Translations under genes and position numbers: made by a program
Part shown: positions 1 to 64,000 of the stretch, piece by piece
Position numbering within the stretch: position 1 is the stretch's first letter
Layout of the letters: the number at the start of each line of letters is the position of its first letter
Assembly (NCBI GenBank): GCA_021432605.1
Contig: MU271148.1
Coordinates: 131,362 to 195,361 of the forward strand
DNA: 64,000 nt
Direction of reading: 5' to 3'
Source: Coniochaeta sp. PMI_546
Taxonomy: Eukaryota > Ascomycota > Sordariomycetes > Coniochaetales > Coniochaetaceae
Notes under the pieces: model-generated
The model's input: the letters and a program-made list of their open reading frames with translations, nothing else
The model's database searches: none
What the model was told of the DNA's origin: nothing

Positions 1-1398
1 TTCACCCAGAGCTTGAGATGGCGCATGCTCTTCAACTTCAGACTCTTGGATTTCTGGTTCTGTTGACTTGACCCTGAATGGTAGCTCGGGTTGAGCGGCG
101 CTGCGCACGCTACTGTCCGTTCTTAAGAGGAAGTAGTCCTCTGGAGATTCACTGACAGATGGTACCTTCGGTGATTGAAGGGCAGAAGTCCTGGCCCGGG
201 TGGACACTTTGGAGCCTCTGCCATCTTCTCTAGGCTGCGGCGAGGCTTGGCCATCACCAGCATGCAGATCTTTTGCCTCGTCCCCAGTAGCAGGTCTCCT
301 GTCACCAGGTGACTCCCGCGGATGGCTTCCGGCCCTTGCCTCCTTCCGCCTCGTCTTCTCTTCCGGCAAACCTTCCTTAAAGAATCGCAGACTGTGGCTG
401 GCCTTGCGACTTCTAGCATTTGGTTCAACCCCAGCCAGAACCTCTGTGATGGACTTTTCCACCTGGCCATCGCGACCGTCCTTCGATTCTCCAATGCCGA
501 TCGACCACGCTTTCTCCGGGCCTATAGTTACACGGTGCTCCAGCTTGTGTGGCCTAGGTTGGTTTGTGGAGTTGGCCGGGTCACCGGCATCGAAGGTGAG
601 AGCGCGCTGAACCTTAGCTGAATTGTTGCTAAACTGAGGCCGACTTCCGGGAGCAGCTTCCTCCGACGCTATACCAACGGACTGCGACCGCATCAGGGGT
701 TCCCCCTCCCTGGAGAGGTTCTCGATACGCTCCAGCGACTTTCCCTTCCCCATTGATCTGCCTAGGATCTCTCGGTGAGCGCTGAGCATGGAGCTGGCTT
801 CGCGAGTGTCCAGCATCTTGTATGGCGGGGTGTGACTGCTCCCCTGACTTGGATATTGGCGTGGTGTGGAGGCTGAGGGTGAGTCTGTTGATGAAGGGCC
901 GGAGGTTTGCGCAGCGCGAGGAGACCCGCGAGGTGTTACGGTGTCTCCATCACTATGGTATGCCGGAGCATCGTGTTCATTTTGAGCTGCAAGGGTAGAG
1001 GTTGAGTCGACGTGAGGTCGGTAGGGAGTAGTAGTCGGTTGGATTTGCGACAGCTCAGCTTGACCGTGAGGTGTAGCACGGGCTGTGGCAAGAGCTTGTG
1101 TTAGCAAGGACGGGCCAGTAGATCTCGGTTGAGGAACAGGTCCCCGAGACCATTTATTTTGGCTGGCATTGCTTGAAGGTGATGGGGTATCTTGGATGAG
1201 AGTTGGCGAGTGGGAGGGGGAGACTTCCTCATGTACCGGCTCGACATGTACATGAGCAGGGGGAGCTCTTGGGGAAGTCGATGCTACCGTGTGGGGAGGT
1301 GGCGGAGCATCCAGGGCAGACGGTGACTTAGCGGGACCAGATGGTCTCACCGGTGCAACGGGTGCGGCATTTTCGGGCTGAACTGGCGGGTTGGACAT
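1..1398 (-). CDS. kcs1: Kcs1-like inositol hexakisphosphate kinase, N-terminal part (runs off the window)
   Basis: An uninterrupted minus-strand frame runs from the first in-frame ATG at 1398 (MSNPPVQPE) to the window edge, giving 466 residues without a stop. The visible part is Ser/Pro-rich and predicted disordered. It contains a stretch I associate with the N-terminal region of fungal Kcs1 proteins: VEKSITEVLAGVEPNA followed by SHSLRFFKEGLP, around residues 305-345. Kcs1 phosphorylates InsP6 to pyrophosphates that signal in phosphate homeostasis. The catalytic PxxxDxKxG domain would lie in the missing C-terminal part, so the kinase function is not seen here. The frame stays open upstream of 1398 to about 1861 but has no ATG. 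The identity rests on recalled motif similarity only; another long disordered protein is possible. Confidence 0.6.
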   Translation of the reverse strand, partial: MSNPPVQPENAAPVAPVRPSGPAKSPSALDAPPPPHTVASTSPRAPPAHVHVEPVHEEVSPSHSPTLIQDTPSPSSNASQNKWSRGPVPQPRSTGPSLLTQALATARATPHGQAELSQIQPTTTPYRPHVDSTSTLAAQNEHDAPAYHSDGDTVTPRGSPRAAQTSGPSSTDSPSASTPRQYPSQGSSHTPPYKMLDTREASSMLSAHREILGRSMGKGKSLERIENLSREGEPLMRSQSVGIASEEAAPGSRPQFSNNSAKVQRALTFDAGDPANSTNQPRPHKLEHRVTIGPEKAWSIGIGESKDGRDGQVEKSITEVLAGVEPNARSRKASHSLRFFKEGLPEEKTRRKEARAGSHPRESPGDRRPATGDEAKDLHAGDGQASPQPREDGRGSKVSTRARTSALQSPKVPSVSESPEDYFLLRTDSSVRSAAQPELPFRVKSTEPEIQESEVEEHAPSQALGE

Positions 1399-4300
1399 GA
1401 GGTGAACATCTGGCGAGCGCTGGGAGAAGGAGGAAGGAACGGTTGGTGCTTGTCGAGGGAGGTGGGAGGATTGGTTTGTCTCCGTGGTGGCTTTTCGGCC
1501 AGGGTTCCGGAAGCGGGCCGTTGTATTATGATTGACTGAACCAGCAAGCAGAAAAGCGATATGTGACGGGGCGTAGATCAGGCACGGGGAAGAGAATGGC
1601 AGATGTGTGGTGGCAGAGAGTGATAGAAGTACCCGGGTCGAAGTGCGATTGCTGGAGATAAGGGAAGTATCAATGTGCGGTCTGGCAATTGACAGACTGA
1701 CAGACTTGAATGCAACTGTCACTGCAGGCAAAAAGCACTGACGCAAGGGCGGCTTGTTATGGAGTATTTTCACCTGATGTGTGGGAGGAGGGGTAGATTT
1801 ATTATCGTTGACGCTTCGGCATATCTCCACGTGCCGGACTTGATAGAGTTGATAAGGTACCTAGCACCTAATGTAATTGTACCTTAGTTCGGTACATACT
1901 ATGGTAGTCCACGTAGCAGGTACCTTTGTTACTGCGGGTTAGGTAGTTCTGGCTGAGGTACTGCTTTGTACTTCTGCCGTTGTGTTTTTCTTTGTCTTCG
2001 TGCGTTGTTGATGTAGCGTCCTCATACTGGTATCACAGTAGACGAGAGACACAAGACGACACTTGTTGACGTCTTCAATGGCAGTCTCAGTGTCTGATGG
2101 TGCCGTATCATGCTCTGTCATACCTCGACAGCATGCCTAATCCCAACGACGACCCGAGAACAGCTAAGGCAGCGCAGCGCCGCACCGCACCGACTGTTCT
2201 GTTGTAAAGCCGAGAGAGCAAGAAAGCAAGAAAGCCACAGTCGCACAACTTAGGTAATCTGTGGACCGGATGCTATCCGACAGGCGCTTCACTTTCAGCA
2301 AACACCGTCAGCGGAGGCCGAGATGGGGAGCTTGCACGCAAAAACAAAGCTTCACCATATCAGTTCTGGCTCGCGCATGTGGTTGGACACAAACATTTGC
2401 CCTGTGCCGCTATCGGACAAGTTGCCAGATAAGCCAGGCGGCACGACAGCACAACTTGTCCTCCTCCTGTCCTCATGTTAGGTTCATATCTGACTTTGCG
2501 TTATCACCGTTGCAAGTCTCGGGATATGCGGCTGCTAATTCTTAGCCCAACTCCCCCGTCAATCGAGTGCTCGGCAAGGTATGGGTTGTAGGGAACATGC
2601 TGGTTTCTTTGCTTGCAGCAAGGAGACCGGTGAAGGCATTTGTCTGTCCTTGCTTGTCTTGGACCGTGGTCGGTAAATCTGCTCTGCTTGTTCATACTTT
2701 ACGACGATATCATTCTGCGGAGTCCGCAAGCTGTTACGTTTGCTAAGTCACGACAGTTCGAGCACCAATCAAGCAACACGTGCTTCAAGTACGAGATCCG
2801 ACAGGTCTTCGCCTAATTCGTCCACTACCTTATCCAGACAGAGATTGTCGCGGACTCGAGGCCTCCTACTGTTACAAACTGATATCCATCTCTGTGCCTG
2901 ACGTTTCAGTTGCTGCATTTTCTTACTGAGCCGCTAGGTACGTGCTCTCCGGGGTACTTTCAAACTGTCTACAGTATGGCTCCAGCTCTGGGATAGTCCC
3001 TAGTGGCCGGCATGAATCTACGCGATCGAGGTAATTTTAGCACATGGGTTGGTTGGAGTCTGGTACGTCCTGTGGTACATCCATTTCCATATAAACTTCA
3101 AAATGACATTTTCTCCGGGAGTTGACCTGGCTCAGAAAATGTACGTGGATTCTCGAGAACAACAAGTATCTGCGGTCGGGCACCTTCCGGTCGCTGACGG
3201 GGTCAAGGCACTGTCCAAGATGCTCAGAACATATGCGGAGTTGAACAACTTCATGATGACCTGTATCGTCTACCCAGGGCATGGATCTTCACCGCTCAGT
3301 CCCGGAGGTGCGATTGCTTTCAATATGATATGCTATCCAGAGAAATGAGGCTCCTTCCAAGCACATGTCAACACCGGCAAGGTTTTGTGTCCCAGTAACG
3401 ACCGGACGTCGACACACGTTCTACGGCTGCCGAGTCCTAGTCTCAACCTCTTGCTCTACCTGACCCTACGTCAACCATATCCATAGACATGACTTTCAAA
3501 AGGACCACCGCCGCTACTGGCATGCTAGCTGCACGTGCTCCTGACACGTTTACGAGCGACAGCTCCCCACTGGGCCGGTGTTATGAACCCTTCCATGTAT
3601 GATGTGTCATGTCAGCTCAAGAAGATCCAGAGGCTTTCCCAACACTTTCTTGGACTTCGCCATGTGTCAACTTGACCACGCCGCTGCGGTGGCCGAAGCG
3701 GTCCGATCGGTCTACCGAGACCCCCAGGCACGAAATGGTTTCAACTCAAGACAACAACAACACCCAAGGTGGCCCAAAAGACAGGGCAATAGCTCGCTCG
3801 TATACACAGAAGATGTGCAAGGGAAGCATGTTGCTTGTAGAAGAACCCTTATGCGCAGTGGGGAGTGCAAAGACATACGCATTCTCGCTACGTTGTCCCT
3901 TCCGTGTCCTAGCAGTCGACTGTGATGCTCGTTGCTTCAGCTTTCGACATGACCTCCTCATAAGCCGAAGTTGTCGAACAACGTATGCCGTGACAGTCTA
4001 CTCGCTAGTAAGCCCAAAATGAGACAGCCACGTTGTAACTGCCTTAGGATATGTATTTGCTCATTGTACATTGCTATTTTCGCCTATCAACCTCGACCAT
4101 TCCAATGGTCACCATGACCGCCATGCAACTGCCGAACGTGCGTGTGCCCAGAAGCCGCGATATAGTTGTCGTCGAGTTGTCACATACCCCTATCGTTTAG
4201 CACTCGTGCTAGTTCTAAAAGCGCCTCCCTCGTCACACAAGTACCGCTCCCTTCGCTGCGTAAACATAACAATCCATAAGCGTAGTGTAACACCGATGGT

Positions 4301-4462
4301 GCGTCCCGGAAGACATCCGGCCAGCGACATGCCATAAGTTGATGAACAGCCCAGTATGGGTAGGCGCCTAACTAAATCCACATGTTTTGCCTTGAATACC
4401 AATGATTCACAAAATACCTAACGCCAAAGGTATTTGTGCACCAAAAAAGTCCAACCCAACTC
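1399..4462. other. 3-kb intergenic region without a convincing gene
   Basis: This is the 5' side of the Kcs1-like gene and the 3' side of the 4463-7777 gene. The small frames at 3049-3348 and 3599-4022 overlap one another on both strands and have no recognisable motif. Around 1850-1930 there are several GTACCT/AGGTAC elements. It may hold a long 5' leader and promoter for the Kcs1-like gene; nothing more can be supported. Confidence 0.5.
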
Positions 4463-7400
4463 CTAATCCCAAACTCCAGCCCCCATAATCTCCAACTGAT
4501 CCTGCGTGCTCGGAAAACCCAGTCCCATTTCCTGCGGTCTCTCCCGCTGCTGCTTTTCACGTCGAGCCTTTTCGAGCTCGGCATCGACGTCGAAGCTGTT
4601 CAAAAAATCGCCAAGGTTATCGAGGACGGCAGTAACGTCGTCGATTTCTTCCTCTTGGGCAGACATCGGTTCAGCATATGACGCATGCTCTTCCTCCCTC
4701 TCCTCTTCTTCTGGTGGCTCCCGGCTGTAAGCACCGCCATCGTTCTCTTCCCGGCGCGTCCGGTCCGCCTCGATGAATGCCTCCGCCATGGCGTCCGGCT
4801 CAGGACTGCCGCACGTCTGCTGCGAGGCGCTGGGGAGCAATGGCTTGTACTTCGCGCCCCGCCTGACCTGGGGTCCCTTGCGCGCCTGAGTCTGAAAGAA
4901 CTTGCTGAACCGCGTGCCCTCCGCAGGCAGTTCGGACTGCGAAAGCTCCAGAGGCGGCGAGCTCGCACGTCGGGAAGGTGCCTGGATGGTCGCCTGTCGG
5001 ACGAGTGACGGAGATGTCGCCTCACGGTCGGGGAGTTCTGCACCTTCCAGCGTACCGTCAGGATCGGTATTCGAGACAGGGCTGCTCCTTGCATCTTCAC
5101 CCGGTAACGCGAAGGAGACGCGGAGACGAGCTCTCTTTGCCGCACCTTTCCAGCTCTTGGACAAGGCTGATTTCCGTCGGCTGACTTGGTCGTTGCCGGC
5201 TTTAGGAGATTGAACAGGCCTCGACCACCGGCGGGGCTCTGGAGATGGCGACATGAAATCGCGGAAGGACTTGAGAGACGAGGTGAGGTCCGGAGTAGGC
5301 AGACTGGATTGCTGTGTCGGTGTTGAAGGCAGAACCTGCTTTGTTGTAGTGCCGTCGCCCGTCATCGTTGCGGCTTTCGGCGGCAGGGGTGATTGCTTGG
5401 TCGATATGGGAGAAGATGCCACGCCACTATCATGGCGCAGGCGTTGCGGTGAGGTGGGGAGAGGCGCGCCACTACCCGATGAGTAGATTTTCTCCCCTGG
5501 CCTCTCGTCAGACACCCATGGGTTTCGTATGGTCGTCAGCTCCACTGCTTCTGTATCCTGGATAACCTCCGTCGCGCAGTTGGATACGAGCACTGAAGGC
5601 ATGACGGCACCGATCCCGGTTGTAGGGAGGAAATTATCCTTGGTCCAAGGACTCTGCTGAACTGAAGTCGCTACAGGGTTGCAGTCACGCGTTGTTTCAT
5701 CAACTCCTGAGCGTACTGGCTCCGTGGTATGGGCCTGCTGGCTAGGGAGTTGGAGTTGAGGACTGGGTGTCGGGCATGTGATGTGGATGGGTTTCTTGGT
5801 CCAGGGACTTTGATGCCGAGGACTGGGAAGAAACGCTCTACATTCTGGGCTCGTCGAAGGCTTTATACTTGTTCCTTGGTCCTGACTTGAAGGCTGTTCA
5901 TCGGAATTGACTTCGCCACCTGGGTCGACCCTCGAACCCAACTGTGGCAGAGAGGTAGGGGGGAGAACCGCCACCATGCTATCCTTCGAATTTTGCTTGC
6001 TAGTCCGCGCGTCGTCCTCAGGAATTTGCAAGGGAAGGACGCCCTGGGACAGTCCAACTTTTATAGGAGCTCCTCGCAGAAGGGTCTTGATTCGCTTGTC
6101 GAAGAACGTATTAGGCATTGCGACTGATTTATGTTCCAACTGTGCGCAACTTTTGTAATCGCTTGCCTCCTGTCTCATATTTGCCTCCGCCTCGACCCCC
6201 TTGGAAGACCGAGAAGTCGATGACGGGGCAGCTTGTTGTTGTGATGGCGCAGAAGACGTCGGGATCAGGGTAGGTCCATCAATGCCAAGATTTGTAGCCT
6301 CGGCGGCTTCCTCAATCATGATATTGGTGCCATCTGTGGTTATGCTTGAGCTCGACGCCTCTTGTAGGGGAGCGCTTCTGTCTTGTTGGGTCAGAGCGTT
6401 ATGGTGGTAGGTGGCCTTGGACGCCTTGTTGGGTACTTCGACAGGCTTTGATCCGGAGTCCTCTAAATCAATCTCAGATGGAAAGCTGGGTTGGGAGGCC
6501 TTCTGTCGAGCTTCAATCATGTCATGCCTCTTGTTGGCCTTTGAAGCTTTCGAGCGATACTGAAAGCTTCGATCTGCCTGACTGCAGAAATCTATTGCTG
6601 ACTCTTCTTGCGCTTCATTCACCTTAACAGACGGGTCCAGCGGAATGGCTTCCTGTAGAACGTGGCTTTTCCCACTATCCTGCGTAAGGCCTTCAATATT
6701 GATCATAGCGTTGATCTTCATAGAGTTAGGCCGCAAAGGGCTTCGTCCCGAGCCAGATGCTCTGGGCACGATGCCGGACGGCTGGCCTGGAGTCGACGGA
6801 ATGTTCACCACTTCGGCTCTTGCAATAGCGACGCGCGTTGGTGTAGAATAGCCATTCTCTACTACAAAGTCCCCGGCCGGAGAAGCAGTTTTCTGCCCTG
6901 CCCTGGAAACGCTCGTTTGCCCCGCAACAGAGCTGTCGAGTGCTGCTTCACTGAGGTAGTTGGAACTGGCACGACGCCTCTTCAGTGGTTGGATGGCAGG
7001 CGTCGAGAAGATAGTATCCGACCCCTCTCTATGTTCGGTTGTAGGAGAATGATTTTGGCCAGCTGTGCTCGTCGGATAGCCTACGGATTGGCCGCGCCCA
7101 CTAAATCTCCTCTTCTTGGCCAAGGCGTTCCTCAGCAACTCCGAGCTCGCGGGTCGTTTACTGCGGGATATCGTCTGCGCCAAAGGCTTGGCACCAGGTG
7201 TAACCGTGGCCTGCAACTCTTCCACGAGTTCGGCCTTCGTAGCGACATCGATCCGCCAGGCCTGAACGCGATTCCAGGCGGCGCCATCCATGTACAGGTT
7301 GACTGTGGCGCCATACGAATTGGAGCTGATAGAACTCAGCCGGTGATAGGAGCCTGACCGCATCAGGGAGTCGAGCTTGTGGGACGCCACCGCAACACCG

Positions 7401-7777
7401 CCGCCGTTAGATTCATGAGCGTTGTTCTTGCTTGGAGAACCCGACACGCATCCGACTGCGCTGTTCAATCGATTGAGAGGCGAGCTTTTCGCCGTTGGAT
7501 CCGTTGCCGCATGGTTCGTTGCATTGATGTCCTTCGACTTGCCCAGCCATGGGTTCTTCCATCCAGACTGCTTCGTAAAGGGGCCCCTGAGTTGAGCGGA
7601 GATGATTGTCAAGGACCTGCCCTGGAGAAACCGCTGCTTTTGGATTTCGTATTGGCGCCGTCGCTCAGTCGGGCTATCATAGTAATCATCGTCGGAACCA
7701 GAGTAGAGGACCTCATCCGCGTCTATAGGGCGTATATCGTTGAATCGCGGGGGCTGTAGTCGGCTGGTGATGGTCAT
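4463..7777 (-). CDS. Large disordered, probably nuclear protein of the fungal 'protamine P1-like' type
   Basis: A single-exon frame encodes 1104 residues. The N-terminus has a conserved-looking block, with DEVLYSGSDDDYYDSPTERR at residues 21-40 and then LRGPFTKQSGWKNPW. I recall this block from Pezizomycotina proteins labelled protamine P1-like or hypothetical. The middle is Ser/Pro/Gln-rich low complexity with basic patches (KRRRAS, KKRRFSGR) that could be nuclear localisation signals. The C-terminus is acidic and may form a coiled coil near residues 1040-1090 (VTAVLDNLGDFLNSF, then ELEKARREKQQRE), ending GLGFPSTQDQLEIMGAGVWD. Short NPW/SPW motifs recur (see findings). No catalytic domain is visible and the function is unknown. 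It is divergent from the Cdc11-like gene, with 791 bp between the start codons. Confidence 0.7.
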   Translation of the reverse strand: MTITSRLQPPRFNDIRPIDADEVLYSGSDDDYYDSPTERRRQYEIQKQRFLQGRSLTIISAQLRGPFTKQSGWKNPWLGKSKDINATNHAATDPTAKSSPLNRLNSAVGCVSGSPSKNNAHESNGGGVAVASHKLDSLMRSGSYHRLSSISSNSYGATVNLYMDGAAWNRVQAWRIDVATKAELVEELQATVTPGAKPLAQTISRSKRPASSELLRNALAKKRRFSGRGQSVGYPTSTAGQNHSPTTEHREGSDTIFSTPAIQPLKRRRASSNYLSEAALDSSVAGQTSVSRAGQKTASPAGDFVVENGYSTPTRVAIARAEVVNIPSTPGQPSGIVPRASGSGRSPLRPNSMKINAMINIEGLTQDSGKSHVLQEAIPLDPSVKVNEAQEESAIDFCSQADRSFQYRSKASKANKRHDMIEARQKASQPSFPSEIDLEDSGSKPVEVPNKASKATYHHNALTQQDRSAPLQEASSSSITTDGTNIMIEEAAEATNLGIDGPTLIPTSSAPSQQQAAPSSTSRSSKGVEAEANMRQEASDYKSCAQLEHKSVAMPNTFFDKRIKTLLRGAPIKVGLSQGVLPLQIPEDDARTSKQNSKDSMVAVLPPTSLPQLGSRVDPGGEVNSDEQPSSQDQGTSIKPSTSPECRAFLPSPRHQSPWTKKPIHITCPTPSPQLQLPSQQAHTTEPVRSGVDETTRDCNPVATSVQQSPWTKDNFLPTTGIGAVMPSVLVSNCATEVIQDTEAVELTTIRNPWVSDERPGEKIYSSGSGAPLPTSPQRLRHDSGVASSPISTKQSPLPPKAATMTGDGTTTKQVLPSTPTQQSSLPTPDLTSSLKSFRDFMSPSPEPRRWSRPVQSPKAGNDQVSRRKSALSKSWKGAAKRARLRVSFALPGEDARSSPVSNTDPDGTLEGAELPDREATSPSLVRQATIQAPSRRASSPPLELSQSELPAEGTRFSKFFQTQARKGPQVRRGAKYKPLLPSASQQTCGSPEPDAMAEAFIEADRTRREENDGGAYSREPPEEEEREEEHASYAEPMSAQEEEIDDVTAVLDNLGDFLNSFDVDAELEKARREKQQRERPQEMGLGFPSTQDQLEIMGAGVWD

Positions 7778-8568
7778 CTTGACGATGTGGAGAAAGTCGA
7801 GCTTAGCGGCGGCGAGCTTGCCACATCAGTCATTGCAAATTGACGATATGAGGCGACCGTGGGATGCTGGGAAGAGAATTGCTGAAGAGTGAAGCAGCGG
7901 TGGTCAGGTCATGGCATGGAGTATTGGCCCGGCAAGGAAGGCGCTCACATTGAGATAGCGACACTCAAACGGTCGGACTGACAACCGCGGAGCGAAAGAG
8001 AAGTCGCGGTAGACGCGTTCCACTTTACGCGAGCTCCCTGACTTGGTAAAGTGGGGCTCATCCATATTTGGGGTAGACTGGGAAGTGGACGTACCTAAAT
8101 TAGGTACTACGCGATAGGTACCGTGTAAGGGTGTGATGGTTGCTACGGCAATGAGCATTGGCCAATAGACGCACTAACATTGTTATGGTTATCGAAAAGC
8201 CCAGACCACCACCAATGACGGTCGCGACTCCCGTGTCTCTGATTTCCATGTGCACGCCAGCCAGTCGCATTTTCAATTCTCGATGCAAGCGCGAAGTTCG
8301 CCGGCAAACTTCGATAACACTTCTGTATATGTTCCTTAAGCCCTTGACTTGCTGAAAGCTGTGCATATTATCTTCATTCTACCATTTCGAGCCGACTCTC
8401 TACGAGACGCAGCTTGCTCTTGCTTTTACCGTTTGTTGACTTGGCCAGTCGCGTTCTAAGCCGCCATCTTGCGCCAACTGACCAACCTCCAACTCGCACT
8501 ACAACACCACTCATAGCCCATGGAGAGTCGATAATATTCACCACGACTCAGTCATTTCTACTTTCACC
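7778..8568. promoter_or_regulatory. Divergent promoter region between the 4463-7777 gene and cdc11
   Basis: 791 bp separate two start codons on opposite strands, so this segment must hold both promoters and 5' leaders. It includes the near-perfect 17-bp palindrome at 8091-8107 (GTACCTAA, A, TTAGGTAC). A GGTACC follows at 8116-8121. No individual TATA box is certain. Confidence 0.5.
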
Positions 8569-11500
8569 ATGGCACAGGCCTGGCTTGACTCTTTGTCCGA
8601 GGATTGGGTATCCCAGCCCCCCTCAGACCCTCTCTCCGCAGAGGCCCCCCTTAGTACCGACAACAGCATCAATCAGAACACAGCTGCGCCCTCAGCTCAA
8701 AAACATAGTGGTACTCGCATACCCCGACTACCGCATGCTGATAAAGCTCGATCACCGACACGCGACAGCAGTGCGGCTCTCAGCGAGCGCAGCCTGAACG
8801 ATATTAACATCCCCGCTTCTCGTCGCGGTCCCTCCAAACTCTCTCAGGAGATCAAAGTACCCGAGCGAGGAAGATATGCCAGCCAGTCCTTCTCGAACTC
8901 AACATCCAACAACTCGGTCGTCCACAACACTGTCAACCACAAGGCATTGAGTGCCTCTCCGATTCGAACTAGAGGTCAGACCCCAGAATGGAAACGGAGA
9001 TTGGTATATGGAGAGTTGTCGTACGGAGAGCAGCCTGATCTCTTCACCTCAGCGGCTGGAACCGGCCTGGAGAATATATTCAAGCCCCCTAAGGCGCCAC
9101 CGAAACGAGCGGTCGAGGAGCCGAGCGAGGAGGACGAGTCAGCGTTCCAGCATGAGGCCACGCTCCCATCAAGTCCGCCGGTGTATCAGAGAGACGCCTC
9201 GACGGTAGAGATACATGCGGATGACTCGGCAGCCGATTATCTCCCTGAACTGCCTGACAGACGAGCACCTACGGCAATGCGCTATAGGAGGGTGGACGAC
9301 TCCGGTGGGCTAAGTAGCAACACTGAACAAAGCGCTCTCCAGGACCCTGACTCACATGTCGAAGACTCAGGAGAAGGGTCAATACTACGGCGGCCACATA
9401 ATTTAGGGGACGACTTTGATGTGCGCAAAGTCAGTGGCCAGACAGTCCTGAACGAAGATTTCAGTCCCATTCCACTAGCCCGCCACGATGCCGAAGACGG
9501 AAGAACCACGTTTGCCCCCGATGTGCCGCCGAGTGAGCTTCGGAAGCGTCTTGAGAAATTACGGAGGGGTCAGATGCGCCTCAAGGCCGAGTCCGATGAT
9601 GCATTGGACGAGAGCGGACGGTACATGGATGATAACGAAGACTACGAGAAACTCGGCGCCTTCATCAATGTTCGGCGAGGGGGTCGGTCGGCCGATGGAT
9701 CGTTCCGCAACCGGATATTGAGCTCTGCTCTGAATGACACCTCCGAACTTCACCCCGAGGAGTCTCTCCAAGCAAGCACACCAAAGCAGTTTCCTACCGT
9801 CCGGATGGAACAGTGGGAGGGGAAAGGCCAAAATCAGCTCCTAACCCCGCCCCTTCCCCGAGCACCGCGTCCGAGTCCGGCAAAGAGAGAACAGGCCCAT
9901 AGCAGCACGGGCAGCCCATTGAAGCTGTTCCAGCCGTTTGACACCTTCACCAACAAGACTCTGCTCAGACGCCTGAGCCAGTTTGAGGGACAAATATCAG
10001 AAGAATCGCCCTCAGTCGTGCGTCAGTCGGCCGATGCAGGTATCTCGCAAAGTCCTACTGACGATGGAGCGGGTGCGGACCCAGTGGATGCTTCTGATGA
10101 TGAAGAGGGTCAGCAACGATATAGTCACCGCCAACGATCCTCTGCATCAGTAGGGCAGTTTGGGGTCGGAGCTCTGGATGGATACGAATTCAACAATGAG
10201 GTATCTATCAACTCCAATAGCGGCTCAGGTGAAGCGGAGGAAGACAGCGATCATGACCAAACCGACGACGCGGCTCAACAACCTCCTCGGTCGCGTATCT
10301 TCAATGTCTCACACAGCTCGTCACCGCTCGAAGGCGAAGATATAGCCGTTCAGAGACGTCGGAAGAAATCCATATCCACGAATTCATCCAGGCGCACATC
10401 AAGATTTCCATCGCTCTCAACACAGATACCGTCCCACAAGGCTTCACTCCTCCTTCCCACCGGTGATCAAGTCCTTTCAACGCCAAAGCGACGGCAGGTA
10501 ACGTCGGATGGAAAGCGGCCAAGGACGTCGCCGGTAAAGGATCCGACACCGAAGCGCAGGCGGACTCTGCATAAGTCGGATATTGCATATGCCGCCGTTG
10601 ACCAACTTGCTGCCGTTGAGTCTGTCCAGCTCAGTCACCAACAGATGCAGTCTGTCATCGGGAAGAAACGGAAGGATGCACGGCACGGCGACCTTCAACA
10701 GCCGGCGAATCCAAATGTGCTCGCAATGCGGCAGATGCTACGGCCTCGCACCCCGACCCCTAGTCAAAGGTCGTCCATCCAAAGGGATCGTGCGCCTTCC
10801 GCCGAGGAGGAGCAGGCTTTCGATCGTTCGCAAAGCGAACCTCCGCATGCTGCTACAGTTCCGATGGCTCATCCGGTTGGCACCCCTTTGGAAACAGATC
10901 GTAAGCCCTCTATTAAGACAGAGGACTTCATCAACGAAGCGAACAAGATCATGGCTATGATTCGCAGCAAGGCTGGTCTAGGTAGCGGCCTTGCCAGTGT
11001 GGAGGAATCTGAATCCGAAAACGTCCACCCAGTACATGAAGATGATTCGTTTCAAGAGTCTACGAAGGAGCCGTTCTCCCGGCCACCTAGCCGAGATGGA
11101 CGGCCACCCTTAACAAGGATATCAACACGGCAGGAAGATCCGGAGATCGCAGAGCGACTGAAGCAGTATGAGGAGGCTAGCGACATGGGAGACATGATCG
11201 CCTCGATGCGATCTATGGGACTGACTCAAAGTACATTGCATGGCCCGAATGAGCAAGCCGAACAGGTTGAAGGCTCTCCCGATCATAGGTCGAGTGGTCT
11301 ATACATGACCGAAGATGAGGTGATTAGCGATCCTCCAGGTATCCGTCTATCACGAGCTCCAAATCACACCGGCCACAAATCGAACGAGAGCCTTAGAGAT
11401 GGCTTCCTCTCGACCGGCTCCAATGGTTCATCTGGCAACTCGACTAACAGGTCCATCCCGACGGGCTCCTCCCGAGGTTCGGCCAACAGAAAGACCATCC

Positions 11501-14082
11501 CTCTGGAAAGCGTTGAGCATCTGATACCTGATCAAGTTGGCAGCATGGTGCTTGATAGGCAACGGAATATCTGGATCAAACGCAAGCATGCCGGCTCTGT
11601 AAGGAGTCGCAAGAGCTTTCTGTTCTCCGAAGGCAGCGAGGACGACCCTTTCGCAGACATACCGGATCTGTCGGTGGACATGACCCAAGAGATGCGAAAC
11701 CTGGAGATCCGGAACGCACAGAAAGCAGAGGCAGCCCGAATCGCAGAAGTGGAACGCGAGACGGCTGTAGACAGTCCAGCGAACTCGCCGCCAAAGGGGT
11801 CCATCTCAAGACCCATATCAGGCCCCAGCCCCCTTCGTAGTTTCGTCGGGCAAGAAGATGCGAGCACGACGGGGTCTCCGAGCAAAGTCATCGAGACATC
11901 CGTCCAGGAGGTACACATTGAGGAAGTTGTCGAGCACGAAATAGGAATTGACGAAGGTCGACTGGTCACCCCTAGGAAACGAAATCTCACCATAACCTTC
12001 TCATCGCCCATTGCGTCCGTGATTCAGGACGTGGCGGCCAATGACGCTAGCACAGCCACCGAGGAGGCAAGCTTTGCCGAGAGATCTGCAGGGGATGCCT
12101 CCTTTGCCTCTTCCCAGAGAGGGCGGCGGAAGGTTTCCGTCAAGGCCAAGGCAGCAAAAGCTTCGAGATCGCGAAGTGGCTCACGCTTGCCGGCAAGACA
12201 GCTCTCCGTTAGAGGCGAGACTTTCGTGCCACGGCCGGTCTCGAGAATCGAGGAGCGAGATGAGGAGACCGACGTTAGGAACACTTCTCACCGAGGTCAC
12301 TCAAACAATCTCGAGGTCAGCATTATCGGGGAAAACAGTGTGGTTCAGTATAATGGAGACGAGCAGCGACGGACTAGCCTGAGCTTCATTATTACCACAC
12401 CTGCACGTGCTAAAGCCTGCCCTGCTGACGGCATCGACGCGGGTAATGTCATCGCCGAGTATGTGGGCAATTTCTCGCTCAGTCCTCTTTCAGACTTCAC
12501 GATACATCACCCAGATCAGTCATTGCCACTGGAAGTCAGTTACGTGTTGGGCAACCATCATCTGGCTACCGGTGATCAGTCGAAGCGGGTGATGTCCATG
12601 AACACCAAGACTATGGTGCAAAAGCTGGCAGAGATTGAACCTTTCGAGCCATATTGGGAAGATATGCGCGAGCTCGATATCCAGGGGAAACAACTTGAGA
12701 GCATGCACCAGTTGGATGAGTTCTGCAGTAATCTCGTCAGCCTTGATGCGTCGAAGAACGAGATACGCAACCTTGATGGAATCCCTTCGTCTGTACGGCA
12801 ATTGAGAATTACCCATAATCTTCTGTCGAGTCTCACGTCCTGGGGTCATTTGACGAACCTTCAATACGTCGACATTTCTAATAACGAGCTGACCAGCCTT
12901 TCGGCCTTCAAGGATCTGGTCCATCTGCGCAGCTTAAGAGCCGACAACAACAAGCTCACGTCTCTTGATGGCATCAAGTACCACGATGGACTCCAGATTT
13001 TGCGGGCGAGGGGAAATGCACTAGAAGAGGTCGACTTCGACAACTCAGCCTTACACAGGTTGACAGAATTGGACCTCAGGAACAATAAGATTAAGCGACT
13101 GGAAAACGTCGACCAGTTGACCACGCTTAACACTCTTTTCATCGACGGCAACGACCTAGATAGCCTTCACATGAGTGGCGAGAAGACGATTCCATCTCTC
13201 AAGTACCTCAGCCTCAGCGACAACAACCTAGAGACGATGGATATGAAGACCTTCCCAAATCTGCGGCTCCTCCACGCAGATCGCAACAGGATAACCAGCC
13301 TTACCGGGCTATCTCGAGTCCGGCGACTCGACAGTCTATCCCTCCGCGAGCAGCGCCTTGAAGAGTCCCTCGATCTGTCCTTCCTGTCCCGGGCGTGCGA
13401 GGTCCGCAAGCTCTACCTGTCAGGCAATCTGCTGGCATCATTCGAACCACAGGTGGACTTACTCAACCTGCAGCTGCTTGAAATAGCCAACTGCGGTCTG
13501 GCTGAGCTACCACCTAACCTGGGCCAGCTCATGCCGAATCTGCGGGTGCTCAACGTGAACTTCAATGCGCTCTCAGACCTGTCACCACTGCAATACATCC
13601 CGCGCCTCAAACGTGTTCTTGCAGCGGGCAATCGGCTGGCTAGCGCGATCGAAACAGTCCAAGTCCTCTCCGGCTTCCCGCATCTACAGACCGTCGATCT
13701 GCGAGATAACCCCATCACCCAGGGCTTCTACAACCCCATACGTGTTGTCGTGCACGGAGACGAGATGGATGTGGTGACAGATGCCTTCACCCTTCCGGTC
13801 CAAAATGCGGAAGCGGACAGTCGGTATTCGAGCAGGCTGGACCTGGAGACGAGGATGAAGCGCCGCGTATACGAGAGCATTTTTGTCGAGAGTTGTGAGA
13901 GGCTGAAGATGCTAGATGGGCTGGTGGTCAGGAAAGACGTTGGACAACTCAAGGATGCGGTGTGGCTTGCGCTTGCCGCTCGAGAACTGGTTGTCAACGA
14001 GGATGGGAGCAAGATTGACGTCTCGTTGGTTCAGAAGGAACTGCCATCGGCATGTTGGGAGGGAGAGGACAGCTTTGCTTGA
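8569..14082 (+). CDS. cdc11: Septation initiation network scaffold, Cdc11/Nud1-like leucine-rich repeat protein
   Basis: A single exon encodes 1837 residues. The start ATG has a strong context (CACCATGG). About 1360 N-terminal residues are disordered and rich in S/T-P sites. They include the block TPEWKRRLVYGELSYGEQPD (residues about 140-160), which I recognise from fungal Cdc11/Nud1 proteins. From about residue 1365 to 1760 there are SDS22-type leucine-rich repeats, for example LVSLDASKNEIRNLDGI, LQYVDISNNELTSL and LTELDLRNNKIKRL, followed by a cap region. In yeasts this spindle-pole-body scaffold recruits SIN/MEN kinases and GTPase regulators and couples mitotic exit to septation. Its length exceeds yeast Cdc11/Nud1 because of the long disordered part, as is common in filamentous fungi. 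Confidence 0.85.
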   Translation: MAQAWLDSLSEDWVSQPPSDPLSAEAPLSTDNSINQNTAAPSAQKHSGTRIPRLPHADKARSPTRDSSAALSERSLNDINIPASRRGPSKLSQEIKVPERGRYASQSFSNSTSNNSVVHNTVNHKALSASPIRTRGQTPEWKRRLVYGELSYGEQPDLFTSAAGTGLENIFKPPKAPPKRAVEEPSEEDESAFQHEATLPSSPPVYQRDASTVEIHADDSAADYLPELPDRRAPTAMRYRRVDDSGGLSSNTEQSALQDPDSHVEDSGEGSILRRPHNLGDDFDVRKVSGQTVLNEDFSPIPLARHDAEDGRTTFAPDVPPSELRKRLEKLRRGQMRLKAESDDALDESGRYMDDNEDYEKLGAFINVRRGGRSADGSFRNRILSSALNDTSELHPEESLQASTPKQFPTVRMEQWEGKGQNQLLTPPLPRAPRPSPAKREQAHSSTGSPLKLFQPFDTFTNKTLLRRLSQFEGQISEESPSVVRQSADAGISQSPTDDGAGADPVDASDDEEGQQRYSHRQRSSASVGQFGVGALDGYEFNNEVSINSNSGSGEAEEDSDHDQTDDAAQQPPRSRIFNVSHSSSPLEGEDIAVQRRRKKSISTNSSRRTSRFPSLSTQIPSHKASLLLPTGDQVLSTPKRRQVTSDGKRPRTSPVKDPTPKRRRTLHKSDIAYAAVDQLAAVESVQLSHQQMQSVIGKKRKDARHGDLQQPANPNVLAMRQMLRPRTPTPSQRSSIQRDRAPSAEEEQAFDRSQSEPPHAATVPMAHPVGTPLETDRKPSIKTEDFINEANKIMAMIRSKAGLGSGLASVEESESENVHPVHEDDSFQESTKEPFSRPPSRDGRPPLTRISTRQEDPEIAERLKQYEEASDMGDMIASMRSMGLTQSTLHGPNEQAEQVEGSPDHRSSGLYMTEDEVISDPPGIRLSRAPNHTGHKSNESLRDGFLSTGSNGSSGNSTNRSIPTGSSRGSANRKTIPLESVEHLIPDQVGSMVLDRQRNIWIKRKHAGSVRSRKSFLFSEGSEDDPFADIPDLSVDMTQEMRNLEIRNAQKAEAARIAEVERETAVDSPANSPPKGSISRPISGPSPLRSFVGQEDASTTGSPSKVIETSVQEVHIEEVVEHEIGIDEGRLVTPRKRNLTITFSSPIASVIQDVAANDASTATEEASFAERSAGDASFASSQRGRRKVSVKAKAAKASRSRSGSRLPARQLSVRGETFVPRPVSRIEERDEETDVRNTSHRGHSNNLEVSIIGENSVVQYNGDEQRRTSLSFIITTPARAKACPADGIDAGNVIAEYVGNFSLSPLSDFTIHHPDQSLPLEVSYVLGNHHLATGDQSKRVMSMNTKTMVQKLAEIEPFEPYWEDMRELDIQGKQLESMHQLDEFCSNLVSLDASKNEIRNLDGIPSSVRQLRITHNLLSSLTSWGHLTNLQYVDISNNELTSLSAFKDLVHLRSLRADNNKLTSLDGIKYHDGLQILRARGNALEEVDFDNSALHRLTELDLRNNKIKRLENVDQLTTLNTLFIDGNDLDSLHMSGEKTIPSLKYLSLSDNNLETMDMKTFPNLRLLHADRNRITSLTGLSRVRRLDSLSLREQRLEESLDLSFLSRACEVRKLYLSGNLLASFEPQVDLLNLQLLEIANCGLAELPPNLGQLMPNLRVLNVNFNALSDLSPLQYIPRLKRVLAAGNRLASAIETVQVLSGFPHLQTVDLRDNPITQGFYNPIRVVVHGDEMDVVTDAFTLPVQNAEADSRYSSRLDLETRMKRRVYESIFVESCERLKMLDGLVVRKDVGQLKDAVWLALAARELVVNEDGSKIDVSLVQKELPSACWEGEDSFA

Positions 14083-14484
14083 ATGGGATGTATAAATATT
14101 CATGAGGATGGATTGGCGTTTTTGAGTTTCACTACTGTTCATTGGGTTGGTTGCTGTCATTGGACATGTTGGGATTGGGCTGGACGGCGCGAAAAGTGCA
14201 GGTAATGGGATGACTACATGTTGGGAACTGTATCAATAGCAGCAGTATTGCATTGGCATGAGACAAGGTTAATGACCGAACAGCATCAATGGCTATATCA
14301 TTGACAGACCTCGCATGAAAGCGACTGGGCAAGTTGAGTGTAAGTCGAGGAGAACCATTGATCACGATAAGCGATAGACGATAAAGCGATAAGGAGGGCG
14401 ATAAGCGATAAAGCTGTCCTTATGTCGCGTCATGTCGCCGAGGGGGCGTCGAGCTTCCACTTTACAAACCACGCTGGTCCGAAG
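14083..14484. promoter_or_regulatory. cdc11-alg2 intergenic region with a GATA-motif cluster
   Basis: About 400 bp between tandem genes. Six GATA cores lie within 14366-14410, mostly in the form GCGATAA, spaced 5 to 12 bases apart and all on the plus strand. HGATAR is the binding motif of fungal GATA factors (AreA, SreA, white-collar family). The cluster is 75-120 bp before the preferred ALG2 start codon. It could equally be a small tandem repeat with no regulatory role. Confidence 0.45.
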
Positions 14485-16083
14485 ATGTCCTCACTCAGGC
14501 CGCCGTCAAAGAAGACTGGACAGAAGACGATCGTCTTTCTCCACCCGGATTTAGGCATTGGAGGCGCAGAACGACTCGTCGTCGATGCCGCTGTAGGGCT
14601 CCAGAATCGGGGCTACAGGGTCGTCATATTCACGAGCCATTGCGACCCGAAGCACTGTTTTGACGAGGCGAGAGATGGTACTTACCCTCATTTTCTGGCC
14701 CAAATACACCCAAATATGCCAGGAAGCTAACCAGAGTTACAAAGGCACCCTCGACGTCCGCGTCAGAGGCAACACTCTCATCCCGCCCTCCATCCTCTCC
14801 CGCTTCAGCATCCTCTGCGCCATCGCGCGCCAGCTACACCTGATCCTGCACACCGCCCTCTTCACCTCCGAACTGCGCTCCCTCTCACCTTCTGCCTTCT
14901 TCGTCGACCAGTTGTCCGCCGGTCTGCCGCTGCTTCAGCTTCTGAACCCAACGACGCCCATCCTGTTCTACTGCCATTTTCCAGATCTGTTACTGGTACA
15001 AGGCCGACAGAAGTGGTGGAAGAGGGTCTATCGTGTTCCGTTTGACAAATGGGAGCAGTGGAGCATGAGCTTTGCGGACGCGATCGCCGTCAACTCCCTG
15101 TTCACCAAGGGTGTTGTTGCACGCACGTGGCCGAGCCTAGCGAAGGCGAAGGATTTCAAGGTTGTGTATCCCGCCATCGACACCGACAGTGACAGAAAAG
15201 AGGAGAAGAGTGAGAAAGAGAAGGATGGACCGATGTGGAAGGACAAGCGTGTGATACTCAGCATCAATCGTTTCGAGCGGAAGAAGGATGTTGGGCTGGC
15301 TATACGTGCATACGCCGGGCTGCCAGAGGAGAAGAGAAAAGGCGTGAGGCTTGTCATTGCAGGTACGTCCACCCCTCTCCCCCTTCCCCGGCCTGTCCCA
15401 ATGTTCTACATTCACTCACATGCGATGACATAGGTGGCTACGACAACCGCGTGACAGAAAACGTCTCCTACCACCGCGACCTGGTGGCACTTGCCGACTC
15501 CCTCTCGCTCAAGAGCGCCACCACCTCGACGCTGATAACGGCACTAAATCTTCCCGCGGAGACGGAGGTCCTGTTTCTTCTCTCCGTGCCCAACACGCTC
15601 AAGCAGTCGCTTTTGCGGTCTGCGAGCCTGCTGGTGTACACACCGTCCAACGAGCACTTCGGCATCGTGCCGCTCGAGGCAATGCTCTCCGGCGTTCCGG
15701 TTCTGGCGGCCGACAGCGGCGGGCCGACCGAGACGGTCGTTGAGGGCGTGACGGGGTGGCTGCGGGATCCGCAAAGGGTGGATGAGTGGACTGCTGTGAT
15801 GGAGAAGGCACTGTATGGGTTGACTGAGAAGGAGAAGGTGGAGATGAGGCGTGCTGGACGGAAGAGGGTCAAGAGCAACTTTGCCGTGGACCAGATGGCG
15901 AAGCGGCTAGACGAGCTGTTCGAGGAGGTGGAGCGTGAGGTCCAGAGCAGGCCGCGTGGGGCTAGGGGTAGTGTGATTGCGTTGGGCGTCGTTGGGACGG
16001 GGATGGCGTTGCTGGGTGCTTGGATTGCGACCGCGGGACTAGCTATGTTGAGGGTTTGGTTTGCTGCTTTCGATGGGAAGTAG
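14485..16083 (+). CDS. alg2: ALG2 alpha-1,3/1,6-mannosyltransferase (dolichol-linked oligosaccharide assembly)
   Basis: Spliced model: 14485-14677, 14745-15362, 15434-16083 (486 residues). Intron 1 (67 nt) starts GTACTT, has GCTAACC as branch site and ends AAAG. Intron 2 (71 nt) starts GTACGT and ends CATAG. The protein opens with a GT4 fold: [20 protein letters not shown] near the N-terminus, [14 protein letters not shown], then [17 protein letters not shown]. The GT4 EX7E segment EHFGIVPLE and GGPTE follow. Hydrophobic C-terminal segments fit ER-membrane attachment. ALG2 adds the second and third mannoses to dolichol-PP-GlcNAc2Man on the cytosolic ER face. ATG 14485 has A at -3 and gives the usual short N-terminus; the in-frame ATG at 14422 would add 21 residues. 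Convergent with the channel gene. Confidence 0.93.
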
Positions 16084-16566
16084 CAGGTCAGGCTAGACTA
16101 GAATACCCATCTTGCGAGTAGAACACTTGAGCTGCTCAACCTCGTCTGATTTTGGGCCTGATTTAGGTGGATAGGGATCTTGCTGAGACTCTACAGGCAC
16201 CGAACTAATTCCGGGCGTTATAGGCGCAGAGCTTGCACATTCACTGGTCTCGGTACTGGTAAATGATGTAGAATGATCTAAGTCAAGCCATATATGCATA
16301 ATTTCCTTCTACTTGGGTCACTTTTGGGGGTGAAAACAACATCTAACCATAATGCCAGTGTAAGAATTGTAAAAAATCGAGGAAGAGACCCCCTGAACTT
16401 CGCCAACGGAGAGACCTTCGGCCTGACTATGCCACCATTCCTTCCTCAACCTTTTTTCCTCTATAATGAAAATTTCAATTTAAAGCTTGCCTAAACGCCG
16501 CATCCACTTCGTCTTCCAGCCCGTCTATTATTCATATGTTCTCGCCCGAGCACTTCGGGGAGACAA
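16084..16566. other. Convergent 3' region between alg2 and the mechanosensitive channel gene
   Basis: 483 bp between two stop codons. It is AT-richer than its surroundings (for example 16300-16380 and 16450-16495) and holds no coherent frame. It presumably contains both 3' UTRs and polyadenylation sites. Confidence 0.5.
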
Positions 16567-19549
16567 CTAGTATCCCGCAGGACGGCCTTGATTCTGGGTA
16601 TTCTGGGCCTGAGGTTGTGCGCCAGCTGTGTTCGTTGCTTGCGCCTGAGCCAAGGTTCTCGACACGCTCGCCCCCCTCTGGCGTGAGCCTGATACTCCCG
16701 ACACACCAGAGGACCCAGAGGCACCTGTAACACCGGAGCCCATGGGCTGGAGCGCATACGCCTCCTGGATGGTCGGGATAGCAGGGTTAGCCGACGATGT
16801 CGGCGGGCTGTACGCGGTTGAAGTCGGGTAGACGGAGTACCCTGTCGCCGCAGGGTTACCCGGTTGCGAGACACCGCCATACACATGCTGTCCTATCACG
16901 GACGACTGTTGCGGCTGCATCTGGTTTGGCTGGGCAAGTCCGGTTTCGACGTCAAAAGACAAAGCACGCGACGACGTGGAGTGAGAGACGGTGACATCGG
17001 GGATACTGCCGCTCAGTGCCGCAGGCGGCAGACCCTCGCCGGGCTTACGGCGGCCCCGTGTCGTCTCGCGGTTGACCTTGAGTTCGCTCCGAACGCGCTC
17101 GAGGTCGTGAGACCGCTTGCGCTCCATCGACGCGTCGCGCGAGTTGAGGGTGTTATCATAGCCCCAGTCGTCGACCGCCTCGGCTACAGGATCGCGCGTA
17201 TTCAAATGCTGGACGGCCTTTTGCTCGGCGTCGTTGGCACCGTGCTTGCTAGAGGTGGAGTCGGACCTAGCTGGCTTTGTCGGCACCATGCGCTTCTTTT
17301 CTTTCTCTTCGTCCGCCTTCGCCCGAGCCTGGACAGCGTAGGTGTCGTCTACGGCGACGCTGTATGCAGGGTTGAGAGGCCCACCGAGTGCTTCGCCGCC
17401 GCCGCCAGGAGCATAGATCGGGACCCGCTTGAGGGCCAGGGTGAGAGCACACATGAACTTGGAGCGGCGGGATGCGCGGACAGCCTCGTTGTGCCAGTTG
17501 GACTTGTGCTTAATCGCGATCTTAAGGTTAAGCTTGTCCAGGTCGCCAACGCCTCCGACAGTAACAGTAATATCAGGCTGGAAGTCTCGAGAGTTCTCAG
17601 GCGCGCGCACGAACTTCTCCATTTCCTGGCGCAAAAGCTCCAGGTCTTCGAACGAGGTGTCGTACGAGACATTGATATCGATGATTTCCTTCATGGCTTT
17701 GCTTCGGGTGACGTTCTCGATCCACAGATTGTTCAAGGCAATGTTGGGTACCTGGACGACCTGCATCTTATCGATACGCGTGAAGACAGTGTAGAGCAGC
17801 GAGATTCTCTCAACTATGAGTTGCTCCTTCTCGGGCCCCTGGATATCCACACGGTCGCCGACATCGTAGGGATGCTTGACAAAGAGGAAGATGCACGATC
17901 CCAGAAACTCTTGGGTGGTTACGGCGAAGACGAATGACAGTGAAAGCAGCGCCGTTCCAGCGGTAGCGATGGTGGTGACGAAGCTGCTCTGGAAGCAAGC
18001 CACTGAATACATCATTAGCGGTATGTATTAGGAGCTGGTCATGACAGGGAAACTTACAGAAGACAAAGATGACGATGAGCAGGACAATGAACATGAGAAT
18101 CTGGTCGAAAACGGCCAAGGCCTGGCTGATGTCCTTCATGCTGTTTGCGATGGCCTTCCTCTCCTTGCCAATCTCAACGACCTTGCGAATCATCTCCTCC
18201 AAGCTAATGTCTCCATTTCCATCGGCGTCAATGGCAGCAAAACACTCTTCGGCTTCGTCTCTGTGCTGCGGTCCCAAGACTTCGAGAATGTCGTCCAGCG
18301 TCAATGCCTGGCTGCCCTCGACAACAAATGACATCCAGATTCTGCGAGCGAGCGCCTCGGAGCTGCGGACCTTTTCGAGCGCCTCTACAACAATGGAGTG
18401 AGCCGAGTTTGGGTTGAACACATTCTTCCCGGTGATCTCAGACGCGAGATTTCCAAACACGGAGGTGATCTTGTCGCCGAATCGGCCGACATCACCTATG
18501 ATCTTCATAGGAGTGACAGAACCGCCCCTCTTATGGACCCGTTTGCCTTTCGTGAGCATCATCTCGATGCTATCGTTGATGACATAGTCCTCCTCGGCGA
18601 ACTCCGGACAGTACATTGGGAACAGAGTTCGAGAAGCGTCGTACAAGAGGCCCAGGAGCAATATCTCGTGTTTTGATTCCTTGATGCGGTTATCAAACGA
18701 CCTCTGGTGATAACCGATACTGATGAGCTGCACGATGGTCTTTTCACCGAGGAAGACAGCAGACGAGATGAAGAGAGACAGCAGGATGGTTTTGAGCGTC
18801 TTGACCCAGTCGAACTGGTCATCGGTGAACAGGTACTTGAAGGTAAGCCACGATGCTAGCCCCCAGAAGAACAGAGATAGCGGTATCTCCAAGGCGCGGA
18901 GGACCGTGGCGTACTTGCGAGTGCCTGAGCTGACAACGCCGCAGAAGAACATGAAGACGGGTGGGAGCAGATGGGCCACGATCTTGCCGATCCAGAGGGA
19001 CAACCAGGCGACCTCGATCCAGACAAACAAGGCAAACAGGCTGGGGCCACGCGCCTTCAGAGTGCCGTCAGGATTGTGGATGTCGCCCACTGTGACGCGG
19101 TCCTTGGCCTGCCTTCCGTCCTCGGTCGGCGAGCCGGTAATGGGGAGGATAACCAAGGGAACGGCAAGTAGAATGGCGATTGGCACGACGTAGACGAGGT
19201 AGCGGGTAATAACCGAGAATCCAACAATCTTGTTGTAGAGTCTGCCCATGACATTTAGCCTCTCGGAGCCGCCGGTGCCCTGTCTCTGCATGTCTTTCTG
19301 GACCCTTCTCCGGCCGGCTGCCACACTCCGGTGATGGAAAAGACCACGCTTCTCGGTATCGTCATCCTCGGAGCTGTGTGTGGTTCCGATGTTCTGGTTT
19401 GGCCGCCGAGCTCCTGACGAGCTCGCGTTGCTCTGGATGTTCTTCAGCGGGATGTCGGCCATATCTGTCTCTTGGTAGTTGTTCGATTGGGTAGAGCCCA
19501 GAGGCATGAATCCTCTGTACGACGGCGAGCGAGGTGACAACGGAGGCAT
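16567..19549 (-). CDS. MscS-type mechanosensitive ion channel with EF-hand (Msy1/Msy2-like)
   Basis: Spliced model: 19549-18058 and 18002-16567 (975 residues). One 55-nt intron at 18003-18057 starts GTAAGT, has CTAAT near its end and finishes TTCAG; splicing gives VFLACFQSSFVTT in frame. About 110 disordered cytosolic residues come first. Hydrophobic segments follow near residues 113-138, 170-210, 220-245 and 255-275. A canonical EF-hand loop (DADGNGDISLEE, about residue 441) precedes the pore helix and the MscS beta domain (SFVFAVTTQEFLGSCIF, then VKHPYDVGDRVDI). The C-terminal tail is Gln/Ser/Pro-rich. In S. pombe such proteins sit in ER membranes and limit Ca2+ rise on hypo-osmotic shock. 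The start is the ATG at 19549; the codon two before it is TTG. Confidence 0.9.
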
Positions 19550-21654
19550 AATCAATGCTTGCTAACCGCTGATCCAGGATCAGCAATAAGAAGTTGTGTT
19601 CAGCTCTAAGGATGGGGAATGGTCGAGTGTGCCGATCGGATATGGGTTGATCAAGGGATGAAACGCGGTACTGGGGCGAAGACCAGCTTCTGCTTTGCTT
19701 GCAAAGTCAAGACTGGAAAAAGAAACGGTCTTCTATAAGTACCCGCGCAGAGGCTGATATATGTGGTGGAAGCGAATGGACAACGAAGTTCGTCGCCGGC
19801 GATAAGTGATCGAGCTTCACGAAATCACGTCGTAAAACGAGAGTAGGTAGAGAGGTAGTGAAACGAGAGAGAGGTACTAGGGAAAAGAGCGATAGAGACG
19901 CCCAAAGTAGAGATATCAACTCTTACTCGGCTTTGGACAATGAAGGATGAGGAGGGAGGAAGAGGATGGGAAGGACAAAATCGGTCCAACAAAGAAAGTT
20001 GCACGCACGCGATCTCTACAGATCTATCTACACTACACTACACTGCACACTGTACAAAAGTCCAGGGCGATGACGGGGTTCCTGGAATTTCGTCGTTAGC
20101 TGATCCACTTCCACCATCCTCAATTCAGGGGTGCAGCACAGCAGAAACCCCGTGGCGTCAGCCAGTCCCGCCCAGTCCCCGCCAGTCCTGCCACTGCAAC
20201 GAGGAAAACTCCACCGATGAGCGGCAGCGGACCCAGTTTCAGAGTGACTACCTGCAGAGCCAATGGACTTCTCACATTCGCAATTGGCAGCGGGTATCGA
20301 AGGCGATCCCCGGTAACCAAGCAAAGCCAAATGCCTTCTAAATTTGTACATCCTTGAGCCGTCCTGACTGTGAAACGCTCGGTACACTGCCCACCCAAAG
20401 AAACCCCACCTGAGGCACAGCACGCTCAAAGTTTTTTCAGGCGAGAATTTTACACGGTGCATGGCGGGAGGATATTCGGTCGGACTCACATTCCATTCCT
20501 TCACGTGAAGATACCTTTCTCAACGAACTCGATGACAGGAGAAGCTGCTGTCTGCCCTGCAAAAAGGCTGCTTTCCAGGCAGTTGGCCAAGGATGCTCGG
20601 AGGTGGAGCTGACATCGACGTCAGCGTCCAATATCTCGGATGATCGAGACCCATCCTGCCAACTCCACCGAGTTAGCCTTCTATGTGTACTGTGCATCGA
20701 TTCAATTCTTGCCAGCTGACTCGGCCTTGTGAATGCCGTGGTCTTGCGTTGACGAATTCCATACACTACAGCATACCGACCACAGCGCAGTGTGGACCAG
20801 CTTGACCGATCAACACAACATACAGTATACATTACATACAGCGCGATGCTGGGGAAGCTCCTTTCTGCCGATCAACTTGCTCATGCGGGACATACTGTGG
20901 GAACGATCATCTTCGGCCATATGTAGTACAAGTGTACTGTACATACACAGTAGCTGGCATGTGCTGCATTACGACGCACATGCAACGATGCCATTCACAG
21001 CAGATTGGAGTCCGAGATGGCCAGTTCCCCTAAAGGATTTTTCTCAGTGCCGAGAGTTGGGAGGCCTGACCTCGTATCCAATGTCCTCCATTTAACGCTA
21101 ACGTAATATGACGAGGAGGCTCAGAGATAACCTGCGTCCTGCCTTGCGTGGTCTCTCTGAGGCCTCGCGTGCCTGATAGCATCTATAGAACAACCTAAAC
21201 CTTGGATGGAATACTTCGAGACACGTCTCAACGCCCAGAGTTGGACCTCTGGTAATAACCCATGATGGCTCGGAATAGTCCGGTCGGGAAAGATTCTGGT
21301 ATTCAGTGGTCTGGCTGCTATGAAGGAGATGATACGTGACTCGTGATTATACGTGTACAGTTAACGGTTCAGTCTATAAGATATGGAAGTCCCGAGGAAC
21401 GAAGTGGCCGGACCGGATCCGACCCCGGATCCCAGGGGGACAGAACCGGGGAGATCCGGCCCCACCGGGCCGGAAGGTCATAGCTCCTGTACTCAATCTC
21501 AAGCACTTCTGGCTTTCAAAGTGGTCTGATTGACCTATTCGACCAACCATCATCAATCGCTGAGCCCAGGTAAACCACTCAGCAAGCACGAACTTGCAAC
21601 ACGATGCTCTCATAAATTGTTGTAAACCAACTGCTGAGAGGGGTAAAATACAAG
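19550..21654. other. 2.1-kb divergent intergenic region, no gene seen
   Basis: The region lies between the starts of the channel gene and seryl-tRNA synthetase. Frames present (19940-20341 and others) overlap on both strands and have no motif. It contains a CCAGTCC-type short repeat at about 20160-20195 and a GC-rich patch with inverted repeats at 21406-21475. It must include the promoters and leaders of both genes. Confidence 0.45.
21406..21475. repeat. GC-rich cluster of short inverted repeats
   Basis: GGCCGG, CCGGATCC, CCCCGGATCC, GATCCGGCC and GGGCCGG recur within 70 bp in both orientations, in otherwise average-composition DNA. The segment could fold into GC hairpins. It lies about 180 bp before the synthetase start codon. 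Function unknown. Confidence 0.45.
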
Positions 21655-23196
21655 ATGAAGCTCTCGCAGCGGTCCTTCACCTGCGTTGAGTGCCTCGTCA
21701 CTCGGGCGCGACCAAAGAGACCGACAACCCGTCAGCTGCATCACTCCTCGCGTCTGCAATCCGCCTCCATATCAGACACCCTCCAGGAGCGTCCCACCAT
21801 TGCTCCCAAGACAGTAGTCGACATCAAACACATCCGCCAGAACCCCCAACTCTACGAGCAGAACTGCCTGGAGCGCAACTACAGGTCCCAATCCTCCTAC
21901 CCCTCCCGCATCAACGACCTGCACGCCCAATGGCAGGACCGGCAGCGCTCCGCCCGCATCCTCCGGGAGCGCTCCAACGTCCTCCGCCGCGAGCTCGCCA
22001 ACCCGGCCGTGTCGAGCGACGACGTCGTGGATGAGTCCCTCCGCAACAAGCCCCGCGACGCCATCCTCGCCGAGGCCCGCGAGCTAAAAGAGCAGCTCTC
22101 GGTGTTCGAGGCTGAAGAAGAGTCCCTCACCTCGGAGATGGAGCGGCTCGCCGCCTCCTTACCGAACCTGACGAGCGACCAGACGCCCCGCGGCGACGAG
22201 CCAGAGGTCCTGAGCTACATCGGCTCACACCCGGAGACGCAGCCGTCCGCCTCCGACCGCGTCTGGCGCAGCCACGTGCACGTCGGGTCCGAGCTCGGCA
22301 TCCTCGACTTTGCCTCCTCTGCGACGGTGAGCGGATGGGGTTGGTACTATCTCATCGGCGCAGCTGCGCAGCTAGAACAGGCATTGGTGTCCTACGCGCT
22401 GGCAACTGCGTCGCGCGCCGGCTGGACGCAGGTCAGCCCGCCAAGCATAGTCTACGGACACATCGCTTCTGCCTGCGGTTTCCGACCGCGCGACGCCAAT
22501 GGCGAGCAGCAGATCTATACTCTGGCCCAGAGCGAGAGCGATAGAGCCCGCGGGAAGCCGGAGCTGGTCCTTGCCGGCACGGCAGAGATACCGCTTGCGG
22601 GTATGAAGGCCGAGGCGGAACTCGACCAGGACCACTTACCGCTGAAACGCGTGGCTGTCTCGCGGTGCTATCGTGCTGAAGCAGGTGCACGCGGGGTTGA
22701 TACCAAGGGTTTGTACCGCGTGCATGAGTTTACAAAGGTCGAGATGTTTGCTTGGACGGCACCGGATATGGATGCTACAGAGGAGATCTTTGACGAGATG
22801 GTCGATCTACAGACGGATATTCTGCATGGGCTGGGACTACACTGTCGCGTCTTGGAGATGCCGAGCTCGGATCTGGGCGCGTCCGCTTACCGCAAGGTCG
22901 ATGTGGAGACGTACTTCCCAAGCAGGCGGGACCGGAACGATGGCTGGGGTGAGGTGACGAGTGCTAGTATTTGCACCGATTATCAGACCCGTCGGCTGGC
23001 GACGAGGGTACGTGTGGACGGGAAGATGACGTATCCTTGGACTATCAACGGCACGGCTATGGCTGTGCCGCGAGTGCTGGCTGCGCTGTTGGAGAATGGT
23101 TGGGATGAGAAGGAGATGACTGTTACAATTCCTGAGGTCTTGCGGCCATGGATGGATGGGATGGAGAAGATTGGGCCGGCGAAACGCAACGGATAA
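21655..23196 (+). CDS. Mitochondrial seryl-tRNA synthetase
   Basis: A single exon encodes 513 residues. The N-terminus is basic and Ser/Thr-rich without acidic residues (CLVTRARPKRPTTRQLHHSS), fitting a mitochondrial presequence. Residues about 60-165 form the helical tRNA-binding arm (ILRERSNVLRRELANP, AREL, EQLSVFEAEEESL). The class II catalytic core follows. TAEIPLAG is the serine/ATP pocket, motif 2 is RCYRAEAGARGVDTKGLYR near residue 335 with HEFTKVE after it, and motif 3 is NGTAMAVPRVLAALLENG near 464. It charges tRNA-Ser in mitochondria; yeast DIA4 is the counterpart. Codons in the first half are markedly C-ending. Convergent with the ssr3-like gene. Confidence 0.93.
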   Translation: MKLSQRSFTCVECLVTRARPKRPTTRQLHHSSRLQSASISDTLQERPTIAPKTVVDIKHIRQNPQLYEQNCLERNYRSQSSYPSRINDLHAQWQDRQRSARILRERSNVLRRELANPAVSSDDVVDESLRNKPRDAILAEARELKEQLSVFEAEEESLTSEMERLAASLPNLTSDQTPRGDEPEVLSYIGSHPETQPSASDRVWRSHVHVGSELGILDFASSATVSGWGWYYLIGAAAQLEQALVSYALATASRAGWTQVSPPSIVYGHIASACGFRPRDANGEQQIYTLAQSESDRARGKPELVLAGTAEIPLAGMKAEAELDQDHLPLKRVAVSRCYRAEAGARGVDTKGLYRVHEFTKVEMFAWTAPDMDATEEIFDEMVDLQTDILHGLGLHCRVLEMPSSDLGASAYRKVDVETYFPSRRDRNDGWGEVTSASICTDYQTRRLATRVRVDGKMTYPWTINGTAMAVPRVLAALLENGWDEKEMTVTIPEVLRPWMDGMEKIGPAKRNG

Positions 23197-24779
23197 CTCT
23201 GGCAGAGACTTACGAAGACAGATTACTTACGATAACGCGCAATATGTGTGGTTGGCTTCAAGGCCGAGCAGCCGGAGAATATAGAGTGACTGAGGGAAGT
23301 CAAGTGCCCATGCCAACTGCAATATGCTCTTCTAGAGGAACGCTTGTGGAGAATGATCAAGCATCTGACAGAATACAAGCCAAGTATGCTAAGACACCAA
23401 CAAGGAGCTGATCAGTCGTTTTGGCTACTAGAAATCACATATACTGGGGGCGCTTTTTCAGGTTGACCTGCGGCGTGGCAACCGGTTTGGTTCGTCTGGT
23501 ATGAACTCTTTGTGTCAACAAGCAAGCTTCCTTTGCCTAAATGAAATATCGTAAGAAGAGAAGAATATATGTCTCGAAACCAGCAGTTTACCCTAAGTAC
23601 AGGAACGTATACTTACTAGTAAGGTACTATCAGAAGCCATGGCTGAAGGTAGGGGCCATTGATACCATGTCGGATAAGCAAAGGACAGGACCATACCAAC
23701 CATCCTCCTTTCTACATGTCTTTCATGCAGACCTAGAAAATGAAATGACACACCTCGACCCATATTGTAATGGTCCCTAAATTGCGCCGCATGGTTGCCC
23801 CGAAAAGGCATTGCTTATGGTCCCCCGGTTGATGCAACTTCGAAAGCTGTTATTTATGTTCAGGGAGGTACAATCGTCAAGGCCGGTTGGAGGAGGCAGA
23901 GCAACTTCAAGGTCCCGGCGGTAGAGAGTTACGAGGCGAATCTGGTCAGGATCACCCAGACATCGTGACATGTATGTACAACCTCCATTCTTACTCGGAT
24001 AAGGCAAGGCGAAACGCATACGCCCCCTCTTTCACAAACAGGCGATTCATGCTAGGCAATGGCTCTCGATATCGAGCATCACCTCACGGGGCGCTCTTTC
24101 TCCTAGGTTGAAAACGTAAGAGGGGAAATGGCGTCAAGAACGATTCAGGTCTGCGACTGCCCTGTCAAGTTGGGCGCCCTCACCTGCCAATACATAGCGA
24201 GCAGCTGGGACAGACGCCGACTGGAAGAGAACCGGTATGACAATGACGGGTAATTTACCAGCATCACGAAGCCTTCGTACACGTGCGTATAGAGGTTCAT
24301 GATAGTTAATCAACATAACAGATGTAGCTTGGAACCGTACCGGTATCATTTGACCACGACGACGACCTCTACAAACTTGCCTTGCCGCTGTGCACAGCTG
24401 CTACAGCCCCGTGAACCCTAAAACGATAGTGGAATAATACGCACACAAGCCCACCTGTTCTCCTTTTGGCCCGAGAACGCCTCAGAAACACAGCCTAAGA
24501 ACACACTCCCAAACTGCCGCCAGCATGCTGGGCGCAAGACGCATCCTCCACAAAAACAAACACCCCGCAACACCGAGACTTCGCCTCCTCTTTCCTCTTT
24601 CCAGCCAACGGCATTCCGTCTACCTCACTCGCCCCGGCCGCGGCAGGGGTTGAACCTCCCCGGAATGACCGGGGCTTCAGAACCCTTGTGCCCGTCTCGG
24701 AGTCCGAATCCAGCGCCATAACACCCATGCCCTCCCTCTTCTCTCGCCTCAGCCTTTCCCTCCCCAAATCATCAGGCCT
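23197..24779. other. 1.6-kb convergent intergenic region, no gene seen
   Basis: The region lies between the stop codons of the synthetase and the SWI/SNF subunit genes. Only short, mutually overlapping frames occur (23541-23780, 23887-24111, 24495-24767). None has a motif or a splice pattern linking it to a gene. It should carry both 3' UTRs. Confidence 0.5.
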
Positions 24780-26642
24780 CTAACGATGCGAAGGCGGCTT
24801 AGCAAGCATGAGATTGACACTCTCCCGCGCAGTCTGCGTAGCCCAGACGCTATCCCGCCCACCCCTCCTCCACTCGTCGCCCGCCGCGTCCTCGCCCCCG
24901 CCCCGCGTAGCCTCGCCCATGATGACCTCGATGTCCCTCTTCTGCGAGCTGAGCCAGTGCCGCACGAAGTTGGCCGGATCGGTCGCCATGGACGTGAAGA
25001 ACGTGTGCTTGGCCTTCGAGGCCGACACGCCCTGGATGAGGAGCGCGAGCTGGTCGTCTAGCGCGGCGACATCCTTGAGCGTGCCCGCGAACTGCGGGTT
25101 CTGGAGGAAGTCCGCCTTTGCCTTCGGGGGCTCGTTGACGAGCACGCGGACGTCGTAGATGGTCGGCTGGGGGTCCTTGTGGAAGTCTTCGTCCACGCGG
25201 ACGGTGTAAGGGAGTCTGATGGGGGCGAGGGGTTTGAGGTGCGGCACTACGTAGTCTTGGAGAAGGGGTATGTAGCCCGCGTCTCGATTTACGACCTAAC
25301 ACGAGTTAGCTTGTTGTTTATAAGCGAGGGCATGTGGAAAAAAAGGACATACCTTGCGCAACAGCTCGTCACAGCGGAAGTTCCGCTTCTCCTCGTCCTC
25401 CTGCAGATTCATGAGCTTGATATACTCCCACAAGCCCATGATAGCCTCCTGCCTCGTCGCCTCGCGCATGTCGATGATCTCAGCCAGGTCGGGGCTGACC
25501 TCGAACCTGTCGTCTTCGTGACGGTACAGGTTGATCACGATGTTCTGGTTTTCGTCTCCGTTCCTCTTGAACGTCAGCTCGTCAAAGTCGGCCGCAGCTG
25601 GTAGGTTCGAGGAAGCTGGTGTCTTGTCGGGCTTCTTCCACTCCACGCTCGCCTCGGTGCCGACAATGGCCCTCTTCCGGTCAAAATCGACCGTCAGCGC
25701 CTTGAAGAAGTGCGAGAAGCGGTACCGCTGGCCTGGCTTCGCCGAGGCGGGCTTCTGTTGCTTTTGTTTCGAGGCTGTATCGGTGTCCATCTTATCGGCA
25801 CTGTCCTCTTCGCCAGTCTTGTCTTCGTCCTCGTTGTCCGCCTCGTCTTCATCATCTAGTAGCCGACCCTCGATCTTGACACGATAAGAGGATTCGAGAC
25901 TCGCGGGGAAGTCGAAGGAATCGAGAGAGAGCGAGTTATTGGCTTGCCATGGCTGGTCCTCGACGGTGTTGGTAATCCATATGCGGAGAGTTTTGTAGCG
26001 CTGCCCAGAATCGTCAGTTACCAATTCACGTCCCAAGGGAGGCCACAACCGGGAGAGACAGCCCTACCTTCACATTGCGGGTCACCGAGTCCACGATATC
26101 GAGCCGCTTGCGAGTCATCGTAGCGTCCAGGCGTCGCTCAAAGTCCCGCAGCTCTCTGTATCGCTGGGCGCCATCGCCGATGATGCACTCCTCCACGCCA
26201 TCAGGCATCGACTTGTCCGTCGGTTTGCGGCTCTTGCGCTTTGCCAGCTCGGCTTGATTGGCGGCATGCTGTTGCGCCATCTGGTTCTGGTTGAGGGGGG
26301 CGGGAGGGTGCGGGCCGGCGGGAACCATACCGGGACCTGGGAGCGTACGAGGGTAAGTAGTGCGAACGAACAGTGAGACGGGAAGAGAAGGTGGTGTCGC
26401 GATTGCCAGTCAGGGCAGGAGTCGGGCTGTCGTATAAAGTTCTACAAGGTGGAGAGGAGAGGTTTACATGTTGCGACAGAGAGAGAGGAGGATAGGCGGT
26501 TGAGATATGAAACAAAAGTAAATATGGAGCGGAAATGTAAGCTTTCAGACTAACCTATTGCTCGTCGGGCATTTGGATTCATATGGTGACCGGGTCTTGG
26601 CCCAGGCCCGGGTTGTGCGTAACTACGATACTGCGGCTGCAT
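24780..26642 (-). CDS. ssr3: SWI/SNF and RSC complex subunit Ssr3/Snf12/Rsc6 (BAF60 type, SWIB domain)
   Basis: Spliced model: 26642-26555, 26336-26068, 26000-25353, 25295-24780 (506 residues). Introns are 218 nt (GTTAGT...CCCAG), 67 nt (GTAGGG...GGCAG) and 57 nt (GTATGT...GTTAG); all junctions keep frame. The N-terminus is Pro/Gly/Gln-rich (MQPQYRSYAQPGPG). The BAF60 core follows: RELRDFERRLDATMTRKRLD, RYKTLRIWITNTVEDQPW and RYRFSHFFKALTVDFDR. The SWIB segment is EAIMGLWEYIKLMNLQ, then FRCDELLRKVV across the last intron. An acidic insert (DDEDEADNEDED) precedes it. This subunit is a scaffold of ATP-dependent chromatin remodelling complexes in the nucleus. The first exon is separated by the longest intron in the window. 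Confidence 0.92.
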
Positions 26643-27459
26643 TTTGTTCTCGGCTTCTTGTCGAATCGGCGTCGGCCGGGGTAACTAGTGTTGTGCAATG
26701 ATAGATGACGATTCAAGGTGCCTTGGTTGTGCCGGTCTCTGATGGGGTAAGAAAGTTCTTGGGTAACGCGTCGATCGCGTCAAGAGGTGCCGTCAGTCGC
26801 AATTGGTACCGATGGAGTGGTGGAGTTTGCGATCACTTTGGGCAAGAAAAGATGGCCGGCATAAAATCCACAGCGATATATACGCTAGGACCGCCATATT
26901 CGTAGCTAGTACTTGTCAGCTGCGGATTCAACCGGCAGAAATGCCCGTACTCGCTACTTCTACTGTACCTCAGTAAAGAGCTTGGCATTCGCCGGCAATT
27001 CCCGTCCCTCAGATTTCACCAAGCAGCACGTGATGCCCCTATTTCATACCACCCGCTTAGCAAGTCAGTAGCACCACGCCAAACCACTCTGGCTACACGC
27101 AAGACAGACAGACATCAAGCACTTCAAGGTGTCACAGGTTGGATCATGTAATGGGGCATACCTCCAGATCCAAGACAGGATTCTATTGATGCAAGCATAT
27201 AGCATATGCATATGCCCCTCGGTACGCCACGCTTGCAGGTAAAGCTGATTAAAAAGGTACTAGTAACAATGCACAGCCCGTGTCCCTCTGGAGCTCATGG
27301 CTATCATAGAGGAATGTGTGAGAATGGTGGAAATCTCCCTAGCTACTTATGTCTCTAGGGGACGTGGAGCGGCCGCCTAAGTCCTCGACTTAAAAGTGCC
27401 GTGATCGTGACATGACGATCGCTTTCCTATACCAAAATGTCGCAAAGGTGAAAATGGTA
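26643..27459. promoter_or_regulatory. Intergenic region between pdk1 (3' side) and ssr3 (5' side)
   Basis: About 820 bp between tandem minus-strand genes. It holds the 3' UTR of the kinase gene and the promoter of ssr3. I see no frame with coding character and no clear TATA box. Confidence 0.45.
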
Positions 27460-30101
27460 TCAAAATGCTGCTCCCAGCCCAGTCTTTGACTGCCGTTTGC
27501 TGAATCGGTTCCGCTTCACATTCGCCTCTTCCAGGCTCGCCTGGCTCTTGGTAAGCTGGTTCCGTCCAGACCTGTCGCTGACACTGAAGCCCTCCGGGAA
27601 GGTTGAGCGCCCGCCCAACGTGCTTGCTGGGCTCGACATGGATGACGACATGTCCCCAAATCCGTTTTCGCTCCCGTAAGAAGCTCCGCTAAATGACATC
27701 GCAAGATCTTTTGCTCTCTGAAGAGCCTCTATCCAGTCATCTGCCGAGAATCTCGCATCCGCCGATGACGACTTGGGTTCTTCAAAGGTATAGTGGACAC
27801 CGCCCTGTGATAGAAAGCCATTAGTTTCGGCGCTGTTACCGTGAATGATGCAAGGCAACTTACCGTGTCGACACACCACACCGTTTGGCCCTTAGCATCG
27901 ATTTGGGTCCGCCACGCACAGTCCGGCGCAAGAAGCGATATCTCCTGCTTCGCTCTCTTCTCGTCTCCACCCGCCGGGGCGAGCACTATGCGTCCGCTCG
28001 ACGTTATCATGACCAGGCGCTGCCTCTTCTTCGTCGTGCTACCACCAAAGAAACGCGAGAGCTTCTTATGACCCTCACCATGCTCTCCTTTTCCGTGGGG
28101 ACTATTGGGGATTGGCGACGAGATCACCATCAGGTCTCCCAGCTTCAATATCCTCTCGTTATTCCTCGTCAGGACCGGAGACCATTCGATATCCAGTTGC
28201 GTCGGGGGCGGAAGCTCTGTGATGATCCGTGTCGGTCCTGGCCTTTGGCCGTTGGTCTGCTGAGGCTGCTGGGATTGCTGCGCCCTAGGATTCGGTACCG
28301 GCTTGGAAGCACTCCCAGAAGACATCCCGTTAAGCTGTATAAGGTTGGCTTCCTGTGCGGGTGGAACGTAGGGCCTGAGTCTGGGTGCTTTCATCCTCCA
28401 CAACTCTTTTCCGAAGGGATGACCGTCAAAAAACTCGTGGTTCTTGATATGTTCGACAGTCAGTCGCCGGGACGGATCAAGAACCAAGCAACGCTCGACG
28501 AGGTCCCTAGCTGCAGGTGGAAACCCTTCAGGGAACGTGTAGTCCAGGTTGACGATCTTCTGAAACGTTAGGTATTCCGAGCCACCTTTGAAAGGCGGTC
28601 TGCCCGCAAGCAGCTGGTATATTATGCATCCAAACGCCCACAGATCGCTCGGCTTTCCCGCCGACTTGTCCGTCAGCAGCTCTGGGCTAACGTACTCAGC
28701 GGTTCCGACAAAGGAGGCAGCACGTCGGTTACTGCCGTTGTCCTGGCCAATGTCCTGGGTCGGATTTAGTTCTGCTTGAGGCCTCGGATCCCTTGGATCT
28801 GGCAGGAGCTTTGCTGTGCCGAAGTCGGTGATCTTGATGTGCATCTGGTCGTCCAATAGGACATTCTCCGGTTTAAGGTCGCGATGAATAACGCCTCTTG
28901 AATGCATGTATTCTATCGCGTCCAGTATCTGGGCGCCATAGAACCGCGTGCACTCGATGTCAAACGTGCCCGTTTTCTTCAGAACGCCTAGGAGCTCGCC
29001 GCCGCTGCAGAGATCTAAGACATAGTATAGAGAGGTCTCGTCCTGGAAAGTGTAGTATAGTCGCACGATGCCCGGATGCTCAGTAAGTCGGTTTAACGTG
29101 TTCTTCTCGATGTTGACGTATTTGATCTTCTTTTCTTTGATGATGTGTTTCTTCTCAAGGACCTTCACGGCGTATTCCCTCAGCGTCTGACGATCCGTGG
29201 CGAGGTATACGGTGCTGTACGACCCTTCTCCCAGCACCCGTCCGAAGTTAAAATCCCTAACACCCTTCTTAACGGGCTTTAGCACTGTCCTGCCTTCAGC
29301 ATCGACCTCCTTCCTCACACCGACTGCCGCACCCCGATCTTTCCATTCCTCGCTGCTCGCAAGAGGGCCCGCGTCAGGGTTGAAGCTGTTGTTGCTGCTA
29401 GGCGCGGCATGTGGTATACCGGGGATCGATGCGTATCCGCCTCCCATTCCTTTTGAACTCCGCCGCGGCGGCATAGGACCGGCCGGGGGCCCAGTGCCCG
29501 GTGGAAGAGCGCCTTGGCGAGCTGCGTTGTACGACCGACTGGATTCCCGAGAAGGTACCTGAGACTGTTGCTGGCCAAGGCCAGATCTTGAGTCGCTTCT
29601 AGTCGGCATGCCGTACATGGAGGACCGGGATGGCTCGGTCCGTAGGTGAGCCGGCAGCTCCTGCCTTGCTTCTTCGAGGTTGGCCGCGTAATTGGCCGCA
29701 TTTTGGGCGGAAATCATCGGGCTTGTTGCGGGAGATCGCGCTGCATTCGAAGGAGACGCAGCATTCGCATGGTACGCCGACGGGTATTGAGCGTGGAGGT
29801 ACGTGTCCGAAGGAGGTACGGGACCTGGCTGACGGTGGGCATCGTAGGTGCTCGGCTGGGCATTCCTCGAAGACGATGGGGATCCGAGAGGCGGGTGAAA
29901 TGGGGAGGGTGGAAAGACAGAGGGTTCGTCACCTGGCGTCAAAGGCGACGGCTCTGGAAGACGTGCATTGTCTAAGGCGTCGGGGTGTGGTTCTTCTGGT
30001 GCAAGAGAAGCCTCGCGCGAAGGGCCCGGTGAGGACGTGTCGTCTGGGTTCGCGATCCTCAGCCCTCCAAAGGCGCTGGATAAGCTCAGGTCGCCATTCA
30101 T
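27460..30101 (-). CDS. PDK1-type AGC serine/threonine kinase (Pkh1/Ksg1/PkhA)
   Basis: Spliced model: 30101-27864 and 27804-27460 (860 residues). The 59-nt intron starts GTAAGT and ends TCACAG, giving WCVDTGGVHYTFEE. About 280 disordered residues precede the kinase domain (about 283-560). That domain has the P-loop GEGSYSTVY, the lysine in AVKVLEKK, HRDLKPEN at 406-413, DFGTA, and the activation segment AASFVGTAEYVSPE. A C-terminal PH-like domain follows (ITELPPPTQLDIEWSPVLTR through VHYTFEEP). PDK1 kinases phosphorylate the activation loops of other AGC kinases (Ypk, Sch9, PKC) and act in cell-wall integrity and eisosome or sphingolipid signalling. The C-terminal tail after the PH-like part is Ser-rich. 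Confidence 0.93.
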
Positions 30102-31876
30102 GGCTGCCGAGGGCGCCCAACGCGGGACTCAGAAACGCCACGACAAGGGAGGGTGCAGTTCGAATGAACGATGGTGCTAAGGGTGGTCGAGGACCGTCAT
30201 GCGGCAGGCTACCAGGAGGAGCATTAGCTGCCCGACTTGTAGGATGCGGGGCACGAAGAGAGTATTTCGTCGAGAAATTAAGTTATTAAAACCGGTCTTG
30301 CACCGGTGTGAAGGGCGCAAAGGATGCGGACGAGGCGTTGGCAAACGGATCGGTCAGGACGTTGGTTTCGGTGGGCAGGCAGGGGGGGCACGGTTCACGC
30401 GAGTCGGTTCTCCAGCTCTCAAAGGTCTGGTCCGAATTGGCAGTGACCGAAACAGGTTGTCTTGGCAATTGTCCTTTGGTTGTTCACTTTGCGTGTCTCC
30501 TGTCTAGGCGACTGCGTTTTAGGAAGACGGAACTGCAAAAGCTGCAATGGAAGTGTTGAATGCAAATGCAAATGCAGATGCAATTGTCAAGCGTTCCTCG
30601 ACAACGGCAGACCCGGTGCGTTGCGGTTAGTGATGGTCCTCGTATGCGTGCGTGTCTGTCTGCGTGTGCGCAACCTCAAACAGGACGAAGGGGCGGTCGA
30701 CGATCGAATGAACTCCAACAGATCAGCAACGAGTGGAACTCCCCTCGTACCCCGTACTGCCCTTGCCAGTGGAAGGTCTGGAGGGAGGAATAGGAAAGCA
30801 GTGAGTAAGCCTGCCCCGGGTCGAAATTGGATCAGTAAGGTAGAGAGGTATAGAAACAGACAATGAGTCTGCAACAATAGGCTCCATATCAGCGGGAAGC
30901 GAAGGGATCATAACCAGGGGCACGCAACTGAGTTGACGCAGTTCCAATGCTCCAGTGACGCAGGTGCCGGTCTCGGTAGGTACCTCGAGCGAGGCCACTG
31001 AGATGAGTACTAATCTCCCTAACAGACCTTTGCCCCGTCCAACGCGGAATGCTGATATTCGAGAGGTCTCCACTCCACAACTCAGCTAGCGTTGTCGGAC
31101 ATCATGGCTCCCGTCATTTGCGGAAGATCGGACGACAAACACGACGTTTGTTTAACGGGCAGAACGAATGTAACGATTAGGTAGCTAGGGTACCTTACCT
31201 CCATATAAGGTAGCTTGACATCGCGAAATGCAGTTGATGTGTTTGAACTAAGGTTGAGGCAAGAAACCCCATAGCAGATCGCGAGCCCGACACTGGTCTG
31301 GTTTGATTCACTCAAATTCCCAGATCTGTTAGAAGGAGGAAGTTACATGATGTATGATATCTGCCAGGCGCAGTACCCAAAATGCTCAGAGTGGCTTAAC
31401 AATCGGCCAAGCATCGAGGTATCTCGAATCCTTATGCTTACCTTACCAGGTACCTTACCTTAATAAGGTACCTCAGGTTCAATTGCACTCAGATATTGCT
31501 GGGAGGCACTGGCCATGCCTTCCGAATCAGTCCAGCTACCTTACATCTTACGTTCAAGTCTCGTGGAGCCGGAGAGTGGTTTCCTGCAGTTAGGAAAATA
31601 GCCAGGTTGTCACGAACAGAAAGACATTGTTGTACCTAACCTTAGCCATGCGAGGAGCTGCAGGCGAAGGGCAGTCGAGTTCCTGCCACTAATGAGAGAC
31701 GTCGTGATTAACCGCCTGTCCGAATCCCCTACGAGGACTCTGTCAAACTAGGTGCTCCCAGCTAGGTTCTTCCAGTCTTCCTTGTCTCGTGTCTGTCCTC
31801 TCCCTCCACTTCAGTCGCGGGCCTGAATATTGCATCGATAACGCACCTGGGTTCAGACTGTTCACAGAATATCAAC
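30102..31876. promoter_or_regulatory. 1.8-kb divergent intergenic region
   Basis: The region lies between the kinase gene and the conserved unknown on the plus strand, and should contain both promoters. It includes a tandem ATGCAA repeat at 30559-30586. AGGTACCT and CCTTACC elements cluster at 31180-31475. No protein frame looks convincing. Confidence 0.45.
30559..30586. repeat. ATGCAA hexamer tandem repeat
   Basis: About four and a half imperfect copies of a six-base unit (ATGCAA, one unit ATGCAG), about 460 bp upstream of the kinase start codon. ATGCAAAT resembles an octamer-type motif, but the simplest reading is a short microsatellite. Confidence 0.6.
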
Positions 31877-33316
31877 ATGCTACGTCTCAAGCCGTCTGTC
31901 ATCTCGTTGACTGCTGGTGAGGTCAAAGATGCAGAAACTCGACGTCGATTCAGGAGACATCTCAGACGCGCCGATGCTGAGAAGAGCCTGGAGCGCAAGC
32001 GCGTGGAACAGAACCGCGACCTTCTGCCAAGAAGGCGCTCTTCGTCGAGATTGAATTCCCAGGCCAAGGATAGACCGGTTCCGGACGCCATACATGAGTC
32101 AGATGGAGTACTCTCAAGCTCACCTGCACAATCGCCAGTGACCCCGGAGCAACATGCGGCCACCGCATCTCCATTGGCTATATCGAACGGTCCTAGCCGG
32201 CATGCAAGCGACGATGAAGAATCGAAAGCAGCCCGTGAACAATGCTCCTCGGTACCTCGCCTCTTGGAAATGGCTCCAAGGGGTTTTCCCCATACCCTCT
32301 CACCTGCAAGCACCCAGCGCAGAGACCTTGGCCATGAACGCACTCCGGGAGCGACATGCGTGGTAAAGTCATCATTTGGGGTTCAATCTCACATAGATTG
32401 CACCAGTGGTATGGCAGGAGATTTCGAGACCTCTCGTTCAAATGAAGATCCAAAATCTCCGACACGTGTGAGCACGAGTCCCAACCTGCCGCCTCCCTTC
32501 TCGCAGACACCTCGTCGAACTACCGCGGAGTATAATGCGTCAACAGTGCGTAAAGTACCCGCCGAACAATATCGTTGTTCTTTACGACTGACAATTACAT
32601 GACAGTCCGCGGATGTTAGCGACAACTCGAGTTCAGGGGGGAATATTGATGAAACTAGCGGTACGGGCAAATTGGCTCCTATCACACCCGTCCGACGATC
32701 GTCCTTAAGCGCAACATCTCGCCAACAGGCTATCTTCGATGAGGTGGTGAGCATCCGCTGCATTCGACGCAGTCCAGCTGCTGAGCAACCGACTTCACAG
32801 GGAGATGATAGTCTCACAAATGCTGCCGAGCGAGACGTGGGCCCAGTTCATACGCAAACAGGATTCAGGAGGATGCAATCCTCGTCTGGACACATCAATA
32901 TCGCGCCTAGAACGCCGATCGGTTCGAGTGAGAGGGTTGAAGCTGAAGCCACGAGCTCGTCTCCAAATGCGACAATGAGCCGTCTCCGGATCTACAACGA
33001 CTCTCTGCCGCGCTCAGTGCAGCCAGAAACACCGCAGAACCTTCCTGAAGCTCGTCACCAAAGCCGTCTTCGCGGCTCATACACGGTCCCGGCAAGACAC
33101 GGCACGTCTCTTGATATTCCTACACCGACGACGAGTAGGCGATTGCATCACCAGTTGAGACTGAACCCAAGTCCTGCGGGCCTCCAAACACCAGGGTTCT
33201 TGGGATTATACGGCGGTATCGAGAATAGCGATGATACGACCTTATTCGAGCAAGCAGAACGAGATCTTGAAGTCCGGGCTTCCAGAGTGGAACAGAGCTC
33301 GTCGTTTAGCTTGTAG
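31877..33316 (+). CDS. Conserved fungal protein of unknown function
   Basis: Spliced model: 31877-32545 and 32606-33316 (459 residues). The 60-nt intron starts GTGCGT and ends ATGACAG; the junction reads NAST/SADVSD. The N-terminus is strongly basic and helical (DAETRRRFRRHLRRADAEKS). The middle is Ser/Pro-rich and disordered. The C-terminal part has a motif series I recall from uncharacterised Pezizomycotina proteins: MSRLRIYNDSLPRSVQPETP, NLPEARHQSR, and SPAGLQTPGFLGLYGGIENS near the end. No domain of known function, signal peptide or membrane segment is visible. The C-terminal motifs suggest a short conserved binding element. Transcribed away from the PDK1-like gene. Confidence 0.75.
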
Positions 33317-34621
33317 CCATTGGGTGACCTCAGGACAATGGTGCGAAGATACGATCCTGATGACCAGGCGTTGATCGAATAACCACATGTATTCTAATGA
33401 CAATCAGGAGAGCCGTCGTGTTGGCACCATGACCAGCACGGGCATGGAACAGGCGTAAGACAGTCTATCTGCGGTTTGCTCATGTGCGCTACAGCGGATG
33501 TTAGCTATCGTAGACCTCGGGTATCCATCCACATTGCACAAGACCCATGAGTAAGTTTACATAACTTGTGCAAATCGGATTGTGCTCAAATTGTGTCAAC
33601 CAACGCATGAATCTGACACAGTATTTTTAGACCCGAAACTGTGGCGTTAAGCACTGTATGTCCTCAGGCATTCTCGGCAACGACAGGCACAGAAATTGCC
33701 GGGCTGACCGATGCACAGAAAGTGGACTGGCGGTTTTGGAGTGGTCCGAGCGGCTGCTGTTGCCCAGGCGGGCAAAACACACTGCTGTCCACCTCAAAGA
33801 AGCTAGACCAATATTACGACGGAGGAGGTAAGGAAGGCTGCGTCCGGAAAGACAGCGAGACCCACAGTCGGCTGCGAGTCATCGGTTGGCGAATCAGATG
33901 GTAGGATCACGGGAGAGCCACTAGACAAGGATGCTGGTTTGCAGATCTGGCCAACCAAATGGGCCTCTGCGTGAACTGGAGTTTCCCCACAACTCAATGG
34001 CAAGAAGGCGGCTCTCTCTCTCATCAGCTGCGGCAGAGTAGCCTGCCTCTTTTTCAAGTTGTGTTGCGGCGCGCACCTCTTTGCCCACACTTCGTTCTTT
34101 CCTTCCTGCCGCTTATCGTGTACTTCCTCGCCAGTACATATTAACCTTTCTCCCCCCATAAATAATTCATCGTCCCGTCTTCCTCGACCTTCAGCTCCTT
34201 CCTCAACCTTCCTAACCTCCCACCTGACCTCACTTCGTTGTAACCTTCTCCTTCCTCTGGCAATCGTTCTACCCCTAGACCTCGTCTTCTCAGGGTTCCC
34301 TTTATCCTCACTCACGTTACTGGCCATCTCAATTGACGCGACCTTAACCTCTTGACTCCTCCCTTTGCACACACTCTCTTGATTATTCCATCCCCCCGTT
34401 ACTACGCCGTCTGTCAATTGACTTGGCCACGCCTGAACCTTCATCCAAACTTGGTTGCCCTGGCATGCACCACCTCGCCTTGACTCCCGTCGTCCTCACA
34501 CTGCACTGACCTGAACGTCTGACTCTAATGCAGAAGCACCGCGCGTGTCTGACCAGTGTCACGTCACGAAGCCTCATCTAACCCTCACCTCCATTATCAT
34601 CTAGTGCCAATCATATACACA
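33317..34621. promoter_or_regulatory. Intergenic region with a pyrimidine-rich leader before the 34622 gene
   Basis: About 1.3 kb between tandem plus-strand genes. From about 34090 to 34600 the plus strand is rich in C and T (runs such as CCTTCTCCTTCCTC). This is typical of fungal core promoters and 5' leaders. The long minus-strand frame across it (33803-34444) mirrors this composition and is not supported. Confidence 0.5.
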
Positions 34622-35587
34622 ATGGCGTCGTTCAGAAACTTCACTTCCTCGCCAGTTCTTACCATGCCGGCACAGTCTACCCATCAAGCTCTGTTCGACA
34701 GACCAAACTATGCTTCCCGGTCTCCATCGTTCAGTCATTTCAGCTCATGGTCTAACACACCGCTACCCAATACATCTCTGGCTGCTGGCCGCAAACGTTC
34801 AAGAGATGAGGCGGCAGTCAACCTCGACCCACCAGAGAAACTCGTCGAGCCTCCTGTGATCAAGGAAGCTGAAGACGAGTGGGAGTACGGCCCAGGCATG
34901 ACCCTAGTCAAGCGTAACGCCAGTTATGTGGCGGATGCAAGCAGCCAGTCCGGCACATGGGTTGAAGAGAAGGCAGCTGAAGAACAAGCACGCAAAAACG
35001 AAGCTGCCTTACTTGCCCAAGAACAGCTTTCCCAACAGCGGCCGTCTCTGAGAAGCCACAAGTCCCAGCGACTGGAGATGACCCCAACCCTCCCACCCGC
35101 AGATGGAGCACAAAATCAGCGATCCAGCCCAACACGCGACTTGGTCAATCCCATGACTTCCTCATCCGACCCACTTGCGCAGCCGGTGATCGACGACTTC
35201 ACTCTTCATCTGGGCATTGGCTGGAACCGCATCAGCGACGACGAGGGCATCCAAGCCGCGGCACGTGGCTGGGCCCGCTACATCGGGAATCACTACCCAG
35301 TCACGAATGCAAAGATTCGACTCGAAAGTCGCGGACTGCAATCATACCTGGTCGAAGCTGACGAAGGCTTCTTTCTATTTGCCGAGAATCTACGTCAAGG
35401 CCGCCTCGTCAGCACCAACGCTGAACAGGCTATTCAGAATTTGAAGACGTCGCCTCCGACATTCGAAGGCGCTCACACTATGGAAGCTGCAGGAACACCA
35501 ATGCCTGCTGATGCCCACCCACACTCATCCGATTACCTGACTTCAACTACTTCGACAACACACTCGCCCGATATCGACATGAGCTGA
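34622..35587 (+). CDS. Conserved fungal protein of unknown function
   Basis: A single exon encodes 321 residues. The start is the ATG at 34622 (ACACAATGGCG); the upstream in-frame GTG at 34556 is not a likely start. The N-terminal half is disordered, with AAGRKRSRDEAAV (possible nuclear signal) and DEWEYGPGMTLVKRNASYV, then a Gln/Glu/Ala-rich helical stretch. The C-terminal half has a compact conserved-looking block: DDFTLHLGIGWNRISDDEGI, QAAARGWARYIGNHYPVTNA, LESRGLQSYLVEADEGFFLF and ENLRQGRLVS. I recall similar blocks in unnamed Pezizomycotina proteins and know no function. A short poly-T/A tract lies 130 bp after the stop. Confidence 0.78.
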   Translation: MASFRNFTSSPVLTMPAQSTHQALFDRPNYASRSPSFSHFSSWSNTPLPNTSLAAGRKRSRDEAAVNLDPPEKLVEPPVIKEAEDEWEYGPGMTLVKRNASYVADASSQSGTWVEEKAAEEQARKNEAALLAQEQLSQQRPSLRSHKSQRLEMTPTLPPADGAQNQRSSPTRDLVNPMTSSSDPLAQPVIDDFTLHLGIGWNRISDDEGIQAAARGWARYIGNHYPVTNAKIRLESRGLQSYLVEADEGFFLFAENLRQGRLVSTNAEQAIQNLKTSPPTFEGAHTMEAAGTPMPADAHPHSSDYLTSTTSTTHSPDIDMS

Positions 35588-37284
35588 ATCTGACCGAGCG
35601 ATGAGAACTGGCGTTGTATGGACTGACTTTGCTTTGGACGGAGCTCTGGTGGTGTGGTACTCGTGCTGGGATGATTTGGACTGGCCGAGTGCTCGGCGCC
35701 AACGGTTTCGGTAACGGTTTCTTTTTTTTTTTTTCTTTTTTCGGGGAAAAGTGAAACTTGGACGAGGGCAAAGGTAACTCGGGCACTGCATTTTCTGGGC
35801 TATCTGGGGTTCTCTGCGGGTGCATGTCTTACATATTGTACTTATACATACCTCTAGGCGAAATCTCTTTGCAATGAAATTCAACACCTAGAAAACACTA
35901 TCCAGCTCGACGAGCTTTAAGTTACATCTTCAAGATGTCTCTGTTCAGTATCTAGGCATTGTCCGGGCTACTACAGGACCCCTATCGTCTTCACCATCGG
36001 ATGGATGAATCTGAGAGGCTGGACCCGGGATTGGGAACAATTCGGCTCTGGATCAACGTGTAGACTACATACAGTAAATTGAAAATGGTACACATTTCGA
36101 GGGTCCCGACTGCCCACCTGGCCAGAGAATCTGATCCTTTAATACCTGACCGCTGGGTCCGAGATGTATAATGTTGATCGGGCAAGGACCTGTAACAGAG
36201 GGTAAGTCGCGTGATTCTGAGTACCACAGCGATAGGCTGGCAACGGCCAAGGCGGGGCAGGGTCATGCGCGATCAACAAGTCTCCTTGGATGACAGCAGG
36301 AGTTGGGAGTGACACTTTGCATTTCAAGGTACTATGTGCGATACCTTGTTTATTGTGTCTGTGTACATGACCGTTGCTGCAGCTTGGAAGCGCGAAGGAC
36401 ATAAACATGGCGATGGCGACGCGAGGAGGCTCTAGACGTCCAGGAGATCATTGATGCCCTGATACACGTACACACGCAGAATCTATCCCGAAGCTGCAGC
36501 AACCAAGATCAAGACATGTTACAGTCATACTCACATTCTTAACATAGGCTCTTGGTCTCTTCCCTCTTCACAGTTGTACACACACAATTTCTTGCACTTT
36601 CTGGAATTACTCTGAGCCAGTCAAAGTCTGCTGTTCAAGATCTGGGAAGCTGAAGCGTGGTCCTGAAATGGTCCATTGACGGATCGGTTCGCTACAAGGT
36701 TCGCTACAAGGTTGCCAACACTTGATCGCCAATCAATTCATCAATCTCGACAGTGGCAGTGGCAACTCTACTAGGCTTTCATGGGAAATCGACCAGAGAG
36801 CACGGCTGCACGCAAGAACTCGGGACACAGCCTCCCTTGACCTCGCTTGAGTCCATGACTCCTTTGGTAACGCTGTTGAGGCAAAGGCACTGCTTTCGAA
36901 CAATCTTTCCTTCCTGTCAACTTTGTCCCTTTTCTCCTCTGAGCTCGCGACTGGAAAGCGGATGAGAATCAGCAGTTGGAAAGCCACAACCAGGAACAGA
37001 ACCGACGATGAGCTGCTGACAGCCCCGCACATGCTTTTGGCACCTTGTTTTCAAGCAAGCTGCCTCCCCCTGTCAGCCGGTTCCAGCCGCCAGCGAGTCG
37101 CGCACAGTCGAGCAGCATCCTTGCTGGAACCATCACGACCTTGAACGGAGGTCCAACATTGCGAGGCGGCACGAGGGCATATACTCGAAGGAAGAGCTGG
37201 TCTCTCCGACTCTCCCTGACTGACGCATCACGTACCAAGATAACGTCCAAGCTTTCCACCGTTCAAAGCTTCATCACAGGCTGA
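35588..37284. other. 1.7-kb intergenic region
   Basis: The region lies between tandem plus-strand genes. It contains a T-rich tract at 35718-35741, 3' UTR sequence, and a 12-bp direct duplication at 36686-36709. The stretch 36720-37284 is the likely leader and promoter of the BTB-like gene. Overlapping short frames at 36733-37284 have no motif. Confidence 0.45.
36686..36709 (+). repeat. Direct duplication of a 12-bp unit
   Basis: GGTTCGCTACAA occurs twice in immediate succession, followed by a partial third copy (GGTTG). A minor tandem duplication, about 575 bp before the BTB-like start codon. Confidence 0.7.
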
Positions 37285-39084
37285 ATGCCTAGGGCATCTT
37301 CACCAGTCATGGTGGCTGCGGATTCGACTTCGACGACTCTCGCTCTCCGGGGGCCCGCCTCCGTTGCCGGCCATGGCCACAGCTCACACTCTCACCACTC
37401 GCGAACCGCCTCGTCGACTCTCTCCTCGTCGCGCGCCAGGCGCTACAACCGCTCACATGCCGGTGGCGTCTCCTTTGTCCCACAAAATGAGTTCCCCGTC
37501 TTCAGCCATTCCGGCGACGTCGAGATTCTGGTCAAGGTAGCGAGCGGTCACGAGAACCGCTACCTACTGCATCGGCACACCCTCACACGCTGCTCCGGTT
37601 TCTTCGAGGCGAGCACGAGCGACCAGTGGTCTCGCGCCCGCCAACTGCCGGAGCTGACGCCCCCGTCAACTGCAGGTGCAATAGAAGCTGCGCCGGGGAG
37701 CAGTGGTAGTAGTCGGCACGGCGAAGGAGGAGCCAAAGAAGGCGGCGCGGGGGTTGAGCTTGCTAGGATACCTGAAGGGAGGAAGAGTAGTAGCGACGAA
37801 GGCGGACGGCCATTACCATCAAGTCTAGGACCGCCGAGGCGGAGGTGGAGATACGAACTTGACCCCGGGACGGGCGACAACGACATACCGATGCTTGTTC
37901 AGAAAGAAGAGACCGCTCCTTCGACAGCCGGAAATCTCACCTCCTCAACCTCGATCTTTGGCGGTGCAAGTCACAACAAACCATCCACAACCCACAGCAA
38001 CAGCTCCTTCTTCCGCTCCGTCGCCAACCTCGCCCTCTCATCCTCGCACGCACCACCGTCCCTCCCACCCCCAACTCAAACAGAGCAAGACCTCCTCCGC
38101 GACTACGACAACCTCTTTCGCATAATGTACAACTACCCCCCCATCCTCGACAGCATCAACATAGCCGACGCCTACGTCCAGTGCAAGTCCCTCCTCACCC
38201 TGGCAGACCAGTACGACGCTCTCGCCGTTGTCGGCCCGCGCGTCGACCACCACCTCCTCCAATTCCAGTCGCGGCTCTGGAAGCAGATAGCCAAGTACCC
38301 CATCTCCTACCTCCGGCTGGGCTACCTCGCCCGCAGCAAGGTCATCTTCCAGGAAGCCCTCATCCACGTGGTGGGGCAATGGCCCGCAGGCGAGCGTAGC
38401 TTACGCTCCATATTACCAGACACCGTTCTCGACATAATCGAGGACAAAGTAGACGAACTAGAAGAGACCGTGTCGCGCGTGGAAGCCCGCCTCTTCCGCC
38501 TGACTCTGACGACCCGAACCGGCGAGCGCGTGGCACCGCACACGAACTACCTCGACTGGCTAGCCGTCAGCCTCTTCCGCCAGTGGCTGGCAGATAACAC
38601 CACGCCCCCCGCCGCACCGGTGCCCGACCGCACCGCAAACGGACGCAACGGCAGCAGCAGTACCAACCGGCCTAACACCCGCGGCAGCAGCAGCAACAAC
38701 AACAACAACAACAACGGCGGCGGCGCGGCGGCGCCGAGTCCCCACAGCCTCACCGTCGGCCGCGCCGTGGTCTCCGTCCCGCCCTTGGCCAGCCTGGGGA
38801 GGACATACCGCGTCCTCGGGTCGCCCGCCGGCGCGTACCTGGGCCACGACGAGTGCAAGCGCTTCCTCAAGCTGACGCCCGAGCTGTACAGCCGGGACAA
38901 CCTGCGGAGGTTCGAGAAGCGGGTCGAGGAGATCAAGGCTATCGCGAGAGAGGTCGTGCGCCCGCTCATGGGGAGCGGGCTGGAACTCGAGACGACCAGC
39001 ACGGGAAGGGGGGTGGCGGAGGGGATAGGATATTTGACTTGTACGGTCGTTGGGGACCGGGATTTGCCTTGGAATTATGGGTAG
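37285..39084 (+). CDS. BTB/POZ-like protein with an interrupted domain
   Basis: A single exon encodes 599 residues. A His/Ser-rich N-terminus precedes a BTB-like first half at about residues 65-115 (FSHSGDVEILVKV, then ENRYLLHRHTLTRCSGFFEA). About 155 low-complexity residues follow. The second half resembles the rest of a BTB fold and the following helices (LLRDYDNLFRIMYNYPPIL, SINIADAYVQCKSLLTLADQY), then LWKQIAKYPISYLRLGYLAR. A Ser-Asn-Gly-Ala homopolymer stretch near residues 467-483 comes from trinucleotide repeats. The C-terminal block (CKRFLKLTPELYSRDNLRRF) looks conserved. BTB domains mediate dimerisation or cullin-3 binding; which applies here is unknown. Confidence 0.75.
   Translation: MPRASSPVMVAADSTSTTLALRGPASVAGHGHSSHSHHSRTASSTLSSSRARRYNRSHAGGVSFVPQNEFPVFSHSGDVEILVKVASGHENRYLLHRHTLTRCSGFFEASTSDQWSRARQLPELTPPSTAGAIEAAPGSSGSSRHGEGGAKEGGAGVELARIPEGRKSSSDEGGRPLPSSLGPPRRRWRYELDPGTGDNDIPMLVQKEETAPSTAGNLTSSTSIFGGASHNKPSTTHSNSSFFRSVANLALSSSHAPPSLPPPTQTEQDLLRDYDNLFRIMYNYPPILDSINIADAYVQCKSLLTLADQYDALAVVGPRVDHHLLQFQSRLWKQIAKYPISYLRLGYLARSKVIFQEALIHVVGQWPAGERSLRSILPDTVLDIIEDKVDELEETVSRVEARLFRLTLTTRTGERVAPHTNYLDWLAVSLFRQWLADNTTPPAAPVPDRTANGRNGSSSTNRPNTRGSSSNNNNNNNGGGAAAPSPHSLTVGRAVVSVPPLASLGRTYRVLGSPAGAYLGHDECKRFLKLTPELYSRDNLRRFEKRVEEIKAIAREVVRPLMGSGLELETTSTGRGVAEGIGYLTCTVVGDRDLPWNYG
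38682..38733 (+). repeat. In-frame AGC/AAC/GGC trinucleotide repeat
   Basis: Runs of AGC, then AAC, then GGC encode Ser, Asn and Gly/Ala tracts inside the BTB-like protein. Trinucleotide runs of this kind vary in length between strains and do not shift the frame. Confidence 0.85.
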
Positions 39085-39451
39085 GGGCTTGGATCCCTCT
39101 CTGAGAGAGGATGGGATGTTGGGGTGTGAGGCACGATGAGGAGAGAGTGATTAGGACCTGGCGTCTTGGTTTCTCCCTATTCTCTCACGAGATCTTGGGA
39201 CATTCTCTTTGTTTTTTGTTTACGATATATTGACGACTTGATGTAACGAGCGTGGTTTATTGCGATTTTTGGTAGGATACCCGTTGACGGAGTTTTATAT
39301 TACGATCCATAATCATGAACAGCATATACACAATACAATATTCAGCTATAAACTGACGCATTTCATGGTTCGCTAGAGTCTCGCCGCAGAGGCAATGTCG
39401 TTGAAGGGGTATCAAGTAATTATACTCATTATCATGGCCACTCATCTACCA
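39085..39451. other. Convergent 3' region between the BTB-like gene and yen1
   Basis: 367 bp between two stop codons. AT-rich from about 39200 to 39350. No gene is seen; it should contain both polyadenylation regions. Confidence 0.5.
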
Positions 39452-42194
39452 CTAATCCGCGCCCGTCAGGTCCACGACCGAGGAGATATCGCTGTACCGC
39501 ACAGCACCGCGCACTCTGCCCAGACGCTCCGCCTCCTCGGGTTCGACTTCCACCTCTTTGAAGAATCCCGCGGCGCTCGTTCTGGGGATGTAGAGTCGTT
39601 TCTTGTTCGACTGTGCCTTCCCGGTATTCAACTGCCGATTACTGACGATGTCGTCGAAGATCGGAAAATCGTTGTCATCCATCGCTTGGGCCGACGACAT
39701 TGTTTGTTCCAGAGCGTGGCTACTCTCTTCACCAAAAGGCCCCGCGAAGGATGCTGATTTTGCGAACGCGCGTTTGGAGTAAGAGGGTAGAGATGCACCT
39801 GCTTCCTCATCTTCCGACAGGAATGTTATCGGGTCGCTGTTGGTGATGCCTGAGGCCTTACTGCTGCTGCTGCCATTTGGCGCACGGCCGACGACACCAT
39901 AGTTTTTGATGGAGGCCTGCTTCTTGCCTGGCATGTCATCTGGGCGTGCTATCGTGGCGCCACGAGTGCGGGTGGTGCGCTTCGCGGGCAATGACGCCGC
40001 CACGCTCGGTTTCTTTCGAGCTTTTGGGCACCGCGGAGCCGGCGGAGGTGATGCGCGCATGTCCGGAAGGGGCTCACGATCGAAAGAAGGTATTACATCC
40101 TCTCGTAAAGCTGGTTGTGTCCTGTTCACCCCAGTCTGAGGAACCGTAGGCGAAGAGGGGACAACGGGACTAGACGAGATAATAATTGGCTCCTGTTGCC
40201 GGCTGGAGGAAGGTATCCCTTTCCTGGTAGGCGTGGTGGATGTTGATTGGCCGGGCCCAATTGTAGAGAGGTTCGTTTGGCCTGAGCTGCATGCTTTTGT
40301 GACCCTGGCACTGATTTGTGAGCCCGCGAGCGTCCAGGGGTTTGTCTGGGAAGTGGAGGAGGAGGAGTAGGAGGTTTGCTTGGGTGGTGCTGCTTGTCCC
40401 CTGGGTTTGCGGGTTGGCTTACTGCGTGTAGGTGAGGACAGGTGATCCGGGAACGAAACACTGCCTTTAGCCGGCGACGAGGAGAGTAAGAGCTCTGGTG
40501 AGGCAGATCTCTTTGGGCTTGACAGGAGATCCGCCAGTGGTGAGCGTGTGCGCGGCGTCCGTCTTCCCGAGTCCTTATCGGCAGTGGCAGGGACGTTCTT
40601 GGTCACCTTCACCCACTTATCGAGAGAACCGGATAGCATGTCTGGCTTCTTAACCGCCCGCTTCCGGCTTCTCTTGGGCGCTGATGCCGCAGCTTCCTTT
40701 GCCAATTCCTTCATCCGCAGAGATTCCTCCCAGTCCTCGAAGGTGAGGGGTACGCCTAGCTGGACAATACGTTCTGGCACCCAGAGTGGGTTCGGTCCTA
40801 GGGCATCGAATGGCTTGGCTTTGGATTTCTTGGTTGGACCTTCATCCCCTACCTCTGCAATTTCCTCGTCGAACTCCTCATCGCTGTTGAGAGCCAGTCC
40901 ATCACGGCCGTACGAAGCCACTTCTTCCACCGGCTCTGCATCCAAGTCAAGCGGGACCATATCAATAGGGACATATGACACGCGAAGTTCGGGCATGGCA
41001 TCTGTGCTGAAGTGTGCTCGACGACTTGAAATGGACTTCACCATGGTCGACTCCTTTCGCATCTCCGTATCTGGATCATCAGATGCCTCGGCATCATCCG
41101 TACTAGCAGCCAACAGCGACTGAACAAGAAGACTCGGTGCTAGAACGCGCACGAGCTTTACCGCGCCAGCCCTATAGGTCCAGTCGAAGGTGTCCCTCGC
41201 AAATTCCCGGAGACCTGCTATGTCCACCGGCGTCCTCGAAGGGAATTCTCGGCCCAGGGCTTCAATTGTCGATTGTTGGGACACAACAGGGTGCGTGTAG
41301 TATCGTAGTACATCCATATTAGGAAAGCTGTCAGGAATAGACAAGGCCTTGTGCTTCGTCCGGAAGAAGCCCTTCTCATTCGTCCTGAGTTGGTTCAACA
41401 AATCCGCCTTCCACTCATCAATAGCTGCTTGATCCGACCTCTTGATCCGACACAGCGACGTCCCGAATCCCGCCCTCGCAGCTTCGCAGGCGAGTTTGAT
41501 GCCACAGTTTGGTATACCCTCCGGTATGTAATCCCCGCCGCTCATCAGGGCGACAAGAACCATGCCCTCGCGGTCCAGCCCTTTCTCCCCTTTTCGAAGT
41601 TGCTCTGCATCGTAGATTGTGACGTGTGTCGGTGTTTGGCCACTCTTGGCCTCAGCCGACCAGCTCCGCATCGTCTTTTCACAACCGAACATGATGGTGT
41701 CCACATCCTCGCTCAATACCGCATCGACCACTCCTTTCTGCTGTAGCAGCGCACATTCGGCTTCGGCTTCGCCAGGGGCATCGTGCACTGTGAAGCCAAA
41801 GAGACGGATCAAGCGCTTCATCATGGCTTTGGAGGTCGCATCGCCTGTTCCGGTTGATCGCTTGCCACGCTTAAACGCCGGCTTGTGCGGGCCGTCGAAG
41901 ACGAATAGCGGCTGGATTGAATGACCCAGAAGCCGGACAAGACGGTAGAATAGGGTTCGGATGGCCGGATTGGAGCCGCCCTTCGCGGCTTGTACTTGGA
42001 ACTGCCAGATTGATATGTCGATCGCAAGTCGCAGGGGTCGGCCGGTCTTCTCGAGGTGTTCGACGGCGATTTTGGAGAGCGACCTGCGCTGGCCTTCGCC
42101 AATCTCTTTGTAGATGCTGTGGAAACAGGTTTTAGTGTGTTAAGTCCAAACATGGACCTCAGTTTTCGAGGTCGACATACCCTTTGATACCCAT
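39452..42194 (-). CDS. yen1: GEN1/Yen1 Holliday-junction resolvase (Rad2/XPG family)
   Basis: Spliced model: a 14-nt first exon 42194-42181 (MGIK plus two bases), a 64-nt intron 42180-42117 (GTATGT...CCACAG), then 42116-39452; total 892 residues. The start MGIKGIYKEIGEGQRRSL is the Rad2-family N-terminus. The XPG-N region has AIDISIWQFQVQAA and FVFDGPHKPAFKRGKRS. XPG-I has GEAEAECALLQQ (120-131) and SEDVD; the helix-hairpin region has SGGDYIPEGIPNCG (about 196-209). These are the acidic metal-binding residues of flap/Holliday-junction nucleases. A segment near WVPERIVQLGVPLTFEDWEE may be the GEN1-type chromodomain. The C-terminal 400 residues are disordered with many SP sites and basic patches. 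It resolves recombination intermediates in late mitosis. Divergent from arp10. Confidence 0.9.
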
Positions 42195-42587
42195 CTTGAA
42201 ATGCTAAGGAGGAGCTCAAGGGAAGAATTTAGGCTCTGCAGTATCCGAATCCATCCTGCCAACAATTATACAGGCAAATCTGATTTGGAGATGCAAGGAT
42301 TGCCAATAAAAAAATTGGTCAAAACTGCAGCTTGTTGGTTGTAAGAGTTGATGGTCGTTAGTTACCTACTATCCCCAGGTTTGTTGACCTTGACGTCGAC
42401 GTTTAGCGGGGCCGGTCACTGGGGCGATGGCACGCTGCTTGGGTACCTTAGCCCTGTCACAGCCAGCTAATGACACCCCAGGATGTCTACCGAGAACATC
42501 AAAAGCAACCTCGTCTTATTGTCTGAATTGTCTGAACTGTCAGGACTCCCTGTCGGGAGCAGAGAGCACGCCTTTCAAGCTAATGTG
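42195..42587. promoter_or_regulatory. Short divergent promoter between yen1 and arp10
   Basis: Only 393 bp (or 288 bp if the upstream arp10 ATG at 42483 is used) separate the two start codons, so both promoters share it. It includes a GGTACC element at 42444-42449 and an A/T-rich stretch near 42290-42320. Confidence 0.55.
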
Positions 42588-44368
42588 ATGGCTTCTAATG
42601 CAACTACAACGCTTCCCCACCGAACTCTGTCGAGTATCAGGGCCGGAAGCAGCACCAACGCGCCAGGCGGTGGCAGTCCATCAAGTCCATCAACTCCCTT
42701 GCGCAACATCCACTCGGCTTTTGGGTCGCCATCCAGTCTGCGCGCGGAGGACGAGGTCGTCGTGGTCGAGTTCGGAACCAGGAGCCTGAGAGTTGGCTTT
42801 GTCGGAGATCCAGTACCGCGAGGATTCGTCACATTTGGACCAGACCAGAGTCGCCGCGTGGGTGACTTCAGAGCCTGGCAGTCAGACTATCAGAATGACT
42901 GGAGGAAACGAGCTACTGGGAAGGACTGGGGTAGAGATTATGAGCTGTGGAAGTTTGATGTTCGAGGACTAGACTTGGGGCTCGTAGGAGACCGAGTCGA
43001 GCGCGGTCTAAGAGAGGCGTTTACGAAGTGTGCTCTATGAATCTTGTCGTCCAGGACCAGATACACGTGTGCTAATCGGTGACTAGATACCTCTTGATTG
43101 ATTCAAAACCACGGAGGATTGTTGCCGTCCTCCCATCTTCCATGCCACTACCTCTTCTTTCTTGTCTCTTGGACACACTGTTCAACCGCTTCCAGCCACC
43201 TACTGTCTCCCTCCTATCTGCGCCGACAACAGCTACTGTTGCAGCAGGTGTGCGCTCTGCTCTCGTCGTCGATCTCGGCTGGTCCGAGACTGTCGTTACT
43301 TCTGTTTATGACTACCGCGAGATCGGCAGCAGCAGGACTGTCCGCGGAGGCCGCATGCTCGTCGAACAAATGCATAAGCTCTTGAAATGCTGTATTGTTG
43401 AAGAAGGCGGCAAGGCATACAACGAGGCAGATAATGAGGATTACATTGTCAGTTTTGAGGAGTGCGACGATCTCACATCACGGCTAGCGTGGTGTAAGCC
43501 AGCCAAGGGATCAGATACCGGGCAACAAAACCCAGATGCTCTTCCTACGGTGCAGGAACAGGACGAAACCGACATGCCAGGTGCATACCCCGAGGATGCA
43601 TCTAGAGGAAGCGAAATACCCTTGGCCTCAACAAGACCACCTATCACGATTCATCCAACATTCGATCAATTATCTGGGCCGTGCGAAAGCACATTCTTCG
43701 ACCGGCAGCGCCCGCAGAGCGAATTCGATGATGAAGAGCTCCCTGTCCATCTCCTCGTGTATCGGAGTCTTTTGCAGCTCCCGATGGACGTCCGAGCCGT
43801 GTGCATGTCCCGTATTATCTTCACTGGCGGCTGTTCCAATGTTCTAGGACTTCGAGGCAGGATCTTTGACGAGGTAACACTGCTGGTGCATGAACGCGGA
43901 TGGAGCGGCGTATCCGGCAAGGCTGTCGAACAGCTGAAACAGAATCCCAAGCTGAAGCGGAGAGGCAGTCGTCAAGCTTCAGACGGCCCTTCCGGTGTGG
44001 GTCCCCAGACAAGCGGCGGGGAGGAAGACGAAGTATGGCACGATGCCGCCAACGCCGCGCAGGAGAAGGATCCGATTGAGGAGCAGCTACGAAAAGCCGG
44101 TCGGATCAGCCCCGGGACGCAAGGAGAGCTGAGGTGTGTCGAGTCTCTGGGATCGTGGAGTGGTGGCAGTCTGGTCACTCAGCTGAAGGTACCTGCCATT
44201 GCTACTGTCGATCGCGAGCTGTGGTTGCAGCAAGGTGCGGCTGGAGCCTCCCGGCCGAGCGAGGTTGATGTCAAGGCACAGCAGAGGCAGAGCATGGGAG
44301 CCGGTGGCCTGATGAGGAACGCTTCTGCCGGGTCGAACTGGACTTTGGGACTCTGGGGTGCGATCTGA
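42588..44368 (+). CDS. arp10: Actin-related protein Arp10 (dynactin pointed-end complex)
   Basis: Spliced model: 42588-43027 and 43087-44368 (573 residues). The 59-nt intron starts GTGTGC, has TGCTAATC and ends GACTAG; the junction reads REAFTK/YLLIDSKPRR. Actin-fold features: DEVVVVEFGTRSLRVGFVGD (phosphate-1-like strand, degenerate), LWKFDVRGLDLGLVGDRVER, LPSSMPLPLLSCLLDTLFNR, and ALVVDLGWSETVVTSVYDY (phosphate-2-like). IIFTGGCSNVLGLRGRI is the adenosine-type motif. Arp10/Arp11 caps the pointed end of the Arp1 filament in dynactin for dynein cargo transport. ATG 42588 (MASNATTTLPHR) matches the start I expect for fungal Arp10; ATG 42483 would add 35 residues. Confidence 0.85.
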
Positions 44369-45711
44369 TGCTTCCCCGTCCAGCGTTGGGGAAGCTGGAA
44401 AGAGGAGTGACTGTCGTGGGTGATCTAGGGCTGTGGCCTGATGGATGTTACGAGCCAGGAGCAGCTGAGGTCTGGGACGATGATACCTTAGCTGAAGGAA
44501 TTGAAATAGCTGGTGAAAGGATCGAGGTAACTCTGTCCAATGATTGTTACATCTTTCACCAATCGTTCCTGGGGGACTTTTTCATCGTGTAGGTGTACCT
44601 CCTCGCCTATCGTTTCAAGTGGCTCTTGTCCCATCTTGTTGCCCTCATCTCTGTTTTGCTCTTCTGGTATCTGTGTCTCAAGGACGTGCCTGCCGTCCAG
44701 GCTCCATGTGCACTCTCTAGACTGTCCCGGCCAGGATCGCGCAATCTCCCTGATGGAAATGCAGGGAAGGAGCAGCATGTCTTCTCGCCCCTTCCCCAGC
44801 ATCCCCTGTGTCTGGTCCCTTCATCGATTCGTCTCGCACCTTCGCTGACCCGCGAGGACCCGCGAGGGGTTGCTTAGTCGCGATGATGACTTCAAAGGTG
44901 GGAAAGAGCAGGTCTTTGGCGTCTCTGGTCTCTCTTCTCTGATCTCTCCTTGCTCCTTATACCTCTATTCTTCCATTCTTCCAAGGCCTTTGTCCCCAAT
45001 TGCCCATCTCACTCCATCCCACCTGCTGCTGCCTCGCCGGCACTCTTCATCAGGGTCGACTGTCTCCCCGTATGCCATTCGACGCTCTTCTTGCTCTGCT
45101 CTCTCGCTTAAGGTCCGCTTGTCCTGTCTCCCAAGTTCTTCTCTCATCGATCCCATTTCTTCATCACTTCTTCTCGCTTGTTGTCTAACCACTCTCGTTG
45201 ACTGACAGCACGCTGTCGATTTTGTGTATAGGCCCTCTCATCCAGTCCGAGATACTTTGGTCCCAGAAAAAGGCTCTGTATTACATACTCCTCTCCAGTG
45301 TCCATTTGCTGGAATCGGCTGGTTCAGTCTCCTCGGTCGAGGCTCAGAGAGAATCACATCGTTGCCTTTTTCCGGCATCAATCCCCTATTCCGATAAGGT
45401 GAAAAGACTGTTCATCAGCAGCTCACCTTGACTTGACTGGCCTCGAAGAAAGGAGTTTTCTGGCAGTTGTGCACAGAGTGTACTCGAAATCTCAGGTTCG
45501 TTTTTCTCTTCACACTGTTATTGTACCTTTCCGTACCATTTACGCGACAATACGTCTTTCATCACCCACCACCCTCCATTTAGCACCAGTATTCATTCAC
45601 TCGGTTCCCAAACAACAACTCCCTTCACCTCTTACCCTTGGCCGGAACCTTCTGCCGTGCGGAGTCTTCATCTTCAGCCTCACCACATCTCGCACCATAT
45701 TCCTGGTTTCA
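44369..45711. promoter_or_regulatory. Intergenic region with a CT-rich leader before the 45712 gene
   Basis: About 1.3 kb between tandem plus-strand genes. From about 44920 to 45200 and again 45490-45660 the plus strand is strongly pyrimidine-rich, fitting a core promoter and leader. The frame is open back to 45433 in phase with the next gene, but that part reads as translated leader, without domain character. Confidence 0.5.
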
Positions 45712-48700
45712 ATGGCAACGAACCGTCCAAGCGAAATCATGCAGACACCGGCAACCCGGAAACGGGTCAAACGCCTGCTCAGGCTACTCAAAAACCAGCA
45801 ATACTACGATACAATCCTCACCCCGGCCACAGTCATGAACTTCAAGTATCTCCTGCCCTACAACAGCCTCTGTACTCGGGTTCGAGTGAAGTTCACGCGA
45901 GACCCAGCCACTGGCCGCAAGGAAGAGGCGTTTGTCCGCTATGAGAGGCGGCGTGGCCACCACTCTGAGTTCATAGTTTCACAGTTGGAAGCTTGGAAGA
46001 TAACTGACCCAGAGAACAAAGACACAGTGATCGTCCCGCTTGCGCTGGACGTCTTTCTCCAGTGTGTCGTGTACGATTTCAAAGCAGAAAAGGCGTACCC
46101 GACTGTCATAACGTGGCCTTGCCCCATCAGACACAGAACGCTGTACTTTTTCGCCTACCTTAACTTCGACATGCCTTCCAACCAGTACACCATCCCCGAG
46201 CTTCTGGCCCTCCGAAAGAAAGGAGAGCGATCGAGAGCGCTCCTTGAAAAGGCGCTCGAACCGGAGAATGAGCTTGGTCAGTACACTTCTCTCACTGTTC
46301 TGATAATTGCGACATGCAGAATCACTAACAGCTCTGCAGCTGCTCTCTTCCGCCAGAGCGGGATCTCTGATTGGAGGAGCATGATGAAAGACTTGATGCC
46401 AGACTATTCGCCGAGCATGCTGCCTGGCCTCGTAGGCAAAGAGTCGAGCGAAGACCAAACACCAAATCAACATCGAGATGATTCATCCACCAGCTCCGAG
46501 GAGGTTCTCTTCAAGGGTACCGCCCGTCGCCGCCAAGCTACGTCTCGGGAGACGGTCGCAAGTCGCACGGCAGAGCCCAAAGGTGACATGCCTAAGCCTG
46601 AGGCGAGCTGGAAGTATTCCGGCCGAAACACTTCGGATCCATCAGCCACAGAGCCACGGTCGGCACCCACAGGTCTTCCGGCACAGAAGAGCGAGGGTTT
46701 CCAGAGATTCTATAAGGCAGTCGTATCCCCCACTCACGTCAGAGTCACTGCTGGCGGTCGGATCGTACCCAACACCCGGGGTCCTCCCTCCTCGCCCACC
46801 ATGAAGCGAAGCCAGGAAGGGTCGGTCACCGGCTCGACCATTGGTCTTGAGAAGGCAGCTGGTAATGTCACTCCGGTCGGAATGCCTCTTGGCGCAGCTA
46901 TGGGTCAGCACATGTCGCCATTTTTCCCTGGTTATGGACACCATGGATTTCAACCTTACGGGCCTCAAATGCCCTACTTCCCGGTGCCTTATGGACATCC
47001 CATGGCCGGTGGATATCCGCCATTCCCATACCCCATGCCTATGATGCGGCAGCCCTCTGTGGAGAGTACTCTGAAGGATACTCTCAACTTGAAGACAGGT
47101 GATGGCCAGGTCGACAATGGCGGTAGCCAGAACAAGGGCAATAAGATTGAGACGTCTCCTCCAAGCCAGTTTGACCAGAGGAGGCCTTTCTTCTACAACG
47201 GTCAGTGGATGTATCCTGTACATGGCCCTTTCCCGCCCCCGGCCGGCGCAATGGGTGGTCCTTACGTGCCCATGCCCATGCATATGCCCCTGCCTATGTC
47301 TATGGCCCGTGGTCCGGGCTCCGCAATGGGTGCTCATGCGCCGGCAGCAGGGCAGCCCTCGCAACTCGGCAGTCCCATCAAATTCACTGGACCGATTACA
47401 GCTCCACCACATGCACGAACTCTTCCTGGTCCCGGCATCGCGGCGCTGCCAGCCCCCTCAGGTGGCGCTTTCCATGCTCCTTCGGCACCCCCCATCTCCT
47501 CTATCCGACCGAGCGAGATTACCAGGAAGCAGATTGGCATCTTCCGGAAATCACTAAAGTACCATGAGGATCAGCTCCAGTACAATCGCCACCAGATTGA
47601 CGAGAAGGACACTGAGCAGAAGATTCAGAAGTATCGGGATGACATTGCGCGCTTCGAATGCATGATGCAAGTCCAGATCGAAGATGAGAAGAAGCGCGGC
47701 TATCCTGCGCTCTCTGAAAAGGAAAAGAGTCTCGATAGCTCGTCCGCATCGGACATGAAGTCAAGCGCTGTCTCTGAAGCTCCAACCCCTAATGGTACCC
47801 TGGCCGAACAGTCAGCTGTGTCCGCTGAACCGCCTGTTGCTTCAAACAGCTCCAGCGAGCCCAGCTACCACGTCAGTTCCGAAACTGCTCGATCTCCTGG
47901 ACCCCAGCAGATGAATGACACATCAAGGAAGTCTGGTCTTCCAACTGGTGCAGCACTCGCGCCGCCCTTCCAGCCTCGCAAGGACATTCCGTTTGCTCCG
48001 ACCCTGACTGATAGCACGACCCCAATGTGGACTACATCGACCTATCCCAAGCAAGGCGTCGACGAGTCTCCCGGGAGATTTATGGCCGATCCTCAGCCGT
48101 GGGAGGCATCCATCTCGAGATCTGAGCCTCCTATGTTCACGCATCAGGCAGGACAAGTATTTGGCGCGAACGTCACGTCAGTCACGTCGAAAGGATACCT
48201 TGGTGTTCCCTACCTAATTGGTAGCCTGCCAAGGGGAATGAACCCTCGCACGGCCAAGGATATTGACTACCAGTATTCGCGGGAGTTGACAGAGGACGAG
48301 CTTCGTGCTCGCCACTTGTACTGGGGTAAGGTTCCTCGTTCTGCTGTTCGTGGTCTGCCCAGGTACGACGGCAGGCACTTTTATCCGCCATCCCCGGTCA
48401 AGGACACCGCGAAGGATATCTCCGTTGTGCAGGGTGGTGGTGACCTTCTCTCGTTTTCCCCAAAGCCCATTGGCTGCCAGCCTGATGTTCAGCCAGCTCG
48501 ACCGTCGACCCCAGTTGGCTCTGCGTTGATTCCTTGCGACTCTTTCGAACACCAGCAGAATCTTCATGATGGTATCTATCCTGTCACAGAGCCAGCCAAG
48601 CGATCTGACAAGTTTGGCTCAGCTAAGGGCAAGTCCGAAGCGGGTGTGGACTCGGTTTCGGTCAGCTCTCATGACAGACGCTCTGAGAAGCCAGGGTATG

Positions 48701-49055
48701 TCCTTTTCAATCTCCAATGCGATCCAGCGCTAATGTCGGCCATAGAGGTGCTCGACTCTGGGAGGCCATGCTGAAGAAGGGCAGCAGCGCGGCACTATCG
48801 TCAACGACAGCGGAAGGAAAGCTCCAACCACAGTATGCTGGTTCTGCCGCTGCATCGCTCAGCCCGACTATTAACCGGATATCGGACGGAGGAGTCTCTG
48901 TGTCCCCTGGCAAGGAGAGCGTGAACACCTCCGAGGGTGGAGCGTCGCTGACGCCTGTGCCGGAGAGGCGAGGAAAGAACCGCGCTCTGAACGGTGAGGC
49001 GTCTCACGAGCAGCTGATCTCCGATGACAGCGTTCCTTCTAGTTCTGGTGCCTGA
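45712..49055 (+). CDS. Large uncharacterised protein with Pro/Met/Tyr-rich region and coiled coil
   Basis: Spliced model: 45712-46276, 46340-48695, 48746-49055 (1076 residues). Intron 1 (63 nt; GTCAGT, CTAAC, CTGCAG) contains no stop and keeps frame, so it could be retained. Intron 2 (50 nt) starts GTATGT and ends CCATAG. The N-terminal 200 residues look folded: TPATRKRVKRLLRLLKNQQY, FKYLLPYNSLCTRVRVKF and VPLALDVFLQCVVYDF. A long disordered part follows, with a Pro/Gly/Tyr/Met-rich segment (PYGPQMPYFPVPYG). A charged helical stretch (FRKSLKYHEDQLQYNRHQ, around 47540-47700) could form a coiled coil. Near the C-terminus there is YLGVPYLIGSLPRGMNPRTA, then RARHLYWGKVPRSAVRGLPR, which looks conserved. 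I do not recognise the family. Confidence 0.75.
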
Positions 49056-50274
49056 TGCGCGTGATGATGGCACGTATTCGACTGCACGATTATGATTAAC
49101 AGCAATGTACGGATCATGGGTTTACCTGGCTTTGACGACATTAATGAAGAACAGAGGGCGGCTTGATGATTATGACTTTACGGTACGGCACATTAGGGGA
49201 TCGATGGAAGAAAGCTTACCCAATCGGACGTCGTGGCGGGATGCCGGGCAGGTTGAAGAGGGAGGGTTCAGGCGCGTCGAAACATATTCTTGCCGTGTGA
49301 GCAGACTTCTGGGCAGCCTTATGAATGGCAGGACGTATCACTAGAGCACACAATTCACGCTATTATCTTAAGTTTCTGTCTTTGGCGATTGTGACAGCGC
49401 CTCAATGTAAACGTGAGGGCTGGTATGCGCAAGCGTGTTTTCCAGCAATCATTACCATCCGTCAGACTGAGATCGCACACAGTCGATATCGTTGCTTGAC
49501 CGCCCTCATCCCGCGTACCTCGCCCCCATTCTAGGCCTCTACACTACTGGTTTTTTGGTTGCGTTGTACTAGTTTGGCTCTATGGCCTCACTTTACCAGG
49601 GATCAAGACGCCATGCCTCTTTTTTTGTCGTGGCTGAAGTCGGCTGACTTTGAAATCAAACACAACAGTTTCTTTTCTTCAACGCTGCGACGGGCTGCAG
49701 GTATGAGAGCAGGTGCTCGCATCACGCAGCGATTAGGTGATTTGAAGATCACACGAACAGATGTCGATTGGACGAGTGTCCGACGTTGGCATCATGAGAT
49801 TTTACAGAATGACTGTACAGCGGGAAAGAGATGGGCGATACTGTCAGCTTGATCGTACCAGACACGGTCTCCGCCAGACTCGACAAGAGTCATGCATCCG
49901 TCTGGCGCACTTTTGAATGCCTTGCTTGGCCAGGCCAAAGAAGAGGCAGACTCGCGGGAATTGAACATCCAACAAGACTACCGCACAGGCGAGTTCGGCG
50001 AATTTGACATTCTGGGGGAGGAAAACCGGACCAAAGATGCGCAGAGCTCTCCATACGCTATACCTTAAAAACTGCACGTTCAAACTACTGGCGGCAATCA
50101 ACGCCTTCACAGTTCGGAAAGTCTGCACGTGAATCTTGTGGCCTCACTGCTGGACATCAGGCAAACGACCGCGCTTGCTCACCCCGGCTCTCTTAGCATG
50201 TGACATGCATGTTTAGATACAAACATTTCTTCCTCACATCCCAGGTCAAGCCCGAGATTGCAACGAAAAGAAGG
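49056..50274. other. Intergenic region between the 45712 gene and U2
   Basis: About 1.2 kb containing the 3' UTR of the large protein gene and the 3' flank of the U2 gene. Short overlapping frames have no motif. Nothing further is supported. Confidence 0.45.
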
Positions 50275-50524
50275 TTCGCGTCGCCTGGAGGCAGTGTAAT
50301 ACCAGGGACACAGTGGAGTCCAACCATGGGCAAGCCCAGAGGGTCGGTCTCCGGGTGACAAAAATAAGGATAATCAATTTTGGTCAATAGACCATAAAAG
50401 AGATTAAACTATTGATAGAACGTTAGCAATGAGACTGCTAATCCAGGCGTAAAGCTGTCAGGAATCTCCATACCTTTTAAGAACAGATACTACACTTGAT
50501 CTAAGCCAAAAGGCAAAGAGAGCT
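50275..50524 (-). ncRNA. U2 spliceosomal snRNA, interrupted by an intron
   Basis: On the minus strand, 50520-50474 matches the invariant U2 5' part: TTTGCCTTTTGGCTTAGATC (stem I), then GTGTAGTATCTGTTCTT. The branch-site-pairing GUAGUA is at 50493-50488. A 65-nt intron (50473-50409) follows. The second exon continues with TTTAATCT. After removal of the intron, TAAAAG (50479-50474) pairs perfectly with CTTTTA (50400-50395) to form stem IIa. Stem IIb is GGTC-TATT-GACC, the Sm site is ATTTTTG (50365-50359), and stem-loop III has TGGGC-TT-GCCCA. Stem-loop IV has CCTGGTATTACACTGCC closing with CCAGG (50306-50284), almost identical to the common U2 loop. The spliced length is about 185 nt, as expected for U2. 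The ends are estimated to within a few nucleotides. U2 pairs with the branch site in the spliceosome. Confidence 0.95.
50409..50473 (-). other. mRNA-type intron inside the U2 snRNA gene
   Basis: 65 nt with donor GTATGG, branch sequence TTGCTAACG (50429-50421) and acceptor CAATAG, with about 12 nt between branch A and acceptor. These are the same signals as in the window's protein-gene introns. It sits at the 3' edge of the 5' strand of stem IIa. Confidence 0.9.
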
Positions 50525-51171
50525 AAAGAAGAAAAAAGGAAAGGGAAACGGAGTTTCTGGGAGGGGAAGAAGATATAAATATGTGGCCAGTAGGTGGTCT
50601 GTGCATGGCTGCGTTCAGTGTACAACTTCTGCGGTAAGTTGCCCTGTCCTGCAGATTTCGTGTTTGACCGCTTTCTTGGACGTGGCAGAAAGTTGTGAAC
50701 TCCCCCCGTCCGGCAGTTAGTCCCGTGACTTCAGCATTCAGCCAGAGCACGGATTGAGCCGCTTGGGGGCGGGTTTGGCATGATGCTATTTTGGGAAACA
50801 GGTCCAAACCCCAGAGTTACTTACGCCAAGGGTGCTTCGGGGTGGCTGAACTCCTCCATTGAACATCACACCGTTTATCCAGATGAAAACAAGACGCCAG
50901 GCCCCGAGGACCTCATTTCATGAGTGTAAAGCTTGTTGGTTTGGCTGAACTCATATCTGTATCAAATCTCGTAGAACGTTCGAGATCCGTTTCCCGTCGA
51001 TGCTCAGCAGGGTTTCGACATAATAATCCTGCCTCATCTGCTTGGTTTTCACAGTGAGACGAACGAAAAGGGACAATACGGCGGGAACATGAGGCAGATC
51101 TGGCAGTCCTCAGCGATCACGACTGGTGCTCATTCTTGCTGTTCGATTGCATCTCATGATTCGGCTCCAAG
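50525..51171. promoter_or_regulatory. Divergent region between U2 (minus) and abp2 (plus)
   Basis: About 650 bp. On the minus strand an AT-rich element (ATATTTATATC, 50582-50572) lies about 50 nt upstream of the estimated U2 5' end and is a candidate TATA element. The 3' part must serve the abp2-like gene. Confidence 0.45.
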
Positions 51172-53373
51172 ATGAACAGCACGATGCAGCAGCAATCGCA
51201 GGGCGTTTTTGCTCCCTCTCCCACATCAGCGCGCAATGTAGCCCCGCGGTCGCCTTCGGTCAGGCCTACGCTGCCGGACAGGAATGTGAACAGTGACACG
51301 ATCGAGGACACGTACGTGCAGTTTGTTCTGTACTGCAATCCTGCCGTGCCCCCGGACACGGACACGGCTGCTCTCCGGGAGGCTTTTCAGACGCCCCCGA
51401 AAAGTGGAGGGAAATCGTTCAACACCTTTCTTCTGTTTGAGCTGATCAAACAGCTTGAAGCGAAGGAGCTCAAGACCTGGGCCGAGCTGGCCCTAAAGCT
51501 GGGTGTTGAGCCACCGGATCAGGACAAGGGCCAGAGCTCTCAGAAGATACAGCAGTATGCTGTCCGCTTAAAGGTCCGCAGCTCATGTCACAAGTTTATG
51601 AAGAGACCTTGCTGACTGTTACAGCGCTGGATGCACTCGATGCACGTGGATGCCTTCTTCGAGTATCTGCTTGACCGGCCCAACGCCTACTGGACAGACA
51701 TACCCGCCGACCAGAATCCGGTCAGTGAATCTGGCCGCGATGGTGTGGCCGCGGAAGACGACATGGCACTGAGGTCTCTTCTCCCCCACATACGACCCCG
51801 GCGGGGAAGACGGAAACCGGAAGATGATGAATTGAGCAAATCTCCATCTCAGCGACCCAGCATGGAACCGCCGCCGATGGGAGATGAACTCGCCTCGGCA
51901 CATCCCAATGCCATGAGCGCGTGGTCAGCTCACCCAGACGCGAGAGGCAGCGTCTTCTTGTTTCCTGTATCGGATCCGCTACGGCTCAATACCGGCATGG
52001 GACAGGCTTCCGGTCCACCATGGACCAATCCCAGTGATACGCTACAAACGCCGATGACTGCATACCCGCATTCTGCTATCACCCCGTCCACCAGACAGGC
52101 TTTCTGGGCGGACGAACCAAAGTCCGCTATCACTCCTTCCAAAGCGAGGTTGAACAAACGGCACGGCGCCAAGGTCGTCTCCTCAGCCTGGAGGAGCGGC
52201 CTCGGCGGCACAGGCAAGACGCGTGGTCGGCCGCGTCTCAACAGGGACGGCAACCAAGACGGGCCCTTCTCGGCATTCCCTACCTCTGAAGCACCGACCT
52301 TCAAGGTGCCTCTGCCCGTGCCCCAAGTGCAGAATAACAACAGCGGGGCGAAATCTCACCAGCCGGGCCCTACGACAGGTCCTCCTGCCCTGACACTTGT
52401 GACATCACCAACGACTATACAACCTCCATCCGCACCCTCAACACCCATCGTCAACTCACCTACGCCCACCGGCCCGCAACTAAGCCACAACCCTCGCCCT
52501 GCCAAGCGCAGCAGGTTATCCCTCCAAGTACCCGAACGCGTCGGCGGCGAGGTCCGCCTAGCCACTCCGCCACCAGTAGTGATGGTCAACGGCCAAGCGC
52601 CCATAACCATCGACTACCACAACCTCCAGGGCTCCTCCTCCTCTACAAGACAGCACACGACCAAACCGACGACGAAGATCGTCAGCCCGCTCCAAGCAGC
52701 GCCGCTCACTGACACCTACCACCAAACAGACGGTCCGCCGCCGCCGCCGCCTCAACCCGCGCAGACGGGCATCAGGTTCGAAGACCCGACGGACCGTACA
52801 AATATGGACGCGCTGGAGGGCTTCTTCGCACACGAGGTCCTCACAGCGGACTGGTTCGACGCGTCCGGCACACCGATACCGCCTTGCGGTCCGGATGAGG
52901 CGTGGGCCATCATCACCACCATCATCGAAAACCTGCTCAAGGCAGCAAACAGCAAGGACGCGTTCCTCATCAACCTGGCCGCGCTGGCCGGCGGGAAGAT
53001 CCTGATGAGCACGAGCAACCTGCGCATCGCGCGGCTCGAGGAGGGTGCGGAGGTGAACAGGTACAGGTGCACGTGGGAGCTGCGGCTGGGGGACATCAGG
53101 GGCGTGTACAGCATGGAGGAGAGCGTGGAGTGTTCGAGGTGGAGGAGGAAGACGACGACGACGACGGGGAGGGACGATGGCGGGGGGGAAGGGGGGAGGG
53201 AGGGGAGGGAGAGCACGGTCGGGAGGGAGGAGGAGGACGGGCAGGGCGGCGCCGAGCACTGGCAGAAGAAGTACTTGGATATGTGCGAGGCGGTGAAGAA
53301 GAGGGATCGGGAGCTGGCGGAGGTGAGGTTGAAGGTCGTGCAGGCTTTGAAGGAGCCTAGGGGCGGGAGTTAG
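51172..53373 (+). CDS. abp2: ARS-binding protein 2 (Abp2) family nuclear protein
   Basis: Spliced model: 51172-51573 and 51625-53373 (716 residues). The 51-nt intron starts GTCCGC, a weak donor, and ends GTTACAG, joining QQYAVRLK to RWMHSMHVDAFFEYLL. Residues about 40-180 form the conserved domain I recognise as fungal Abp2: DTYVQFVLYCNPAVP, LREAFQTPPKSGGKSFNTF, LFELIKQLEAKELKTWAELA, LGVEPPDQDKGQSSQKIQQY, and DRPNAYWTDIPAD. S. pombe Abp2 binds AT-rich replication-origin DNA. The middle is disordered, with an AT-hook-like GKTRGRPRLN. Near the C-terminus, ALEGFFAHEVLTADWFDAS and AWAIITTIIENLLKAANSKD look conserved, followed by a charged low-complexity stretch. A CT microsatellite starts about 10 nt after the stop. 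Confidence 0.85.
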
Positions 53374-53382
53374 GAGATTACG

Positions 53383-53383
<1 letters not shown>

Positions 53384-53425
<42 letters not shown>

Positions 53426-53430
53426 TTTTC
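53384..53430 (+). repeat. CT microsatellite 3' of abp2
   Basis: A dinucleotide CT run with few interruptions, within the presumed 3' UTR. Confidence 0.85.
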
Positions 53431-53923
53431 TTATTTTGGGCAGGCTGGGCGAGGAGTTTCGGTTATTTCTGGTGCCGATATACGAGATGGGTGTTTCGGA
53501 ATCTGGAACATGAAAAGGGCATTTTCCTTTCTTTCTTTCTGTTTCTGTATAGCATATCACAGGTATGTTTTGTTGTAACCTAAGGGAGAAGATTGGTTCT
53601 GATATCGGAGTTGTCCCTCCGAGTCCGAGCTCGATGTCGCTCTGCTTGTATTCGGGGCTACACCACAGACATCACAACAAAAACATTGATGTTATCTCAA
53701 GACACAACAGCTACTTGGAGTCTAAGAAGTGTGCGCTTTGGTAATTGACAAGGAGGCAATGTAAGCCACGCAGCGTACATGAGACTATTGATCAAGCTCG
53801 CCGCAAACAGTCAGTCCGTAAAGATGTGTTTGTGGATAGGTTGTTGCTTCTATCAGCGAGCATTTCAGCTTCCCATCTTACACTACCCCAGACCGCAATG
53901 GTACGATTCAACCTGAGACCAGA

Positions 53924-54280
53924 CTAAGCAATCTCCTCCATTTGCATACCGAAGTCCGGGGGTGCAATTACCACAACAGTCTTGGTGGCTGGGTGAATGG
54001 TGATACTCGGCGTCGCCGTCGCCAGGGCACCAACGGGAGCGTCACATAGCGTACAGGACTCCGCATTCTTCAGGTTGGGGAAATCGTCCCTCTCCTCAAT
54101 TCTCGCTATAACTCGAAATGAGGGGAGTCTGGGGGTTCCCATGGGGGAGGAGATGGAGTCAGATGGAGTTGCAGCTTTGGAGGCAACTCCACCAGGGAGG
54201 GACTGGGGGCCATGTCCCGCAGAGACTTGGAAACACGCCTTCGCAAAAAACTTGTCTGTCGGACCGAATATCCCTCACTA
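53924..54280 (-). other. Isolated open frame, possible small gene or exon
   Basis: An open minus-strand frame of about 118 codons ends at a TAG (53926-53924). Only its last 72 codons follow an ATG (54142, context CCCATGGGA). The reading contains FFAKACFQVSAGHGPQ, then the ATG, then FRVIARIEERDDFPNLKNAE, SCTLCDAPVGALATATPSIT and VVVIAPPDFGMQMEEIA. Codon choice is balanced and the reading looks protein-like, but no domain, signal peptide or upstream exon was found. It could be a 72-residue protein, a terminal exon, or chance. Confidence 0.3.
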
Positions 54281-56299
54281 TGCAATTCTGGCTTGCTATA
54301 AGATCGAATTGAGTATACCATAAGATGGGAAAGACGTTGAGACGAGTGAGCAATGTCGGCAGTCGGCTCAAGTACACTACGTGTAGGCTGCAGATCGCCA
54401 CTCCAAAAGTGTCCAGACAAGACAGACACACACTAGAACTCTTCCAAAGTTTCCATCGCCGCGCGCCTTCACACCCAGAGGTTGTTCAACCAAGCTCTCT
54501 TGGCCAGCTTTGACTGCTCTTAGCTACACTCACTAGTGCAATACTTCCCTTCAAGTTACTGTTTCGAGATTTTCTTGAACTCTGCCAGGTCACAAGACCA
54601 TCAATTGCCCCGTATGGAGACGCGACAATATTCGCTGGTTTTTACGGTCAAAGGTTTTTCTTAGCGTGGGCAGGGATAAGTGCCGGAATGCAGCGGGAGT
54701 GGCTGGCTCAGATCCACCGTCGGGATGTTTTCTGGCTAAGTCTGGCTAGCCCTTGACGTCATATCTCGACACGATTACTGCATAGGTAATAGTTGTGTAC
54801 ACTAGGTACACTTTACTGTGTACACCAGGGTTTTGACATTGCCAAGAGCTGCACACAGGATATTTTTCAGTAACGAGTGCATATCAATCATTGTCAAAAA
54901 GTCTAAAACTGGCTGGCTGTTCGATGAAGAATGACCACAAAGTGTGGTAGTGAAGACAGCAGAAGACCACACGTTCAATTAAGGTAATGCTAGATCTCGG
55001 CTTTAGGATATCCCAAACGAGATGCGCTGTGCGATGTGTGTGTGTGGTGGTGGCATAAATTTCTTTTTGACATGGTGAAATGCGGGGTGCGGGGGATCAT
55101 GGCCAACAACCCCAAAGCCATAATTATCGAGATTGGCGGGGGAAAGCCTCCATGTAGTGACTATTGTACATGTCAGCGTGAACAGACTACGTGTAGTGGA
55201 CACAAGACATTACATGGGTGGCTAACTAGTGTATTTGCCAGTTTGCATTTCGTGCCGTTTACCGAACTACACTACGCTAGTCTACTCGAACATATTACTG
55301 TCCCATCATGGAAGTTCCTGTCCGCCGTAATGGTGTCCTGACTGTGTCCAGGGTATCCTGCGTTGGCACAAGCGAATAGTCGCAATCCCTGTCCTTCAGC
55401 GTTACATGGCGCATTATATTTAGCTTGCATCGTTCGACGCAGACACGGCCATCTTCACCGATCTGTGCGCATCGGTCGCCACATGCAGCAATGGGCTTCG
55501 AGGACAGGATGCGAGTGAAACCAGAGGTCCCTTGTCTTAACACAGCATATCACCCTACCGTGGTGTACGTGTACTAGCGCGAGCCGCCAAGATGGGGCCC
55601 CAGGTGTGTATGTGACACCAGGTCCTCAGTGGTCCTTTTGATCCTCGAATCCTTCTTGATACTACGCTACCATCGTGGTCTGCAAGGCCAGTTAGCTTAC
55701 GGGTTGCCATTGGACAACACGGCCGTTGGAGAAGTAAGAGGCAAATCAAGTGGCCAGTGTCCAAGTTGGACATGACTCGTCCACCTGCTTGACTCCCACT
55801 GACACCCTGCCGAATACGCACTAGATTCAAGATTAGTCTCATGTACAATGGAGCATGGTCCAGACTTTGGTTCCAAGTGTGTAGTGTATGTGCCTTGTCT
55901 GCTTGTTGATGCTCGACTTTGAATTGCGGCGAAAGTTCAACCTGGAGAAGGTGTCCGCCTGCGCGGGAGCCCTGTTTTGGCCCTGACGGTATCCACCCCC
56001 ATATGTTGTCTGGTGTCGATCGATGATTCCAATGGGGTAGCGAACATGGGGCAAGAACCAGGGCAACATCACCAACGCGACCCATGATGGGGTAGTGTCA
56101 CTTTCTCCCCGAGCTTTTAAAGTGTCTCCCGTCCCCCGTCTCTGTCTTGCCCAACTCCTGTGATACCAGCACACTCTCTCTTCTCATTCCCCTACATACC
56201 AATCGCGGAGTCACCCCCTTACTCGAGGCGCTCTTCCGTCTTTGACGTCCTTGATAACCTCTGCTTGGACTTTAAAGTGTGGCCACTGCCGCAGTAACC

Positions 56300-58450
56300 A
56301 TGGCCGAGCCACGGTCCAACTCCATCGGAGTAGACGCCACGCGACCGTAAGTGACGAGACAAAGAGATGAAGACCGTGCTTGTCCATACCTGCGCATATG
56401 CTGACAGCCAAACCAGAGACCACAGCAGCTATGCAGCCGACTCCAGCGCCGAGAAGGGCCGTCGTCTGTCAACTGCCATCCCAGACCTGAACGCCAACAT
56501 CGATGCCAAGATCAAGAACCCTCTCCAAGGCATCCCGAAGCACGAGCTCTTCGCGCAGGTCGAGGAGTTCGCTCACGAGAAGGGTCTGGTGGAGCACATC
56601 CCTGTCCTCCGCAAGGGCGCCTTGGTGGCCCAGAACCCGGACAACTACGACAGGATCCATGGTGACGAGAAGCTGAGCGAGGAGGAGTGCCTGGCCCTGA
56701 GGGACGAGGTCCAGTACAAGTGGCGCATTCCGCGGACCCTCTATCTCACCATCATCACCTGCTCCATAGGAGCGGCGGTTCAGGGATGGGATCAGACAGG
56801 AAGCAACGGTGCCAACCTATCCTTCCCCGACGTCTTTGGCATTGGTGGAAAGTCGGACCGGGATACCTTCTTGGTTGGGCTCATCAACGCTGCCCCTTAT
56901 ATCGGCAGCTCGTAAGTCTCCCGAGATGGACACAAGGAAACCACTCTGCGCTCGACTGACACACGATTCAGGTTTATCGGCTGCTGGCTCTCAGACCCCA
57001 TCAACTACTATTTCGGCCGCCGAGGCACCATTTTCTTCGCTGGACACTTTTGCTTTTGGCCCGTCATTGGCAGCGCTTTTGCCCAGACATGGGGACAGTT
57101 GCTCGCTTGCCGTCTCCTGATGGGCATCGGAATGGGTGCCAAGGGTAGTACCGTTCCCATCTTCGCTGCCGAGAACTCGCCAGCCGCGATTCGCGGAGCT
57201 TTAGTCATGAGTTGGCGTAAGTGACACCCCGCTCAGCCATTTTCAGACCTCGCGGAACGGTCTTACTGACGGCAGCAGAACTGTGGACGGCCTTCGGTAT
57301 CCTGCTCGGTACCTGTGCCAACCTCGCAGTTGGCAAGACCGGCGCCATCGCCTGGCGTCTACAGCTCGGAAGCGCGTTCATCCCGGCCGTGCCCCTCCTG
57401 CTCCTCATCTACCTGTGCCCGGAGTCGCCCCGCTGGTACATGAAGAAGAACCGCTACGTCGAAGCATACAAGTCCCTCCTCAGACTGCGCAACCACCCGC
57501 TCCAGGCGGCGCGCGACCTGTACTACATCCACTGCCAGCTCGAGCTCGAGAAAGCCATCACGGGCAAGAGCAACTACGTCACGCGCTTCGTTCAGCTCTT
57601 CACCGTCCCGCGCATCCGGAGGGCGACCCTGGCCTCGTTCACGGTCATGATAAGCCAACAGATGTGCGGCATAAATATAATCGCATTCTACTCCAGCACC
57701 GTCTTCGTCGAGGCCGGAACCTCGGCATACACCGCCCTGCTGGCCTCGCTCGGGTTCGGCCTGGTCAACTTCTTCTTCGCCCTGCCGGCCATCTGGACGA
57801 TCGACACCTACGGCCGCCGGTCGCTGCTCCTCTTCACCTTCCCGCAGATGGCCTGGTCGCTGCTCGCCGCGGGTCTCTGCACGCTCATCCCCTCGTCCAA
57901 CGGCGGCGGCGCGCATCTCGGCCTGGTGGCGCTCTTCATCTACATCTTCTGCGCCTTCTACTCGCCGGGCGAGGGCCCCGTCCCGTTCACGTACAGCGCC
58001 GAGGTGTTCCCCCTCTCCCACCGCGAGGTCGGCATGGGCTGGGCCGTGGCCACCTGTCTGTTCTGGGCGTCGGTGCTGTCCATCACGTTCCCGCGCATCC
58101 TGGCATCGCTGGGCGTGCTAGGCGCCTTCTGCCTGTACGCCGGCTTCAACGTGGTCGCCTTCGTCATGATCTTCTTCTTCGTGCCCGAGACGAAGCAGCG
58201 CACGCTCGAGGAGCTGGACTACATCTTCGCCGTGCCGACGCGGGTGTTCATGAAGTACCAGCTCACCAAGACGCTGCCGTACTGGTTCAAGCGCTTCGTC
58301 CTCTTCGACAAGACGGCCACGCTGGAGCCGCTGTACCACTTCGAGTCGGAGCCGACGTACTCGAGCGACGACGAGGTCCCCAGCAAGGCGCTCGGGGAGA
58401 AGCCTGTCGTTGAGAGGAGCGAGGACGTCCAGCGTGCTTCTGAGATTTGA
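56300..58450 (+). CDS. MFS sugar transporter (sugar porter family)
   Basis: Spliced model: 56300-56346, 56408-56911, 56972-57216, 57279-58450 (655 residues). The three introns (60-62 nt) start GTAAGT and end in AG; all junctions keep frame (ATRP/QTRDHS, YIGSS/FIGCW, VMSW/QLWTAF). About 130 hydrophilic residues precede the first membrane helix. Sugar-porter signatures: [20 protein letters not shown], the loop [80 protein letters not shown] and the C-terminal [12 protein letters not shown]. It is a plasma-membrane hexose, polyol or inositol importer by family; the substrate cannot be told. The start ATG 56300 (ACCATGG) is preferred over ATG 56367, which lies inside intron 1. Confidence 0.92.
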
Positions 58451-60292
58451 AAATGATTGATGAAATGATGGGGGGTTCTGGGAAAGAGAGACAGAGAGAA
58501 AGAGGGAGAGGGAGAAAGAGAGAGAGAGAGATATCTGATCTTCTGTTGTCGATATCGACGGGATCAAAGTTATCTGCTTTACGCCTGGTGTTGGAGATGT
58601 GGGCCCGTGCCCCACGGATCTCCTGATTGGCCATGCCATCCTTTCCCCACCTAGATAGCTAGTTAGCCGGATCTTCCACGGTCTCGGAGGATCGTAGCTG
58701 CTGGAGGATGAAGGACGGTTGACTTTTTTGTTGGTCTCGATATATATACCCTGGAGTTCAAACACAAGTACCTACCTTATCTTACGTGTCTAGTGAGCTA
58801 TATCTTCTAATCCTCGAAAGGATTGGAATGAATTGAGATATAATTCTTCTGGTAATGAGTCAGCAACCACACGAGGCAACTAGTTGAAAGTATAGTCTTA
58901 AACTCAGTCCCAACATACATGCAAATACCATGCGGGCGTTGTGGATCTATCACGTCGGCAGCCATGCCATCGTGAATCTGGTCTCGACAGGGAGTGACTG
59001 GCTGATATTGTCGTCTATCCTTTGGTTCAAGATATTGTGGGATCGAATCCCGGGTTACAGTTCCAGCCACAAAGCTTGATTATGCCTTATGTATTGTACT
59101 TGACATATACAAGATGGTCTCCCACTCCCCTCAGGCAAAGACCACAACCCAAGTCTCGTCTGTACTATGAGAACATGACACTCTCAACACAACTATCATC
59201 CATCCACATGTTCCGTATGCAGAGTCTTCCGTATGTTGCGTTCAGTGCGTGAGCAGTGATCCGAGTTCGTGTCACTCAACACGATGGGGTGTTGGCAATA
59301 CTAAGGTAGCACATGCCGTGTGAGATGGACACTCTTACTCGATCTCCCTGGAGATAGATGAAAGGGGATGCCAGGTCTACGGCATGAGTCTAGTGATATA
59401 CCTAGCATACTTTCTTTCGTAGTGGTGGCTCTAGAAGCTCAAGAACCTAGACGACATTTATGGGTGATGGAACCGCAAGAGACGTTACTATGTAGGTAGG
59501 GAGATATCTGTCGGATACGGTGAGGAATAGGATACCTCAGTGACAAAGTGGCAGCATAGTGATTGTACACCCTGGGATTGTTGTCAAACTAATGCTGTGG
59601 TGTATCGCCGCTCAAGTATAAGAACAAACTTGCTATGATAGTATATTGAGACCAAGTCTAGACACTAGAGCGCCCTCAAAGCATGGGCTACACATCTATG
59701 CTCTACTATGGTACCTACCTTATGCTTTGATGTGTCCGTAGGGGTGCCGTAGAAGGTGGGTTTACTATATAGTGGCGCATTAGGTGGGGCAGATAAGGTG
59801 GCCCATCATCCATGGTGCTGTACAAGCCTCACAATCGCCAATCCAGCCACATAGTACTTCTATACGTGTACAGTACATACACGAGCAGCAGCGACCGTGG
59901 GGCTGAACCTCTGAGAGTGCCTTAGCAATTTGCGGCTGTGGCTGTAACTTGAGAGGTTACCCCAAGTCTAGTCTTGACGACTGTCCTTTAACAATAAGCT
60001 AATTGCCCATCTTGATAATTTCGAGGTGCTGATTGCCTTAGCAGTGCAGTGCTTGTATAATTTGCTTTTCTCTTCGTTCACGTTCGCTTCCGCTTCCGCT
60101 TCCCTTCTTAGCTTTTTCAAATTTCCTTCAATTCCACCTGTCTCGAGCCTCCCTCGCATCCCGTCCATCGATCCGACCGTGTACGGCTCCCTACTACAGT
60201 AATGAACTAAGACCATAACGGCTCGCAGCCAAGTTCGACCGGGCTAGATAAACGATCCATTTAACATTATACTTGGCCAATCGAGCACGACC
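58451..60292. other. 1.8-kb intergenic region
   Basis: It starts with a GA-rich tract (58481-58532) in the transporter 3' UTR. Further on there are CCTACCTTAT elements near 58770 and 59710. A palindrome GGGATCGAATCCC at about 59039-59051 recalls a tRNA B box but lacks a tRNA around it. The last 200 bp are the probable promoter of the 60293 gene. No gene is seen. Confidence 0.45.
58481..58532 (+). repeat. GA-rich simple-sequence tract 3' of the transporter gene
   Basis: Imperfect GA/GAAA/GGGA runs ending in six GA units, starting about 30 nt after the stop codon. Confidence 0.8.
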
Positions 60293-62173
60293 ATGCCGAA
60301 ACAGTATGTCGTCTTCGGACGGCCGGTGCCCCATGGCGTGGCACGGCGAGCACCTCTACTCCTGGCCGGCCTTGCCATCTTCGCCGTCGTCAGCCTCCTC
60401 TTTACCGTGCCCACGCAGTCAGTCTCCAGATTCCACATACCAAAGTCGTTCAAGAGCAAATGGAGCAAGTTGGACCCGTTCCACCCGCCGGCCCACGACC
60501 CGCCGCCGAAGCAGGCAAATGACACGTACAACGGCATGTCGTGGTATTCCGACTGGAAGTGGCTGAACAACCCCTTCTCGTCCACCGTCACCCTCGACGA
60601 GAACCGCTCTCTGCTCCCGGTCCTGAAAAGACGCCCGCCCATCTACTGCTACTACGATCACACGGTCGAGAAGGACGAGGAGACCAAGGATGCCGAGAGC
60701 GACCTGCTGCTGACCTGGCGGCGTGCCTGGTGGGCACAGGGCTTCAAGCCAGTCATACTTGGGCCCGAAGAGGCGACACATAACCCCATGTACGACGAAC
60801 TACAGACCAAAACCGACTTCGACCCTGCCCTCAAGACGGCCATCATGCAGTGGCTGGCCTGGGAGAACATGGGTGCTGGACTGCTCTCGCACTACCTCAC
60901 GGTCCCTATGGGGGCTCACGACGCCCCTCTGCTTACCTGGCTGCGAGAAGGCGACCGCGGCGAGTATCCCAAGCTCACGCGGTGGGACGGCCTGGACGCC
61001 GGCCTGTTTGCCGGGCCCAAGACGGGCGTCGCAGAGGCGATCAAGCTCGCCATGGCCACCACCAACGGCAACAAGACCAAGGACTTCCTCTCGGCCATCC
61101 CGGCCGACCAGGTCAAGGAGCTCTTCACGCTGGACACGCAGAAGTCGGTCGCCTTCTACGACGCCAAGACAGTGCAGGCTAAATATCCCAAGGTCGCCGA
61201 CGTGATCAGCAAGTCCGGCGCCGCAGGTCTCAGGCAGCTCAACCAGCTGATCAACGCCCACCTGCACGCGACGTGGATGAGCCAGTTCCCCGACGGCATC
61301 GCGGTCCTGAAGCCCCTGCCGGAGCACACGACCCACCTGATCGCGCCCGCCTACGAGCTGGCTCAGCGGCTGTCGCACTGCCCGGAGACGCCGCTCCCGG
61401 CCTCCTGCCCGCCCAACAACGGCAAGTGCTCGCCGTGCGTGTCGGCCCACCCGATGAAGATCTCCACCCCGTTCCGGTACCGCAACCAGACGACGCTCTT
61501 CACCCTCGGCACGGTGCCGCACCCCTACACCACGGCGCTGCTGTCGCAGATCCCGCACTCGGACCGCGTGTCCATCCCCTGGCTCGTGCGGTCCTCGCCG
61601 CGCGACCCGTGGCTCACCGCCGCCACCAAGGAGATCTACACCACGGGGGTGTCGGCCTCGACCCGGGTGCTGCGGCTGAAGGAGGCCATCGGGTCCGAAT
61701 CGTGGTCGGCGCGGTCGCTCTGGTTCTCGGCGGAGCGCGAGCCGCCGATCCCGGACGACGTGGACTGGCGGTTCGGGTTCGCGGTGCCGCGGCAGGGGTC
61801 GTGGGCCGACGATGGCAGGAGCGAGACGCCCGTGCCGGGCCCGGAGAGGAGGCCGCCTCCGCCGCCCGCGGACCCCAAGGACGGGCCGGTGCCGAAGAAG
61901 GAGGAGCTGGACTTGGAGCCCGGGGTGCTCCGGAAGGCGCGCGAGGTGGTCAAGAGCAAGGACAAGGCGGACGTCAGGGTGCGGGACGCGGTGGAGGCGT
62001 GGAACCTGGCCGATACGGAGATTTGGAGGTTCACGCGGGCGTTCCTGGCCAGGAGCAGGGTGGAGAGGCTGAAGTGGGAGGAGGAGGAGGCGAGGTTTGC
62101 TGGGGGGGCGGGCAGTGAGAAGGGGCGGAGGGGGGGATGGGGGAGGTGGCTTGATCGTGAGAAGGAGAGTTAG
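60293..62173 (+). CDS. Type II membrane protein of unknown function, probably Golgi/secretory
   Basis: A single exon encodes 626 residues. A short basic cytosolic tail is followed by one hydrophobic helix (APLLLAGLAIFAVVSLLFTV, residues about 20-39) and a long lumenal part, the layout of Golgi glycosyltransferases. N-glycosylation sequons (NDT, NRS, NKT, NQT) occur after the helix. PPIYCYYDH, DLLLTWRRAWWAQGFKPVIL and GPEEATHNPMYDEL resemble the start of a nucleotide-sugar transferase fold. GMSWYSDWKWLNNPFSS precedes it. Cysteines cluster at CPETPLPASCPP and GKCSPCVSAHP. I recall such proteins as uncharacterised in Pezizomycotina. The C-terminal 120 residues are Pro-rich, then charged and helical. 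Codons are strongly G/C-ending, which creates long false frames in other phases. Confidence 0.78.
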   Translation: MPKQYVVFGRPVPHGVARRAPLLLAGLAIFAVVSLLFTVPTQSVSRFHIPKSFKSKWSKLDPFHPPAHDPPPKQANDTYNGMSWYSDWKWLNNPFSSTVTLDENRSLLPVLKRRPPIYCYYDHTVEKDEETKDAESDLLLTWRRAWWAQGFKPVILGPEEATHNPMYDELQTKTDFDPALKTAIMQWLAWENMGAGLLSHYLTVPMGAHDAPLLTWLREGDRGEYPKLTRWDGLDAGLFAGPKTGVAEAIKLAMATTNGNKTKDFLSAIPADQVKELFTLDTQKSVAFYDAKTVQAKYPKVADVISKSGAAGLRQLNQLINAHLHATWMSQFPDGIAVLKPLPEHTTHLIAPAYELAQRLSHCPETPLPASCPPNNGKCSPCVSAHPMKISTPFRYRNQTTLFTLGTVPHPYTTALLSQIPHSDRVSIPWLVRSSPRDPWLTAATKEIYTTGVSASTRVLRLKEAIGSESWSARSLWFSAEREPPIPDDVDWRFGFAVPRQGSWADDGRSETPVPGPERRPPPPPADPKDGPVPKKEELDLEPGVLRKAREVVKSKDKADVRVRDAVEAWNLADTEIWRFTRAFLARSRVERLKWEEEEARFAGGAGSEKGRRGGWGRWLDREKES

Positions 62174-62906
62174 AAATTGCGAGCACATGGCATGTTAGAT
62201 GGACTGGATTTGTATGATGGACTGGACTAGGTTTAAGGGGGGGCGTTTTCCTGCGTTTGATATTGCTCTGGTGCTTGTTTTGGTCGTCCCCTTTAGGGAC
62301 AATTACACAACGTGTTTCCTTATTATTATTTGGTGCAGCTGGTGTTAGACAAATCAGAGAGAGCATACATTCAGTGACGTTAAATTGAGGAGTTCCAATC
62401 TGTCTGTATATTATCTATGCATTTGTTTGTTTTTCAAGGGGAATAAATACCAGTATGCTTAGGGAGTGATTATCCGCCCGCACGTGAGCTCAGACTTTCC
62501 TTTTCACATGGAATTTCTTTCTACAACACGTGTAGCAGGGGACAAGCGAGTCTCTGTCCCCGGTTAGCACACGCTGCCAAACCCTGGACACCCCGCAAAA
62601 CACCCGGGCTAGCGTCGGATGTTCTCTGTGACGTCGGCGCGGTTTGGGGCTGCCTCGCCTGCAAACTGCAACCACTAATCGGACCTCGGCTGTTGAGGGT
62701 AGACAAGGGAGACAGACACTGGACATTATTAGACTGTCATGCTTTAACCATGCGCCGGCGCAGGACATGCCAGTGTTATTTACTCTTCCATCTAACTAAT
62801 ACCTTCAGAGACCCTACCTATTTCCTCGTGTCCTGATCATAACCATCACATATCACGCACACTTGACTCTCAACAGAAAAGAAAAGAAAAGAGAAAGAAG
62901 GAAACC
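62174..62906. promoter_or_regulatory. Intergenic region before the peroxisomal carrier gene
   Basis: About 730 bp between tandem plus-strand genes. AT-rich 3' UTR sequence (62310-62470) is followed by the carrier promoter. The leader just before the ATG is a short GAAAA-rich tract (62876-62905). Confidence 0.5.
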
Positions 62907-63887
62907 ATGTCGCACTCCAAACCCGTCATCCCCCAGAACGACAACGTCGCCCACGCCCTCGCCGGCGCCGGCGGCGGCATCCTGTCCATGGTCCTCACCT
63001 ACCCCTTGATCACCCTCTCGACCCGCGCCCAGGTCGAGTCCAAGCGCGCCCAGACCGCTTTCCTCACCTCGGTCCAGCAGATCATCGCCCGCGAGGGCGT
63101 GTCCGGCCTCTACGCCGGCCTGGACTCCGCCGTCTTCGGCATCTCCGTCACAAACTTCGTCTACTACTACTGGTACGAGTGGACGCGCGCCTTCTTCGAG
63201 CGCCGCAGCGCCGGCAAGAAGCTGACCACCCTCGAGTCCATGATCGCCGGCGCCATCGCCGGCTCCGCCACCGTCATCCTCACCAACCCCATCTGGGTCG
63301 TCAACACCCGCATGACCACCCGGAAGCACCAGGCCCAAGAGGAAGCAGACACCACCCTGCCCCTATCCAACGCCACCGAGGCCAAGGCCAAGAAGACCGC
63401 CGCCGCCGCCGCCACCGCCCCAACCACCATCGGCACCCTGCTCGCCCTGCTGCGCAACGAGGGGCCCCAGGCCCTCTTCGCCGGCGTCGTCCCGGCACTG
63501 GTGCTGGTCATCAACCCCATCCTGCAGTACACCCTCTTCGAGCAGATGAAGAACGCCTACGAGCGCCGCCGGCGCAGCAACATCACGCCCCAGGTCGCCT
63601 TCGTGCTCGGCGCCCTGGGCAAGCTGTTCGCCACCACCGTCACCTACCCCTACATCACGGTCAAGAGCCAGATGCACGTCGCCGGCGACGGCGGCAAGGA
63701 GGGCGCCGTGGCCGCCCTCCGGAGGGTGGTGCGCGAGGAAGGGTATGCGGGCCTGTACAAGGGCATCGGGCCCAAGGTCACACAGAGCGTCCTGACGGCC
63801 GCGTTCCTGTTTGCGTTCAAGGATGTGCTCTACGAGCAGACTGTTAAGCTCAGGGGGACCGTTGCCAAGAGGGCGCTGAAGGCTTAG
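62907..63887 (+). CDS. Peroxisomal adenine nucleotide carrier, PMP47/Ant1 type (mitochondrial carrier family)
   Basis: A single exon encodes 326 residues, the normal length for the family. Three carrier repeats are visible: ALAGAGGGILSMVLTYPLIT, MIAGAIAGSATVILTNPIWV, and ALGKLFATTVTYPYITVKSQ. Each has the P-x-x-x-x-[SNK] turn after a membrane helix. Typical PMP47 features are the degenerate first two signatures (PLITLS, PIWVVN) and LYAGLDSAVFGISVTNFVYY. VNTRMTTRKH and GLYKGIGPKVTQSVLTAAF follow. The protein should exchange ATP for AMP across the peroxisomal membrane to supply fatty-acid activation. An Ala/Lys-rich insert (residues about 140-175) sits between repeats 2 and 3. Codons are almost all C- or G-ending, implying high expression or local GC bias. 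Confidence 0.92.
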   Translation: MSHSKPVIPQNDNVAHALAGAGGGILSMVLTYPLITLSTRAQVESKRAQTAFLTSVQQIIAREGVSGLYAGLDSAVFGISVTNFVYYYWYEWTRAFFERRSAGKKLTTLESMIAGAIAGSATVILTNPIWVVNTRMTTRKHQAQEEADTTLPLSNATEAKAKKTAAAAATAPTTIGTLLALLRNEGPQALFAGVVPALVLVINPILQYTLFEQMKNAYERRRRSNITPQVAFVLGALGKLFATTVTYPYITVKSQMHVAGDGGKEGAVAALRRVVREEGYAGLYKGIGPKVTQSVLTAAFLFAFKDVLYEQTVKLRGTVAKRALKA

Positions 63888-63889
63888 GC

Positions 63890-63920
<31 letters not shown>
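63890..63920 (+). repeat. TG microsatellite 3' of the carrier gene
   Basis: A TG dinucleotide run, interrupted once by CGAG, starting three bases after the stop codon. Confidence 0.85.
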
Positions 63921-64000
63921 ACTCGCGCGCTCTGTTTGGTGCTGTCGTGGGTTCGAGGAACGGTGGTCCGTTGGAGGTACATCTATCTGGTTTATCAAAC

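Follow-up and report, generated by a model that had tools for sequence, protein, structure and literature searches.

Introns of the kind found in mRNA genes have been described in several small structured RNA genes of fungi. One interrupts the U2 snRNA gene of Rhodotorula hasegawae (Takahashi et al. 1993, as cited in PMC2586383), and others interrupt U6 in Schizosaccharomyces pombe and further fungi (Tani and Ohshima 1989, 1991; Canzler 2016, as cited in PMC10484740 and PMC5832005). Fungal U3 snoRNA genes carry normal spliceosomal introns within a small structured RNA, and the passage of PMC5832005 that treats them names U3 and U6 as the sole small structured RNAs for which frequent interruption is known.

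The locus described here lies in a 64,000-nt stretch of DNA from Coniochaeta sp. PMI_546 (hereafter the window) and is, like the U2 gene of Rhodotorula hasegawae, a U2 gene with a short, in our case putative, spliceosomal intron. The host is a filamentous ascomycete rather than a basidiomycete, the insert sits in the loop of stem IIa, and the genome holds two split U2 copies beside a divergent intronless one. The fungal U6 introns, as those accounts describe them, are likewise of mRNA type and lie in a spliceosomal RNA close to catalytic nucleotides, but in U6 rather than U2, whereas the Coniochaeta genome has candidates in both, those in U6 being putative. U3, unlike U2, works outside the spliceosome, and both U3 loci here match their model without a large insertion. 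The Rhodotorula U2 intron reportedly sits immediately after the branch-recognition region, and U6 of that yeast is said to carry introns as well. If the Coniochaeta introns are spliced, one and the same organism would need its splicing machine to make two of that machine's core RNAs, U2 and U6, and this would be a second lineage, beside the basidiomycete case, in which both are split. An earlier interpretation of the window from its letters (the sequence-only reading) knew of no such intron in an ascomycete; this fits our searches of one open-access library, which turned up none. An ascomycete U2 intron may be new, of a kind known from basidiomycete U2 and fungal U6.

A candidate intron in stem IIa of U2

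The Rfam U2 model (RF00004) matches the minus strand of the window from 50526 to 50270, end to end (model positions 1-192), with 126.7 bits against a gathering score of 46 bits and an E value of 2.4e-25 (Table 1). GUAGUA, an Sm site and stems IIa, IIb, III and IV are all present, and the single large insertion in the alignment is located in stem IIa. We take GUAGUA at 50488..50493 to be the element that pairs with intron branch sites, and AUUUUUG at 50359..50365 presumably has the role of the Sm site. The sequence-only reading had placed the 65-nt segment at the right coordinates, to which the minus strand had to be added.

Table 1. Features of the U2 locus in the window (window positions) and of other small RNA loci in the genome (contig or locus positions)
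Feature	Position	Strand	Basis
U2 snRNA gene including intron (locus C6)	50270..50526	-	RF00004 bounds, 126.7 bits
Exon 1, 53 nt: stem I, GUAGUA, stem IIa 5' arm	50474..50526	-	53/53 identical to C3
Exon 2, 139 nt: stem IIa loop and 3' arm, stem IIb, Sm site, stems III, IV	50270..50408	-	RF00004 match
GUAGUA	50488..50493	-	sequence and RF00004 alignment
Stem IIa 5' arm UAAAAG	50474..50479	-	6/6 pairs with 3' arm
Stem IIa 3' arm CUUUUA	50395..50400	-	6/6 pairs with 5' arm
Sm-site-like AUUUUUG	50359..50365	-	sequence
Putative spliceosomal intron, 65 nt	50409..50473	-	GT-AG ends, branch site, 63-nt homologue in C3
Putative 5' splice site GTATGG	50468..50473	-	GTATG kept in C3
Putative branch site GCTAAC, 13 nt before intron end	50422..50427	-	kept in C3
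Putative 3' splice site CAATAG	50409..50414	-	ATAG kept in C3
Upstream snRNA element GCACAGACCA at -78	50595..50604	-	GCACRGNCYA motif
TATA-like TATTTA at -55	50576..50581	-	motif comparison of snRNA loci
Conserved 3' stretch, hairpin-like part	50228..50269	-	similar stretches after U1, U2, U3, U4 loci, by eye
Divergent intronless U2	G000:C7:1661007-1661210, L003	+	66.1 bits against cut-off 46
Degenerate U2 copy	G000:C1:1616595-1616901, L004	-	56.4 bits, larger insertion, promoter element intact
Canonical U6	G000:C2, L006:1441-1670	+	pieces of 27.9 and 23 bits, below cut-off 44
Canonical U6, putative intron 1, 55 nt	L006:1474-1528	+	GTAAGC...CATAG, boundaries by eye
Canonical U6, putative intron 2, 64 nt	L006:1557-1620	+	GTATGT...AACAG, boundaries by eye
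Divergent uninterrupted U6	G000:C3:77062-77161, L005	-	63.1 bits; 3' T run
U5	G000:C11:336513-336628, L010	-	without U1/U2/U4 promoter element

Excising 50409-50473 joins UUAAAAG to UUUAAUCUCUUUUA, which regains the Rfam consensus GUUUAA and, as had been claimed, the stem IIa pairs UAAAAG/CUUUUA (6/6); the arms then enclose UUUAAUCU, the consensus form of the stem. Hand-coded helices of the spliced RNA pair at 6/6 (IIa), 5/5 (IIb), 7/8 and 5/5 (III) and 5/5 and 5/5 (IV), and its minimum-energy fold is without stem IIa. Counted between the Rfam bounds, the RNA is 192 nt long once spliced, a few trailing nucleotides included, which makes the earlier estimate of about 185 nt a fair one, while the insertion point falls 14 nt past GUAGUA rather than the 15 nt first counted. 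The suggestion that retention of the insert disrupts stem IIa holds only in part: both arms remain in the RNA, around a loop that is 65 nt longer.

The insert has GT-AG ends, a branch site and a length usual for the candidate introns of this genome, as far as a noisy survey can tell. That survey covered 264 kb (the window and 20 further stretches) and returned 54 strong candidates against 29 in a reversed-sequence control. Both its length and its branch-to-AG distance fall inside the survey quartiles (58-83 and 8-14), as do those of the homologous insert described below (65 and 63 nt; 13 and 11 nt). Its donor GTATGG is uncommon, being found in 2 of the 54 strong candidates (29 candidates in the reversed control). 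A genome search for similar intron copies, such as an introner-type mobile family would leave, matched the intron only to itself at E values up to 10; it was an insensitive search, as the homologue was missed too.

The same 65 nt might instead be an expansion segment of stem IIa that mature U2 keeps, its splice signals being coincidental. An extended stem-loop could form in principle, since the insert lies between the arms of stem IIa, and the GTATG..GCTAAC..AG pattern by itself is no rarity by chance: it occurs twice on the minus strand of the window and not at all on the plus strand, with a mean of 0.68 per shuffled strand (100 shuffles). What goes beyond chance is the exact position of the pattern in a U2 gene and its recurrence in a second U2 copy.

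Comparison of the U2 copies

The 33.5-Mb assembly (24 contigs) contains at least four U2 loci, based on the 46 of 386 candidates that were scored: C6 in the window, C3 (126.3 bits), C7 (66.1 bits) and C1 (56.4 bits). C3, on a separate contig, carries a 63-nt insert at the same site as that of C6. The exons of the two copies are identical up to the end of stem IV (188/188 nt; 53/53 in exon 1 and the first 135 of exon 2), and over the Rfam bounds they agree at 189 of 192 positions, the three differences lying within the last four nucleotides; exon 2 of C3 folds with a z score of -5.67. The inserts match in 46 of 68 aligned columns, with GTATG, GCTAAC and ATAG common to both. Between these signals the bodies agree in 27 of 43 columns (63%), and because this exceeds all 200 shuffles (mean 49%, maximum 60%) we regard the inserts as homologous but drifted. 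Farther upstream (-400..-100), identity is at shuffle level (174/356 columns; shuffles mean 50%).

Fixed exons and fixed splice signals around a drifting insert are, at the level of sequence comparison, the signature of a spliced intron, and such a pattern would not be expected of a stretch that U2 retains. The two inserts also differ in predicted fold (-13.0 and -5.8 kcal/mol), which again counts against an expansion segment. We therefore reject retention, a highly improbable reading, on the comparison of C6 with C3. The exact GTATGG, GCTAAC and CAATAG, the 126.7-bit model match and the homologue at the same site in C3 all bear out the central proposal of the sequence-only reading, a spliceosomal-type intron inside U2. 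We are confident that the 65-nt insert of C6 is a spliced U2-type spliceosomal intron, a confidence that covers its splicing and not its origin.

From these data we infer actual splicing and the use made of each U2 copy, as well as the intron origin considered below; that C6 is transcribed and assembled as a U2 snRNP we infer likewise. The window would hold one of two near-identical canonical U2 genes, each with one U2-type intron in the stem IIa loop. An snRNA-type promoter would yield a U2 precursor from which the spliceosome excises the intron, and the joined RNA would fold stem IIa and assemble as a normal U2 snRNP. New U2 would thus be matured by existing U2 snRNPs, possibly helped by the divergent intronless U2 of C7; inherited U2 snRNPs would be enough in principle to sustain the cycle, and C7 might relieve the dependence. 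Of the earlier claim that U2 must be spliced by spliceosomes already containing it, the intron in U2 stands, given the identical exons and diverged intron of C3. The self-dependence may not be obligate, because the genome holds the intronless, divergent and well-folded C7, a copy that makes the self-dependence of U2 testable.

An intron in this position could also act as a control switch, much as the sequence-only reading had suggested for U2 supply, with splicing capacity feeding back on the supply of U2 (and U6), which would be compatible with the spliced intron that we favour. Such a control would fit with what the canonical genes show, in that U6 and the two intact U2 copies all appear split, and in the unspliced fold of C6 the hairpin TTAGCAGT/ATTGCTAA masks the branch site. 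That hairpin is missing from the C3 fold, however, and the body of the intron drifts like a tolerated passenger. We think a control function improbable.

Another reading has the intron-bearing copies silent or minor and the working U2 made from C7, which is intronless, scores above the cut-off, has a fold that outdoes every one of 200 shuffles (z -4.6) and possesses both promoter element and TATA. Its hand-coded stems pair at 5/5 (IIa), 6/6 (IIb) and 5/5 and 5/5 (IV) with letters that partly differ, and its minimum-energy fold contains IIb, III and IV and, like that of spliced C6, no IIa. Against this, GAUCAAG, which pairs with U6, is replaced in C7 by GAUGAAC, with a weaker predicted helix I (-2.9 against -5.3), and the Rfam alignment places non-standard pairs in stems I and III; on these grounds we judge C7 unlikely to be the main U2. 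The canonical exons, for their part, are identical throughout the 188 nt and score 126 bits. An intronless U2, for which the sequence-only reading had suggested a search, exists, which is half of what that reading had named as a refutation; the other half, silence of the intron-bearing copy, has the perfect conservation of the exons against it, and we give a silent or minor role of C6 and C3 next to no chance. C7 is probably a remodelled, live paralogue rather than the main U2.

The promoter element and TATA of C7 stand at -93 and -72, against -78 and -55 in C6, about 15 to 17 nt farther upstream, and a perfect hairpin, GGGGGCTTCGAGCCCCC, occupies the extra distance just before the U2 part. 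One could imagine two U2 populations in one nucleus: the canonical C6/C3 form that needs splicing, and a remodelled, fast-evolving, intronless C7 form (with the GGGGGCTTCGAGCCCCC hairpin, a rebuilt stem I and a long stem III) that, perhaps with the divergent U6, would start splicing without splicing itself, as a specialised or bootstrap spliceosome core. We hold this to be unlikely. As a matched set, divergent U2 and divergent U6 were rejected, as no preference for one another is predicted (helix II comes to -8.7 with the divergent U6 and to -8.8 with its canonical counterpart, helix I to -2.9 with either) and the upstream element that precedes the canonical U6 is missing from the divergent one.

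The fourth locus, C1, appears to be decaying rather than an intact U2, despite its promoter element. It has no TTCTTAAAAG ahead of its insertion, which leaves stem IIa without a 5' arm; its hand-coded stems III and IV have lost pairs (6/8, 4/5, 4/5), and its fold is no better than shuffles (z -1.14, 11/100), although it was folded with the insert and is not strictly comparable with C7. A fifth match to the U2-core pattern, at C1:1752863 (L042), was set aside as a short fragment with no U2 match around it (the reversed-pattern control gave 2 hits). Outside the genome, the 24-base U2 core was absent from the viral contigs searched, and a 23-base core had five matches in four stretches on three contigs of prokaryote MAGs; four of the five run uninterrupted across the intron site, and the fifth is not U2 outside the core.

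U6, other small RNA genes and their flanks

Two U6 loci are present, one canonical and one divergent. The canonical gene appears split twice around its catalytic core, with a middle exon of 28 nt that carries the ACAGAGA box and the AGC triad. A B-box-like TGTTCGAATCC (10/11) lies inside its first putative intron. In 2000 random windows, matches of 8/11 turned up in 948 (chance level), of 9/11 in 124 (weak) and of 10/11 in 4; a match of 10/11 is rarer at random, but U2 genes attain it as well, and we discounted internal B boxes.

No intron-like insertion was found in the loci detected for U1 (three, scoring 48-51 bits, below the Rfam cut-off of 69.5), U4 (one), U5 (one) and U3 (two). Because putative introns are seen only in U2 and U6, the pattern fits entry by reverse splicing into active-site RNAs: an excised intron would have been reverse-spliced into U2 RNA, reverse-transcribed and brought back into the gene at a time when the two copies had not yet separated. 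This origin is the most likely one and the one we favour, although it is unproven.

All eight U1, U2 and U4 loci, C6 and C3 included, have GCACRGNCYA at -76 to -93 and, nearer the gene, a TATA-like box at -55 to -72; none of the three U5 and U6 loci does. In the whole window the motif occurs once on the plus strand and twice on the minus strand, the C6 copy counted. Such an element is no proof of activity, because the degenerate C1 keeps it too. By eye, a stretch resembling TTTCATTG, a hairpin-like part and GAGGAAGA follows the U1, U2, U3 and U4 loci and not U5 or U6. In C6 this stretch is probably a 3'-end signal, perhaps a shared one for 3'-end processing.

In this genome, RNA polymerase III may transcribe U5. 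U5 (at -27) and the canonical U6 (at -21) have AAGAAGTNAAATAACG in common, a motif that neither the 11 other loci compared nor 200 kb of sampled genome contains.

Two further matches point to a filamentous ascomycete as the host: a GEN1-type nuclease encoded in the window matches a solved chain, presumably from Chaetomium thermophilum, with 726 bits over 517 residues, and there is also a match to the Abp2 family.
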